64,000 nt of DNA, taken from contig JAPYKE020000037.1 of assembly GCA_028554795.2 (NCBI GenBank), forward strand, positions 6,430,001 through 6,494,000, written 5' to 3'. Below the pieces are notes generated by a model. That model saw only the letters and a list, made by a program, of their open reading frames with translations, was not told the origin of the DNA and did not search any database. Shown here one piece after another: positions 1 to 64,000 of this stretch. Each line of letters opens with the position of its first letter. Positions within the stretch are counted from its first letter, which is position 1. Position numbers and translations under genes: made by a program. Origin of the DNA: Sinohyriopsis cumingii (Eukaryota > Mollusca > Bivalvia > Unionida > Unionidae).

Positions 1-365
1 CGCTGTCCATATGACTTTGTTTTCATAGTGGGAATAATGAGTATACGATTGTCAGAAGATGAGCGTAAGTATCTTGCTGGTGTGTACACATGGGTGAGGT
101 TAGATAGGTATGTTGGACTAGAGTCCGACAGTGAAATGTAGTACAGAGAACAAATTTTGTGTTTGATTCTCGATCGAATGGATAGCCAGTGTAGGGTACA
201 GAGCAGTGGGGAGGTGTGCTCTGATCATGGTACTCTAAGTATGATCCAAGCAGCTGTGTTTTGAACTTTCTGAAGTTTCTGGAGTAGATATTGAGATGAA
301 CCAGACAGAATTGAGTTACAATAGTCCAGTCTTGAAAGTACTAATGAATGCAATCCAATAAATGA
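1..365 (-). pseudogene. non-LTR retrotransposon reverse transcriptase, C-terminal fragment (CR1/L2-like)
   Basis: Read on the minus strand, residues LSRLDYCNSILSG and LQKVQNTAAW match the reverse transcriptase C-terminal region of CR1/L2-type LINEs. In another frame, nearer position 1, the protein goes on with TSPLLCTLHWLSIRSRIKHK, then PTYLSNLTHVYTPARYLRSS and KSYGQR, the usual order of motifs after the RT thumb. The change of frame near 215-225 shows a decayed copy. The element runs out of the window at position 1. It lies in the CAD intron, antisense to CAD. The family call rests on motif recognition; the exact clade is uncertain. Confidence 0.8.
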
Positions 366-1029
366 TGAATAATTGATATCCACAAAAATAATGAACAGTT
401 TCTGTAACATTAGCTTTTGTGCCCTGATTATAAATACAAAATCAAACACTGGGGCACAGAATAATTTCTTGTCTGGGCTTAGGTTGCCAAGAATTGAATC
501 CTTGCATAAATATTTTTTTTAATGCAAATATATAACAAATTCCCAGCTTTGTATATATAAAAAAACAAAGATTGGAATGGGATGCTTTCAATACTGTATT
601 AAAAAAGTGGTCTTATATTGGATTTCAGGAAATTCTTTTAGGCCAGTGGAGTGCTAACCCCTTCAAGGGAATCTTGTTTATATTGTCAAAACGTTCATTC
701 ATCATTAAGCATACACTGGAATAAGGATTTCTTTTTATAACCCATCTGGTGGAATTACCCCCAGTTTCCTTGGATAAATGTATAAATGTCTTGTCCTAGT
801 CATAATACAAGTGTACACACTACCATTGTAAAATTAGTAACTTGTTATCATCAGTGTTCAAATCATGGCATGCAAATGGTACACCAATAGCTGCAATGTT
901 TTCACCATCAAATTGCTGTGGTGTGCAAGGAATAGAATCTTCCCTATAGGTTTATACAGGACAGGAATATCTAACTCCCATGGAGTTTGACTCTGTAATC
1001 CACATCTCTAATACAAGGGACAGAATAAG

Positions 1030-1790
1030 CAGTATTTCTGACAGAGGGACTTGGTAAGACATGACCCTGAATGGGGGCTTAATAAGCCATGTCCCTTACA
1101 CAGGCACTCAAAATAAGTCATGTCCCTTACACAGGGACTTGTTAACCTCATCCCTGACAAAGGGACTTTGTAAGCAAAATTTCTGACACAGGAACATGGT
1201 AGGTCCTATTCCTGACATGGGACCTCAGTTGGCCATATCCCTGACACCAGGAATGAATAAGCCATATCAGTGACAAGGTGACTCAGTAAGCTACATTTCA
1301 GATCGAGGGACTTGATAAGCCATATCCCTGACACCATAACTCAGTAAACCATATCAATGACAAGGTGACTCAGTAAGCTACATTTCAGATCGAGGGACTT
1401 GATAAGCCTTATTCCTGACACCATAACTCAGTAAGCCATATTAATGACAAGGTGACTCAGTAAGCTACATTTCAGGTCGAGGGACTTGATAAGCCATATT
1501 CCTGACACCATAACTCAGTAAGCCATATCAATGACAAGGTGACTCAGTAAGCTACATTTCAGATTGAGGGACTTAACAAGCCATATCCCTAACACCATAA
1601 CTCAGTAAGCCATATCAATGACAAGGTGACTCAGTAAGCTACATTTCAGATCGAGGGACTTGATAAGCCATATCCCTGACACCATAACTCAGTAAACCAT
1701 ATCATTGACAAGGTGACTCAGTAAGCTACATTTCAGATCGAGGGACTTGATAAGCCATATCCCTGGAAAGAAACTTGGCAAGCCATATTC
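1030..1790. repeat. minisatellite with higher-order structure: 29-bp monomer, 87-bp trimer
   Basis: Degenerate units of about 29 bp (gacttggtaagacatgaccc type) run from about 1030. From 1278 the word gtgactcagtaagctac recurs at 1278, 1365, 1452, 1539, 1626 and 1713, an exact 87 bp period. Each 87 bp block splits into three related 29-mers, starting gactcagtaagctac, gacttgataagccat and aactcagtaaaccat. The trimer, not the monomer, was amplified. Nothing coding is seen in it. Confidence 0.93.
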
Positions 1791-2179
1791 ATGAGGGAGT
1801 AGGTAATCCACCAGACTGAACACAAATCCTATTCACTTGGGTTACATTTCCCCATCCTGCCCAAAAATATATGGAAGATTAAGGTTAATCAAGGTTATTA
1901 AAAAAAAAATACAGGTTTTGTTCAAAAATTTTTCTTATCACATGAGATTAATCATTGTCAGTCTTATATCGTACTTATCACAGGCATGAGTGCCATTAAA
2001 CAAAAATTCATTTGAACTTTTATGTTGTTATTACTAAATGTTTTATTTCTTTTAATCATCGTTTTGAACAAACCAGCTCAAATTGTACCAGGTCTTACCA
2101 AATGCCATCTGGAAATTTTCACTGTTGCAAACGCCATTAATTTTTTTTTTACTCAGTCAAGTAGTGTGGGACTTGAGCC

Positions 2180-2930
2180 CTTTCAGTTAGCCTGACTAAC
2201 CCCTATCTGATGGGGCTACAGATTTTTTGTTTTGTACATTTAAGTCAAGCTAAACCCTATTTGATGGGACTATAGACATTTTGTTTGTACATTTAAGTCA
2301 AGCTAAATCCTATCTGATGGGACTACAGACATTTTGTTTGTACATTTATGTCAAGCTAAACCCTATCTGATGGGACTACAGACATTTTGTTTGTACATTT
2401 AAGTCAAGCTAAACCCTATCTGATGGGACTACAAACATTTTGTTTGTACATTTATGTCAAGCTAAACCCAATCTGATGGGACTACAGACATTTTGTTTGT
2501 ACATTTAAGTCAAGCTAAACCCTATCTGATGGGACTACAGACATTTTGTTTGTACATTTAAGTCAAGCTAAACCCTATCTGATGGGACTACAGACATTTT
2601 GTTTGTACATTTAAGTCAAGCTAAACCCTATCTGATGGGACTACAGACATTTTGTTTGTACATTTAAGTCAAGCTTAACCCTATCTGATGGGACTACAGA
2701 CATTTTGTTTGTACATTTATGTCAAGATAAACCCTATCTGATGGGACTACAGACATTTTGTTTGTACATTTAAGTCGAGCTAAACTCTATCTGATGGGAC
2801 TACAGACATTTTGTTTGTACATTTAAGTCAAGCTAAACTCTATATGATGGGACTACAGACATTTTGTTTTACATTTAAGTCAAGCTATACCCTATCTGAT
2901 GGGAGTACAGACATTTTGTTTGTACACTGT
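2180..2930. repeat. minisatellite, 53-bp unit, about 14 copies
   Basis: The phrase gatgggactacagacatttt recurs every 53 bp, for example GGG at 2319, 2372 and 2425. Copies are very similar in the middle and diverge at the edges. It lies in the intron before CAD exon 5363. Confidence 0.93.
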
Positions 2931-3030
2931 GCTTGTTTGATTCAGCAGATGTTGGGGAAGTCCACTATATTGCTATAATATGGTATTGGGGGTCCATAAC
3001 TGCCAACCACATTATTATCAAACTATGGCA

Positions 3031-3033
<3 letters not shown>

Positions 3034-3096
<63 letters not shown>
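3034..3096. repeat. (TA)n microsatellite
   Basis: About 31 TA dinucleotides followed by a short (CA) stretch. Open frames across it code only for alternating Tyr-Ile and are not genes. Confidence 0.98.
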
Positions 3097-3105
<9 letters not shown>

Positions 3106-3779
3106 ACACATAAACAAACACAAAAGATGCATTTTAGTAATAATTTTACTGCCCACTATTTTATATAAATATCAGGATTAAGACAGGCCCAAACTGAATG
3201 TGAATTCATTATTGCCATGTTAGATCATTATGATTGTTTGCTAAAAGTGTATTAAACATTACTGAATTAGTGTTATCAGTTACTTTGGTTAATGTTATGG
3301 GTAGTGTTAGGTGAAAAAAGATATCTGAGACATGAAAAGTGGATTCCTGTTGAAACTGTTTTATCCAAATGTCTGTTATAAACAAGCACATTATAGCAGG
3401 ATTTCCATGAAGTTTTCCAAATTCTGAAAACTTTTGTTTCTACTTAAACAATGTTTACAATGAATGCTCATTGACATTCTTTTTCAGCAGTATTTTCTGC
3501 CTTTTGTAGAGATGTCTGAGGGACCATTTCTATGCTTCTCAGCAATGTGTTTCACAATAAATTGATGGGTTATACTGACATGTTTAGGTAGGACAGTATA
3601 TCTAGATATCATGGTTATTATAGCATTTTCAACCAAAGTGTCCCTCACTATAAAGCCTCCTTATACTAAAATGATCCTTGATATAACACAGGGATAGTCA
3701 TGGATCTTATACTAGTTTTATATTTTCCAGTGTATTGGTAATGTACCTAGGTACAAAGCAACCTCACCAATAAAATGTT

Positions 3780-4180
3780 TAAGGTTTCCATGAACAGCAT
3801 TACAGTGAGAAGCAACTAAAGAATTATAGCGAGACAATTGTTGAGCATTACAGTGTGAGACAAATGTAAAGCATTATCAATGGAGACAAATGTAAAGCAT
3901 TATAGTGGGATAACTATATACAGATATGATGGGAGGCAAATGTACAGAATTATAGTGGGATAAATATATACATATAAGATGGGAGAAATGTACAGCATTA
4001 TAGTGTGAGACAAATGTATATCATTATAGTGGGAGAAATATGTACAGCATTATAATGGGAGACAAATGTACAACATTATAGTGGGAAGCAAATGTACAGC
4101 ATTATAATGAAAGACATACAGCATTATAGCGAGACAACTAGACTGTATTTATAGAGAGACAACACTACTTGCATGTATAG
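3780..4180. repeat. degenerate minisatellite, roughly 28-35 bp unit
   Basis: Repeated phrases of the type gcattatagtgggagacaaa and atgtacagcattata, with variable spacing. Intron sequence. Confidence 0.8.
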
Positions 4181-4196
4181 TATGGAAATTAAAATA

Positions 4197-4440
4197 AAGT
4201 ACTTAGAGCCTGGGAACAATTCATTCTTATGGCAGTGTGTTAGGTCTTAGCAACAAAGGTGGCAATTAATTTCCTTATGGCAATATGTTTGGTTTTGGAA
4301 ATAAAAATGGCAATTCATTATTAATGCAGTGTTAGGTCTTGGCAACAAAACTGCCAATTAAGTTCATTCTTATGGAAATGTATTAGATCCTTGGAACAAA
4401 AATGGCAGTTAAGCTCATTCTTAATGGGGTGCTCACCAGT
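4197..4440. repeat. tandem repeat resembling the 3' splice site of the CAD exon at 5363
   Basis: Five units of about 45-50 bp, each with a core such as ttagagcctgggaacaa, ttaggtcttggcaacaaa or ttagatccttggaacaaa followed by tggcaattaa and attcttatgg. A sixth unit is at 5297-5340. The next repeat position is the CAD acceptor and exon start itself (actttagagcctgggaaag, 5355 onward). The units therefore share the splice site and roughly the first 20-30 nt of the exon. See findings. Confidence 0.8.
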
Positions 4441-4564
4441 TATTATGTACTTTTGAGAGAGTGACATATGTAAGGTCAAGTTGTTTGCATTTAAAACATG
4501 CAAAATGGAGAGAATGTTGGCATACCTCTATGTACTTTGATGTAATATAGCTGACATTTCTTTG

Positions 4565-4812
4565 TTGTTGTTGTGGGGTTTAACACCATTTTTCAGCACA
4601 TGATAAGCTATACATGGCGGCCAGTATTAATGGTGGAGGATGAACCTTGGAAAATCTCAGAAAGAACCACTGACCCACGAGAAGCTACTGGCAAGCTTTC
4701 TCACAAACCCACATTGGCTGAATCCGAGACTCGAACCAGCGCAGACAGAGGTGAGATGACAGTGATCCATAACGGAGAATGCTTTAGACCACTCGGCCAC
4801 TCGGGGGCGCCC
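4565..4812 (-). mobile_element. tRNA-derived SINE, family A, full copy with 12-bp target duplication
   Basis: On the minus strand the element begins with a tRNA-like head holding box A (tggccgagtgg) and box B (ggttcgagtct). It goes on through ctggccgccatgtatagct and ends with gctgaaaaatggtgttaaac plus a (caa)n tail. Direct repeats gacatttctttg at 4553-4564 and 4813-4824 flank it exactly. The box A/B arrangement marks a Pol III-transcribed SINE. Seven relatives lie in the window. Confidence 0.93.
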
Positions 4813-5362
4813 GACATTTCTTTGGATATTGTACTAACTAAAATGACTGCTCCCTTGTGCTAAAAAAATCATCCTGAATTTCTCAAATACGCTATCCTTA
4901 GCTGCTATTAAAATAGGGAAAATGAAGTTTGCCATACTATACAATACCAGTTCCTGAAAGTGCAATGAATGAATTACCAAATATATAAAATGTAAAATAA
5001 TAATATTGGCTCTTTTTTTACAATTTACCTCTGAAGTTCAGAAAGTGAAAATGACCAAGCAGCTAGCGCTTTTTTTAAAGGAGCACATCTAGAGTAAGGC
5101 CAAGCTGTATACTCTATAACCCATATTACACCCATCAATCATACACCAAAATAAAGGGAATTAAAGGTTCTCTGAACAATACCTAAGATATAAAAGGTCT
5201 TTTTAAATAGCGAGTATAATCAGCAAGGAAACAGGGGAAATTCTTTTTCTTTAAAATTCTAACCCTATGCAAAATAGAAACTGTAGAGTGTCACCTATGG
5301 CAATGTGTTAGGTCTTGGGGGCAAAAATGCCAGTTAATTTTATTCTTAATGCAATACTTTAG

Positions 5363-5532
5363 AGCCTGGGAAAGAAGCTGGAGATTTTCTGCACCATCGC
5401 CGTGATGCAAACACCTCACCTCAGTATCAGCCTTCGGCAGCTGTACTATTGCATCCTGTGGGACTTCCGCATCATACTGAGGGGCTCACGGGTAACCATA
5501 TCCTCACTGTGGCATCCTTCAACAAAGACCAG
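5363..5532 (+). CDS. CAD: CAD exon: linker end and start of aspartate transcarbamylase domain
   Basis: First CAD exon in the window. The frame starting with cct at 5365 reads a short linker and then PVGLPHHTEGLTGNHILTV and ASFNKDQ, which match the linker and first strand/helix of the ATCase domain in animal CAD. The last codon is CAG, followed by the strong donor gtaagaa at 5533. The acceptor is taken as the AG at 5361-5362, because the preceding tandem repeats align with it; AGs a few bases downstream are possible, so the start is uncertain by about 20 nt. The linker between dihydroorotase and ATCase in CAD is poorly conserved, which fits the weak similarity at the 5' side. Earlier exons are outside or unrecognised. 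Confidence 0.85.
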
Positions 5533-6219
5533 GTAAGAAAAATGGGAACAAATGTTCGGAATCATCATACGTTTTAAGCCCAAGCATTGATTGTAATCTG
5601 GTAACACAAGAAAATTGTGTTTTTATTGCATAAACGTTTGGTCACAGCTTCACCTTCTTTGGTATGTCATTTTGCCCAATCTGTAATTGCATGTGCATCC
5701 TTTCTGGCTATCCATTATGATAAGGTGTGGATTATGTCTACAAGTCTGGTGTGCTTTTTTGTTTGCTATCTCTTGGTAATTAATGAGTTGGTTTCCCATC
5801 TTTCGATGTGCTATCAGCAGCCTTGCTTCTCTAGTGACTATTTCCATATTGAAATAAATATTTAGGTTTTTTTCTTTCTATGTTGTATAGCAATGGGTAC
5901 GGAAAATCAAATGATTTGATAATGATGAAATTCATTGAGGAAGTGCAGTGAAATATAACAAAAATAATGAGCAAAAAATATAAGATCTTAAATGGAAGCT
6001 AACCTTTTTTCCCACTGTACATCTGGGATAAAGACAAAAGGAAAGGCTTACCTGCCCCTCCTTAGTATATCCTTACATGAGAAAGTTTTGCATGTACATA
6101 ACTTTGTTACTTCAGACCTGAGAACTACCTCCCTTTATTTAACAGAATAACCATTAGCAGCTTTTTGACTGACCTGGGTTGTAAATTGATTTTTTTTTTA
6201 AAGATGCTGCATGTGCAGC

Positions 6220-7928
6220 TACAAACAGAATTAACACAGATCTGACTTTGTTTAATGTATGAACAGATCATTGTTTACAAAACCCAAAGACAGATATGTC
6301 ATTTGTGTAATATGCTGGCAGATCATTGTTTACAAAACCCAAAGACAGATATTTGTTACTGTGTAATATGCTGGCAGATAAGTTTTACAAAACCTAAAGA
6401 CATATATATGTCACTGTAATATGCTGGCAGATCAATTTTTACAAAACCCAAAGACAGATATATGTCACTGTGTAATATGCTGGCAGATCATTGTTTACAA
6501 GACCCGGATCACCTTTGTGTAATGTTGTAGCAAATTAGTATTTACAAGACAATAAGCGACTGGTTTTTTTACTGACAGACCAGTGTTTGCATAACTTGTA
6601 TATGCTGGTGTGTAATATACTGGCAGACCAGTGTTTGCAAGACTCGTATATGCTGCTGTGTAATGTGCTGGCAGATCAGTTTTTGCAAGACTCCTATGCT
6701 GCTGTGTAATGTACTGGCAGATCAGTGTTTGGATGACTCAGATATGCCACTGTGTAATGTGCTGGCAGATGAGTGTTTGCAAGACTCAGATATGCCACTA
6801 TTGAATGTAGTGGCAGATGAGTGTTTGCAAGACTCGTATGCCACTGTGTAATGTACTGGCAGATCAGTGTTTGGAAGACTCAGATATGCCACTGTGTAAT
6901 GTGATGGCAGATCAGTGTTTGCAAGACTCACATATGCCACTGTGTAATGAGTGTTTGTAAAACTCGGATATGCCACTGTGTAGTGTGCTGGCAGATCAGT
7001 ATTTGGAAGACACAGATATGCCACTGTGTAATGTGCTGGCAGATCAGTGTGCCACTGTGTAATGTGCTGGCAGATGAGTGTTTGCAAGACTCAGATATGC
7101 CACTGTGTAATGTGCTGGCAGATCAGTGTTTGCAAGACTCAAATATGCCACTGTGTAATGTACTGGCAGATCAGTGTTTGCAAGACTCAGGTATGCCACT
7201 GTGTAATGTGCTGGCAAATCAATGTTTGCAAGACTTTGATATGCCACTGTGTAATGTACTGGCAGATCCGTGTTTGCAAGACTCAGATATTGCCACTGTG
7301 TAATGTGCTGGCAAATCAATGTTTGCAGGACTTGGATATGCCACTGTGTAATGTGCTGGCATATCAATGTTTGCAAGACCTGGATATGCCGCTGTGAAAT
7401 GTACTGGCAGATCAGTTTTAGCAAGACTCGGATATGCCACTATGTAATGTGCTGGCAGATCAGTTTCAGCAAGACTCAGATCACCACTGTGTAATGTACT
7501 GGCAGATCAGTTTTAGCAAGACTCGGATATGCCAATGTGTAATGTGCTGGCAGAACAGTGATTGCAAGACTCAGATATGCCACTATTGAATGTACTGGCA
7601 GATGAGTGTTTGCAGGATTCAGATATGCTAATGTGTAATGTGCTGGCAGATCAGTTTTAGCAAGACTCAGATCACCACTGTGTAATGTACTGGCAGAACA
7701 GTGATTGCAAGACTCAGATATGCCACTATTGAATGTACTGGCAGATGAGTGTTTGCAGGATTCAGATATGCCACTGTGTAATGTGCTGGCAGATCAGTTT
7801 TAGCAAGACTCTGGTAACCACTGTGTAGTATAGTAGTGAATCAGTATATTCAAGTTGCATATGCCACCGTGTAATGTGCTAGATCAATGTTTACAAGACC
7901 CAAAGATTCAGATATGCCACTGTGTAAT
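6220..7928. repeat. minisatellite, about 48-bp unit, some 30 copies
   Basis: The unit contains gtgtaatgtgctggcagatc, agtgtttgcaagactcagat and atgccact. Because 48 is a multiple of three, several frames stay open on both strands and give false proteins rich in CNVLADQCLQDSDMPL repeats. The array is cut by a solo LTR at 7929-8780 and continues to about 8890. It lies in the CAD intron between the exons at 5363 and 11113. Confidence 0.93.
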
Positions 7929-8780
7929 TGTTACGTGTCAAAAGTAACAAGAAAAGAGTGAAGACAACAAGCTTTTTAAAATTTAAAAATAATTAATTTC
8001 CTTTGAAAAACATGAATCAAATCCAAAAATAATCCAAGAATTAAAAAATAGAAGTTCTAGTAATAAAAAGGTCTAATAAAATTAAGTTCAAATCCTATTG
8101 AAATCCAAAATGGAAGGTTGTGACATATACTGTTGTCAGCGTTATACTGATGTGTCCAGTTCTGTTGAATCACAGAAAATAATAATCCAGTTGTTGAATT
8201 CTGTGTTAATTCTGTTAAATTTCTTTGTGTAATAATTAATTTAGAACACTAGTATTTCCAGGGAAAACAGGATTGAAATCCAAATAAATTGAAGAAAACA
8301 AAATAATTAGCCTAAAGCTGGTCACAACATAAAACAATTGAACTTCTCGAGTATTAAGGCAAGAATAACTATTATTTCTCAAAACATCAGCAATGAATCT
8401 AGCTACAGCACAAAACAGATGCCCTGATGTTGGTCATTCCTCTGGGAAAACCTAATTGATAAATGTTATTTGTCACATACTCCAAGTATGGCCTCAATGC
8501 CTCTTTATGACTCTTACTCTGAGAAAGAACAATTTTTTTTCTTCAAGTTGTTTACTACAAACTATCACTGGTTCTGAATCAAGGTCAGGAACTAGGTCAG
8601 CATTAGATACAATGTTTCTATAAAGTTGTTTATGTCAAGCATTAAAAAAATCAGAACTGACCTCTATATCAAATCTAGTAAATAAAGTTACATTACAATA
8701 GCATGCAATGGAATAAAAAAAATGTAACTTAACAAGCAAAAAATTCAAATAAATCAAATATAAATAAAATATACATAACA
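7929..8780 (-). mobile_element. solo LTR of a retrotransposon, 852 bp, with 5-bp target duplication
   Basis: The sequence starts tgttacgtgt and ends atacataaca, so it has the TG...CA ends of an LTR with short inverted termini (TGTTACGTGT against TGTTATGTAT). It is flanked by gtaat at 7924-7928 and 8781-8785. Joining the flanks restores the minisatellite phrase ctgtgtaatgtactgg exactly, which proves an insertion. The same sequence occurs inverted at 25053-28112. No internal coding region is present. The strand of the parent element is not known; minus is given only relative to the second copy. Confidence 0.87.
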
Positions 8781-8890
8781 GTAATGTACTGGCAGATCAG
8801 TGTTTTCAAGACCCAGAGTCAGAGATATGCCACTGAGTAATGTACTGACAGATCATTGTTTTCAAGACCCAAATCTGCCACCAACATGCT
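8781..8890. repeat. continuation of the 48-bp minisatellite after the LTR
   Basis: Two to three diverged units (gtaatgtactggcagatcag and gatatgccactgagtaatgt) continue the array interrupted by the solo LTR. Confidence 0.88.
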
Positions 8891-9714
8891 GGCAGAGCCT
8901 AGTTATAATTAGAATAATAAAAGTATGAATATTGTCATCTTAGTAAATATTTATTTAGTTCTTTATTTGAAGTTTGAACTTGTGTTCAGAAAATAAACAA
9001 ATCTTGCTTTAAAAATAACTTCTCTGCTAAGTAAGAGACAAGAATGAATTACCTGATTATTGTGAGACAATATACTCCCTTCAGAATTTTAAATCAATAA
9101 ATGGAATGCACAGTAGTAATGTTGGCTTTTGACTGAGTGCATCATACATATAATAGATGCACCCTGTGAACAGACCACTCTTTTCATCATGTCTCCATTG
9201 AATGGTGTTGTGCTGTATATCAATACAATTAATGTTTAAATCGTTTACATGAAAAGAGTTGGATAACTTTAGCTACAATTTTTAGATGCTGTCATAAAAA
9301 TCTAATGAGAAATGGGTGCAGATATAATTAATGATGCTGTGCAAAACAGACTATAATAAAACATCTCAGATTTGGCCTTGAATTCCCCACACTACAACAC
9401 TAAGTTAATTTACAGCTTGTGTATACATGTTAACATTCTTTTCTTAATCTGAGTATTCAGCCATGCATCATTGCACTGGTTTTTGTGGGATGATATTTCC
9501 AGTTTCTTGTAGAAGGCTTCACAGTGGTTTATGTAGGTAAAGATAGAATGTGTACAAATTTCAGGTTGTTTTTTTTTAAATAATTTTTTTAAGGAAAACA
9601 ATATTAACTTGTCAAAAGTATTATATTTCAACTTTAAAACTGGATGTACAATAGATGGCTTTTAAAATATTTTTGTCCTACTGCCAGTAGCATCACATGT
9701 CTGCATCTACTTGT
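8891..9714. other. intron sequence without recognised features
   Basis: AT-rich, no repeat structure, no splice-bounded conserved frame and no transposon motif that I recognise. Confidence 0.5.
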
Positions 9715-10790
9715 CCTATGTTGTCTGTATGCCTCAGATGATCCATCCGTCTCATGTCATCCATATGCCTCAGATGATCCATCCATCTGTCCCATGTCAT
9801 CCATATGCCCAAGATGATCCATCCATCTGTTCCATGTCATCCATATGCCCCAGATGATCCATCCACCTGTCCCATGTCATCCATATGCCTCAGATGAATC
9901 ATCCACCTGTCCCATGTCCTCTATATGCCTCAGATGAGCCATCCACCTGTCCCATGTCCTCTATATGCCTCAGATGAGCCATCCACCTGTCCCATGTCCT
10001 CTATATGCCTCAGATGACCCATCCACCTGTCCCATGTCATCACATATGCCCCAGATGACCCATCCATTCATCTGTCCCATGTCATCCATATGCCCAAGAT
10101 GATCCATCCATCTGTTCCATGTCATCCATATGCCCCAGATGATCCATCCACCTGTCCCATGTCATCCATATGCCTCAGATGAGTCATCCACCTGTCCCAT
10201 GTCCTCTATATGCCTCAGATGAGCCATCCACCTGTCCCATGTCCTCTATATGCCTCAGATGAGCCATCCACCTGTCCCATGTCCTCTATATGCCTCAGAT
10301 GACCCATCCACCTGTCCCATGTCATCACATATGCCTCAGATGACCCATCCATTCATCTGTCCCATGTCCTCCATATGCCCCAGATGATCCATCCACCTGT
10401 CCCATGTCATCCGTATGCCCCAGATGATCCATCCATCTGTTCAATGTCATCCACCTGTCCCGTGTCATCCATATACCCCAGATGACCCATCCATTCATCT
10501 GTCCCATGTCCTCCATATGCCCCAGATGATCAATCCACCTGTCCCATGTCCTCTATATGCCTCAGATGACCCATCCACCTGTCCCATGTCATCACATATG
10601 CCCCAGATGACCCATCCATTCATCTGTCCCATGTCCTCCATATGCCCCAGATGATCCACCCACCTGTCCCATGTCATCCATATGCCTCAGATAAGCCATC
10701 CACCTGTCCCATGTCATCACATATGCCCAAGATGAGCCATCCACCTGTCCCATGTCATCCATATGCCCCAGATGAGCCATCCATCTAGCC
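9715..10790. repeat. minisatellite, 40-bp unit, with ~285-bp higher-order repeat
   Basis: The unit is of the type cccatgtcatccatatgcct plus cagatgatccatccacctgt. Variant units recur as a block: atatgcccaagatgatccat occurs at 9803 and again at 10088, and the following seven units match in order. Frames through it are artefacts. Confidence 0.92.
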
Positions 10791-11112
10791 TAGCTTGGTT
10801 ACACAATTATACAGACCTCCCAAGACAATGCATCTTGGCAAGTATATCGAAGGATAATTAGAGTTTTGTTTGTTTAGTGCCCTTTGTATTTTGTCTTTTG
10901 CTTTCTTTGGATGTTTTTTTTGTGTAAAATTATACAGAGAGCATAATTGTTTGAAAACCTCTTGACCTAGCTTATAAAAGTTGCTTGTATGACTTAATTA
11001 GATTTACATTAAATTTACATAATTTTCCAAACTTCAAGAATTTTGTTTCCTTTCCTTCCGTTTGGCTGCATTGTTTGGGCTGTTTTATAAACTTCGATTT
11101 ATTTTTTTCCAG

Positions 11113-11190
11113 CTTCATCAACTTTTCAACTTAGCCCATAGCTTTCGCATAGCTGTGCAGAAAGAAAGAGCCTTGGATTTCATTCTGAAG
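11113..11190 (+). CDS. CAD: CAD exon: ATCase domain helix 1 region
   Basis: After a T-rich acceptor ending in ccag, 26 codons read LHQLFNLAHSFRIAVQKERA then LDFILK, in phase 0 with the previous exon. This joins as KDQ-LHQLFNLAH, the N-terminal helix of the ATCase carbamoyl-phosphate domain. The donor is gtaaaac at 11191. An 8.4 kb intron with a pogo-like transposon follows. Confidence 0.95.
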
Positions 11191-12025
11191 GTAAAACCTA
11201 ATTTGTAAATTGTAACACAAAGGCACATGCTTAATTTAATGTTAACATTCCTGCATATTGTCATTTTTGTTTCACAGGCCAGGAAAAAGGTATAACTTGT
11301 CTTGAACCAGCTAGGTGCTCCATCATCAGTACCGCAGTTATCACAAGTCTGCTGTTGTTGTTTAGAATAAGATACTTATAACTTTGTACTGTCCTATGGG
11401 AAGGAGAGCTGTTCTATCACCAGTGTCTATATCTGCATCGTGTTCAGCATGCTCACATATAAAATTACATATAAATCTTAGGTCATTCTTTCTTACTTGG
11501 TCCTGGGCAGTGGTTTTTAAGGGCTGTTCAGCACATTGTTTCTGAAAACAGTTCAGGTGTAGATCACAAAATACTGTTATACCTGTAATGATGAAACTGG
11601 TTAGGTGACAAGTTTTTTTTGGCATTCTGTATAATGCTTGAATATCAGGAATGTTGAGACCAGAAGGGGGGAATACTCCACCCTCATCTCAAAAGCTGAA
11701 CACTGGCCCATATTTCTTTTATTCATTAACTTTATTTCTCAAGCACACAAATTTATACTCATCAACCTAGATGAGTGTGTGCATTTATGTTAAAGCCACA
11801 GTGCCACTATTTATCATAAATTTAATGTCTGAAAAAAGGAAACGATTGGTAACACTCTCTGATGTAAAACCATTCTTTGAAATGATCAAGAAGTTAGGAT
11901 TAAGTGATGTTCAGATATTCAGATTGGAATTAAGAGGTGTCTGAGAACTCATTCATAATACTGTAATTTTTTGGGGAGTGCTTCAAGAGTAGGGATGCTA
12001 TATTTGACAAATTCTATTAGCAACT

Positions 12026-12050
12026 ACCATATTTCATGTTATTTTTCGTA
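12026..12050 (+). repeat. left inverted repeat of the pogo-like element
   Basis: atttcatgttatttttcgta at 12031-12050 is the reverse complement, with one mismatch, of tatgaaaaataacatgaaat at 15406-15425. The pair, 3.4 kb apart, encloses the pogo-like transposase remnant and is likely its terminal or subterminal inverted repeat. No clear TA target duplication was assigned. Confidence 0.6.
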
Positions 12051-12976
12051 CCCCTTAATTTTCATGCACCCTCAAGCCATAAAAATAATTAATGCTATCA
12101 TATTTTTTCATGCACAAAATTTAATAATTTTTTGGTCATCCTATTATTTTTGTACATAAAATGATCTAATGTGAAGATTTACTTTTGCCAAAGTGATAAA
12201 AAAAGTACGGCATTTTAAATTTTACAACTAAGAATAAGAGATAAAATCATTGTTTTAGTTGTATTTTTTTTTTTTAAATGCCGATGTATCACTTAGATAC
12301 GCAAGACGACAAATTTATTCTTTGCCGAGCATATTTGGTATAATCCCATATGAGAAATATAACTATTTGTTTCCTCAGTGAAACACAAACGCGAATTATG
12401 TTATCTTCTCATAAATGTGTATTCGAGGTATCTAATAATAAAAAAAAAATATAAGAAAATAAAGAAATATTCACCAATTGTAAGTTTGTAGAAAGCCCTT
12501 TGCTCAGCTTACATCGAAAATGGTAATCAATTGTTTTGTTAACTGAAAATCTATGCACATTCATTTTATTGCCCTTCGTCTTTTGTATTGGCGAGAAAAT
12601 ATAATGATTGATGTAATTGTTCTGTTGTCCTTACAATATATACCGCTATTCATTAACAGCTGGACGTCGTTAATGAGCATTCTTGATTACATTTGGTGTA
12701 ACAAACAAATGCATGCATTTAAAAATGAGGTCAGAAGCCATTTGAGTTTATTTATCCACTAAAAATCACAGTAAAGGAAGACGCGAAGACTACAGACAAT
12801 TGGGCAATTAATCTTATTGTCTCAATATAGTAATGCAGTAAAAACTATAAAAACCCAGTTAGTTTTAATCTTAGATGCAAAAGTCACTGACTCCATGAGT
12901 TTGATTTATATATAGGTAATATCTTAAAAGATCTTGGTCTGTTCGTGTTTTGGCATATCTTCATTATTAAGTTTCT

Positions 12977-14592
12977 TCATACCCCTGCCAGAGGGAGAGA
13001 CTTTTATCCCACTACCACCTAAATGCACTGAACCACCAAACAAAAGGCAGAAAATTGAACCTAGACAGACCAGAAAAGACAAAGGTGAAGCCCATCACCT
13101 GTTTGTTACTTCAGTTACTGGGATCGTCAATGTAAAAGATGATGCTGAACTGCACAAATCAAATATTGATGCAGCAGGTAATGCCATCATACCAAAAGAT
13201 ACTATTAAAAAGGTGCTCATTGTTGCTGAAAATTTTCCTGAGCCTGCAGTAGACAAGCTGGACTACAGCAAAGATATGAGGGATATAAGCCAGTTTCCTG
13301 GTACGGCAAAGTCACCAGTAAGAGGAATGTATATGAAATGGGACATTAACATAAAATAAGAATTGTTGAGGAGGCAACACTTTGTGGAATTAGGTCCATA
13401 GCTGCAAAGTTCCACATTGCACCAAATACATGATCAAGCTGGATGAAAGTGGATTTTTTGAAAAATATTCAAAGGACAAAGAAAGGATCTATCCCAGGTG
13501 CTGGCCCACTCTTGATGTATTCACAGGAGAAGGAGCAGGAAATTTTTTCCTGGTTACTGTGTGCAGGACACTCACATGCCTGTAACAATTGAGATATTAC
13601 AGAATTATGCTACCGCAGTTATTCAGGAGGAAAATCTAAAGTTTCAGGTCTCAAGAGTATGGGTTGATGGAATTTTCAAGCGAAATGGACTTGTACTGAG
13701 ATGTAGAACTTCAATATCACAAAAACTACCTTGAGACCTAGAGGAAAAAATAGACTGCTTTACCAGATATGTAAGAAGGCTGCGGGAGGATGAGGAATTT
13801 GATAAACATTTAGTTGGAAATATGGACAAAACACCAATGTATTTCAATTTGGTTCCAGGGAAGATAATTGATAAAGTTAGAACGAGAGAGGTGTGTTAAT
13901 GTAGAGGTACCGACACTGACAAGTGCCATTTAACTTGTGTATCGACATGCCTGGCATCTGGTGACTTGTTGCCACCCATGATAATCTTTCGGGGAAAAAG
14001 AAACTTAAAAAATCTAAAAATCCCTAAGGGAGTTGTAGTGAAAGTTCAACATAAAGCATGGATGGATGAACACCTAATGTTGGATCATATGGATGAAGTT
14101 TGAAAAGTACACACAAAACGTGCACCTTCTCTCCTCGTGCTGGATTCATTCCATGGCTGATGGAGTGAAAATCTCCATGAAAAAATCCAGAACAACAATG
14201 GCAGTAATCCCCTATGGATGCACAAGTAAACTACAGCTACTGGATGTATATCTAAATAAGTCTTTCAAGGACTGCTGCAGAAAAAATGGTCAATATACAT
14301 GAAAGACCAGGCTTCCAAAAATATTGCAACCAAGGAAGCTTGTGAGGAGGCAACCGAAAAAGATGCAGCCCCTTCAAAGCAGCAGATGATTGACTGGATT
14401 TTTGCAGCCAATGAAGAATTAAAGAAGAAAAAGGACATGATAATCAGTAGCTTCAAAGTTACTGGTCTTTTAGATGTAATAAATGGTAGAGAGGACCACT
14501 CCAAAAGGAGTGACAATGCAGCTCCATTGCAAAGTCTTTCTAGTGATAAAGAATATGAATGGTTTGAGGGTTTTGAGCTGGAAGACTTGTAA
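12977..14592 (+). pseudogene. degraded pogo/Tigger-type (Tc1/mariner superfamily) transposase
   Basis: Several frames together give the layout of a pogo/Tigger transposase. An N-terminal helix-turn-helix region (CGIRSIAAKFHIAPNTIR, ~13385-13435) is followed by a CENP-B-like part (VTIEILQNYATAVIQEENLK and VSRVWVDGIFKRNGL). The DDE core has GNMDKTPMYF (first Asp ~13825), LPPMIIFRGKRNLKN, PKGVVVKVQHKAWMDEHLM, LVLDSF (~14140) and TSKLQLLDVYLNKSFKD (third Asp ~14237). A Lys/Glu-rich tail ends with TAA at 14590-14592. At least three frame changes and an in-frame stop show it is dead. It sits in the 8.4-kb CAD intron in the same orientation as CAD. Confidence 0.88.
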
Positions 14593-15142
14593 AACTCATG
14601 AAAACTAGGAATGTTTCATTGCATCATGTTTTTGCATTTGTTTTGTGCATTCGTTTAATGTTGGATCACATACTATATCCTTGAAAATAACATGTGACTA
14701 TAATACAACAATATTTTTTTATACAAGTTGCTTTGTTCTTCTCTCTCTTAAATTCGTTTGGCTTTTTTGTTCCAACTGGCTCCAGAACAAGTATCAGTAC
14801 ATTAATATTGTTCTTGAGCTAATGGGCTTGTTGTACACATTTTCAATACCCCATGGGTAGCCTCATTTCCCTACGTAGAGTCTCCTTAATTTGCTTTGTA
14901 GAGGTGAATCTGGTCTTCAGTCCAGTATTTACTGGAAAAGACCAAGCTAAAGGTCAAGCGTATTTAATTAGCATATATATTATGTCTGCATAGCCATGTG
15001 GCCTGCTGACAATGGATCTCATAATTACAATCAAAACAATTTATTGATTCAGGTTTTAATTGCCAATGGAATATAATAGTTCCCTTGTAGTGTTTACATA
15101 AGGAATAAAACAACTGACAGGTAACTGAACAATAAAGATTAT

Positions 15143-15194
15143 TCTCTCTCGCTTTCTCTCTATCTCTCTTGCTCTCTCTCTCTCTCTCTCTCTC
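15143..15194. repeat. (CT)n low-complexity tract
   Basis: About 50 nt of mostly ctctct with a few interruptions; a polypyrimidine tract on the CAD-sense strand. Confidence 0.95.
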
Positions 15195-15404
15195 ATAACA
15201 ACAATCAGATTCTTGATTTGAGAGAAGAATGAGACTGGATTTGTATATAAATTGTGTACAATAGGTTGTCAAGTGTCATATGTTCCACAGGCCTTGTCCT
15301 GGTATGATCCCTTTATTTTTCGTACACGGACATTACCACAAAATGATAATTATTTATTTTGTATATAGTTTTTCCTACACTGACATTAATAATTATTTGC
15401 TCAT

Positions 15405-15427
15405 GTATGAAAAATAACATGAAATAA
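15405..15427 (-). repeat. right inverted repeat of the pogo-like element
   Basis: tatgaaaaataacatgaaat pairs with the left copy at 12031-12050. It lies about 800 bp after the transposase stop. Confidence 0.6.
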
Positions 15428-16342
15428 TAACATTTGCATGAAGCACACAATGATTTGAGAGGGAATGAAGAGAGGCAGACATTTTTAAAAAAAAGTTGAT
15501 CTGAGAAGAAAATTCATGCATTAGATAAACACAAGATTTATATAAATATTAGTGATCATCTGGGGTGCTGGAATACTTTGAAGGGCGAACTTGGGCTTAA
15601 TACAGTCCAACTGTGGTGTTGGCTTCTTATGTTTACAACAGTGACATTATCATATCTTGTGTTCCAGCTTTCAACTGAAATCAGTTGATCCATCAAATTA
15701 ATTCAAACATTTGAAAAATCGCAGGGTTTCGCAGTTTTAGGGAGAATTTACATGGCTTATAATGTAATGAAACATCAGTATTTGGTTTTAATTGAACCAA
15801 ATGAAGTTTACAATCAGTATCTTTTAAAGATTCAGTATTATTCACATGATTTGGCGTATACAATATTTTGCATGTAGTGGTGGTATGGGTTTGTAAATGT
15901 TACACCTTTACAGCAAAAGTAGGTCAATGTGACCTGCATTTCATGTTTAACTGGTTTAGGATGTTTTTGCTTTAGCTCATGACTGTATATGTTTTTTTGC
16001 TCTCTGCATACATACTGATATACCTGAATTCATGAAACCGAGGCGAGATGTCTGGAGTTCTACTCTTATCACACAAGTAGGTCGCTGTGACCCATATTTA
16101 ACAGAATTTGCACAATCTTGAAAGTGCTTGAATTTCAGTGGTTACCTTGAAAAGTGCACAAGTTTGACAAAAGCTCCATATGTGCTTGAAAATATTTTTA
16201 GTGCATTAATTTAGGAACAAATGCATTTCATTGAAAAAAAATATATTTACTGATATAAATATCAAGAAAAAAAAAGATCTGTTAAACAAAAAACAGTAGA
16301 AACTTGATCTTCTTGAATTTTGCTTCTATGTTGGGTTACTTG

Positions 16343-16670
16343 TTTATTTGGTCCAACTTCTGCTTGGATCACTTATGTATTTAGCAAGAATTCTGATTGA
16401 GTCACTTGTGTATTTAGCAACAATTCTGATTGAGTCACTTATGTATTTTGCAAGAATTCTGATTGAGTCACTTATGTATTTAGCAAGAATTCTGATTGAG
16501 TCACTTATGTATTTTGCAAGAATTCTGATTGAGTCACTTATGTATTTTGCAAGAATTCTGATTGAGTCACTTATGTATTTAGCAAGAATTCTGATTGAAT
16601 CACTTGCGTATTTAGTAAGACTTCTGGTTGAGTCATTTGTGTATTTAGTCGCAGCTCTGGTTGGAGTGCT
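16343..16670. repeat. minisatellite, 33-bp unit, about 10 copies
   Basis: The unit is gattgagtcacttatgtatt plus tagcaagaattct. An open frame across it reads ILIESLMYLAR ten times; this is because 33 is divisible by three and is not evidence of a gene. Confidence 0.92.
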
Positions 16671-16684
16671 TATTAGTATTTAGT

Positions 16685-19047
16685 GTCATTTGGGATAGTA
16701 ACCATCTTGTTTTCTAAGGTTGTTTACCAAAGGTTGGTTAAGTACTTTGTAATTGGAAGCATGTTTACAAACAAGATTGCCACGAGCACTGTACACATTG
16801 TATATATGGGTAAGGCCAAGTAGTAAGTTAAGCACTATGGCATGTTTGATGAAAGATGGATCAACAATAGCTGAGATTTTTTTCTCACCCATACAACGGA
16901 GAAATCTTGCAGTTTTGCTCACCTCATCTTAGTCTGGTTGTCTGTTTTTCAAATAGAAGAAACCCTTGCAGTCTTTTGCTGTGCCCGACAGAGATGTTAT
17001 GAAATCAAACAACAGCAACAGATATATAACAAACAAAAAATCCATATAGCAAAACTTAGGGTCTCTCAAACTATGATAACACACCATACACAATATTTTG
17101 AGACACAAACACGCACACATAGTTGAGTTATTTGGTATTATTCTAGAAACTCTAGTTCATTCCACACAGCATGGTGAATTTTCCCCGATGTAACTCCCTT
17201 TTCAAATCGGCATGAATAAATGTAGCTATAAGTACTTAGACTTCATTTTCAAACAAATTAGGTATTTTTAGCTACATTTAATGATGCTGACCTGAAAATT
17301 TACTTAGCTACAGATGCAATAAAATTTGCGATGTATGTGGAATTAACTATATCAGAAAACGGACACAAACTATACACAGACAATACACACAGACTGTACA
17401 CATCATTTGTTACAAAACTCCAAACTAACTCTAGAGCTACTGTAAAGATGGCAACAACAACTGAAAATGTGTTATGTTAGACCTGCATTCTTCAAACTTT
17501 GTCAACCCCCCCTCCACCAAGCCTCATTTGAATCAACATAGTGCAGGAATTTTCATTTGTTCACAATCAGAGCAGTTCATAAAATTTCCATGTTGCATAT
17601 CATTGAACTAATAATAGCAACACTTGTCATATTTCCATGAAAGAAAATATTAATATCCAAGAATATCAGTATTAGAAATGACTCTTATCACAACACATAG
17701 TTAGCACTGTACCTGATATTGTAATGTATTGTATCATTCTCTACCATAGAACTTTTCCCATATTAGAACTGATGAAAGTTAAAAGTCATCTGTATAAAAG
17801 ATATTAATTACTATTATTTTCATGTGACATCCATCAATTAAATGTGATAACACGGTAATAATTTCCAATGGTCTTGTGTTTTCTCATGGATAGAGCTTGT
17901 TTACATACGATCAACAGGTTGTCCCGTTGCCCTCATTAACATGTTTGTATTAATGCACATTATTTTGAAAAACAGTAGCACATGGCTTGAGACACTTATT
18001 GTGCAGTGCTTCCAACACATAACAATTATGACTTTTTCTTTATTTTTATTTTTTGTGTGCTATAGTGGCATATATACCTATATTCAATGATAATTATGCA
18101 GATTTTCTTAAGAGTACAAAACCTGGTCTTTATACAGGGAGAGAAGCAAGTACCTGATGAATACTGTTTTTTGAGTCGGCTAAGTAAATTGCAAAAATGC
18201 AGGGTTATTTGAGTTTAATTGGGAAAAATTGGGCTCGAAAAATAATCTGTTGGTTATACCAAGACAGTGAAATCCCAGGTGTGGGGTTGCATTATTTGTC
18301 TCACCACAAGGTCATGCCTCATTGCGAGACAAATATTGTAACCCCTTGTGCAAACCCCAACATAGATTCTTTTAATTTCTGCAAGCTTGCAGATTTTACT
18401 GATTGTGGAGACAATATCACCAACTCAATCTTTCATCAAACATTTCTCAAAATGTAATGTTTCTGGCTCAAAAATATTTTGTTTTTATAGATTGATTGAA
18501 CAACTTGCACTTAATATTTTTTAGAGTTCCAGTAACCTCATCTAGATCATGGAGTGAAAGTAATCATAGTCTCATTGCAGAGTGAAAAGCATAAAAAGAA
18601 TTAAGTGTTTTCAATACGTTTTGTTTAAACTTGAAAATTTGAATAGTCTGAAACTCTGTCAAATGAGACTGCTGACTCTCAGATTTATGTAAATAAAGAT
18701 AACTGTCTGTTACTCCATGCCCCAAAGTTTTCTGAACTTTAAGGTCTTTCTAAGTCCTAGTTTAATTGAAAAATATTCTGGAGTTGTTGTTTAAGATTCT
18801 AAAAACCCAATTTTGAAAATTCAGTAGGCTCTGTTTATGCACTGTCAAGTATAGTGCTAAGATATTACATTTTTTGTCTGAAAAATGCTTGAATTTTAAG
18901 ATGAAATGTTTGTATGAACCATGTTTCAGGATTCACTGATTTGGGTTCATTTTAGAGTTTATTTCTCAAGCACTGTTCATGTTAGAATTATTGAACTAGA
19001 TTACATCTTTACACCCATACAACATAAGGTTATTGTTGCCTATATAT
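16685..19047. other. intron sequence without recognised features
   Basis: AT-rich intron between the CAD exons at 11113 and 19591. No conserved frame, SINE or tandem array is recognised here. Confidence 0.5.
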
Positions 19048-19058
19048 ATTTCACCTTT

Positions 19059-19371
19059 GACCACTCCAGTGGCCTATATAGTTAAGCATCAGAGTCGGAT
19101 ATGGCAGGTCACAGGTTCGATCTGAGTCTTACCAAAGACTTATAAAAACTGTACTAGCAGCTGCATCGTTTGGCATTGAGCATTAAGAGGTTAGTGGTAG
19201 GACTGGTCGGCCTGGTATCAGGATAATGTGACTGGGTTGGACATGACACCACATGTCTGTGGCATGATGCCCCAGTGCTGGACATCACTATAAACTGACA
19301 TACTGCAGATATTGTAGTAATTTGACTCAAATTGTTAAAGCTACAATAAAAATGCCAAAACACATGCACAC
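19059..19371 (+). mobile_element. tRNA-derived SINE, family B, with 11-bp target duplication
   Basis: The tRNA-like head has a box B (caggttcgatctgagtc). The body shares gactggtcggcctggtatca, ggcatgatgccccagtgctg and gacatcactataaactg with the copies at 23640 and 41387. The 3' end is an A/CA-rich tail. Flanking repeats atttcaccttt are at 19048-19058 and 19372-19382. Only about 200 bp separate it from the CAD acceptor at 19591. Confidence 0.88.
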
Positions 19372-19590
19372 ATTTCACCTTTTACTGACTTTGGTTTTGG
19401 TTAAGTATTTATGTTGGCTTCTGACCACATAAGGTTGTTTGCATGGCATGTACATAATATCCAATCTTAAATCATGAAATTTATAATTTATTCTTGAAAA
19501 TATATTCTATGCAGTTGTATATTGAAGCAACATCTTTCGAAGTTGGAAACAGACAGATATACTAAGGAATTGTCTTTCATGTTTCCATAG

Positions 19591-19767
<177 letters not shown>

Positions 19768-20231
19768 TAAAAAGCACATAATGAAAAGATTAAGAATGGT
19801 CATTCCTTGCATCATACGGTCATATTCAGTTACAGTGAAACTCGCTCCACCGTGCTTTGTTACAACTCAAATTTGGATATAAAACTCTTTCTTTGCATAA
19901 CTGGGTAATACTCAATTATTACTGGAGGAAATAATTTGTTGTTATCCTTGTCATTGAGATGTACCATAAGGAACGTCTTATTCTGTGTTTACATTCATTT
20001 TGTTTTTTTGTCTACATGGTCTCTTCAGGATGAATCAGAAATGTTGTTAAAAATTAATGTTGTATAATGTGCACATTGTACCAAATTTGTATTGTGACAC
20101 TAATGATTTCATCAGTAATGCAGACTTCAGAGTGGAGAGTCGTAAAATGTATTCCAATAGATGGTTGACAGCTTTGCATGTATTTTGAAAAAAAATGGGA
20201 GATTTACGGTGATTTTTCTTTTCTCTTCTAG

Positions 20232-20302
20232 ACACAGTAAAGATAATGTCGAGTTATGCTGATGTGTTGGTGATCAGACATCCTAGCCCAGGAGCTGTTA
20301 CT
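20232..20302 (+). CDS. CAD: CAD exon: ATCase RHPSPG active-site loop
   Basis: The acceptor is cttctag. After completing a split Asp codon the exon reads TVKIMSSYADVLVIRHPSPG then AVT. The Arg of RHPSPG corresponds to the active-site Arg105 of bacterial ATCase. The donor is gtaagca at 20303, phase 0. A 33-bp minisatellite begins only about 40 nt into the following intron. The preceding intron is the shortest in the gene here (499 nt). Confidence 0.96.
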
Positions 20303-20339
20303 GTAAGCAGATCATGTGTATATTTGCAGTGTTGTACAA

Positions 20340-20655
20340 GACTACCTACATTGGTACCTCACTGTAATGCATCTCACGTAACTGTGGTACTTCACTGTAA
20401 TGCATCTCACTTAACTGTGGTACTTCACTGTAATGCATCTCACTTAACTGTGGTACTTCACTGTAATGCATCTCACTTAACAGTGGTACTTCACTGTAAT
20501 GCATCTCACTTAACAGTGGTACTTCACTGTGGTACTTCACTGTAATGCATCTCACTTAACAGTGGTACTTCACTGTAATGCATCTCACTTAACTGTGGTA
20601 CTTCACTGTAATGCATCTCACTTAACTGTGGTACTTCACTGTAATGCATCTCAGC
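20340..20655. repeat. minisatellite, 33-bp unit, about 9 copies, next to a CAD donor site
   Basis: The unit is aactgtggtacttcactgta plus atgcatctcactt. It begins about 40 nt after the exon that ends at 20302. The core ttcactgtaatgcatctca resembles the exon-donor junction gttactgtaagcagatca. Frames through the repeat are artefacts. Confidence 0.92.
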
Positions 20656-21139
20656 TGCTCTCCCTCTTAGTACGAGTATGGTTATGAATTCCATTAATTC
20701 CGATATATAATTGTCACTTGCATGATTTTCTGTTTTTAAATACTATGTATTCAGGGCACAATTGTTCAGCCGAAATATTTTTTTAACACATCATTTTAGA
20801 AAATTTAATGAATGCACTATACTTTATTCACTCAATTAAAAACATACTGGGAAAGTAATTATATTCATTAATGTACATCTAAATTGTGTTTACCTAGCTT
20901 TGTGACTTAAGTGACTAGCCTGATATGGTAAGCTTTGATTTGTTCTATCTGTTTTCTTTTCAGACACAAAATGTTTACTATGTTTTTGAACAACAAAAAC
21001 AATGTTTTTATTGGCATAAAAAATCGAAAGTTATGTTATTCCATGTTCTATTGGGTCTTGACTCACTGAAACCAATTATTACATGATTGCACATTATTAA
21101 ATATTATCTTTTCAAGTTTTCATGCATTATTAAGACATC

Positions 21140-23270
21140 TTATTGGGGAATCACTCGTTATAAAGCTTATGTGAAGAGTTTATATATTATAAGAGGGAGC
21201 AGTACTAATTTAGCTTGTACAGTGGTTCTTTATGGTAAATAGCCTAGCTCTATAGGTTGTATAGTGGACCTCTCTATAAGGTATCTCAATATAGCAGTGT
21301 ATTAACTAGCCTTACTTGGTTTTGATGTGGTGGACCCTCACTATAAAGCATCTCATTATTACACTGTACTAATTACCTAAGCTGTGTTGTTGGTATGGTG
21401 GACCCTTACTTTAAAACATTGCAGTATAGCACTATACCAGTTAGCCTAGCTGTGTTACTGGCATGATTACCTCATACTATAAAGTATCTCAAATTAGCAC
21501 TACCAGTTAGCCTAGAGCTGGGTTGTTGGTATAGTGGACACTCACTATTATAGATCTTAGTATACATCTGTTCTAATGAGCCTAGTTGTGTTGTTGGTAT
21601 GATTGACCTTGTAATAAAGCATCTTAACACATTAACCCCTAGAGATGACTTTATGGGGCAGGAGGTAGTAGCCTACTGCCAAGCCCTGTAGCATCATGGT
21701 CGTGCATGATACACTAAAGTGGGTGGTATTTTAGAAAGGTAGACAGATATAGCTCTACAATGATACAAAATCTGGAATATCTAGTTGCACTGCAAAATAC
21801 AGATAGAAAAACCTCATTTTTTGGACCCGACTTTTTTTTTACCCAAAATTTGCCCATGGTCAGAATCTGATTTTGTGCCTGGATTTTAGACTTTTTGGTC
21901 TCAGATCTAAGGCAAACTGGTATGAACTGCAAACAGACAGATGAGCCTTTGCAAAAAGTAGGATAAGATAGGCATTTGGAATAAAGAGTGGTCTCCATAC
22001 AAAAAGAAGTCCAACTTTTACCATTCTGCCCATGCGCGGGTCAAATAGCCAACGAAAATTGGCATTTCTAACACCACTAGGCAGTATGTTATTGAAAGAT
22101 GACCGGGAATTTGGTGTTTTCAAGTATTCAGAAATAGCTTTCAAGATGTGTTTCCTACTAGATTTTTAGGCAAAAATGACAAAAAGCTCCAGTGGTTAAT
22201 GTGTTAATACAGTGTCATCCTTACTAGCCTAACTGTATTGTTGGTATGGTGGACCCTCACTACAGAGAATCTCAGCATAGCACTTTACTAATTAGTCTAG
22301 CTGTATTGGTGGTACAGGGGACCATTGATATAAGGCATCTCAAATTAATGCTATCAGTCTCACTGTGTTGGTGGTACAGGGGACACTTGATATAAGGCAT
22401 CTCAAATTAATGATATCAGTTAGTCTCGCTGTGTTGGTGGTACAGGGGACACTTGATATAAGGCATCTCAAATTAATGCTATCAGTTAGTCTCGCTGTGT
22501 TGGTGGTACAGGAGACAATTGATATAAGGCATCTGAAATTAATGCTATCAGTTAGTCTCGCTGTGTTGGTGGTACAGGGGACACTTGATATAAGGCATCT
22601 CAAATTAATGCTATCAGTTAGTCTCGCTGTGTTGGTGGTACAGGAGACACTTGATATAAGGCATCTCAAATTAATGCTATCAGTTAGTCTCACTGTGTTG
22701 GTGGTACAGGGGACACTTGATATAAGGCATCTCAAATTAATGCTATCAGTTAGTCTCGCTGTGTTGGTGGTACAGGAGACACTCGATATAAGGCATCTCA
22801 AATTAATGCTATCAGTTAGTCTCGCTGTGTTGGTGGTACAGGGGACACTTGATATAAGGCATCTCAAATTAATGCTATCAGTTAGTCTCGCTGTGTTTGT
22901 GGTACAGGGGACACTTGATAGAAAGCATCTAAACTTAATACTATCAATTAGTCAAGCTGTGTTGTTGGTATATAGGACCCTTTCTATAAGCATCTCTGTA
23001 TAAAACGTCTAATTTTCTGTGTTAGTGGTACAGAGGACACGTACTATAAAACATCTTAAATTAAGCCTTCCTATTAGTCTAGCTGTGTCATTGGTACTCG
23101 TGACCTATACAATATATCATCTTGATGTAACACTGTCCATTTCATCAGCTGTGTATAATCAAAGATACCATTACAGATGTAATATTTACACTTTATAATA
23201 CATCTGAGTATAAGGTAGGCTTATTGTAACATGATCCCTCACTATAAAGCATCATAGTAAAACAAATTTC
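21140..23270. repeat. long degenerate minisatellite with a homogenised 60-bp core
   Basis: Units of about 60-75 bp carry phrases such as ctataaagcatctca, ttagcctagctgtgtt and ggtatggtggaccctcacta. From 22330 to 22930 the unit settles at 60 bp (gttagtctcgctgtgttggt plus ggtacaggggacacttgata plus taaggcatctcaaattaatg) with ten nearly identical copies. The long open frames across it on both strands (212 and 175 codons) are products of the 60-bp period. A piggyBac-type MITE interrupts the array at 21628-22203. Confidence 0.9.
21628..22203. mobile_element. piggyBac-type MITE, 576 bp, TTAA target site
   Basis: The ends are cacattaacccctagag and, inverted, ctccagtggttaatgtg, each flanked by TTAA (21624-21627 and 22204-22207). 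TTAA duplication with CAC-starting termini is the mark of piggyBac-family elements. No transposase is encoded. It sits inside the degenerate minisatellite, whose units continue on both sides. Confidence 0.8.
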
Positions 23271-23639
23271 CTGTCTCAAGGTGGGTGTGATCATGGATCC
23301 AATTACATTTAATCTAGGGCTATGTTATCCTTTGTGCCTTGGAGTATACCTAATTTCCAGACCCCTTTTAACTATTCTATATCCATTCCATTCCATTCCA
23401 TTTCATTTCTCATTAAGGAATCTAATGATGTACAATATGCATATATGCATCTTTTCAGTAGTTTTTGCTTATTTTCTAAAAAAATCAAAATTAAGAATTT
23501 TTAATCCAGTTTTATATAAACCATAAATTACCTGTAGCATGAACTTGCATATATATTTATTCTTGAGTACTTTAATGGTGTTGTCTTGCCTCGTAATATT
23601 AGCCACCATGTTTAAAACTACTTACCATCAGTCGCCCAG

Positions 23640-23967
23640 CACTGCTTCGGTTGTCTAGTGGTAATAGCGTCCGCCTTGGAAGCGGAATGTCGTGGGTTTG
23701 ATCCCCGCCGAGTCATACCAAAGAATTACAAAAATGATACTAACAGCTGCCTCACTTGGCGCTCAGCATTACGATTTTAGTGTTAGGACTGGTCGGCCTG
23801 GTGTTAAGATATGTGACTGGGTGGGACATCATGCTACATGTCTGCGGCATGATACCCCATTGCTAGACATCACTATAAACTGTCACACTTCAGACATCGT
23901 AGCAATATGCCTGAAAAATTCTTAAAGCTATGTTACAAATTCAAATCACACACACACACACACACAC
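23640..23967 (+). mobile_element. tRNA-derived SINE, family B, full copy with 12-bp target duplication
   Basis: A well-preserved tRNA-like head (ttgtctagtggtaatagcg, anticodon-arm-like tccgccttggaagcgga, box B gtgggtttgatcccc) is followed by the family body and a (ca)n tail. Direct repeats tcagtcgcccag occur at 23628-23639 and 23968-23979. The head keeps its cloverleaf pairings better than the other two copies, but it continues into SINE body and has no mature tRNA 3' end, so I do not call it a tRNA gene. Confidence 0.93.
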
Positions 23968-24358
23968 TCAGTCGCCCAGTAACAAACTTTGTAATGTATA
24001 TTTTTTAAATATGCACCCCTAATTCAATCATTAGTTGTGCTTTTGGTAAATTTAAGTCATGAGATTAATGAGGGGATAAACTTGAATTGGAATTGCACCT
24101 GTATCAGGTATATTTTAGAAAAAGTAATTATTTATGATGGGTTAGTGCCAGAACATTTAATATTTTAATCATTCCCTAATCAAAGTGAAAGAATTTAACA
24201 TCTCGGACTTCGCCTGACCCAGATTTTATATACAAGCACAGAAATTTTATTTTATTTCAGCCAGACACAGACGTTTTGAAGTTAAACAGTGATACTGTTC
24301 TTTAGTTCTTTAATACTTTTTTTGCAGGTAATGTAGCTGATTGTCAGTCTAAGAATAA

Positions 24359-24544
<186 letters not shown>

Positions 24545-25689
24545 TAAATCCTTAAGAATTGGGATCTGATGCAGATTTTTCTAATATTTTAGAAGACATG
24601 AACTGTTAAAGGGTTTACGGTTAAGCTATGCTTTAAAAAGTTAAGTTGTATTTGGGGAGAATTGCATTTGATCATGTCCTTTGAAACCTACCAATATTAT
24701 AAGATTTTTTATATCTACCAACTATCCAAAGAGGACAAATTTGTGCAGGGTGGGACTTGGTTATTTCACTGTGGAGCAGTAGTAACTTAAAACATTTCAA
24801 GAAATTTATCAAACATTTAGCATTTCAAGCAATTTATCACACCATCTGCAAGAAAGTGATCAGAAATTATAGATGTAGTTTATATCCTATAAAAAGAAAT
24901 GGGAGCACATCTGTATTGTGCAGTCTGTAAAAGGTGAAATCCTGTTACTCATAGTATCAGGATTTGTTTTTTCATTTTCTCAGTTTATTTAACTTTGCTC
25001 AGCAAGTTTAACTGTGTTTGAAGTTAATTGATTTGCAAAACATTAAATGTTGTGTTATGTATATTTTATTTAATTGATATTTAATTTATTGTTTGTTAGT
25101 TTAAATTTTTTTTAAATTCCATTACATGCTATTGTAATGTAACTTTATTTACTGGAGTTGACACTGTCCAGAAATATAGTTCACTTCTGTTTGACCTTAC
25201 TGTTTATCTACATACATGCCAATCATTACGCTTTTGGCATAATCATTACGCTTTTTTCACTAAATTACGCCTTGCACGTAAACGTATATGGATTATGCTT
25301 TTTCTGTATATCCACCTTCCAAAAAAAATCAATCGCTTGTTTTCTCGTTTTTATTAACATCCCATTAAACCCACAGACTGTATTTTAGAAAAGATGGCTT
25401 CTACGTAACTACAGTATAAGAGTACGCTTGTCCATGCACTTTCCTAACAGTATTATGTTCTATTTATAGCAGCGCTTCTATTACCAAGAAACATGCTGTT
25501 TCTACTTTCAAACTTTCGATCTTGTATTCTATTTATAGCAGATGTAAGGCTTAGTGAGGAGAGAACAGACTGGTTTTCTAATTTTTAATCTTTACTCGCA
25601 GATTATTTTTTCTAATTTATATTTAGTACAGAACCAGTCTAAATGTATTTGGCACTAAAAAGTATAATTTATTTTAGTTGATGCATGTA

Positions 25690-26220
25690 TGAGAGAAAAA
25701 ATATCTCCTTTCAAATAATTTCACAGATGGATTAGAAAAAGGCCAAAAATAAACGAAACCAAACATAACAATCCTCCAAAGATGAGGACACGAGGGTAGC
25801 ATCACATGACGTCTATTGCAGGCCGTGTGGAAATAATTTTACTGTTTTACGCTAAAAGTCTTCAGATGTATTCTAGTCAATGTTTGTGTTAGAGCACATA
25901 TTTTTTCAAAGAATTTCACATTTGGATTAGAAGAAAAAAATCGTTTGTTTTCTTGTTTTTATCAACATCCCATTAATCCCACAGACCGTATTTTAGAAAA
26001 GACAGATGGATTAGAAAAAGGCAAAAAATAAACGAAACAAAAAATAACAGAATCCTCCAAAGATGAGGGCAGCATCATGTGACGTCTATTGCAGGCTGTG
26101 TGGAAAGAATTTTACTATTCGGCGCTAAAAGTCATCAGATGTATTCTAGTTGATATTTGTGTTAGAGCACGTTTTCAAAGAATTTCACAGGTGGATCAGA
26201 AAAAGACACAAAAATACAAA
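25690..26220 (+). repeat. tandem duplication of ~270 bp inside the hAT element
   Basis: cacagatggattagaaaaag occurs at about 25724 and 26000, and gacgtctattgcaggc with gtgtggaaa follows at about 25808 and 26078. A third, diverged copy starts near 26187 and leads into the BED finger coding sequence (ctcattgcagtctgtgcaga, ~26393). So the 5' part of the transposase region was copied in tandem at least twice. Confidence 0.85.
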
Positions 26221-26279
26221 CAAACAAATCCTTCAAAGAGGAATAAATGAATGGCATAATACAGCGTTCCATTCTCGGG

Positions 26280-26375
26280 TACAGGGGCTCAAATCATTGC
26301 TTAAAATTGACCTGTCATGTACTATATAGTACATGTATGACATGTCAAGTTTAAGCAACGATACAAGCCCCTGTG
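26280..26375. mobile_element. 96-bp palindromic hAT-like mini-element with 8-bp target duplication
   Basis: acaggggctcaaatcattgc pairs with gcaacgatacaagcccctgt, and the match continues to the centre near tactatatagta, making a nearly complete hairpin with arms of about 45 nt. The flanks ttctcggg (26272-26279) and ttctaggg (26376-26383) are an 8-bp duplication with one mismatch, the size produced by hAT transposases. It lies immediately before the BED finger sequence. Confidence 0.75.
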
Positions 26376-27247
26376 TTCTAGGGCAGCATCATGCTCATTG
26401 CAGTCTGTGCAGAAACGATATTAATATTGGGCATAGTGGTAAATTTGATGTGGAGAAACACTTGAAAACAAAGAAACGCATTAAATTAGCTCGTCTTAAA
26501 AACTCCAGTTCTAAGGTAAATTCTTATTTACAGCAGAACTAAGGTGCGGACATGACTTATAAATGCAGAGGTGTTGTTTACTGAGTTCTTAATAGAAAGA
26601 TAATGAAGATCTTGCTATTGGTGCAGAAACAAGAGAATTCGTAGAACACAATTCTACTCTAGTTGTGAAGGTGTTTTATGATAATGTTAGAGATTATTAT
26701 GCTACAGCCTGTGATTACATGCTCCAGAAATTCCCCTATGGAGATGAAGTGCTTTTAAATACTGCAGTTGCTGATGTAAATGAGACAGTCAAAAAGCTTC
26801 AAAAGTGTTAGATTCTTTGTCAAGAGATATCCTTTACTATTGCCATCCTTGTCTACCGTGGATCATCTGGAAGGAGAATTACTGAAGTTTCAAGTTGGGA
26901 TTCTACCTGACAATATACTTAATGCAGATAGAGTTGATGTGCAGTGGCACCTTATTTCCCCGCTAAAAGACACAATCACTGGAAGATATAAATTTCCTCT
27001 TCTTTGTCAGGTTATGAAAGGAATATTGGTTCTTTACTATTCTAATGCTGACTATGAGAGATTGTTCAGTTTTGTTAGCAAAAATAAAAGTGGATTCAGA
27101 TCCAGGCTCAGTAACCCAGTACTTTGTGCTCTACTGGTGTGCAAAACATTCATGGTCTCAGCTGGTACAAAGTGCTTTAAAATGCAACATGAAAATCTTT
27201 TGCTTTCTATAGCTAAAAGTGCTTCATATGAAAACTTGAAGCAGTAA
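26376..27247 (+). pseudogene. hAT transposase remnant: BED finger plus C-terminal dimerisation region
   Basis: First frame (to 26542): QHHAHCSLCRNDINIGHSGK then FDVEKHLKTKKRI, a BED-type zinc finger with both Cys and the first His; the expected last His is Arg. A second frame (26608-26810) gives NSTLVVKVFYDNVRDYYATA and DYMLQKFPYGDEVLLNTAVA. A third frame (26806-27247) gives FPLLCQVMKGILVLYYSNAD, YERLFSFV and GFRSRLSNPVLCALLVCK, the hAT C-terminal dimerisation motif. The usual ~300-residue catalytic middle is missing, and there are two frame changes, so it is an internally deleted, dead copy in the CAD intron. Confidence 0.85.
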
Positions 27248-28234
27248 AGGATGTTAAGAGATGAGAGGGGCAAATAAATCATTGTTTATTGAATTTTTAG
27301 CATGTTATACGTGGATTCCTCTTTTTCTGCTTGGATTCCTCTTTTTGTCCACTTGGATTACACTTTTTCCTCATCTGGGGTTGGCATGTATGTATCTAGT
27401 TTCTGACATTGATTCAGAACCAGTAATAGTTTTAGTAAACAACTTTTAAAAAATTCTTTCCCAGAGTAAGAATCTTTGATTTCAATTAAGGCCTTACTGG
27501 GAGTATGAGATGTTAGGCATGTAAAATGCTTCTGTTTTGTTCTAGAAGGGTGACCATGTGACTGTCTTCTGGGAATCTGTTTTGTGTCTTTAAGTTAGCC
27601 TTTATACTTAATGTTTTATATAGAAGTAGTGAGTGGGCTTTAAACTTTTGACACAGTGAGTGTTTTGTTGTGACCAGTTTGGGCTGAGATTTTATTTTCT
27701 TCAGATTGTTGGATTTTAGGTGATTATTTTCCCTGGAAATACTGATGCTCTAAATTAATTTTTGGACAAGGACATTTATTGAAATTTATACAGAATTCAA
27801 AAAGTGGAATATTTTCTGTGATTCAACAAGAGACTGTTGACACTGCAGCACTTTGCAGGTTACAAAAGCCATCGTCTTCCAGGTTGGATTTCATCAGGAT
27901 TCGAATTCAGTTTCATTCAGGACTTTTTATTACTAGGACTATTATTTAATAATTCTTGGATTATTTTAGGATTTGATTCATAAAACCATAAGTTCCTTTT
28001 TTCTCATTTTTCACTTTATATTCTAGGGAAATTAATTATTTGTTAAATTTTACAAAGCTTGTTGCCTTCACCTTTTTCCTGTTACTTTTTGCAAGAGCCT
28101 AGTCTCGTAATAGTTGGAATATGAAATGTTACACTTTGATAATTTCATGCTTTCCTTGTCTTATGATTACATAACTGTGCAACACACAAAAGATGAATTT
28201 TACATAAATTTGTATGTCCTTCTTGTAACTTTAG

Positions 28235-28390
28235 ATCACTATGGTTGGTGACTTGAAGAATGGTCGTACAGTTCATTCCCTGGCTCGTCTCCTTACTCAC
28301 TATCGAGTAAACTTTAAATATGTGTCTCCACCTTCTCTAAAGATGCCAGAAGATGTGAAGTGCTATGTGGCAGAGAGAGGAATCAGACAG
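28235..28390 (+). CDS. CAD: CAD exon: start of ATCase aspartate-binding lobe
   Basis: Acceptor aactttag. The 52 codons read [40 protein letters not shown] and [23 protein letters not shown] contains the Arg equivalent to Arg167 of bacterial ATCase, which binds aspartate. The donor is gtacatg at 28391, a weaker site than most in this gene (gtac rather than gtaa). It is followed by the 807-nt intron that contains ten copies of the next exon's acceptor. Confidence 0.97.
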
Positions 28391-28605
28391 GTACATGAAC
28401 CTATCAGTTTTAATGTGCATGATTTTTCCACTACTGCTGAATGGAAATTAAACTGCAGTAGCAAACACAGCAGGTGGAGTTCATCATATCTGTAAACAGT
28501 GAATTAGTTGATTGTATATAAAACAATAAAAATGAATTTCAGATGGTAATACTTTCTGTTAAGCAGATATGGATTGGTAATTCCTGCAATGCAAATATAA
28601 TTTTT

Positions 28606-28678
28606 TGAATGGAGGAATGCACCAGTCTGCAAGAAGCAAAAATCTTTAATCATGTGGAATGTAACAGCTTTGAAAGGG

Positions 28679-28757
<79 letters not shown>

Positions 28758-29197
28758 TAATAATAATAATAATAATAATTTTATAATCAGGTGGAATGTA
28801 ACAGCCTTGAAGAGGCAATATATATAATTTTTTATTTAATTGGGTGGAATGTACCAATCTGGAAGAACCAATATATATACATTTTTATTTAATTAGGAGG
28901 AATATACCAGTCTAGAAGAATCAATATAATATATAATTTTTTATTTAATCAGGAGGAATGTATCAGTCTGGAATATAATTTTTATTTAATCAGGAGGAAT
29001 GTATCAGTCTGGAAGAGGCAATATATATAATTTTTATTTGATCAGGAGGAATGTATCAGTCTGAAAGAGGCAATATATATAACTTATTTAATCAGGAGTA
29101 ATGTATCAATCTGGAAGAGGCAATATATATAATTTTTATTTAATCAGGAGGAATGTATCAGTCTGAAAGGCAATATGTATAATTTTTATTTAATCAG
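28606..29197 (+). repeat. array of about ten copies of the next CAD exon's 3' splice site
   Basis: Units of about 41-56 bp consist of a T-rich tract, the AG and about 33 nt that match the first codons of the exon at 29198 (gaggaatgtatcaatctgga type), then atatataattttta. Intact AGs followed by the exon-like start occur at 28791 (variant), 28897, 28953, 28994, 29046, 29096 and 29148; the authentic exon begins at 29198. The first copies, near 28606 and 28655, are the most diverged, and a (TA)n expansion sits at 28680-28751. Copies nearest the exon are the most similar to it. Confidence 0.93.
28680..28751. repeat. (TA)n microsatellite inside the acceptor array
   Basis: A run of about 36 TA dinucleotides lies within one of the acceptor-copy units, which normally end in atatata. 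It probably expanded from that short run. A (taa)n stretch follows. Confidence 0.97.
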
Positions 29198-29299
29198 GAG
29201 GAATGTATCAATCTGGAAGAGGCAATATCAGATACAGATGTTCTCTACATGACTCGCATACAAAGGGAAAGATTCACTTCCATGGAAGAATATAACAAG
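29198..29299 (+). CDS. CAD: CAD exon: ATCase aspartate lobe, DVLYMTRIQ region
   Basis: The exon reads [20 protein letters not shown] then [14 protein letters not shown] in phase 0, exactly the ATCase segment expected after GIRQ. The Arg of MTRIQRERF corresponds to Arg229 of bacterial ATCase (aspartate binding). The start at 29198 is the only one of the tandem acceptors that leads into the complete conserved exon and keeps the frame. If the neighbouring acceptor (start 29148) were used, 50 nt would be added and the reading frame would reach TGA within the exon. The donor is gtatgct. Confidence 0.96.
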
Positions 29300-31900
29300 G
29301 TATGCTGGTGTTGTGGGGCACATGTACATGGTTGCTGCCAGCTGGTGCAAATGTATTGGTCATGAAGAATTGACAATTATGCAGTTGTAGTTAGCTATGT
29401 GCAAGAACTCATGCAGTGGAACCACCTCCACTACTTCCAGCCCCCACCCCCAATTAAAGCAATAAAACATTGATTTTGATGGATTAGAGGTGTACATAAT
29501 AGTCAATGAATGGTAGTTTGTGAAGTCTTTTGGAGATGCAGAAATGTGAAAATTACAGTTTTTGACAAATGTATGCCCATTTACTTGTGAACCAAGTTTT
29601 TATTTCATTGTTTTTTCACCATGCCATATGTACATGTTAAATTGGAAATGCAGCCATTGTAGTATATATATCAAAATTATTTTTTGCATTCCCTGTAGCA
29701 AAATCATCATTTTAGATATAATTAATCCTTGAGAGTTGTAGAGATGCTATGTACCAGTGAATGCCAAACGGACTTGATTTTTATTTTTCACATCTTCCTT
29801 GCAGCAATCAAACTGATTTTCTAGTAAAAGGTTATATATATGCATTTCTTTTATAGTCACTAAATAGATGAATTTGGTTGCCACATGTGGACCACCTTAA
29901 TTGTTTAAAAATTGCTCCAATTTTAGCCAAAAAATGGTTATTTCTGTAGCCAAATGTGCCATGAATGAGTACCTATGATGTCCTATCAAATAATTTGTAA
30001 AAATCAATTGCAGTTTTAAGTTTATTTCTTTTTTGAATTTTTGGGCCTATGAGAGGCCTTATAGCTCTTTTTGGTGAACCTCATTATTTGTCCTTCTTTT
30101 CTGAACTCTTTAGTTTATGGAGGTTGTGGTTGAAGCATTTCCAGTAGGTATTGCCGCGGGTCGATATTTTTACTGAATTAAGTGAATGGAATTATATTTA
30201 TTGTTATGAGCACACTTTCCAATTAAATGCCCTAAATAAATATGCGATAAAACGATTAACAGATAATTATTAGGCATAATGGATACAATAATATATCAAA
30301 GGGTATGTGTCTAACATGTACTGATAATTGTAACTGAAATTTTAAAAATGTAGAAGAAGCTAATTCGGAAATAATAAAATGGTGAAATACAGTTCCTTGA
30401 CAAATCAACAACAGTAATAACACAAATAAAAAGAGAAAAAATGAATTAAAGTGAATTTTGAAAGTAGTATTTTATTTGATTAAGCCAATTATGAAACTTC
30501 TTTCATGTTTATGTTCTATATCATACAGAGTGCTTAGGATATCCCTCTGATGATAAAGTCCTTCTGTTAAACTTTTTTAATTAAACAAATCACTTGTAAA
30601 TAAAATTTGTGTATTATATTTCTCTTGCGTTAAAGCTGTGTACTATTCAGCAGTGAACATTATTTCACAAGTTACCCCATTTGCATTTAGTGATTGCATA
30701 CTTTCTCAAATGTGCACTTTTCATCAGTTATTAGCATCAGTACTTAAAATTCTAATATCTACTGTGCATTTCAAACATCTATATATGCATCGGATAATTA
30801 AAAGCATCTTTTGATCTTTTTTAATTAAAAAATTGAAAACAAAAATAATTTCAGTTTGTTTCTATTGTGTTCCATTTTTCCATTACAAGTTTGATTTCTT
30901 TTATGTTCCGCCTTTTCATTGCGTATTTTAGTCATACCAATCTATAATCCATTGATCATGTTCCATGGCAACTTGACCATTTATCAAATTTCTTTCTCAA
31001 ATAGTAAACCATATACTGCTTTTCTGTGGGCACTTCTGTCATTTAGCTGTTAAGCTATCAGCCTTGGAAGTGTCCTGTCGACAACCATCCGAACATTTTA
31101 AAGGCTTTTATGTGTTTCTCTATCCCCCATAGTTGTTTTTCTGTACCAAAAAGAACTAGGAAGGAAAAGTTTTTTTTTTCTTCTGGGGTTGCTATTTGCA
31201 TTTAATTATTTTACATTGGGTCATACACATGAGGACCCAGAAGCTGGCCCCTTATTTTCCTTCCCAGTTTATTTTTTAATTACATATACTTCCATCATGG
31301 TCCTTATATATTAGTAATCTTGGCCAAGGATCAGTCTGATGCCCTGTGCGTGTTATATGTTTATACTGTATTGTTTTAATCATGCTATATCTTGTTTGTG
31401 TTAGGACTGGCCTTTGTCTATACTTGAATTACTTTTTTAAAATGTTTTTATATACATATGAAAAAGAAAAAAATAGTGTGAGATGTAATAGTTTTATAAA
31501 ACTGTGTTGTGTTAGTTCTCCAGTCTCGGTCTGGTAATTCTTTTCATAGAGATATTTTCTTTATTGCATTGCTGCATTGAAGTATTTGCTGGCTCCTTTC
31601 CTCCATGTGAATTGTATAATGTGAAATTGGTTAAAACATCACTCAGCACTGCATGATGGTTAACATAACTACGTACAAAACACTTGTCAAAGGCGGATTC
31701 CTTAGTGACAATAGCAGTTATTCTTGTCCAGCAGCGTAATTACCTACTAGAAGTAGTAAATACCTTAAATGAGAGGGAGATGATGAGGTTACCAAAATCA
31801 TCATTAGTACCTAACCCTTTTCAGAATTTACTGTACATGTATAAAAATGTTAAATGAGAAAATATGATTGTATTTTTCTTGTGCTATGCATTGTCTGTGA
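29300..31900. other. CAD intron sequence without recognised features
   Basis: AT-rich. No tandem array, SINE or conserved frame is recognised until the pseudo-exon at 31910. Confidence 0.5.
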
Positions 31901-31909
31901 TATGTTTAG

Positions 31910-31975
31910 GTTAGTTGATATTGTAGTTCCAGTGTTAATGACTAGATCCAAGAAGAAAATGGCTTGACATGCATT
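31910..31975 (+). pseudogene. decayed duplicate of the following CAD exon
   Basis: Eighty-nine bases upstream of the exon at 31999 lies a copy of its acceptor and first ~65 nt: gttagttgatattg versus gtgtgtggatattg, agtgttaatgac versus agagttaatgac, and aagaagaaaatgg in both. The AG at 31908-31909 is preserved (tatgtttag). In the CAD frame the third codon is TGA and the rest has small indels, so it cannot replace the exon. It is a local tandem duplication of an exon border. Confidence 0.87.
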
Positions 31976-31998
31976 ATACTGTATCTGTTGTATTTTAG

Positions 31999-32093
31999 GT
32001 GTGTGGATATTGTATTGTCACTCCAGAGTTAATGACCAGAGCAAAGAAGAAAATGGTTGTCATGCATCCATTGCCTAGACTTAACGAAATCAG
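31999..32093 (+). CDS. CAD: CAD exon: ATCase HPLPR motif
   Basis: Acceptor gtattttag; the exon reads [20 protein letters not shown] then [11 protein letters not shown] and two bases of the next codon. HPLPR (residues ~304-308 of the stretch here) contributes the Pro/Leu backbone contacts to the substrates in ATCase. The donor is gtaatga at 32094, phase 2; the split codon completes as Ser with the last exon. Confidence 0.97.
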
Positions 32094-32470
32094 GTAATGA
32101 TTCAAAATTTCCAATACCTATTTCCCTCATAAGCCTCTGGCATATTGTCCACTCTTTGTTACTTAAAAATGTTTTATTTGCAATAATAGATACTTTTTTA
32201 TATTTAGTTCTAATGGCCAAATTATAATCATAATCCTAAGAGGCATTTATTACTTGGACATTTATTGTAGTTTGCATCTGTAGTGTTTCAGTAGAAAATG
32301 ATTCCTTAAAGATGATGGAAGGTATTTAAGCTACCAGCATTTTAGAATTTTCTTATCAGATTTTTGCATAACTGTTATGGATACTAAACTCCCTCATTGT
32401 AGTACTGTCAGTGGGATCCATATAGTGAGATTGCCTTGTAATAAAGTACGTGCCACTGATAATATTTATA

Positions 32471-32707
32471 AGATAGATTGGCTGAGTGGTCAGAGCGTTT
32501 GCCTTCACCAATCACTGCCATCACACCTCTGTCCCTGTGGTTTTGAGTCTCAGGTTCTGCCAGCATGGGTAGATGAGAAAGTTTACCAATAGCTTCCTAT
32601 GGGTTGGTGTTTCTTACCGGGGTTTTTCCAGGTTCTTCCCTCATCAGTTATACTGGCCGCCATGAATAGCCTATCATTTGATGAAAAATGGTTTTAAACC
32701 CAAAACA
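32471..32707 (+). mobile_element. tRNA-derived SINE, family A, diverged copy
   Basis: Box A-like ttggctgagtggtcagag and box B-like ggttttgagtctcagg, then ccaatagcttcctatgggtt, atactggccgccatgaatag and gatgaaaaatggttttaaac. The order is that of family A. No clear target duplication remains, so it is an older insertion. It lies 380 bp after the CAD exon ending at 32093. Confidence 0.85.
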
Positions 32708-35130
32708 AGTACCATCACCTGATGAAAGGTGATCCATGACCACCCTTGCCATAAAACCAGGAATGGCATTGTAACAAAGAGTCTTATAGTAAGAGAGGCT
32801 ATTTATTTATCATGCTTATTATTGGTATGCTTTGTTAAAAGAAATTTAATGAAGTGCATACAGTAAAAGTTTGCTTTGGAGGACATTTGAAATTCATTAA
32901 CAGCATTATTTTCTGTGCATTCCAGAACTAATTAGTATTTTATCTGCTTGAAAAAAAAGCTTAAGAGACATATTTCTAAAAAAATCCACTTGCTTACTCA
33001 TGCAGGTGCTAAAATATCTAACTGAATAACTTGAAGTTCAAACTTTTTTTTTAGCCCATCTAACATGTGCCATTTGTAAATAATTTTACAAACATAGACC
33101 AGTCTGCTCTCCCACAAGTAGGTCTATATTAGTACTGAAACGTTTGATCAAAATAAATGGAAAACAAAATGTAGAAAGTATGGACTTTCAGTTAATAAAG
33201 TAGGCAGTATTCTTGAAAGAACATTACATTTTGAATTGGGTGAGTGAACTTTCAACCCTTGCAATTGTAATACCCTTATTATAATGTATTTTGAGAGAGA
33301 AATAAACAGGGTACAAAGCATGTTGAGCATTCTGAGGGCTGTTCCATTAAAAAATACATGGGACATAGGAAAGGCACTTTTAAAGTGTGGAATAGATGCA
33401 ATTGAAAATTTATCATTTTTTAATGAACTCTGTGAAATCAAAGTACCTTGGCATATATTTTTTAAAATCTGCAGGGCACTATGCATGTGTTTAAACGAAA
33501 CAGCCCTGATATATCTGACATGTTGATGATTGGAATCAATAGAATACCATTGTGCTCTGTATTGTATCCTGGTATCTGCAAGCAAGTCAGTTAACTGAAG
33601 AAACCTACAGCATGTGATCCTTAGTTATACAAAATGGAGGGGAGTGCTAATACAGAATGGAGGGGGTAGTGCAGAACTAGACTTCGTTGATGCAATCAGT
33701 TGTTGCTTATTAAACAAGAATAGTGTAAAAGAGTTATTATGTATTAAATGTATTCTAGGGTGGAGTGATATAAATAATTCATTGATGAATATAAATGTAT
33801 ACAAAAATATGCAATTAAAGTATAAATTAGGGTTGATGCACCTTCCTATTTAAGGAGGTCATGGAATTCAACTGCAATTTTTTTTACTTCAATGAAAATA
33901 TCCATGAAATCTCTTTGAAATTTTTTTGGCATGAAATATCCTGGAATTTGATGTCCAAACTAAACTAAATATTTTGTTAGAGAAAGTTCTTTTTCCACTG
34001 TGGTGTTGCAGTGAATGGTTTTATGCTGTGTATAACTAAATATCTTTGATCTATTGGATAATTTATCCGTTTATCCTGGATTATGTGTATGATTGTAAGA
34101 AAAGTTACCTTCAGCTGCTGTATTGTCTTTACTTAAAGTATCAGCTTTGAAAATGTCTTGAAATTTGTCATTTTCTCATGGAAAACCCCTGGAAAATAGA
34201 CAAACATTATGGTGCAGGAACCCTGATAAATAGAGTATGTGTACTGACCAGTCACCAGCCATACAAGAGTAATTCTCTGAAAAATACGCTCAAAGAAGCA
34301 GTGTCAACAGATTTTCTGCTACATCCATTTGAATCTAAATACTTAGTTTCTTTACGATATGCTCATGCTTAATATTTCCAAAATTCAATATTTCCAAAAT
34401 TCGTATTCGCTATGCATATCCAAAGTATATTATTTCTGACCAACAATAAAATAATTATAACAAACACTGGGAGTTTCTGAAATTAACCTGTATTTAGGCT
34501 TTACAAATTCTTCAGTTGAATATACATACAAACATTGGCCTCATAATGTACTTTGGATTAACACTTGTACAGTTTTGTATAATTGACTGGACCCAGTATG
34601 GGAGTGAACCACTTGATTCACATTACAGAGAGATCAGTTAAAACAAATTTATGCATTTGTGAAAGAAAGAGAAAAAAAATGCAATATTAATTGAAACGTT
34701 TTATTCATATTTGACTTTGCACTACTACAGATGAAAAACGGAGCATGATATGATCAACCATAATATAAAAAATCTTGACCCCTACAGCTTAAATGGGTCT
34801 GTTCCAGCCAGCGGTACACAGCAGTACAAACTTTATGGATGCAACTTGACCAATACAGTGGGTTGTTTGTATGCAGCTGCTTGCATTTCTGACATGAAAC
34901 CTAAAAGAAATAAGATGGGTTGGTGTGTGGCAAAGACTAAAAATGCTCCTGACAATTTAGGTGATAAACACATTTCAAGAGTTGTGTGTGATGGTTGATT
35001 GAGCAGGCGTTGATGGTTCATTATTTGCCATAAATAGGTGAATACATTGACTGAGTTATAAATTCAGATGAGAAACAAATTACCTCTTCATTGTTTGGTG
35101 CTTGGTGGACTTGGATAGATTGAGCAAACA
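32708..35130. other. last CAD intron, no recognised features
   Basis: AT-rich, without repeats or conserved frames that I can support. Confidence 0.5.
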
Positions 35131-35151
35131 TATTTGTTTACCCTGGGTTTA

Positions 35152-35331
35152 AGGGTTTGAGTCTCGGAATCAGCCAGTATCTGTAGGTGAGAAAGCTTGC
35201 CAGTAGCTTCTCGTGGGTCGGTGGTTCTTTCTGGGGTTTTCTTGGGTTCTTCCTCCACCATTAATACTGGCCGCCATGTATAGCCTATTATGTGCTGAAA
35301 AATGGCATTAAACCCTACAACAACAACAACA
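35152..35331 (+). mobile_element. SINE family A, 5'-truncated at box B, 12-bp target duplication
   Basis: Begins inside the tRNA-like head (agggtttgagtctcgg) and continues through gccagtagcttctcgtgggt, atactggccgccatgtatag and gctgaaaaatggcattaaac to a (caa)n tail. Flanked by accctgggttta at 35140-35151 and 35332-35343. The truncation together with a perfect duplication indicates incomplete reverse transcription at insertion. Confidence 0.92.
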
Positions 35332-35534
35332 ACCCTGGGTTTAGCAACAGTTGTTTACAGGATGCATTGAAGACAAACACAAGGAAGACCCAATGGCTTT
35401 ATTGTTGGTAATTTTAAGTTATTTTGTTAAGGTGGTTACATCTCAAAAATAAGAGATTTGCTTTTATTAAGAATGCAGCACATCTTGTCAAATTATGGAG
35501 CTGTAGTGGTTTTGATATCAATTTAATGAACCTC

Positions 35535-35765
35535 GTGAAGGTATTATATCTTGGTTTTCCACACCTTTATTAATACAGGTATTTTGGTTGTCCACACCTT
35601 TATTAATACAGGTATTATCTCTTGGTTTTCCACACCTTTATTAATACAGGTATTATATCTTGGTTTTCCACACCTTTATTAATACAGGTATTATATCTTG
35701 GTTTTCCACACCTTTATTAATACAGGTATTATATCTTGGTTTTCCACACCTATATTAATACATGT
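35535..35765. repeat. minisatellite, 38-bp unit, about 6 copies, before the last CAD exon
   Basis: The unit is gtattatatcttggttttcc plus acacctttattaatacag. Each copy ends in a pyrimidine-rich tract and CAG, like an acceptor. It lies about 200 bp upstream of the real acceptor at 35963. Confidence 0.9.
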
Positions 35766-35963
35766 GGATATTTAAGATAGCACATTTGCATTTGATTTAT
35801 ACTACCTTATCTTTCAAGCCCAACATGTCTTTTGGAAAATTCTTTGTTTTAAAGGGTTCATATATACAGAAAACATCATAAAAGAAAGCCAGTAACACTG
35901 GGGTGGGGGGCATATTTATAAGAGATGCTATAAAATTATAGTTGTTGCACCCTTTATTTTCAG

Positions 35964-36066
35964 CCCAGCTTTTGACACAGATCCAAGAGCTGCCTATTTC
36001 CGACAGGCAGAGAATGGGATGTATGTCAGGATGGCTCTCCTATCTCTTGTACTGGGCAAGTGTTAA
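35964..36066 (+). CDS. CAD: CAD terminal exon: ATCase C-terminal helix and stop
   Basis: After acceptor ttattttcag the exon finishes a Ser codon and reads [33 protein letters not shown] and TAA at 36064-36066. DPRAAYFRQ...[10 protein letters not shown] is the highly conserved ATCase C-terminal helix. ATCase is the last domain of animal CAD, so this is the protein's C-terminus. All catalytic motifs are present over the nine exons and every junction keeps frame, so I read the gene as functional. Confidence 0.97.
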
Positions 36067-36420
36067 CAGTTTTAGTAGGAGAAGAAGAAAGAAGAATGCG
36101 GTTTAGAAAATCCCAGGAAGTCTTAAGTCTGGTTGACAATGTTACCTTAGTTGGAAGACATGACAAGTGAATCTCAAATGTATTGAAGCCTTTTCTATTT
36201 TAGATAGGCTAGTTGTAGGTCAAAGGTTTATTTTTCTATATTGTAATCATTGTGCATGGAGAAAATGGTTTCTTTTCATAAAATCATCTAATCTTGCAAT
36301 AAATTAAAGAGAATATGTATATTACATGCTTGTACAGGTGTTTTTGTGTGAGCCATTTCACTGATACATTTCAATAAATTTTCACTTTTGTTATTAATAT
36401 GTCCATTTTTGTCCTGCCTG
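36067..36420 (+). other. CAD 3' untranslated region with two AATAAA signals
   Basis: AT-rich sequence after the stop codon. Hexamers AATAAA are at 36298-36303 and 36373-36378; T/GT-rich sequence follows the second. These are the likely polyadenylation signals, giving a 3' UTR of roughly 250-340 nt. The cleavage site cannot be fixed from sequence alone. Confidence 0.6.
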
Positions 36421-36789
36421 CAATGTATAGGTCAGCTGAGTGCATCATCATCCTTGGTGACATTAGCATTTTCATCATCCTTTATTTAATCATTTTTGTG
36501 CCCTAGTTTTGAGAAAGATTGTGTTCAGGGTTGAGAAGCAGTTCTCAGGAAGAAAAAAAAAGAAAACCATTCATGTCTTAGACAATGACAGGAATAAAGA
36601 CTTTGTTTAAATCTTTATCTCTAGAAAGCCAGTTTTATGCCTCTAAAGGTCATTTTTTTAAGACAAGTAAACACTATGTTCATTATCAATTTATATTACT
36701 TTTAGATGCAAGAATTATGTTGTAAGCAGGAAATGTGAGAGTTGCATTCTGGGGTGTTAAGTATAAAAGTCATCCCATAATTGTTAGAC

Positions 36790-37265
36790 ATAACCATAGC
36801 CATGTTATTATGAAATACTATGCTCTATTGAGGTACTTTATAGTGAAACTAGTGTTATGTGAAAGATTATGCTCTATTGAGATACTTTAGTGAGAGACCA
36901 ATATTATATGAAGGATTGTGCTATACTGAGGTACTTTATAGTGTAACCAAAATATGAGGAATGTGCTGTATTGATGTACTTTATAGTGAGAAGCCAATGT
37001 TATGAGAACTGGTATATTGAGATACTTTGTAGCGAGAGACCCATGTTATAAGGACTATGTTATATTGTGGTATTTTAGTGAGAGACCAATGTATTTCAAA
37101 GGCTAAAGTGAATGTGGTACTTTACAGTGAAACGAATGTTATATGAAGACTTATATAGTACTTTGCTGTCTGAGACGAGTGTTGTGAGTATGTAGTTGGT
37201 ATATCATGGTACTTAAGTGACAGACTAATGTTATGAGGGACGTTTCTATATTGAGGTACTTATAA
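36790..37265. repeat. degenerate minisatellite, ~60-bp unit, 3' of CAD
   Basis: Repeated phrases such as tgctctattgaggtacttta and tagtgagagaccaatgttat, with uneven spacing. About 400 bp after the CAD polyadenylation signals. Confidence 0.82.
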
Positions 37266-38574
37266 ACCTGCATCAACAGATCTGGGCTTGTGGAGTTTGC
37301 TAGTAGTATTGGGATCGATGTTGTTTGCAGTTTGAGTTGTTTTATTAGCGAGTATACAGATTTTTTTTGAGCAATCCATTTTGGAATGCAGAATGTGTAC
37401 TAGCATTACTGTAAGTAATGGCTATTCATGTTTCTAATTATGGTCATTACTATACTTGTACTGTATTCTAGTCAGAACCACAGTATGTCATCTCTGCAGT
37501 TCTAGTACAAAGCATTGAACCAGTCAAGATGACGTGATTGGAATATACATAAATTTGGTAATTCTGTTAGTGTCATGAAAGATAAGGAAGTAGTATCTAA
37601 TCTGCAAAACTTAGAAGTGTCAATTCAGTTTATATCTCACTGTAATACTGGGCACACCCTCGATTAATTTACTATGCGCTAGTAGATCTGGGTTTGTACT
37701 GTTTGCAGTTCCAGGGTTGCATCTGCAGTGTATGAATATGCCATTCCTATACATTGTAAAAATAGGCTGTAAACTTATAGTCTACTTGAACTGTCTATAA
37801 ACTTGTGTACTTTCCCCTTTATGATTGGTTATGCACAGAGGTCTTTGCTTGGCTGTGGAGAAACAACCAATGCACTTATCATTGGCTTGTCAGAAGCAGC
37901 ATTTTGAATGTCTGTTTTACCTCCACATACAATACACCACAAGTAAAAAAAAACTGAAGTCCAATACTTGATACTTTTTTGATTATTTTTTCTCGGAGAT
38001 AATTCAAAGAAAGCAAAGAAGTCTTGAGGCTGAAGATTGGTAATTGGGGAAAGTGAGAATGTTTAAACGTAGTAACTGATAGTTTCACCAGTAGTACTGA
38101 GAATAATGAAAATGCTGTAACTTGAACTGAGGAAGGTAAGTACTTCTTGAATTAGATGATGAATTTGTTTGCTAACAATTTGTTTAAAATTATGTTCTGA
38201 CATTATTGGGTGTCACAAAATGAATAGACATCGGCAGAAAATAAGATGCTTCCATGGCTCAAAACAAGTTTGAAAAAATATTCTTTGTTGATGTTTGGAG
38301 ATGGTGGAAAGAGTATCTTTTGTTGGAAATACAAACTTTTGAATATTTACATTGTGTTTGTTATGTGGATGTATCCTCCCACATACAAGTTGTAAATGTG
38401 AAATAGCATCTGTATGTTACATCTGTGTGGCAGCCAAATTGTTTTTTCCTTTACATGGCTTTCATAATGATAGTGAAACCCCATCTCTCGTTTGTGATCC
38501 CCTGACCCCTTTTTCAAGAAGTATGGGGTCTTGTGTCTACAGTTCTCAAAACAACCTAGATGCATGCCTGCACT

Positions 38575-39100
38575 TATATGTAAGTGTGTACATAATCAAG
38601 TACATAATTTGGATCTTAATAATGATATGTTGTACATGTAGCAGGTGATATCTTGGTTAGACAAGTTACACATGAGAAAGAACATAGCCTAGATCTCAGT
38701 AATGACATGTTATTGTATATGTACCGTGTGATGTCTTGAGTCGGAAGTTGCATATTGGTGTACACATAACCTAGGTTACAGTAATTACACATTATTGTAT
38801 ATGTACTGTGTGATGTCTCAAGTCAGAAGTTGAATATTGGTGTACACATTACCTAGGTCACAATAATTACGTTATTGTATATGTACTGTGTGATGTTGCA
38901 TATTGGTGTACACATGACCTAGGTCAAAGTAATTATATTGTTAATGTGTTGTATGAGAAGACAACTTACACATAAAAAAGTACATAAACAATATCTCTGT
39001 AAATATGGTATTGTATGTTTACTGGAATTTCTTGGGTAGATGAGTTACAAATGAGCAAATAAATTACATTGATCTCAATTATGTTATATCTTGGGTAGGC
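38575..39100. repeat. degenerate minisatellite, ~85-bp unit
   Basis: Phrases such as ttgtatatgtactgtgtgat, cataacctaggttacagtaa and ttgcatattggtgtacaca recur five to six times. Confidence 0.85.
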
Positions 39101-41040
39101 AGGTTGTTTTAACAGCAGCTGATGAACTTGCAAATCAGCTACCCCAGAATGAGTGCACCAGAAATATCACAATACACATGAAATAGTGTATTTCTTATGT
39201 AATCAAATTTATGATTAGTATCAGTTACATCTCTTAACAGCAAGAAAGGATTTAAATATTCAAATATTTTTTTCTATTTGTTTAGCATCATTCAGAATTT
39301 CAGTAGTGTTGCAGATGGATATAGCAGTCATGTATAATGATGTAATGCTGTAAATGTTCTATACCATCATAATGTCATGACCAGCATTGTTATGGATGAT
39401 ATGTTGAGTTGAGGTTGATAGCGGTGTTTACCACCTGTCTGTATATAGTGTCTATGATACAAAGTAAAAGTACATAAGAATAAGAAACCATGTATACTAG
39501 AATGATTTATGTATACAAATATGATACCAATAAAAGGCCATTTTCAAGCCTTCTCACTTAATTTTAACCCATAAAGACGTATATTCTTCTTTGGCAAAGG
39601 AGCAATACTTGAAATGCCAATATTTGCATTGTACCATCGTCTTTTGGTTGTGGTGTTAAGGTATCTTCCCATCTTAAATTAACTCGATATCTGAATGGAA
39701 TAGCTTGAACTGGCAGCAAATTTAGGTTTAAAAAAAAGGTAATTTTAATTTTGATCCCAGAATAATTTGATGAGGAACATCCCAAAAGTTTATACTTTTA
39801 TGGTATACCACTTTGTGCACAACACTGATACCTCTGCTCTCCATTTTCAAAACTGCTTTTTCTAACTGCAGTTGACATTAATTTTATTAAAGTCAAGTTC
39901 ACTCGACAGGTTCTACTGCATGCAACGAAATCCCTCCCATCTGTACACTGATGCTGGGTGGGTTACTCGGTCTTATGGCATACTCTCTCAAGACCATTGG
40001 GCCCAGGAATAAATTCTCCTCTGTATAGATAATTTGGAATCGAGAGCTGATCTTTGTCCTGAAATTGTGCATGTCTGTGGATGCATACCTCAGATGACAA
40101 GGAGGTACTCTGTCACATTGTGGGCGAGCAAAATAACCTTGTGGCCAGTTTGTTGACATAAACACCAGAAGCTTCTTGACTTTATTGCAACTGAGACCAA
40201 ACGACAAATTCCTGTTTTATGTCTCTCCAATCCCTAACCACAATTTGGGTAGTGGAAGCATTTATTCTGAGGTTTAATTGTCTACTTGCTTATGCGCTCG
40301 CACATGTCAGATTGATTCCATGGGTACTTGGAAAGTTGGGACATCCACACCTCAGATTGTCCTAAAGCAACCTTTTTGGTCTCAGAATCTATTGGTGACC
40401 TTTTCGATCTGTGTATAGACCAACCCAGGATGTTACCTCTGTGGAAGATATATTGTTGCAACACGAGATCTCTACTTGACAACGGTCATCAGCTTCTCGA
40501 CTTTGATGTTCGATTCATATCAAGTGATCTATCTGCCAGGTGAATATTTTGTAGAAGATCATTGGCAGCATAGTTCAGACCCGGAGATGATCTACCTCCA
40601 AGATCTATGATGCCAAGTGGAGAATTATTTAGGATTGGAGCCGAAGAACGACATAATCATTGCTATCGCTCTCTTCGGCAGCAGCTCTTCCCATTTGAGG
40701 AAAGATTGTTAGGTTTCCACATAGTATATATGGCAACCCTTTGTCCAAATCGCCGGTCATTTTTACAGACCCCCATTCAACAGACAAGTACTTAAAGCAT
40801 AATATACTGATACAGAGATAGAATCTCGTGTTTTTATCGGCTATGACAAAATTCCCAAAAGAACATGAGCATGACTTCCATTGAAAATTTGTACCTCAGA
40901 TGTTTTCTTCTAGCAGTTGTCTAAATCTAGAGAAGTGAACCAAATGCCCAGTGTTTATGTAAGCAATGTTTTCACACAAAAAATAAAAAAAAATGAAAAA
41001 ATCTGCCGTCTCAGATGTATAATATCTTCAGCTAAGTCGC
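39101..41040. other. intergenic, no supported gene
   Basis: Minus-strand frames of 66 and 102 codons (40282-40482 and 39899-40207) could be parts of a decayed retroelement, but I see no diagnostic motif. Nothing else is recognised. Confidence 0.4.
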
Positions 41041-41170
41041 ATTTGCGCTAGCGATGACAAGTCTAGTCTCCTTAGACAAGCTATAGTATTTCAGTTCTTT
41101 TGGGCATTTGCACTAGCGATGACAAGTCTAGTCTCCTTAGACAAGCTATAGTATTTCAGTTCTTTTGGGC
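41041..41170. repeat. recent 65-bp tandem duplication
   Basis: gctagcgatgacaagtctag to cagttcttttgggc occurs twice in a row, at 41041 and 41106, with almost no difference. Confidence 0.93.
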
Positions 41171-41386
41171 ATTTTTAATAGGGGAAAGAAAGGGTAAGCT
41201 GCTGATTTAACTTCCCGTAAAATGATCTGGATATTTCAGCATAACTTATTAGACCTCACAGACAGACCTGTCGTTCCGAGAAAGAAAAAAACAAACCATG
41301 TAGTAAGTTAATCACTACTTCATGATAGCTGCTCATGAGCCTCTTGCTATATAATTACATTAGAAGCCGATTCTAACTATGCCGCC

Positions 41387-41663
41387 TCAGATGCATTAGG
41401 TAGTGCGTTCGATCGCTGGCCGAATCATACCAAAGACTGGTAATAATGGTACTAACAGCTACCTCGCTTGGCACTCGGCATCAAGAGGTTAGTATTGGGA
41501 TAATTTGACCAGGTGGGGCATCATGTTACATGTCTCGGTATGATGCCCCAGTACTAGACATAACTATAAACTGCCACACTGCAGACATCGTAGCGATATG
41601 GCTGAAAAATTGTTCTAGCTACGTTAAAAATCTAGATCACACACACGCACGCACATTGTCGAT
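41387..41663 (+). mobile_element. tRNA-derived SINE, family B, diverged copy
   Basis: The head is short and decayed (aggtagtgcgttcgatcgct), but the body (caaagactggtaataatggt, cggtatgatgccccagtact, gacataactataaactgcca, gcgatatggctgaaaaattg) and the CA-rich tail match family B. A near duplication, actatgccgcc / actatgcagcc, flanks it (41376-41386 and 41664-41674). Confidence 0.85.
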
Positions 41664-41977
41664 ACTATGCAGCCCAGCACTGAATTAAATAACATCAATG
41701 ACTTTACAAATGCCATTGATATTATTTAATTCAGTAGAATCTGTTTCTCGTTATGCGGATAGCGTGATGTGCAATTATTCTACTCATTTTCTCCACGTTC
41801 CTTTATAGTAACAATAACTTGATCCGTCTCTAATACATTTAAAACTATCATTGTAATTTAAAGTTCATGCAAATGTCTATAGGAAATCGTGTTATCAACT
41901 TGAACATTGATAATCCAGTGTGTATAGTTTAAAATGTCAACTTAAAACCATTGTCCAAAGGTTGGAAGCGCCTAGAA

Positions 41978-42274
41978 AAGAGGTGGATAAACTTTCCAGT
42001 GCAAGTGCCGCATACACAAATTTACACCTTGTCGCGGGCCGCATAGTTCATTAAGTAAAATAATTCATATTCGAAATAGCAAAAACAAACCGTTTTTCTA
42101 AATAACTTCTAATTAATTTTCATTTGTTAATATGTTAATATTTGAAAACATTAGCTTAAACTTCAAAAGAAGCACATTTGATAAACAGAGTAACATAAAC
42201 TGAATCGGTGCGAATGATGACTTGTTCATAGACCGCATGAAAACCTTTGGCGGGCCGTTGTTTGTCCACCCCTG
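41978..42274. mobile_element. hAT-type MITE remnant, 297 bp
   Basis: The right end is gtttgtccacccctg and the left end aagaggtggataaac, matching inverted hAT termini of the CAGGGGTGGACAAAC type with three mismatches on the left. The flanks gcctagaa (41970-41977) and gtctagat (42275-42282) are an 8-bp duplication with two mismatches. No coding sequence. Confidence 0.75.
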
Positions 42275-42282
42275 GTCTAGAT

Positions 42283-43577
42283 CATTTATATCTGCTGTAA
42301 AGTTTCCCGTTTATTGTTCCACCGTCTACATGATCGATCAAATTATATTTGGTCATCGTTTTGTAGATGTGGATATGTAGAAAGTACACACTATTAATTA
42401 CCATATGGCATTTGTTACCAAGAACATCGAATTGTGTCTCTCGCACCAGACGGAAAACCTTGTGTGGTGATACAACGCTTCTGTGTGAAGCAAACATTCA
42501 CATTTTTGATGCCGTTCATGCTGATCAATTTATTGAGAGAAAAAAAGATTTATATAAGCGAACACTTTACAATCATGCATGCACGTCCTCGGGTCATGAA
42601 CAACTGCAAACGGCAATTTCCCGTGTTTTTTTTTCTTTATATGATTTGCCACTGCTCGTGCAACGACTGGCTTTAATCTCGCTTTTTGTTTCTTTTCGTT
42701 TTATTTCTTTTCTCTTTATTTTGTCAACGTTCTACATAATTTTTGAGACCTTTTAATTGACAATAAATTCTTCTTGCAACTACTTTATTTTCATTATCCA
42801 CTGGCTTTAAATGCCTTGGCTAAATAACAACACAAGATAATCTCCACTTTGACTATTCAGCAATTTCCTTATCCATTAAAACAATATCATCCGCCGTATA
42901 ATCATATATCTGAAAATATTTGTATTGTAAAAGAAGAACATGAAAATCCATTCGCTTTCGTTCCAAATAATTTCGTCTACATTGTACCTCTTGTAATCTC
43001 CAGTCAGAAATTTATGAAGAACAGTATATTTAAACTAATCCCATTTGTACAGCCAGCATTTCCCCAAGACACATTTATTCTGGAAACTGACATTTAATAG
43101 TGTCCATCACCTTCTACAGCGCACTTATTTGAATATGTATGGATACCCCCCCCCCCCCCCGCGCATAATATAACGTATGACACAAATAACTGCCTTGCCA
43201 CTCTCTCTTCAAATCTGAAATTTTTTGACTTAGAAAATAAATTTCAGCTCACATGTTTAGAATGTATGTTATGGGTCAGATATCCGAATCTAAAAAATAT
43301 TAAAATACATCTATTATTGTGATGCATTGATTAATTCTCGTTTCCATCACGCAATGATACTTCATTGGATGAAACAAAAATAATCAATCGATCTGTATAG
43401 GTGAAATATATTTACAGAAACATTATCACTTGAAATGTCATCGCAAAAGAGAAACAGCAATCCATTTGAACCACTTCGGATACGTCTACGATTGGATTGA
43501 TCAGGAAGTACGAATTAAAACGTCCGATACATTCTTCTTGGATAATCTGTTTCACAAATACCCGAGATTGTCAACAT

Positions 43578-43650
<73 letters not shown>

Positions 43651-45649
43651 CATACACTTGAGGTATGATCGAGAGAAATGACCTCGTAGTTTATGAATGT
43701 ACAGTTGGTGCAGTGAAAGATATGGCCTTTTCCATTGTGCCAACCACGCTTTTGAAGGAAACGAGTCGGACATTACACAAGTAAAAATAATGATGTAGAT
43801 TATTATTCCCCCAATTTATTAAATAATTAAATAGTCCATATTCTCTGATACGTTACAGTGATATCCAAATAAGTTTGGCACTTTGGTGAAAGATATGTAC
43901 AACTATATTCAGCACTGCCTTAACATATCCCATTTATTTTCCCATCAATCGTATCAGTGCTGCGGCATTCTCCTCGTTGCAAAATGTAGAGAGTGGCCAA
44001 TAAAAAAAGAGTGTATTAATAGTGTCTTTGTAAAGTTAAAAGTTATATCAATGTTAATAGAAAGTGGTCAGATGAGAATGAATTTCCAGTATCTTAATTC
44101 CAGAAAATCTTTCTCTGAAAAAAAAAAAAAAACACCTAACCAACTTTGTTTCGATTGCTCAAAATAGGAAAATAAAATGGTCTCTGTCAGTCACAATGCC
44201 ACCAATCTATTTGAAGTCGTCATAAAGGACGTTAGGTTGGAGACCAAAGTGCATCGCATGATATTATCTACTAGGCATTCCGTTAAATCTACTGGTGTTT
44301 TATATTATACAGAAATAAAATGAAGGTGACAAACTAACCTATTTTGTTAGTGCTATTAAGGCCGAACCAATATATGGCTTGACATTACATGCAAGAAAGA
44401 GAGGCTAATTTATCTGTGTGACTTACAATACTGTGTGAGTATAATCTATAGGTCATTAACTTATTGATAACCTTTCCTTTGCCCGTGACTTGGACTGTGT
44501 CACCCCGAGTGTCAATTGTATGCGAAAGATAATTTTCGGATAATGTAAATACAAAGTAGTCTTCCCTCCAGTAAGGACATTTTTGTTAGGTACAATGATG
44601 TTTCTGGTATTATTTAGTCTACTTGTTTCAGGTATGTACACATGATTCTTCTTCAGTTTTTGTCCAAGTCAAGAGATGTCATCGCAGCGTAGTACGTTTT
44701 CTTGGAGCTGATTGGTTTGATTGAGCGGAAGTTGTAATTAGGACATGCATTTCGATAAGATCGATCACTATCTTGTTAGGAAGAGTAATCAACTAAATTC
44801 ATAGTCGTGTGTGTGTGTGTGTATGAATGGATGGACTACATTATTTCCTCTTTGAAACCGATTACATTTCAGTTATTCTTATTAATACACAAAGGTAATA
44901 GGAGCATTTGAAGTACCATGAATGAACACACTAAACGCGTAACTACAGTTACAAAGTACATTGATTTCTATTTGACATCCTCATTAAGATTGTGTTTTCT
45001 GCCTCGATTTCATAAGTATCCTATCCTGTATGGAGGCAATGGAAATGTAAAGATGTATGATATTCAAAACAGTGCTCATTTTTGTAAGAACAACAATTTG
45101 GACGTAAGTATACGGTAAACCATGTAAGTAATAAACGTAGTGTAACATACGTTTGATATGTAATGTAGTTGTTATAAACTAGTAATGCAAATTAAACTTT
45201 AATCATTTATATACATGAAATAGACGTAAGTATACAAGGATAAAAACAAATTTGAAGGCGTTCAAAGTATTATTACAAAAGAATGCATGTCTACGTATGC
45301 AAATGAGCCTGTTGAAGAAAATGCAAACACCTTGGAAGCATTGGAAAAATGTACAGTTGACAGCACGTTTTAAATGAATTATTGCGTTGGCCTTTCCTCA
45401 GAACACTGGGAATCTAACAGCTGTAAATAATATGCGTGCTAGTCTAAAACGAAACTGGTCAATTCACCTAATCTAATCTACAAGCATATCCGATTGTTCA
45501 AGTTTATCTGTTCTTTTGTACATCAATTCTAATCCTTCTGCCACGAACCTCGTACCATGTCAGGTCATCCATAAAGGCAGTTTTCCACTCTCTTACCCAA
45601 CAGGATGTGAAATAGAGTGTCATTGTCCTGACATAAAAGCAAAATGCGT
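42283..45649. other. intergenic, microsatellites only
   Basis: Contains a poly-C run at 43147-43160, a (TA)n run of about 69 nt at 43580-43648 and a short (GT)n at 44809-44822. No gene or mobile element is recognised. Confidence 0.5.
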
Positions 45650-45659
45650 GTCTAAAATG

Positions 45660-45899
45660 GCGTTGTTGTTGTGGGGTTTAACGCCATTTCTCAGCACACG
45701 ATAGGCTATGCATGGCGGCCATTATTATTGGTGGAGGAAAAACTAGGGAAGAACCACTGACCCACGAGAAGCTACTGGCAAGCTTTCTCACATACACCCA
45801 TTGGCCGAATCCTAGACTAGAACCCACGCAGACAGAGGTGAGATGGCACTGATCCGTAACGGAGAGCGCTTTTGAACACTCGGCCACTCGGGTCCCCGA
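45660..45899 (-). mobile_element. tRNA-derived SINE, family A, with 10-bp target duplication
   Basis: Minus-strand head with box A (tggccgagtg) and a box B-like motif. The 3' end is gctgagaaatggcgttaaac plus a (caa)n tail. Direct repeats gtctaaaatg at 45650-45659 and 45900-45909. Confidence 0.92.
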
Positions 45900-46299
45900 G
45901 TCTAAAATGTATGTTGAGTCTAGTACTTGCTCCATCGTTTATAGTTTGGCAGAATAGAAGCATATGCCTGACTGTCTACAACTAAATAATTTTACAAAGT
46001 TTATAATTATACACACCCTCAGACAAAATTGAACAAGTTGTTAAATATGCAATGTTTGCAAATGGCCAATTATAAGGTAAATATTTTCGAGCTTCTAGAC
46101 AAGGAGTGCTTTTAGAGCAGTATGGACTGTTGCATAATGTAAAAGTTCAGTTCTCGACTTTTGATCTCCAGTCTCACTAAGAAACAGTGCGCTATTGCTT
46201 CGATATTCCTTTTCCAAAAGGGTTTTTGACACAGAGTATAGGGTATCCACATTGGAGTGAAAAAGGTTGGTATATCACAAGAACACGATATATGTTTTA

Positions 46300-47715
46300 A
46301 CAAAGGCAATACTGTCACGCTCGTTTATTGGGAAATCAAGATTTCTCCTGGTGAACACTTTTTCCATCCTAATAAACCTTTTGCTCTGAAGATTTTATTG
46401 AGAAAGGTCTAATTCGATTTTTAATCAAGATAGCCATCAACCGATCCACAATCCAAGATTGCTTATTGTTGTCTCATTAGATGATAGTTGATCGAGACCT
46501 TGCATTCTTCTTGCAGCTTTTCTTTTACAAACTTTTAAGTCATATGACTGTAATCGAGTCAAGGTTAATAAAGATTCGCTTCCGTACATTATAGCTAGTA
46601 AACCGTTTTGGATAGATTTTAGCACTGTTAATTGGATTTATACCATCCTTGACGATTTAAATCCCTACAAAGGAATAGTTGACCTTTTTGTTCACTATCA
46701 TTTTTCAGCATAACAGTATTTGAAAGGTCTGAAAAGATAGTAACACCAGTATATAGTCGTAGCTGCACTAATCTGCTTGTCTCCGAGCTCGAACGATGTT
46801 TCTTGCAGGATTATTGTCTTTAAAAATATGACAATACTGTTTTTTATCAGCACTATATCTTAGTCTCTACTTTGTGGCAAAGTCACGAATGTATCGACGC
46901 CGAATACCCATGCTAATAAATGCTGTGTCGTCAGCTAGTAGAATACAAGAGATGCTTAGGGTATATTTCAGATTCTGTTAACTCCAATAAAGATATTTGG
47001 TCCTTTATTACGATCAAGGATAGCCATGTTAAAAGAGTTCTTTGCCTCGCCCAATGGTTATTGTGTATGGAGGAGCCACCGGTGTGGCCCAAAGCGTACG
47101 CCTTTAACATTCACGGCCATCTCGCCTTTGCCCGCTAGGATTCGAGTCTCAGGTTCAGCCAGTGAGGGCATGGGAAAGCATGCCAATAGCTTCCCGTGGG
47201 TCGTTGATTTTTACCTGGGTTTTTCCTGGTTATACTGGCCGCCATGAGAAGTCTATCTAGCGCTGAGAAATAGCGTTGCCCCCCCCCCAAAAAAAAAATC
47301 ACCTGACCTGGTTTAGAAAGTCAGCATTTTACTTTAACTAGGGCCATAACATCTTTGAAAGAATAATAAATGTCATCACTATTTCCTTACTTAAAAAGGG
47401 TAAAGTATATAGAAAAAGCCATCGTGCCATACTGTACTGAGGGCTTTCACAGTCATATTTGAGTGTCCTTCAAAATAGTGGGCCATACCGTCAATTATAA
47501 TATCGACTGATGTTATGACACTACACGGGTCTAGATATCCCTGTTGTAACGGGTGAGGAAAACATTTAATTTCACTGAATTAGGTAAATCTCTCTTGAAC
47601 TGTATCTTTTGTCCTTTACTTTTCGAGAAACAGGAACGATTGACATGTAGTTATTCATGTCAAGCATATTGCTCTTCCCACCTTTGAAAATAAGAACAAC
47701 TAATACACATTTAAA
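46300..47715 (-). pseudogene. decayed non-LTR reverse transcriptase, split by a SINE
   Basis: On the minus strand, in order, I see VVLIFKGGKSNMLDMNNYMS (RT motif 1 type; ~47660-47720), an altered motif A region ending LSTVWHDGFFYIL (~47410-47450), a SINE inserted at 47076-47288, motif C as SCILLADDTAFIS (~46910-46950), and the distal part SIQNGLLAIMYGSE ... CKRKAARRMQGL ... NLGLW (~46440-46620). The order and spacing fit a single CR1-like or related LINE copy. Many stops and frame changes show it is dead. The catalytic DD pair of motif C is kept. Confidence 0.75.
47076..47288 (+). mobile_element. tRNA-derived SINE, family A, inserted in the LINE remnant
   Basis: Box B-like gattcgagtctcaggttc, then gccaatagcttcccgtgggt, atactggccgccatgagaag and gctgagaaatagcgtt. 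The head is diverged (gtgtggcccaaagcg). The tail is replaced by a run of C and A. Confidence 0.83.
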
Positions 47716-47723
47716 ACAGTCCC

Positions 47724-47972
47724 TGGGCCCCCAGGTGGCCGGATGGTCTAAAGCACTAGCCTTTACACACCACTACCGTCTCACCTGTGTTCGCGTGTGT
47801 TCGAATCTCCGACTCAGCCAATGATCCATGGAAAAAAATCTCGTCAGTAGTTTCCAGTGGATCGGTTATTATTCCCAGTGCTTTTCCTAGTTCTTCCTTC
47901 ACCAAATATACCAGCGCTATTCATAACCTATCTTGTGCTGAAAATTACGTTAATCCCTTAACAACAACAAAA
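47724..47972 (+). mobile_element. tRNA-derived SINE, family A
   Basis: Box A-like tggccggatggtctaaag and box B-like gtgttcgaatctcc, then tcagtagtttccagtggat, ataccagcgctattcataac, tgtgctgaaaattacgttaa and a (caa)n tail. It lies just beyond the 5' side of the LINE remnant. No clean target duplication was found. Confidence 0.85.
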
Positions 47973-47999
47973 TGGTCAGGAAAATATTGCAAGGAGGCG

Positions 48000-50300
48000 A
48001 TGCGATTGTATATATGGTATAAAAATGAAAATAATCGATTGATGAGGATAGATGACGTATTCTGGATATTTTTTTTTATCATGATTGTATGCTTTATTTT
48101 TCTTCATCTTTCCCACAGTCGCTTCAATGTGATTTTACAAAATGTTACCTCAGACTTTGGTGTCTGTTCTGTTTCAGTATTTGAGACAACAATATTCTTC
48201 AGTGTATTCCTAATTTAACCCGCAAAGGATTGATTGAAATGACTGTCAACTGTTTCAGTTCCAGTTTTATTTTTGTTTGTTCAAAACGCTGACGCCACAA
48301 CTCACTAATCATATGAGGGTTCCGAATTATGTCCTTGTCTACTTTAGTTCAAAGATATCTTGTCTGTTTTCCTTTCTATGTATTCCTTCTTTTATGTAGT
48401 CCCTACATCCAATTATGCGGATTTATCTTACTCATCGAATCGTTTCGGTTCACACTGTTCTTTTTGCTTTTTTTAATTGGCTTCTGAACTTCCTCTTCAC
48501 ACTCTTGTATTCTGCATATGGGTTATGTTGCATACCACAAGGACTATCGTCTTATATCCACGAAGTTAGTTTTCTTCTCAACTCTATGCATCTCAGCAAC
48601 ATTACGAAATCTCGAATGGGGTTTAAAAATGCGGTTGGAAGATTTTATTTGGGAGAATTTTATCAACTGAATCGCCTAAGATAGTCGCAACAGCATCTTG
48701 AGCGTAAAGTATATCCACGATGTCGTGTGTAAGTAGTTTTAACGATTCTAATAGCTCTTACTGTACTCACCGGAAAGGCATTCCACAGTTTCCATTACTT
48801 TCTTACAATCATCTAAAGAGGTATTCTTTACAGGACACCACACACAGAACATGAATAATTTTCAATTGCACATACTAATTTCATCTGCAATAATTGTAAT
48901 TTCCCACGTTTTGCATGGATCAGACCGGCAGGGACTTGTGATAGAGAATCGCAATTCCTCCAGAGCCAGAGGGACGTTTTCTCTCCCACTGAAGCTTCAG
49001 AATTCTTTTATCCAGTCAGTCGAAAGCTTAAACTCTCTCTTGATGCTTTGTTGAAAGTGCAACTGTTCTGAAGGTAGTCAATTCTCACACACGAACACAG
49101 TATCTAAATGTAGAGGGCGTTTAAGTCATAATGCCCTTTGCGTTTCAAGTCAATATGTTAGAAAAGTCATGCGAAGGATAACCAAAACGCCCCATCCTGG
49201 CAGCTGCATACAGAGGTCATTTATCTTTTAGACCATTACATGGCTTATACAAAACTTGCCTCTGATGTATTGTTCTGCAGAGTAGCGTTTCGGGAACATT
49301 AATTCGAATGGTATAGGCTTCTCCTCTATCATTCGATCACCTTTCTCGTAATCGAATATTTATTGTGTTCTCTCCTCAATTATACATAAGACTGTACATT
49401 ACTTGATTTAGTTCTTCTGGACCGCAGTCTGCCTTAATTCAAGATAATAAAAAAAAACTATTATTATGTTTTCTGGTTTCATTTCACTGCACTGGATGGC
49501 ACGTCAATTCGTATGATTTATATCATATGGTGTGAGTGTGATATATCCAGTAGCCCATAACTGGCACTGATTTGCTCTATTTTCGTTCTTGTCTGTTCTG
49601 CTTTCATCTATTTTGCCTTATCTGCTGACCGCATCACACTCTGTGTTGTGATGTTTTAGGATCTTTGCTGTCGGCGATTGTAACACCTCTGAACTGCTTT
49701 TCTCTACTCTGCGACGCCTGACGCTGATTAAGCCGATATTTCTGTCAACCTTCTGGTCAGGCGAAATTCTGCTTCGAGACGATGTTGGTTATTGATTATA
49801 GTTTGATTCGGTCTTGTACTGGTGCACTTGGTGTATTCTTAGGTATACAAGAAAAATTTGCCATGTTTGCATACGATCACGACAGATGGATACAGCTTGT
49901 AAGTTGAAACTGAATTCCACTAATCTGGGCGTTTGTAGTTTAAATTTGCTTCCCGTTTACAGCTTGCAGCTTTACGATTACCTTTGCCCGACGCTTAATT
50001 TTTTTTATACTTCTGTCGTGCCATGTAGGGAAGCCTCCGATAGCAGTTCCGATTCCTTTACCATGTCCGTTCTAGATTCCAGTCGTTTGATTGTATCGTC
50101 CTTCTACGATCGATATCTCTTTTCATTCGCTTAATTTCCTCCAAAGTATTTTCACAATTGACGTTTAGTTCATCAAGTACAAATTGTTTTAAATCAGTAC
50201 ATTTTTCGTACGAACTGCAGTTAATGTTTCTTTTATTATTATAACTCCATAGCATGTTTATTTCTAAATAACTAAGCGTAAACAGGTGTCAATTTGAAAT
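48000..50300. other. intergenic, no supported gene
   Basis: An open frame at 48851-49054 (+) begins MNNFQLHILISSAIIVISHV, which looks like a signal peptide, but it has no obvious donor and ends in a stop. A 65-codon minus-strand frame at 50058-50255 has a charged, coiled-coil-like sequence of unknown origin. Neither is called as a gene. Confidence 0.4.
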
Positions 50301-50309
50301 GATGAAAAT

Positions 50310-51160
50310 TTGGTTTAACTTTAAATGTTTCAGCACAAAATCATTCAGCAAAAATGAGCATGATTTCACATATTACTAAACCCCACAAAAGTTTTTAAAT
50401 GATTTCACATAATACTAAAATATAGATTTAAAATGATTTCACATATTACTAAACCCCATACAGTTTTAAAATGATTTCACATATTACTAAACCCCATAAA
50501 GTTGTAAAATGATTTCACATATTACCAAACCCCATAAAGATTTGCAATGATTTCACATATTACTAAACCCCATACAGTTTTAAAATGATTTAACATATTA
50601 CTAAACCCCATAAAGTTGTAAAATGATTTCACATATTACTAAACCCCATAAAGATTTGCAATGATTTCACATATTACTAAACCCCATACAGTTTTAAAAT
50701 GATTTCACATATTACTAAACCCATACAGTTTTAAAATGATTTCACATATTACTAAACCCCGTACAGTTTTAAAATGATTTCACGTATTACTAAACCCCAT
50801 ACAGTTTTAAAATGATTTCACATATTACTAAACCCCGTACAGTTTTAAAATGATTTCACATATTACTAAACCCCATACAGTTTTAAAATGATTTCACATA
50901 TTACTAAACCCCATACAGTTTTAAAATAATTTCACATATTACTAAACCCGATAAAGTTTTAAAATTATTGCACATGTTACTAAATCCCATAAAGTTTTAA
51001 AATTATTTCACATATTACTAAGCTCCATACAGTTTTAAAAAATGATTTCACTTATTACTAAATCCCATAAAGTTGTAAAATGATTTTACATATTTACTAA
51101 ACCCCATAAAGATTTGAAATGATTTCACATATTACTAAACTAGATAAAGTTTTAAAATGA
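50310..51160. repeat. minisatellite, ~37-bp unit, more than 20 copies
   Basis: The unit is aaaatgatttcacatattac plus taaaccccatacagttt. Two unit types (ending acagtttt and ending aaagttgt or aaagatttg) alternate in blocks. It leads directly into a (CA)n-(TA)n compound microsatellite. Confidence 0.92.
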
Positions 51161-51296
<136 letters not shown>

Positions 51297-51299
51297 TTT

Positions 51300-52697
51300 C
51301 TTTTGGATGACAAAAATAACTGTATTTATTTTAGTCATGAGGCTAACACTGAAAGATATCAGTAGTGAATTAACGTAATTTTAATTGTAGAGACCAATGC
51401 ATGAGCCTTTACACGAATTGCGATATTACAATATAAAAGTATTTTACTTCATGTTTGTATGACTAATAACTGATTTTTAAATGCCAAAAAGGCACTGAGA
51501 ACGCACCATTTGACTATCGGCCCTTAATTTCTAAATTAAGGACATTTCATGTTTATATGGCAGTAACGGGTATTGCATGTTCATTGTGTGTTGTTGTTCA
51601 TGTAAATATGCTAATTACAGAGTTTACAGCCAAATGATTAAATTCATTCATCACGGATGTTAATAAGAGACACATGTGAAAATCAGTTCAGAAGTTTGTC
51701 ACAGGTTTGGTCTGAGTTATGTAAACTTAAGTTCAAAAACGACTTTTAGTTAATATGCTATATATTTTGATGCTTAACTCTGAATTCCATGATTTAAATA
51801 CGGAAAGGTTTTTTGTATGGCCGATTAACAATAATATTTTGATACAATATAAGTAATATTAGTTTGATACAATTTATGTAAAATGTTTAATATCTTGATT
51901 ATTTGGAGACAAAGAGAAAACGGAAAAACGTGCGAGATATGGTGCAACGTTAGTCATGATTAAAGGCATGATGAATTTCGAGGTATTCCAAATTTTGTAA
52001 TGTTGCTGGCAAGATGCAACTTGAACGCTATTCTTATGACATGGCCATGAGACCGACGTGCGTCATTTGTCAACAAAAGTCTTGTTTAAGTTTCTTCTAA
52101 AAACAGTAACTGGAAAAATTCAACCAAATGTGACCGAGAACTACCTTTCAAATTTGCAAATTTGTACCAACGATGCCAATCCGCCTACAAACATGGTCGC
52201 CGTTACTAAAAGAAGAAAAACACTTTAAATGGTTTCTTCTGAAAAACTGTTGAACTGGATTGAACCAAAGCTGACAGAAAACGTTCTTTAACTGAGGTTT
52301 ACAACTGATGTCGTTCCGCCATAAAATACAACAATCTTAATAAACAAAAATATAAACAAACTCTCAATGACTTCTTAAGAAAACCAACTTTACAGTCTTT
52401 AACTTAATTTCATAGAAATTAATAAGACATAAATATATTTTACTGTATACTAATGATGCCCGGCCGCCGTCAGAGTTGGCTACATTCATAAAACATTTAA
52501 AGAACTTCTTAGGTTATTGATCTAAGTTCCTAATGGACTTGCTACTATTGCCTTTTTTTATTGCTTCTTCGTTATATATTTTCATTTATTTATTTATTCT
52601 TGAGGACAGGGAGATGGTTCTTTAAGTCGGAACGACATCTCATGTATATTTTCGTAAATTTAATTACGAAGTTATAAACATTTTATCTTATTTACAG
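51300..52697. other. sequence upstream of the lectin domain, no features recognised
   Basis: Should contain intron and possibly 5' exons of the lectin gene, but no convincing signal-peptide exon with a donor was found. Confidence 0.45.
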
Positions 52698-52796
52698 TTA
52701 CAAGTTCTTGTCCAGTTGGCTGGACTCAGCATGATGATTCCTGTTATCATTTCAGTCACGATAAAGAATCATGGGGAGATGCCTTTGTGAGTTTCT
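52698..52796 (+). CDS. C-type lectin domain, first exon
   Basis: After acceptor tatttacag, with two bases of a split codon, the exon reads TSSCPVGWTQHDDSCYHFSH then DKESWGDAF, followed by donor gtgagt. CPVGW...SCYHF...SWGDA is the usual start of a C-type lectin domain; the two cysteines form the extra N-terminal disulphide of long-form domains. The phase is 0 at the 3' border. The upstream exon with the start codon and probable signal peptide is not identified, so the gene is 5'-incomplete here. Confidence 0.92.
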
Positions 52797-53237
52797 TTTG
52801 TTGTCAAGCATACATGTTTTCATTTTCTAAAAAGTAAAACAAAATCTAAATTCTGTGAATGATACTCTGATCGTTAAAATATCGGTTTCGTATTGTTTAA
52901 AATTAACTAAAAAATTCCATGTGCAATCTTGATTCTGATAGTTAGTTTGACAATCTTTAAATGGTCGAAATACCTGTCTTGAATTTCTCAATTTTCTAAT
53001 CCACCCATTGTTTAATTTATACACTGGTCCATCGAACGTTCATTCAAATAATTCGTTATGTGTCTATCTTTTCGTTTATTTCGTTTTATCTTTCTTTCAT
53101 TCCATGTAACAGCCATGGGCGCGTAATAAAAAAGGATTACAGTATAAACTGAGGTGATATGAGTAACTTTATCATTTTAAATTGTAATTAGCAACAGGCG
53201 ACTATAGCTAATCGTGGTTTATGCTGTACCTTTGTAG

Positions 53238-53328
53238 ACTTTTTGCAAGATTCTTGGAGGTTACCTGGTCGAAATAAGCACAGAAGGCGAGTCCAAGTAT
53301 ATTGAAAACCAGGTTAATATGTTCAATG
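53238..53328 (+). CDS. C-type lectin domain, second exon
   Basis: Acceptor cctttgtag; the exon reads TFCKILGGYLVEISTEGESK then YIENQVNMFN plus one base. It contains the conserved Cys of helix 2 followed by GGYLVEI, typical of CTLDs. The donor is gtaaat, phase 1, which makes a Glu codon with the last exon. An intron of 2.86 kb with a SINE, a ~390-bp duplicated segment and (TA)n runs follows. Confidence 0.93.
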
Positions 53329-53785
53329 GTAAATTTCGATTTTTGTAACCAATTTTTCTGATGACACTGTAAGTTATATTACAACATTATATATGGTCCC
53401 AGCGGTTGATTTCTGTTTGGTCCTTAATATTATTGTATTTCAGTGTATGAGGGTTTGTTAACACTATTTTCGTGCCGATGTACATAGGCAAGTGGAACGA
53501 AATCACTGTCGATGCCGGTATGATTTGTTAAGGCATCAATCGCTTTTTCAGTAAATTCAGTAACCTCATCAATGAGGTCAGATTCCAATCCTTATATAAT
53601 AATAATAAATCTACTCGTAAACACAAACACCATAGACATTTAAGCACTCTTCCGAATAAAAATCTAGTCCTTTGAATTGAATACCATCTCCAGCGACTAA
53701 TGATCTTGCAATTGCATATGTGTCAAATTCACCATCGTCCTGTTTATGATCGTGATATTAGTGTTACAAACTCAAGAACTATATG

Positions 53786-54035
53786 TTGTTGTTATTGTTG
53801 GGTTTAACGACATTTTTCAGCACACGATAGGCTATGCATGGCGGCCAGTATTAATGGTGGAGGAAGAACCTGGGAAAACCCCGGGAAGAACCATCGACCC
53901 ACGAGAAGCTACTGGCATTCTTTCTCACATACCCACATTGGCCGAATCCTAGACTGGAATCCACGCAGATTGAGGTGAGATGGCAGTGATCCGTAACGGA
54001 GAGCGCTTTAGACCACTCGGCCACTCGGGGCCACG
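53786..54035 (-). mobile_element. tRNA-derived SINE, family A, with 10-bp target duplication
   Basis: Very similar to the copies at 4565 and 45660. Direct repeats gaactatatg at 53776-53785 and 54036-54045. It is inserted in the second lectin intron, antisense to the lectin. Confidence 0.93.
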
Positions 54036-54440
54036 GAACTATATGCAGCTTATCATGTGCCAATATTCCCATTGTTCCTTTAGTTCAAGTTATGATAAAC
54101 GTGTATAATCACGCATCTTTATTATGTGACGTTTCGGTATATGAAAAACATTTGCACCAAAAGTGAAAATAAGTCGTCCATTTTCTAAAGTTACCTTGTC
54201 GTATCTTTCATCTCCTTTCTTGATTAATATTTCCTTGAATTTAGCTCCAGAAAGTTATTACGCCTGGTGATTGGGGGGGGGGGGCACATCTGCAAGCTGT
54301 TCTTCTACATATTGTTTCATCCCACCATTAGCAGTATCGACGTAGTCATTGATAAACTCATCCGACACGTTGGTGTCCCAGATACCACCGTTTTATTTAT
54401 CATAGCCAGATTATTGCGTGACAACCGTCTTACAACAATG

Positions 54441-54829
54441 CTTAATATATCTTGCAATTTATTGGCATTTATACGTTGAATTTAGTAAAACTAGCTATAA
54501 ACCTGACCTAATTACTCGACTGAACTGCTGACAGAAACAGTCCAAAGTAATATATTTCATTTCTGTAGCCCGTTGGATATACATTACATCTTTTTAAAGC
54601 TATGCGCAGAATAGGCCGACATATCGCTAGTCAGGAAAACGGGGGGGGGGGGGGGGGGGGTATCCTTTTATCCTATTATTTTGAACAGAATATTCTGGTG
54701 ACAATTGCATCTTTTCAAATGGTAAGCGTTGCTGTATTTTAATCGTGTCAATCGCTCGAACTCAGTATGCGTTTTGCTTCAATATTGGAAACGAAAACCT
54801 TAAGTGCGCAGAAATGCCCGTCAGCAGTG
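54441..54829 (+). repeat. direct repeat copy 1 (lectin intron)
   Basis: cttgcaatttattgg, aaactagctataaacctgac, acagaaacagtccaaagtaa, ttttgaacagaatatt and gtgcgcagaaatgcccg all recur in the same order at 58685-59071. Copy 1 has a run of about 19 G at 54642-54660 where copy 2 has acacggggg. The two copies are about 4.2 kb apart, in the same orientation. Confidence 0.92.
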
Positions 54830-55182
54830 AATATTTATCATAATGTAAACTTACTTTAATGTATAATCAATAAGTGGTTGCGGAGTTGAGCTTCCCGCAA
54901 GCACATGCAATGCTTTAACAACACGATTATCTCATATTGGCCCTTGCAAGCGATTTTTTTTCTTCCTCAGCGGCATAGTTAAATAAAATAATGGCCTAAC
55001 AATATTATTAGTTGTGTTCTCGACTATGGTGTACACGAGAAAAGACTAGTCGATTACCTAGACCAGCACTTGACGCTAGCAAATGTGATTTGCAACATTT
55101 ATAATGGCATGTTCTACTGCATAGTTCTTATATTCCAACTTGTACACATTTATGGTTAATGCACTTCAATGCCATATAACTC

Positions 55183-55187
<5 letters not shown>

Positions 55188-55260
<73 letters not shown>
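55188..55260. repeat. (TA)n microsatellite
   Basis: About 36 TA units abutting the head of a partial SINE at 55261. Another short run is at 55510-55530. Confidence 0.98.
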
Positions 55261-55263
<3 letters not shown>

Positions 55264-55425
55264 GTCCGAGAGGCCTAAAGCGCTCACTGTTACGGATCAC
55301 ACCTCTCTGCGTGGTTTCGAGTCTTGGGATCGGTTAATGTGGGTAATTGTTACCATTTATACGTACCGCCATGTATAGCCTATCTTGTGCTGAAAAATGG
55401 CGTTACATTCTATAACAACACCACT
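55261..55425 (+). mobile_element. tRNA-derived SINE, family A, internally deleted
   Basis: The head is gtccgagaggcctaaagcgc, then box B-like ggtttcgagtcttggg, after which the central part is missing and the copy resumes at accgccatgtatagcctatc and gctgaaaaatggcgttacat. Directly follows a long (TA)n run. Confidence 0.85.
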
Positions 55426-55728
55426 ATGTATGTATATACTGTTACGAGGTGCAGGTTAAAATACATTACCGAGAGCTACATTTCCAGTTTAATCAGAAGT
55501 TAGTTGGATATATATATATATATATATATAGTGTTGAATAAATACTTCTCTTTCATTTATTAGTTTGCTTCCATGAAGTTTACTTTTGACTGCAGTTTTT
55601 AACTTTGTATTTTAAAATCAGCAGAGAGGACTGTGATTTACATTGTATTTCTCCTATAGTTTCCTTTAGTTCAATAAATAAATGTGTTGTTTACTAATAA
55701 TTTTATTTAAAATTTTTTTAAAAATAAA

Positions 55729-55731
<3 letters not shown>

Positions 55732-55801
<70 letters not shown>
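55732..55801. repeat. (TA)n microsatellite
   Basis: About 35 TA units in the second lectin intron. Confidence 0.98.
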
Positions 55802-55804
<3 letters not shown>

Positions 55805-56190
55805 GCAAGTTATAAAGTTGACACTATTTGCATGCCAGCTTTGTGAAGAATTTTACAAACCCGTATCAAAGATGGCACAGAAGCTGTTTTGTTGGGGGTG
55901 GGGGTGGGGGTATTTGTTAATGATCGACATGCGTCAGAACTCCTAATGAAAATCAAAACGAGCCGTTTTGGGGTTCCCTTTAATGACTGTCGCAAGATAA
56001 CGGTCTCATGTCTCGTGATACTTTACATATTACGCCACTTTTGTTAATTGCAATATATACTTCGTGTTGCTCAAATTTTAGCTTCTTTGCATTCTGTATT
56101 TACTTGTGTTATTTTAATACTGGAAAGCAGTATTTACCTTTCTTCTGTATATCATAATGTTGCACGTGTCTTTACCTTCACATCACACAG

Positions 56191-56423
56191 AAAAGTACTG
56201 GATAGGGGCCTCTGACGTTCTTGTTGAGGGAGAATATTTATGGATGACCAGCATGACGAATGTTTCCTACTCCAACTGGGCTCCGGGTCAACCCGACAAT
56301 TCTGGCACAAACGAAAATTGCGTGGAAGTGTGGACTTCAAAGCAGTGGAATGATGGACCGTGCTCCAACCCGGTTCGATACATCTGCGAGTCAGAGTTGA
56401 GGTTGGACTTCAGTCGTAATTGA
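56191..56423 (+). CDS. C-type lectin domain, last exon, QPD type
   Basis: Acceptor catcacacag. The exon completes a Glu codon and reads KYWIGASDVLVEGEYLWMTS, then NVSYSNWAPGQPDNSGTNEN, CVEVWTSKQWNDGPCSNPVR and YICESELRLDFSRN, ending in TGA at 56421-56423. WIGA, NWAPGQPDN, ENCVE, WNDGPC and YICE are in canonical order. QPD at the long loop and WND are calcium and sugar ligands; QPD is the form usually linked to galactose binding. With the first two exons there are six cysteines in the long-form pattern. The protein is probably secreted and binds glycans in recognition or immunity, which is inference. No transmembrane segment follows. Confidence 0.94.
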
Positions 56424-56872
56424 TCGAAACGGATTTTGTTATTTTGTTTTAGGTCGGGAAAAACAAGCATGAAACGAACACAACACACACTAAACTATAG
56501 TCACATGCATGAGTATCCGTTATACCTCAGTTTTACTTGATTTAAATTAAACATTTATAAATGGCTAGGAGTATCACTCATTGTCCGGAAAAGTCACTGT
56601 ACAACAACGCACATAAAATGACAACAGCATCGTCATTAAACACGAAAATGTACGGCGCAACGATAAGTCGCTTGATTCCAACTATCTTAAATCATTTATG
56701 ACCAAATTGCAGGATGCATGGACCATTCAAGTGAATATGCTTATAGTTTCTGCAGATGGCCTTTGTATCTCTGTTGTCATGTTTGTTGAGAATTATTTTC
56801 AATTTGACATATCCCCTCGGTAAACCAAAAACCAAAGTTATTTGAGTGTAACCGTCTTTCAGCTATGTTCTG

Positions 56873-56875
<3 letters not shown>
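56424..56875. other. lectin 3' flank
   Basis: AT-rich 3' untranslated and flanking sequence. I see no perfect AATAAA close to the stop; attaaa-like words are at about 56547. Nothing else is recognised. Confidence 0.4.

Positions 56876-56941
<66 letters not shown>
56876..56941. repeat. (TA)n microsatellite
   Basis: About 33 TA units 450 bp after the lectin stop. Confidence 0.98.
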
Positions 56942-56944
<3 letters not shown>

Positions 56945-57511
56945 AGAAAGTACAAAAGCTATTATAACCGACACAGTGATTTTGAAACAAACCACACATT
57001 ACGATTTAAATTAGAAAAAGGCATGGGACTTCGCTCTTACTGTAAATTTTTATTCTGTATATTAGATACCTCAGGGACAAATCTCAGAAAGTGCTGGATT
57101 GTATACGACTCTTGGTAAACACAGATTGTAAATCGGATCAAAAGATCTTACCAGGACATTCGTAAGATCTAAACTTTACAAATGACTCGATGCTTGATCT
57201 GATACACAATCACGAACTACTTTGTATGTGTGCATTTAGAATGTCTCCGTCAGAAAGACTCTATTTGAAAGAAAGTATAACCATCAATTTATTTAAACCG
57301 AACGGTTCTTACGTATGCTGCCAGTCTATCTTCTAAGCCTAGTCATGTTCGTGTAGGCAGGTTATGAGAGTGCAAATATAGCAGCCAAAGCTGCCCTATG
57401 GTTACCCCTTTCGGTATCGGTGGGGCATATACTTAATGCAAATATTATACAAATCAGCGTCTTCGTCATGTTTTACAATAAATGTGGAGTGCAAACGCCA
57501 TAGACTTCAGA

Positions 57512-57678
57512 AGAATAATCCCATCGTTCGAGGGTGGCATCCCTTCTATAGAACTAATCGCAGAGATGTGATGGCATTGTGCCGATCGCGTATTAGACAC
57601 ACATACCTGACGCAGGCCTTCCTGCTAAACCTGAACCTGAATAAGAGTGCATACCTTGCAGGACTCCAAAGAAATTGA
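57512..57678 (+). pseudogene. LINE RNase-H-like C-terminal fragment
   Basis: The frame reads WHPFYRTNRRDVMALCRSRI then RHTYLTQAFLLN, resembling the motif (R-x-R-x-G-H-T-x-L-T-H-x-x-L-L) found after RNase H domains in Jockey/CR1-type LINEs and related retroelements. Two key positions differ (Gly to Arg, His to Gln). Only this piece is recognisable. Confidence 0.55.
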
Positions 57679-58684
57679 AACTGTTTTTGTTGCTTCTGTT
57701 AATTTCACCTCTGTAAAACATATTTATTTTTGACGTGAACAGCTTGAAGAAACTGTATGATAATATACCGCCTCAGAAAATCATCGAATTTGGAAAATTT
57801 ACGGTTTATATTTTTAAAAATATTTTGACCCAATATATTAAGAAATTTACATTATGTAACTTTTATCTTTTATTTATTATCATTTTACAGAATTTGACAT
57901 CTATACATTCGATCCAGCTGTAATTCCTATTTGCGTTTAATGTTTAGGAGTTTTTTTATATTCATAATTATTTGCAATTCATTTTGTATTTTCGAACTTA
58001 TAATTCTTTTTCAGAACGGACCAGATTATCATTGGATATTGACCTATTTGAGAATATTACTTTAATTAAAAAGAAGTTAAGAAAGAGTTATTTTTCTTTT
58101 ATTTCATATATGTTCCTTTGTTGACTGGTACATTGTATCACGTGTTGTTTTTGGTCGAACATCCAGTTTGTATCGAGAAAGAATGATCACCCTTTTATGA
58201 AGGAAGTGATATTCATCAAGTGTACAAATACATTCCACATTTCGACCCTAACTGCATATTAAAATATGATTTCTAAATGTCAACATGAAGACCCACTCCA
58301 TGACCGTCATGAACTTGTAACCCAGAAAATCATATTTACTGTGTATCTTTTAGAATCATAAAATAAATACATTATATAAAAGATGGAAATGTATACCTTA
58401 CAACATTGCTGCATTTTGATCCAAGTTTCCATTTTTGCAAGAAGTTGTCCCACACATAGTTTTATCGTCTGCTGTACAACACGTCAAATTGCCTCTAGGA
58501 CGGGATTCTCAAACAATTCCCTGGCATAAAGTCTGTTTCTAAATTCTTTAGTAATTGTTTTCCCATAAACGAGAAGTTGTAAAAACAATATCCTATTCAT
58601 CCTTCTTTCTCTTTAATATAATAGCTTTTTTATTATAAAACGTTGAACATTACTAATTTATTTTTGCAAGATCGGTTTAGTTTA

Positions 58685-59071
58685 CTTAATATTTCTTGCA
58701 ATTTATTGGCCTTGTTACGTTGAATTTTGTAAAACTAGCTATAAACCTGACCTAATTACTCGACTAAACTGCAGACAGAAACAGTCCAAAGTAATGTATT
58801 TCATTTCTATGGCGAGATAGATAAACACTGCAAATTTTCAAAGCTGTGCGCAGAATAGGGCGACATATCGCGAATTATGAAAACACGGGGGTTATATCCC
58901 GTGTGTCCAAAAATTAATTTTATTTTGAACAGAATATTTTGGTGACAATTGTCTCTTTTCAAATGGTAAGAATTACAGTAATTTATTTTCGTCAATTGGT
59001 CGAATTCTATATGCGTTTTGCTTTAATATTGGAGAAGGAAACATTAGGTGCGCAGAAATGCCCGATAGCAT
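58685..59071 (+). repeat. direct repeat copy 2 (3' of the lectin)
   Basis: Partner of 54441-54829, same orientation, clearly diverged but collinear over the whole length. It is either a local segmental duplication or two copies of an undescribed dispersed repeat. Confidence 0.92.
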
Positions 59072-59526
59072 TGTATACATTGTATATACAGTACGTACCC
59101 TGTATCATTGATATACTAGGAGATGTATACATTTTTTATTAAATGGAAACAAGGCATGCCAAGTTTCCTTATAATGATTTTTTTTTTATACAACGAGTGA
59201 TATATCATTGATAGAGCGTACATACCATACATATATTTTATTTATATCAAATACAAATACACATATTTGCCTTGTGCAGGTATGGAACTACTTTGTTTCG
59301 AATACAACAAATAATATTCAGCCTAAATACGTGTCATGTTTATCTTCTCTTGGGATCAAACAAAGATTCCCACTCTCTGCATCAGATATTGCATATCAAA
59401 ATTCAACAGAACTAGCTATGGTCATTGCGCAACCCAATGCACACTTACAACCGGTTAACATGACTTTAGGTCTTTCTCGTTGGTTTCGCTTTCTAACGGA
59501 GATCATCACATAATTAAACCTCTCAG

Positions 59527-59590
59527 ATACTATTAGTGCCCCGATGTGGCTATAATTTACCAGCTGAGCTATGTCTGTCGACACACATTC
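59527..59590 (-). mobile_element. possible tRNA-head fragment of a third SINE
   Basis: On the minus strand, gacatagctcagctggtaaa resembles a tRNA D-arm and box A. A weak box B-like ggtttaatta follows. Too little remains to prove a SINE. Confidence 0.3.
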
Positions 59591-59599
59591 ATGGAATTT

Positions 59600-61180
59600 T
59601 GGTAGAAAAGAATTCGCAATTTAAATATTCGCGAATTAATTGACTTACTCCTTGTCTTAATTGCGTTGCTTTGTTAATTAACCATAAAATGAGATACATT
59701 TTCAGACATTTGAAAGTCGATCCATAGCGTAAACGACACAAATCATTAAGACAGATAACTTACATATTCTAACAATTTCTAACAGAATAATGCATATTAT
59801 CTTACACAACATGATTTCATTTGCATACAAAACAAATGGATCCGAACTCATTATATAACGAAATATTGTATGATGTCCTTACAATATATGAATAATATAT
59901 CGTGCACGATTATTTCTAAACTCAAGGAAAAATTAAAGTACTAATTTAGAACGAATAAATTAAACAATTATTTAGAAACGTAAAACAGTGAACATGTATG
60001 TAACTGAGACTAATCATACTTACCCAAATCCTCGCTCGCTTATCACCAGAGGATTCCCTCAGTCTCTTCTCTGGATACAGGTCTCTAAAAGTTCCAAATC
60101 CTCTGTCCCACGGACTACTTATTTACCTAGAAGAGTACTCTCTACTAAACTCAGAGCCCCTCAGACTATCCCCCTCGGCCTACAAACTTGGACTGACTAT
60201 TTTTGAAAAGGGAGATTATTTTAAAGCCCTGAATTCTGTATGGGAACATACATATCCTCGTTTAGCTTAGCAAATCATGATATATTTGAAGCGCCAACAT
60301 TTTGTGTCACTCCCATGGAAGCTGGAATAATTATTTCTAGTCCACCTTTATTAATAATTATTCTAGAAAATATCATTTTACGACAACTGTTTCAAATGAC
60401 CCATGAGTTCCTAAAAATATCCCTGGTTCGTCTCAACCCATGTCATTTTACCGTTATTGACCTTGCATTAACATTGCACTCTTATCTTACTCTTAGACTT
60501 TAACCGTGTGAGTCCAAATTAAAATTAAATTCACGCCCCAAACAGAACCGATTCCATCCCTCGCAGTCAGCAATTTGTTACGAGTCAAACCCATACGTCG
60601 AACTTAATCTTTACGTGTCACTCTGATCCTGACAGAACGTACAGCAAAATTATCTCAAAACAAATTTGCACGAATGCACAATACTTTATTACAATATCTT
60701 TGTGAAATTCACAACGGCACTCGTCAAGATGGATAGGTTATACGATGGTATGTAGTTTATTCTACACATCTATCATGCATATTAATATTACATTTAAGTT
60801 CCTGACACACCAATTACAATTTACAGATAAAATACCTTTCTCTACCCATGGTTTCTCTCTCACTTTTGTTTTTGTTTTGCATCTTTTGTTTTCCACTTCT
60901 GTTTAGTTTTATTTCTGACTGTGTTACTCGTCATTATGGAGCAAACTCATGCGGATATGTGATGACACATGTACCGCTCAACCAAGAATGTCTGTGTGAG
61001 TTTGACAGTTTGATAATGTTCATGATCCAAACAGACGATGATTGTACTGCATCTAATTTGTCTGAAGTGCACAAGTCCCTACATATTTCATATAGGATCT
61101 AATTGAAAGTAACTCGAGACGTGCTCTATCACACGATTCTTTTTTAAGTAATGTCAATTTCAGATTGTTTCTCGTGCGCG
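59600..61180. other. intergenic, no supported gene
   Basis: Several short open frames (e.g. 59988-60206, 60240-60503, 60848-61102) without recognisable domains. Confidence 0.4.
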
Positions 61181-61184
61181 TTCT

Positions 61185-61490
61185 ACTTACCCGTTTTTGT
61201 CCACCTGCTTGTTGAACCTACTCATAATATTCGGTTACATTAATCCTAATCCGGGTCCAAATTCTACAGCAGCATCGAGCAATTCCTCATACCATACGTC
61301 TAGCTCATCAGTTTCTCCTCGCAAAATACCTGACTTTTCACACCACCTGTCCACTAAGCACTATGACGTTCAAAATCTTTTGTTAAACTTTGATACATTG
61401 TACGAAAAATTGCATGTATTTTATATTTTGGCCTTCATTGAAACTTGGTGTATTCCCTCCGTTTCTTCTTGTGGCATTTCCCTCCAATTT
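61185..61490 (+). pseudogene. N-terminal fragment of a non-LTR retrotransposon with 2A-like end
   Basis: The frame reads LLNLLIIFGYINPNPGPNST, a Ser-rich stretch, then LLLNFDTLYEKLHVFYILAF and IETW. A hydrophobic leader ending in NPNPGP followed by a segment ending in AFxETW is the start of the endonuclease in CR1/Jockey-like LINEs, where 2A-like DxExNPGP sequences are known in molluscs and echinoderms. The frame breaks after 61490, so only the beginning of the APE domain is kept. Confidence 0.7.
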
Positions 61491-61674
61491 TAACACAGCC
61501 AATTTAGGAAACATCGTGTAGGTGATATTCAAGGTATGTGAGAGAAGAAAAACAACCGCTTCATTTCCAAAGGCGACATGATCTCGAACTAAATTCTTGT
61601 GAGTACTTATGGAGTGAACTTTCACCAACATACAAATACAATAGACATCGAAATGCAAACAACGCATATTCTTC

Positions 61675-62234
61675 AATGATGAATCTGAAAACCACCAATT
61701 GCTAGAAAAATTACAAGAAGCAAAGAAGGAAAATGATAAAATGAGAATTGATATGAAAGATTATGAGAGGAGATCAGAGCAAGCAAGTGCAGCTTCAAAC
61801 CAATTCGAACAATATTCGAGGAAGCTGAATATAAAGTTTTAGGGCTGGAGGAGGAGGAAAATGAAAATCTGAGATAGAGAATTCCGAAATTGGTGAAGGA
61901 AGTTACAAAAATTAATTTAGATAACAGGGACATAGTGGCTGTGCATAGGATTCCAGGTCGACAGGGACAACCAAGGCCAGTGATTGTCAGATTTTGGAGT
62001 CTGGATTGTAAACTTCCAATTATCAAGAAGCGGAAGGATTTTCTGCAGTACAAAGGAATTAGACTGGTAGAGGATGTAACCAGGATGAATACTGAACTTA
62101 TCAATAAATTATCTAGGCATCAAGAAATTGACAGTGCATGGTACTTTAATGGATCTTTGTATGGTAAAACCAAATCAGGAAAAAGGATAAAATTTGACAT
62201 CTATGATGAAATTGATGAGAAAATTAGATTATAA
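61675..62234 (+). pseudogene. LINE ORF1-like protein (coiled coil plus RRM-like region)
   Basis: The first frame, 61675-61840, reads ENHQLLEKLQEAKKENDKMR and goes on to FEQYSRKLNI: a coiled coil followed by the EQYSRKxNI motif common in LINE ORF1 proteins. A one-base shift near 61837 then opens KVLGLEEEENENLR. After a stop, the frame 61890-62234 reads DIVAVHRIPGRQGQPRPVIV, RFW, and KRKDFLQYKGIRLVEDVTRM, the RRM-like and C-terminal part. It belongs with the Tx1/L1-type ORF2 downstream, although nearly 700 bp separate them. Confidence 0.72.
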
Positions 62235-62279
62235 GTGTAATATGCAGTTCTGTGAACTTATGAAATTGACCGAATAGGT

Positions 62280-62650
62280 ATGTGAACTTTCGTTTTTATA
62301 CTCCTTTTTCTACTCTAATTTGTTTTAATATTTTGTTTATAAGACATATCTTTCTCTCACCAATTTTATCCTTAATTAATATGTTTGTTTATTCGCTGGT
62401 CCACTGTTATATCTCTCCCTAATAAATTATCACTAGTTTATAAATCATCTTTCACTCTTATACTCTCATATACACATTTACTCAGTTGTTTACTCATTTT
62501 TCTCAACATTACTCTTCCACGATAAATCTCTCAGTCTCACATTTTTTACTCATACATTCAATCACCCACCACTTCCATGTATGCGCTCTTTCACCCGTTC
62601 TTTTTCTTCCCTTTTACCCCTTCTTTCATTCATTAAATTGTAATTTATAT
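62280..62650 (+). other. pyrimidine-rich spacer between LINE ORF1 and ORF2
   Basis: About 370 nt strongly enriched in C and T on the plus strand (tcgtttttatactccttttt, ctttcacccgttctttttct). No open frame. Either a leader for ORF2 or foreign sequence between two LINE pieces. Confidence 0.6.
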
Positions 62651-62950
62651 TCTTTTTAATCTGTGCCGTTTGGTTTACAAAACTGTCTTAGCTCTGGAAA
62701 GGTCTGTCAGAGGTGCATAAGAGTTATCGCAAATGGAGTTGTTTCACTTGTTGTCCATAGTATACTGTATCAATGTTAAACGCAGCCAAAGCTACAGCAT
62801 TTACTGTAACACCATGGATGATTTTATTATGGATGTTTGTATTCTGTGTGAGTGTGAGTGTGAAAGTCATGCATATGATAAACACAAGGTGATAATTACT
62901 TCATACATTCCTGTACAAGAATATGTATGTGTAAAATTTCTGCTGTTTTC

Positions 62951-64000
62951 ATGGATAATAACATAAAAATTATATCTATTAATGTTAGAGGCCTGCAAGG
63001 TTCAGTCTTAAAACGAAGGGATATTTTACACTGGGTAAAACAAAAGAATGTATCTATAATATGCTTGCAAGAAACTCATAGTACAAAGAACGATGAAATA
63101 TATTGGGCAGCTGAATGGGGATACAAATGTATATTTAGCCACTGCTCTAGTAAGAGTGCTGGGGTTGCAATATTTTTTAGAAATACTTTTGAATTTATAA
63201 TTCATAGAGAAAGATGTGACAGTCAAGGGAGATTTATTATTTTAGATATTACAATTAATGGCAACAGAATAACCCTCGTGAATTTGTATGGTTATAATGA
63301 TGATAATCCTAGCTTTTTTAGAAAGTTAAAGGAGGAGACTTTATTTTTTGAGAACTCATCAATTATAATGTGCGGAGACTGGAATACTGTTCAAGACTTA
63401 GATTTGGATACTTATAATATTTTACATGACAAACACCAACAGTCTAGGGCAGCGATTCAAGACCTGAAAAACGAATTGGAATTAATTGATCCCTGGCGAA
63501 ATTCCAAACAAGACTTAAACGATGTATACCTGGAGGCAAAAATCTCCCTTGAAACAAAGTAGACTAGATTAATTTCTTGTATCGGATGACATTCATATGA
63601 ATACAGCTGATGCATGTATCTTACCAGGGTACAAGACTGATCATTCAGCTATTGTTCTGAGTGTGGCATTTTCAACGTTTCCAAGGAGAAAAGGATATTG
63701 GAAATTTAATACCCAACTGTTGAGGAACATTGAGTATACTGATTTGGTCAAAAAGTGTATAAATGACACTGTAAATGAATATTATGGAGGGGGAAATAAA
63801 GATGACTCTCTCCATGTTTCTCTTTCCTGTAACGACCAAATGTTCTTTGAAATTTTGAAAATGAAAATAAGATCTGAAACTATATGTTATTCTATTAGGA
63901 AATCAAAAGAGAAACGGGAAAAATTAAAGAAAATTGAGCAGGAAATAATAGAAATTCAGGGGGGACTGTCGAATAACATAAATGGGGAAATTCTGGAAAA
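62951..64000 (+). pseudogene. Tx1/L1-like LINE ORF2, endonuclease part, continues past the window
   Basis: From Met at 62951 the frame reads MDNNIKIISINVRGLQGSVL, CLQETHSTKN, AGVAIFFRN, LVNLYGYND and MCGDWNTVQDLDLD: the APE-type endonuclease with its Asn, Glu and Asp residues. The first frame ends at 63562. At about 63520 a frame change gives YTWRQKSPLKQSRLD, a stop, then FLVSDD and TDHSAIVLSV, with the catalytic His. The following charged segment (KSKEKREKLKKIEQEIIEIQ) is the linker that precedes the reverse transcriptase in this group; the RT lies beyond position 64000. One frame change and one stop mark a recently dead copy. Confidence 0.88.

Follow-up and report, generated by a model that had tools for sequence, protein, structure and literature searches.

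Ten decoys, each a copy of the acceptor and of about 31 nt of the next exon, precede the real exon at 29198 to 29299 in the CAD gene of the freshwater mussel Sinohyriopsis cumingii. This array is a real, clear and large mirage minisatellite outside the lancelets, and most likely a neutral one. The name mirage is said to have been given by Canestro et al. in 2002. In amphioxus, such repeats spanning exon-intron boundaries are described for Adh3, for the globins BflGb6 and BflGb9 and for troponin C, and repeats similar to mirages are described for PGBD5 (cited passages of PMC3087553 and PMC3902484).

Results

The CAD gene is intact

The window, i.e., the whole stretch of 64,000 nucleotides that was analysed, corresponds to C37:6430001-6494000 of a 2.90-Gb genome assembled in 1138 contigs. 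Window coordinates are used below unless the contig is named, and the CAD exons, the array intron and the mirage units listed in the window lie on the plus strand. The exons were mapped on the window plus flanks with the CAD protein of Potamilus streckersoni (P0242, 91% against the mussel ATCase query). The gene was recovered whole, with 43 exons and 42 introns, every intron being of the GT-AG type, and it spans -119826 to 36066 (C37:6310174-6466066). The joined exons measure 6684 nt and form an open frame of 2227 codons. The sole stop stands at the very end, and thus the gene is intact. The exon upstream of the array (28235 to 28390, ITMVGDL...RGIRQ, donor CAG/GTACAT at 28391) matched the ATCase domain of CAD in PDB 5g1n. 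This match, together with the complete 43-exon frame, upheld the gene identity given in an earlier note that had been made from the letters of the window. A Pfam search of the same genome for OTCace gave no match, the known CAD exons included, single exons probably being too short; this negative result therefore does not bear on paralogues. The array lies in an intron of 807 nt (28391 to 29197). The real exon behind it measures 102 nt, ends at the donor AAG/GTATGC and is followed by an intron of 2699 nt.

Other elements were also observed in the CAD introns. Transposase-like broken frames occur at 12928-14592 and 26330-27244, which we take to be pogo/Tigger-like and hAT-like, respectively. A weak tRNA match at 23644-23715 (30.4 bits versus a gathering score of 29) is possibly a tRNA-derived SINE.

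Ten tandem units cross the intron/exon boundary

Counting the ten decoy units and the real unit, the array extends from 28606 to 29228, with an (AT)n interruption at 28681-28759. Its tandem units lie across an intron/exon boundary, as is characteristic of mirages, and the repeat makes up about half or more of the intron. Cutting the sequence at exon-like starts and running repeat-finding tools recovered the same array, which confirmed the ten tandem copies of an acceptor plus exon start that the earlier note had reported before the CAD exon. Each repeat unit joins the last ~20 nt of the intron to the first ~31 nt of the exon. The unit had thus been described correctly as acceptor plus exon start, but the 33 nt then assigned to the exon part were slightly too long, as the best blast matches have lengths of 31 nt (97%) and 27 nt (100%), with E 4e-11. 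The spacings between successive units are 42, 137, 53, 53, 56, 41, 52, 50, 52 and 50 nt; the range of 41-56 claimed previously holds for all steps except that of 137, which contains the (AT)n run.

The AG was retained in seven of the ten decoys. It was lost at the junction in decoy 1 (28612 to 28642), decoy 2 (28654 to 28684) and decoy 4 (28844 to 28874, reading TGG). Decoy 3 (28791 to 28821) keeps a CAG (CAG/GTGG), and decoy 5 (28897 to 28927) keeps a TAG and encodes EEYTSLEESI followed by a stop. Decoy 6 (28953 to 28973) retains its CAG with a shortened exon part, while decoy 7 (28994 to 29024) matches the real acceptor at every one of the 20 nt before and the 13 nt after the junction. A CAG is also kept in decoy 8 (29046 to 29076) and in decoy 9 (29096 to 29126), the latter starting with GAG TAA, so that its second codon is a stop. 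Decoy 10, the nearest (29148 to 29175), equals the real acceptor from -20 to +13. The claim of at least six AG-keeping units was correct for the six named, to which 28791 is now added. According to the reading of the frame, use of 29148 would add 50 nt and lead to a TGA within the exon, also as claimed.

CAD carries two further mirages

Three mirage cases were found in CAD, each at an acceptor. The second array lies outside the window (C37:6404878-6405656 and 6406934-6407148), precedes the exon at -22891 to -22727 (C37:6407109-6407273) and is unrelated to the first. Its 55-bp unit combines the last ~16 nt of the intron, AG included, with the first ~39 nt of the exon. The array contains at least 16 decoys, 15 of which were identified by one pattern (12 keep the AG) and one by a looser pattern (AG kept). 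Thus, in both arrays many units, yet not all, retain the splice signal (7/10 and 12/15), which is another property of mirages. The second array is interrupted by a stretch of ~1.3 kb, whose ends show weak inverted similarity, and it contains a 381-bp higher-order repeat (1.9 copies, 96% match). Of the 171 AGs inside or at the end of its intron, a stop follows from the use of 170, the real acceptor being the sole exception.

In the third case, a two-unit mirage stands before the exon at 31999 to 32093, with one decoy copy of the acceptor and exon start at 31885-31974 (TTTAG/GTTAG, first base 31910). It is not a TRF array and was detected by blast and alignment; the exon scored 81 against the upstream stretch, the maximum in 1000 single-base shuffles being 42. 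Nearly all residues of this exon are missing from the Sinanodonta woodiana CAD protein model (P0243), which could be a gene-model error.

The 156-kb CAD gene contains 56 arrays with a period of at least 10, and two of them touch exons. Under random placement, 7.2 would be expected to do so (P(<=2) 0.02), and crossing an exon edge is therefore probably harmful in general, the CAD mirages probably being tolerated exceptions. When array units were compared with 60 nt of the neighbouring exon edges (228 comparisons), no other convincing mirage was found in CAD, and high scores were obtained solely for introns 39 and 28 (z 10-16). A candidate at the donor 20302 (z 4.4; score of 22 versus a highest score of 19 in 100 shuffles) was rejected, and the remaining exon blast hit in the gene, a single 14-nt match, was regarded as chance. 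The CAD minisatellites were also observed to be biased towards the acceptor end of introns, with 13 of 56 in the last tenth and one in the first tenth; ten arrays lie within 200 nt of an acceptor and three within that distance of a donor. The p values for this bias (0.003 and 0.09) come from tests picked after seeing the data.

The array was copied from the exon start and turns over

The repeated codons belong to the CAD protein of relatives, reading RQEECISLEEALSD in Potamilus, with a counterpart in Sinanodonta. Since the copied codons are shared with the CAD protein of relatives, the exon is the source of the array. As in mirages, the unit of the first array was derived from a functional boundary of the host gene. 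Its divergence from the real unit, measured over 32 ungapped columns (14 intron, 18 exon), becomes larger the farther a unit lies from the exon (Spearman 0.84, p 0.0025, n=10), being 0.03-0.09 in the five nearest decoys and 0.34 in the two farthest. Such a gradient is expected if the array grows at the exon end. The repeat turnover typical of mirages is evident from the near-identical 3' units of this array and from the higher-order repeat of the second.

Eight of the ten decoys encode serine where the real exon has asparagine. Serine at that position was also present in Potamilus and in 79 of 104 readable CAD proteins (120 tried), while decoy 28897 carries YT, like Sinanodonta. The array thus preserves earlier or alternative versions of the exon start. 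Substitutions at codon positions 1, 2 and 3 numbered 2, 17 and 6 in the exon-like parts of the first array, mostly from the shared AGT/AAT difference, and 57, 41 and 39 in the second array (p 0.119); we base no conclusion on these counts.

The array may also act as a source of exon change, the decoys overwriting the first ten codons and the acceptor by concerted evolution, an idea that is compatible with a neutral mirage minisatellite. The closeness of the five nearest units to the real one, set against the two farthest, and the agreement of the serine and YT residues with other species would fit such exchange. However, the pattern of the first array is also explicable by recent outward copying alone. 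For the second array, all 15 measured decoys differ from the real exon by 0.17-0.28 and the gradient is absent (Spearman -0.05, n=15); the exon therefore lies outside homogenisation there, and exchange with the exon is not general. We consider overwriting of the exon rather unlikely.

The open frame is reached through the real acceptor

No insert at the Q/EE junction was found among the 60 listed of 120 relatives or in the models of the unionids Potamilus and Sinanodonta. In two of these 60 relatives, a single additional residue stands a few residues upstream of the junction, but not at the junction itself. The CAD protein of PDB 5g1n likewise continues across Q/EE with nothing inserted. Because the relatives lack an insert and the decoys would add sequence and a stop, 29198 is predicted to supply functional CAD and, judged by homology, must be the productive acceptor of the intron. 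Read from any of the 48 other AGs of the intron, the frame meets a stop before 29299, and the same holds for every decoy. Stops are easily reached in AT-rich sequence, and thus the 48/48 result is weak evidence for regulation by poison acceptors.

A matrix built from the remaining 41 CAD acceptors gave the same score (7.77) to 29198, 29148 and 28994. Several acceptors are thus equal in local sequence, in line with the almost identical row that the earlier note had pointed out. The score was 7.64 for 28953 and 5.13-6.59 for the other four AG-keeping decoys. The acceptor at 29198 is of middling strength, ranking 29 of 42. In eight of the 42 CAD introns, the array intron among them, the final 600 nt include one or more AGs that score as high as the true acceptor; here, unusually, the competing sites were copied from the acceptor itself, along with the exon start. 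The earlier note had also remarked that essential enzymes rarely carry so ambiguous an acceptor; within CAD, two more cases occur.

Exons starting at the AG-keeping decoys would span 152 to 509 nt. Their extensions have a GC content of 0.27 (AT-rich repeat DNA) versus 0.38 in the real exon, and 29198 would be favoured because the decoy exons are longer and run through AT-rich DNA. As described in the cited part of PMC9225289, exon definition favours the sites closest across the exon, and intron definition those nearest across the intron; with long introns on either side, 3' sites of equal strength showed a reduced rather than abolished preference for the upstream one. On this analogy, some decoy use in CAD splicing is to be expected and is likely, and proximity alone would be insufficient for a strict choice of 29198. 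We infer that 29198 is used nearly exclusively. By analogy with amphioxus, the remaining decoy use would be harmless to the mussel.

Selection for a regulatory role is not seen

The earlier note had raised the idea that the array tunes CAD output. Decoys would then divert transcripts to unproductive splicing and decay, and the length of the array would set the CAD dosage. Several observations are consistent with such poison acceptors: the two decoys that equal the real acceptor from -20 to +13, the five others with scores of 5.1 to 7.6, the premature stop upon use of any decoy (48/48 AGs) and the two additional acceptor mirages of CAD. The C. elegans minisatellite CeRep25B was reported to be enriched near multiply alternatively spliced regions; in the cited part of that report it is not described as a copy of an exon boundary (PMC4039745). 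However, the decoy AGs are not clearly better or worse conserved than the adjacent bases, one or the other of which would be expected if the decoys aided or impaired splicing. In the first array, agreement of the decoys with the real site is 0.8 and 0.9 in the two AG columns, versus a mean of 0.83 (intron) and 0.86 (exon) in the neighbouring columns. The corresponding values for the second array are 1.0 and 0.8 for the AG and 0.81 and 0.77 for the neighbours. Conservation of the decoy signals beyond their neighbours was not seen in this within-array comparison of low power (10 and 15 decoys, non-independent units). With the AG columns retained to about the same degree as the flanking ones, there is at this power no sign of selection for regulation, and tuning of CAD output by the array is not supported. 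In addition, the AG was lost in 3/10 and 3/15 decoys, and the amphioxus mirages are reported, in the cited text, without disturbance of splicing (PMC3087553). We regard control of dosage by the array as very unlikely. It is less likely still that the three independent acceptor mirages of CAD form a set of length-variable splice rheostats, with copy number setting the share of transcripts lost; if true, this would be a heritable, fast-mutating control of the nucleotide supply of the mussel.

False expansion of a short repeat by the assembly is highly improbable: the haplotype 1 mirage of amphioxus BflGb6 is reported to have seemed aberrantly assembled in the draft genome (PMC3087553, cited part), but the CAD units vary in length (41-56, the AT-rich gap aside) and in sequence, with a gradient, 264 kb contain zero Ns, and a DNA search, whose counts are lower bounds, matched the array at one place in the genome.

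Kinase exons of the same genome

A survey of kinases in the same genome with the PF00069 profile gave 130 matches, with 127 of 1227 candidates scored. Near-identical tandem copies and single-frame matches over most of the domain were left out. A sample of 29 exons was chosen by eye as exons of ordinary genes, eight further picks being left out. An acceptor mirage was found in 0/29 of these exons, a rough count because the ends of HMM matches are not exact exon ends. A short donor-side array was present in one of the 29 (L033, 1594-1689, 37 bp by 2.6 copies), in which the 5' splice site is repeated along with the last ~10 nt of the exon. The arrays of L038 and L039 were rejected as acceptor mirages, as they stop before the acceptor (judged by eye), and a 12-nt self match in L050 was regarded as chance. 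The ratio of 3/42 CAD acceptors to 0/29 kinase exons could hint at something particular to CAD; these numbers are too small for the gene to be called special.

Contigs C2, C193 and C603 contain dozens of near-identical kinase matches, arranged in tandem at steps of ~7.7 kb and mostly within a frame of 459 aa. The genome also includes two divergent mitochondrial COX1 genes, on contigs C807 and C1106. For the COX1 of one mitochondrial contig, the best hits were entries of Unionidae, with 97-98% identity. The same COX1 match occurs twice on C807, ~16 kb apart, perhaps because of a doubled circle. On C1106, an open frame of 410 aa precedes COX1 and presumably begins like cox2. In freshwater mussels, doubly uniparental inheritance is recognized by a pair of divergent mitochondrial genomes, of which one carries an extended cox2. 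The two divergent COX1 genes and the extended cox2-like frame thus suggest that the sequenced animal was probably a male unionid.

Discussion

The explanation that we favour, with good confidence, is a mirage minisatellite that arose as a neutral by-product of repeat growth and is tolerated via exon definition. The tandem repeat unit spans the 3' splice site of the CAD exon 29198-29299, and the array would have expanded upstream from this functional boundary by unequal exchange or slippage. The open CAD frame would be obtained solely via 29198, the copy that continues through the entire exon up to a 5' splice site. The decoys may be bypassed mainly since what follows them is AT-rich repeat DNA and not an entire exon. 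Their occasional use would lead to an early stop and probably to decay of the message, and the array as such is most likely neutral.

Like the amphioxus mirages, the CAD array consists of tandem units spanning a boundary, with the splice signal kept in many of them, though not in all. Length instability and homogenisation are described for the amphioxus repeats, and both 3' and 5' boundaries can be affected (cited passages of PMC3087553 and PMC3902484); the CAD cases differ in their mollusc host, in their number (three in one gene) and in being exclusively at acceptors. The BflGb6 mirage is reported with six and three units of 150-160 bp in two haplotypes (PMC3087553, cited part), whereas unit numbers are higher in CAD, with 10 in the first array and at least 16 in the second. 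For the amphioxus globins and Adh3, the results of the authors, including RT-PCR, suggest that regular splicing is undisturbed (PMC3087553, cited part). The amphioxus mirages thus come with RT-PCR and a comparison of haplotypes, while the CAD array is known from one genome assembly.

Other known systems share some of these properties. Intron gain by tandem duplication of AG/GT segments, as treated in the cited parts of PMC4974935 and PMC3087553, also involves duplication of a segment with a splice signal. In contrast, the CAD array makes no new intron; an old boundary was copied, and the copies are intronic. Competing alternative 3' splice sites likewise place multiple acceptors before a single exon, and when such sites are separated by more than ~12-20 nt, in most cases each has its own tract and is defined when the site is first recognized (PMC9225289, cited part). 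CAD differs from these in having eight near-identical acceptors (seven decoys and the real one), of which one keeps the frame. A literature search, with a coverage outside which most subscription papers lie, found no report of mirages outside the lancelets. The word mirage in PMC9912274 is the name of a transposon and is unrelated.

The CAD array extends the mirage phenomenon of lancelets to a mollusc, and it shows that one gene can be struck three times. It also provides a natural experiment, in which acceptors with identical local sequence compete before a single exon. RNA reads from CAD would reveal the weight of exon definition and position versus that of the splice-site sequence in the choice of the AG. 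Such reads would, in addition, gauge the waste that an essential gene tolerates.
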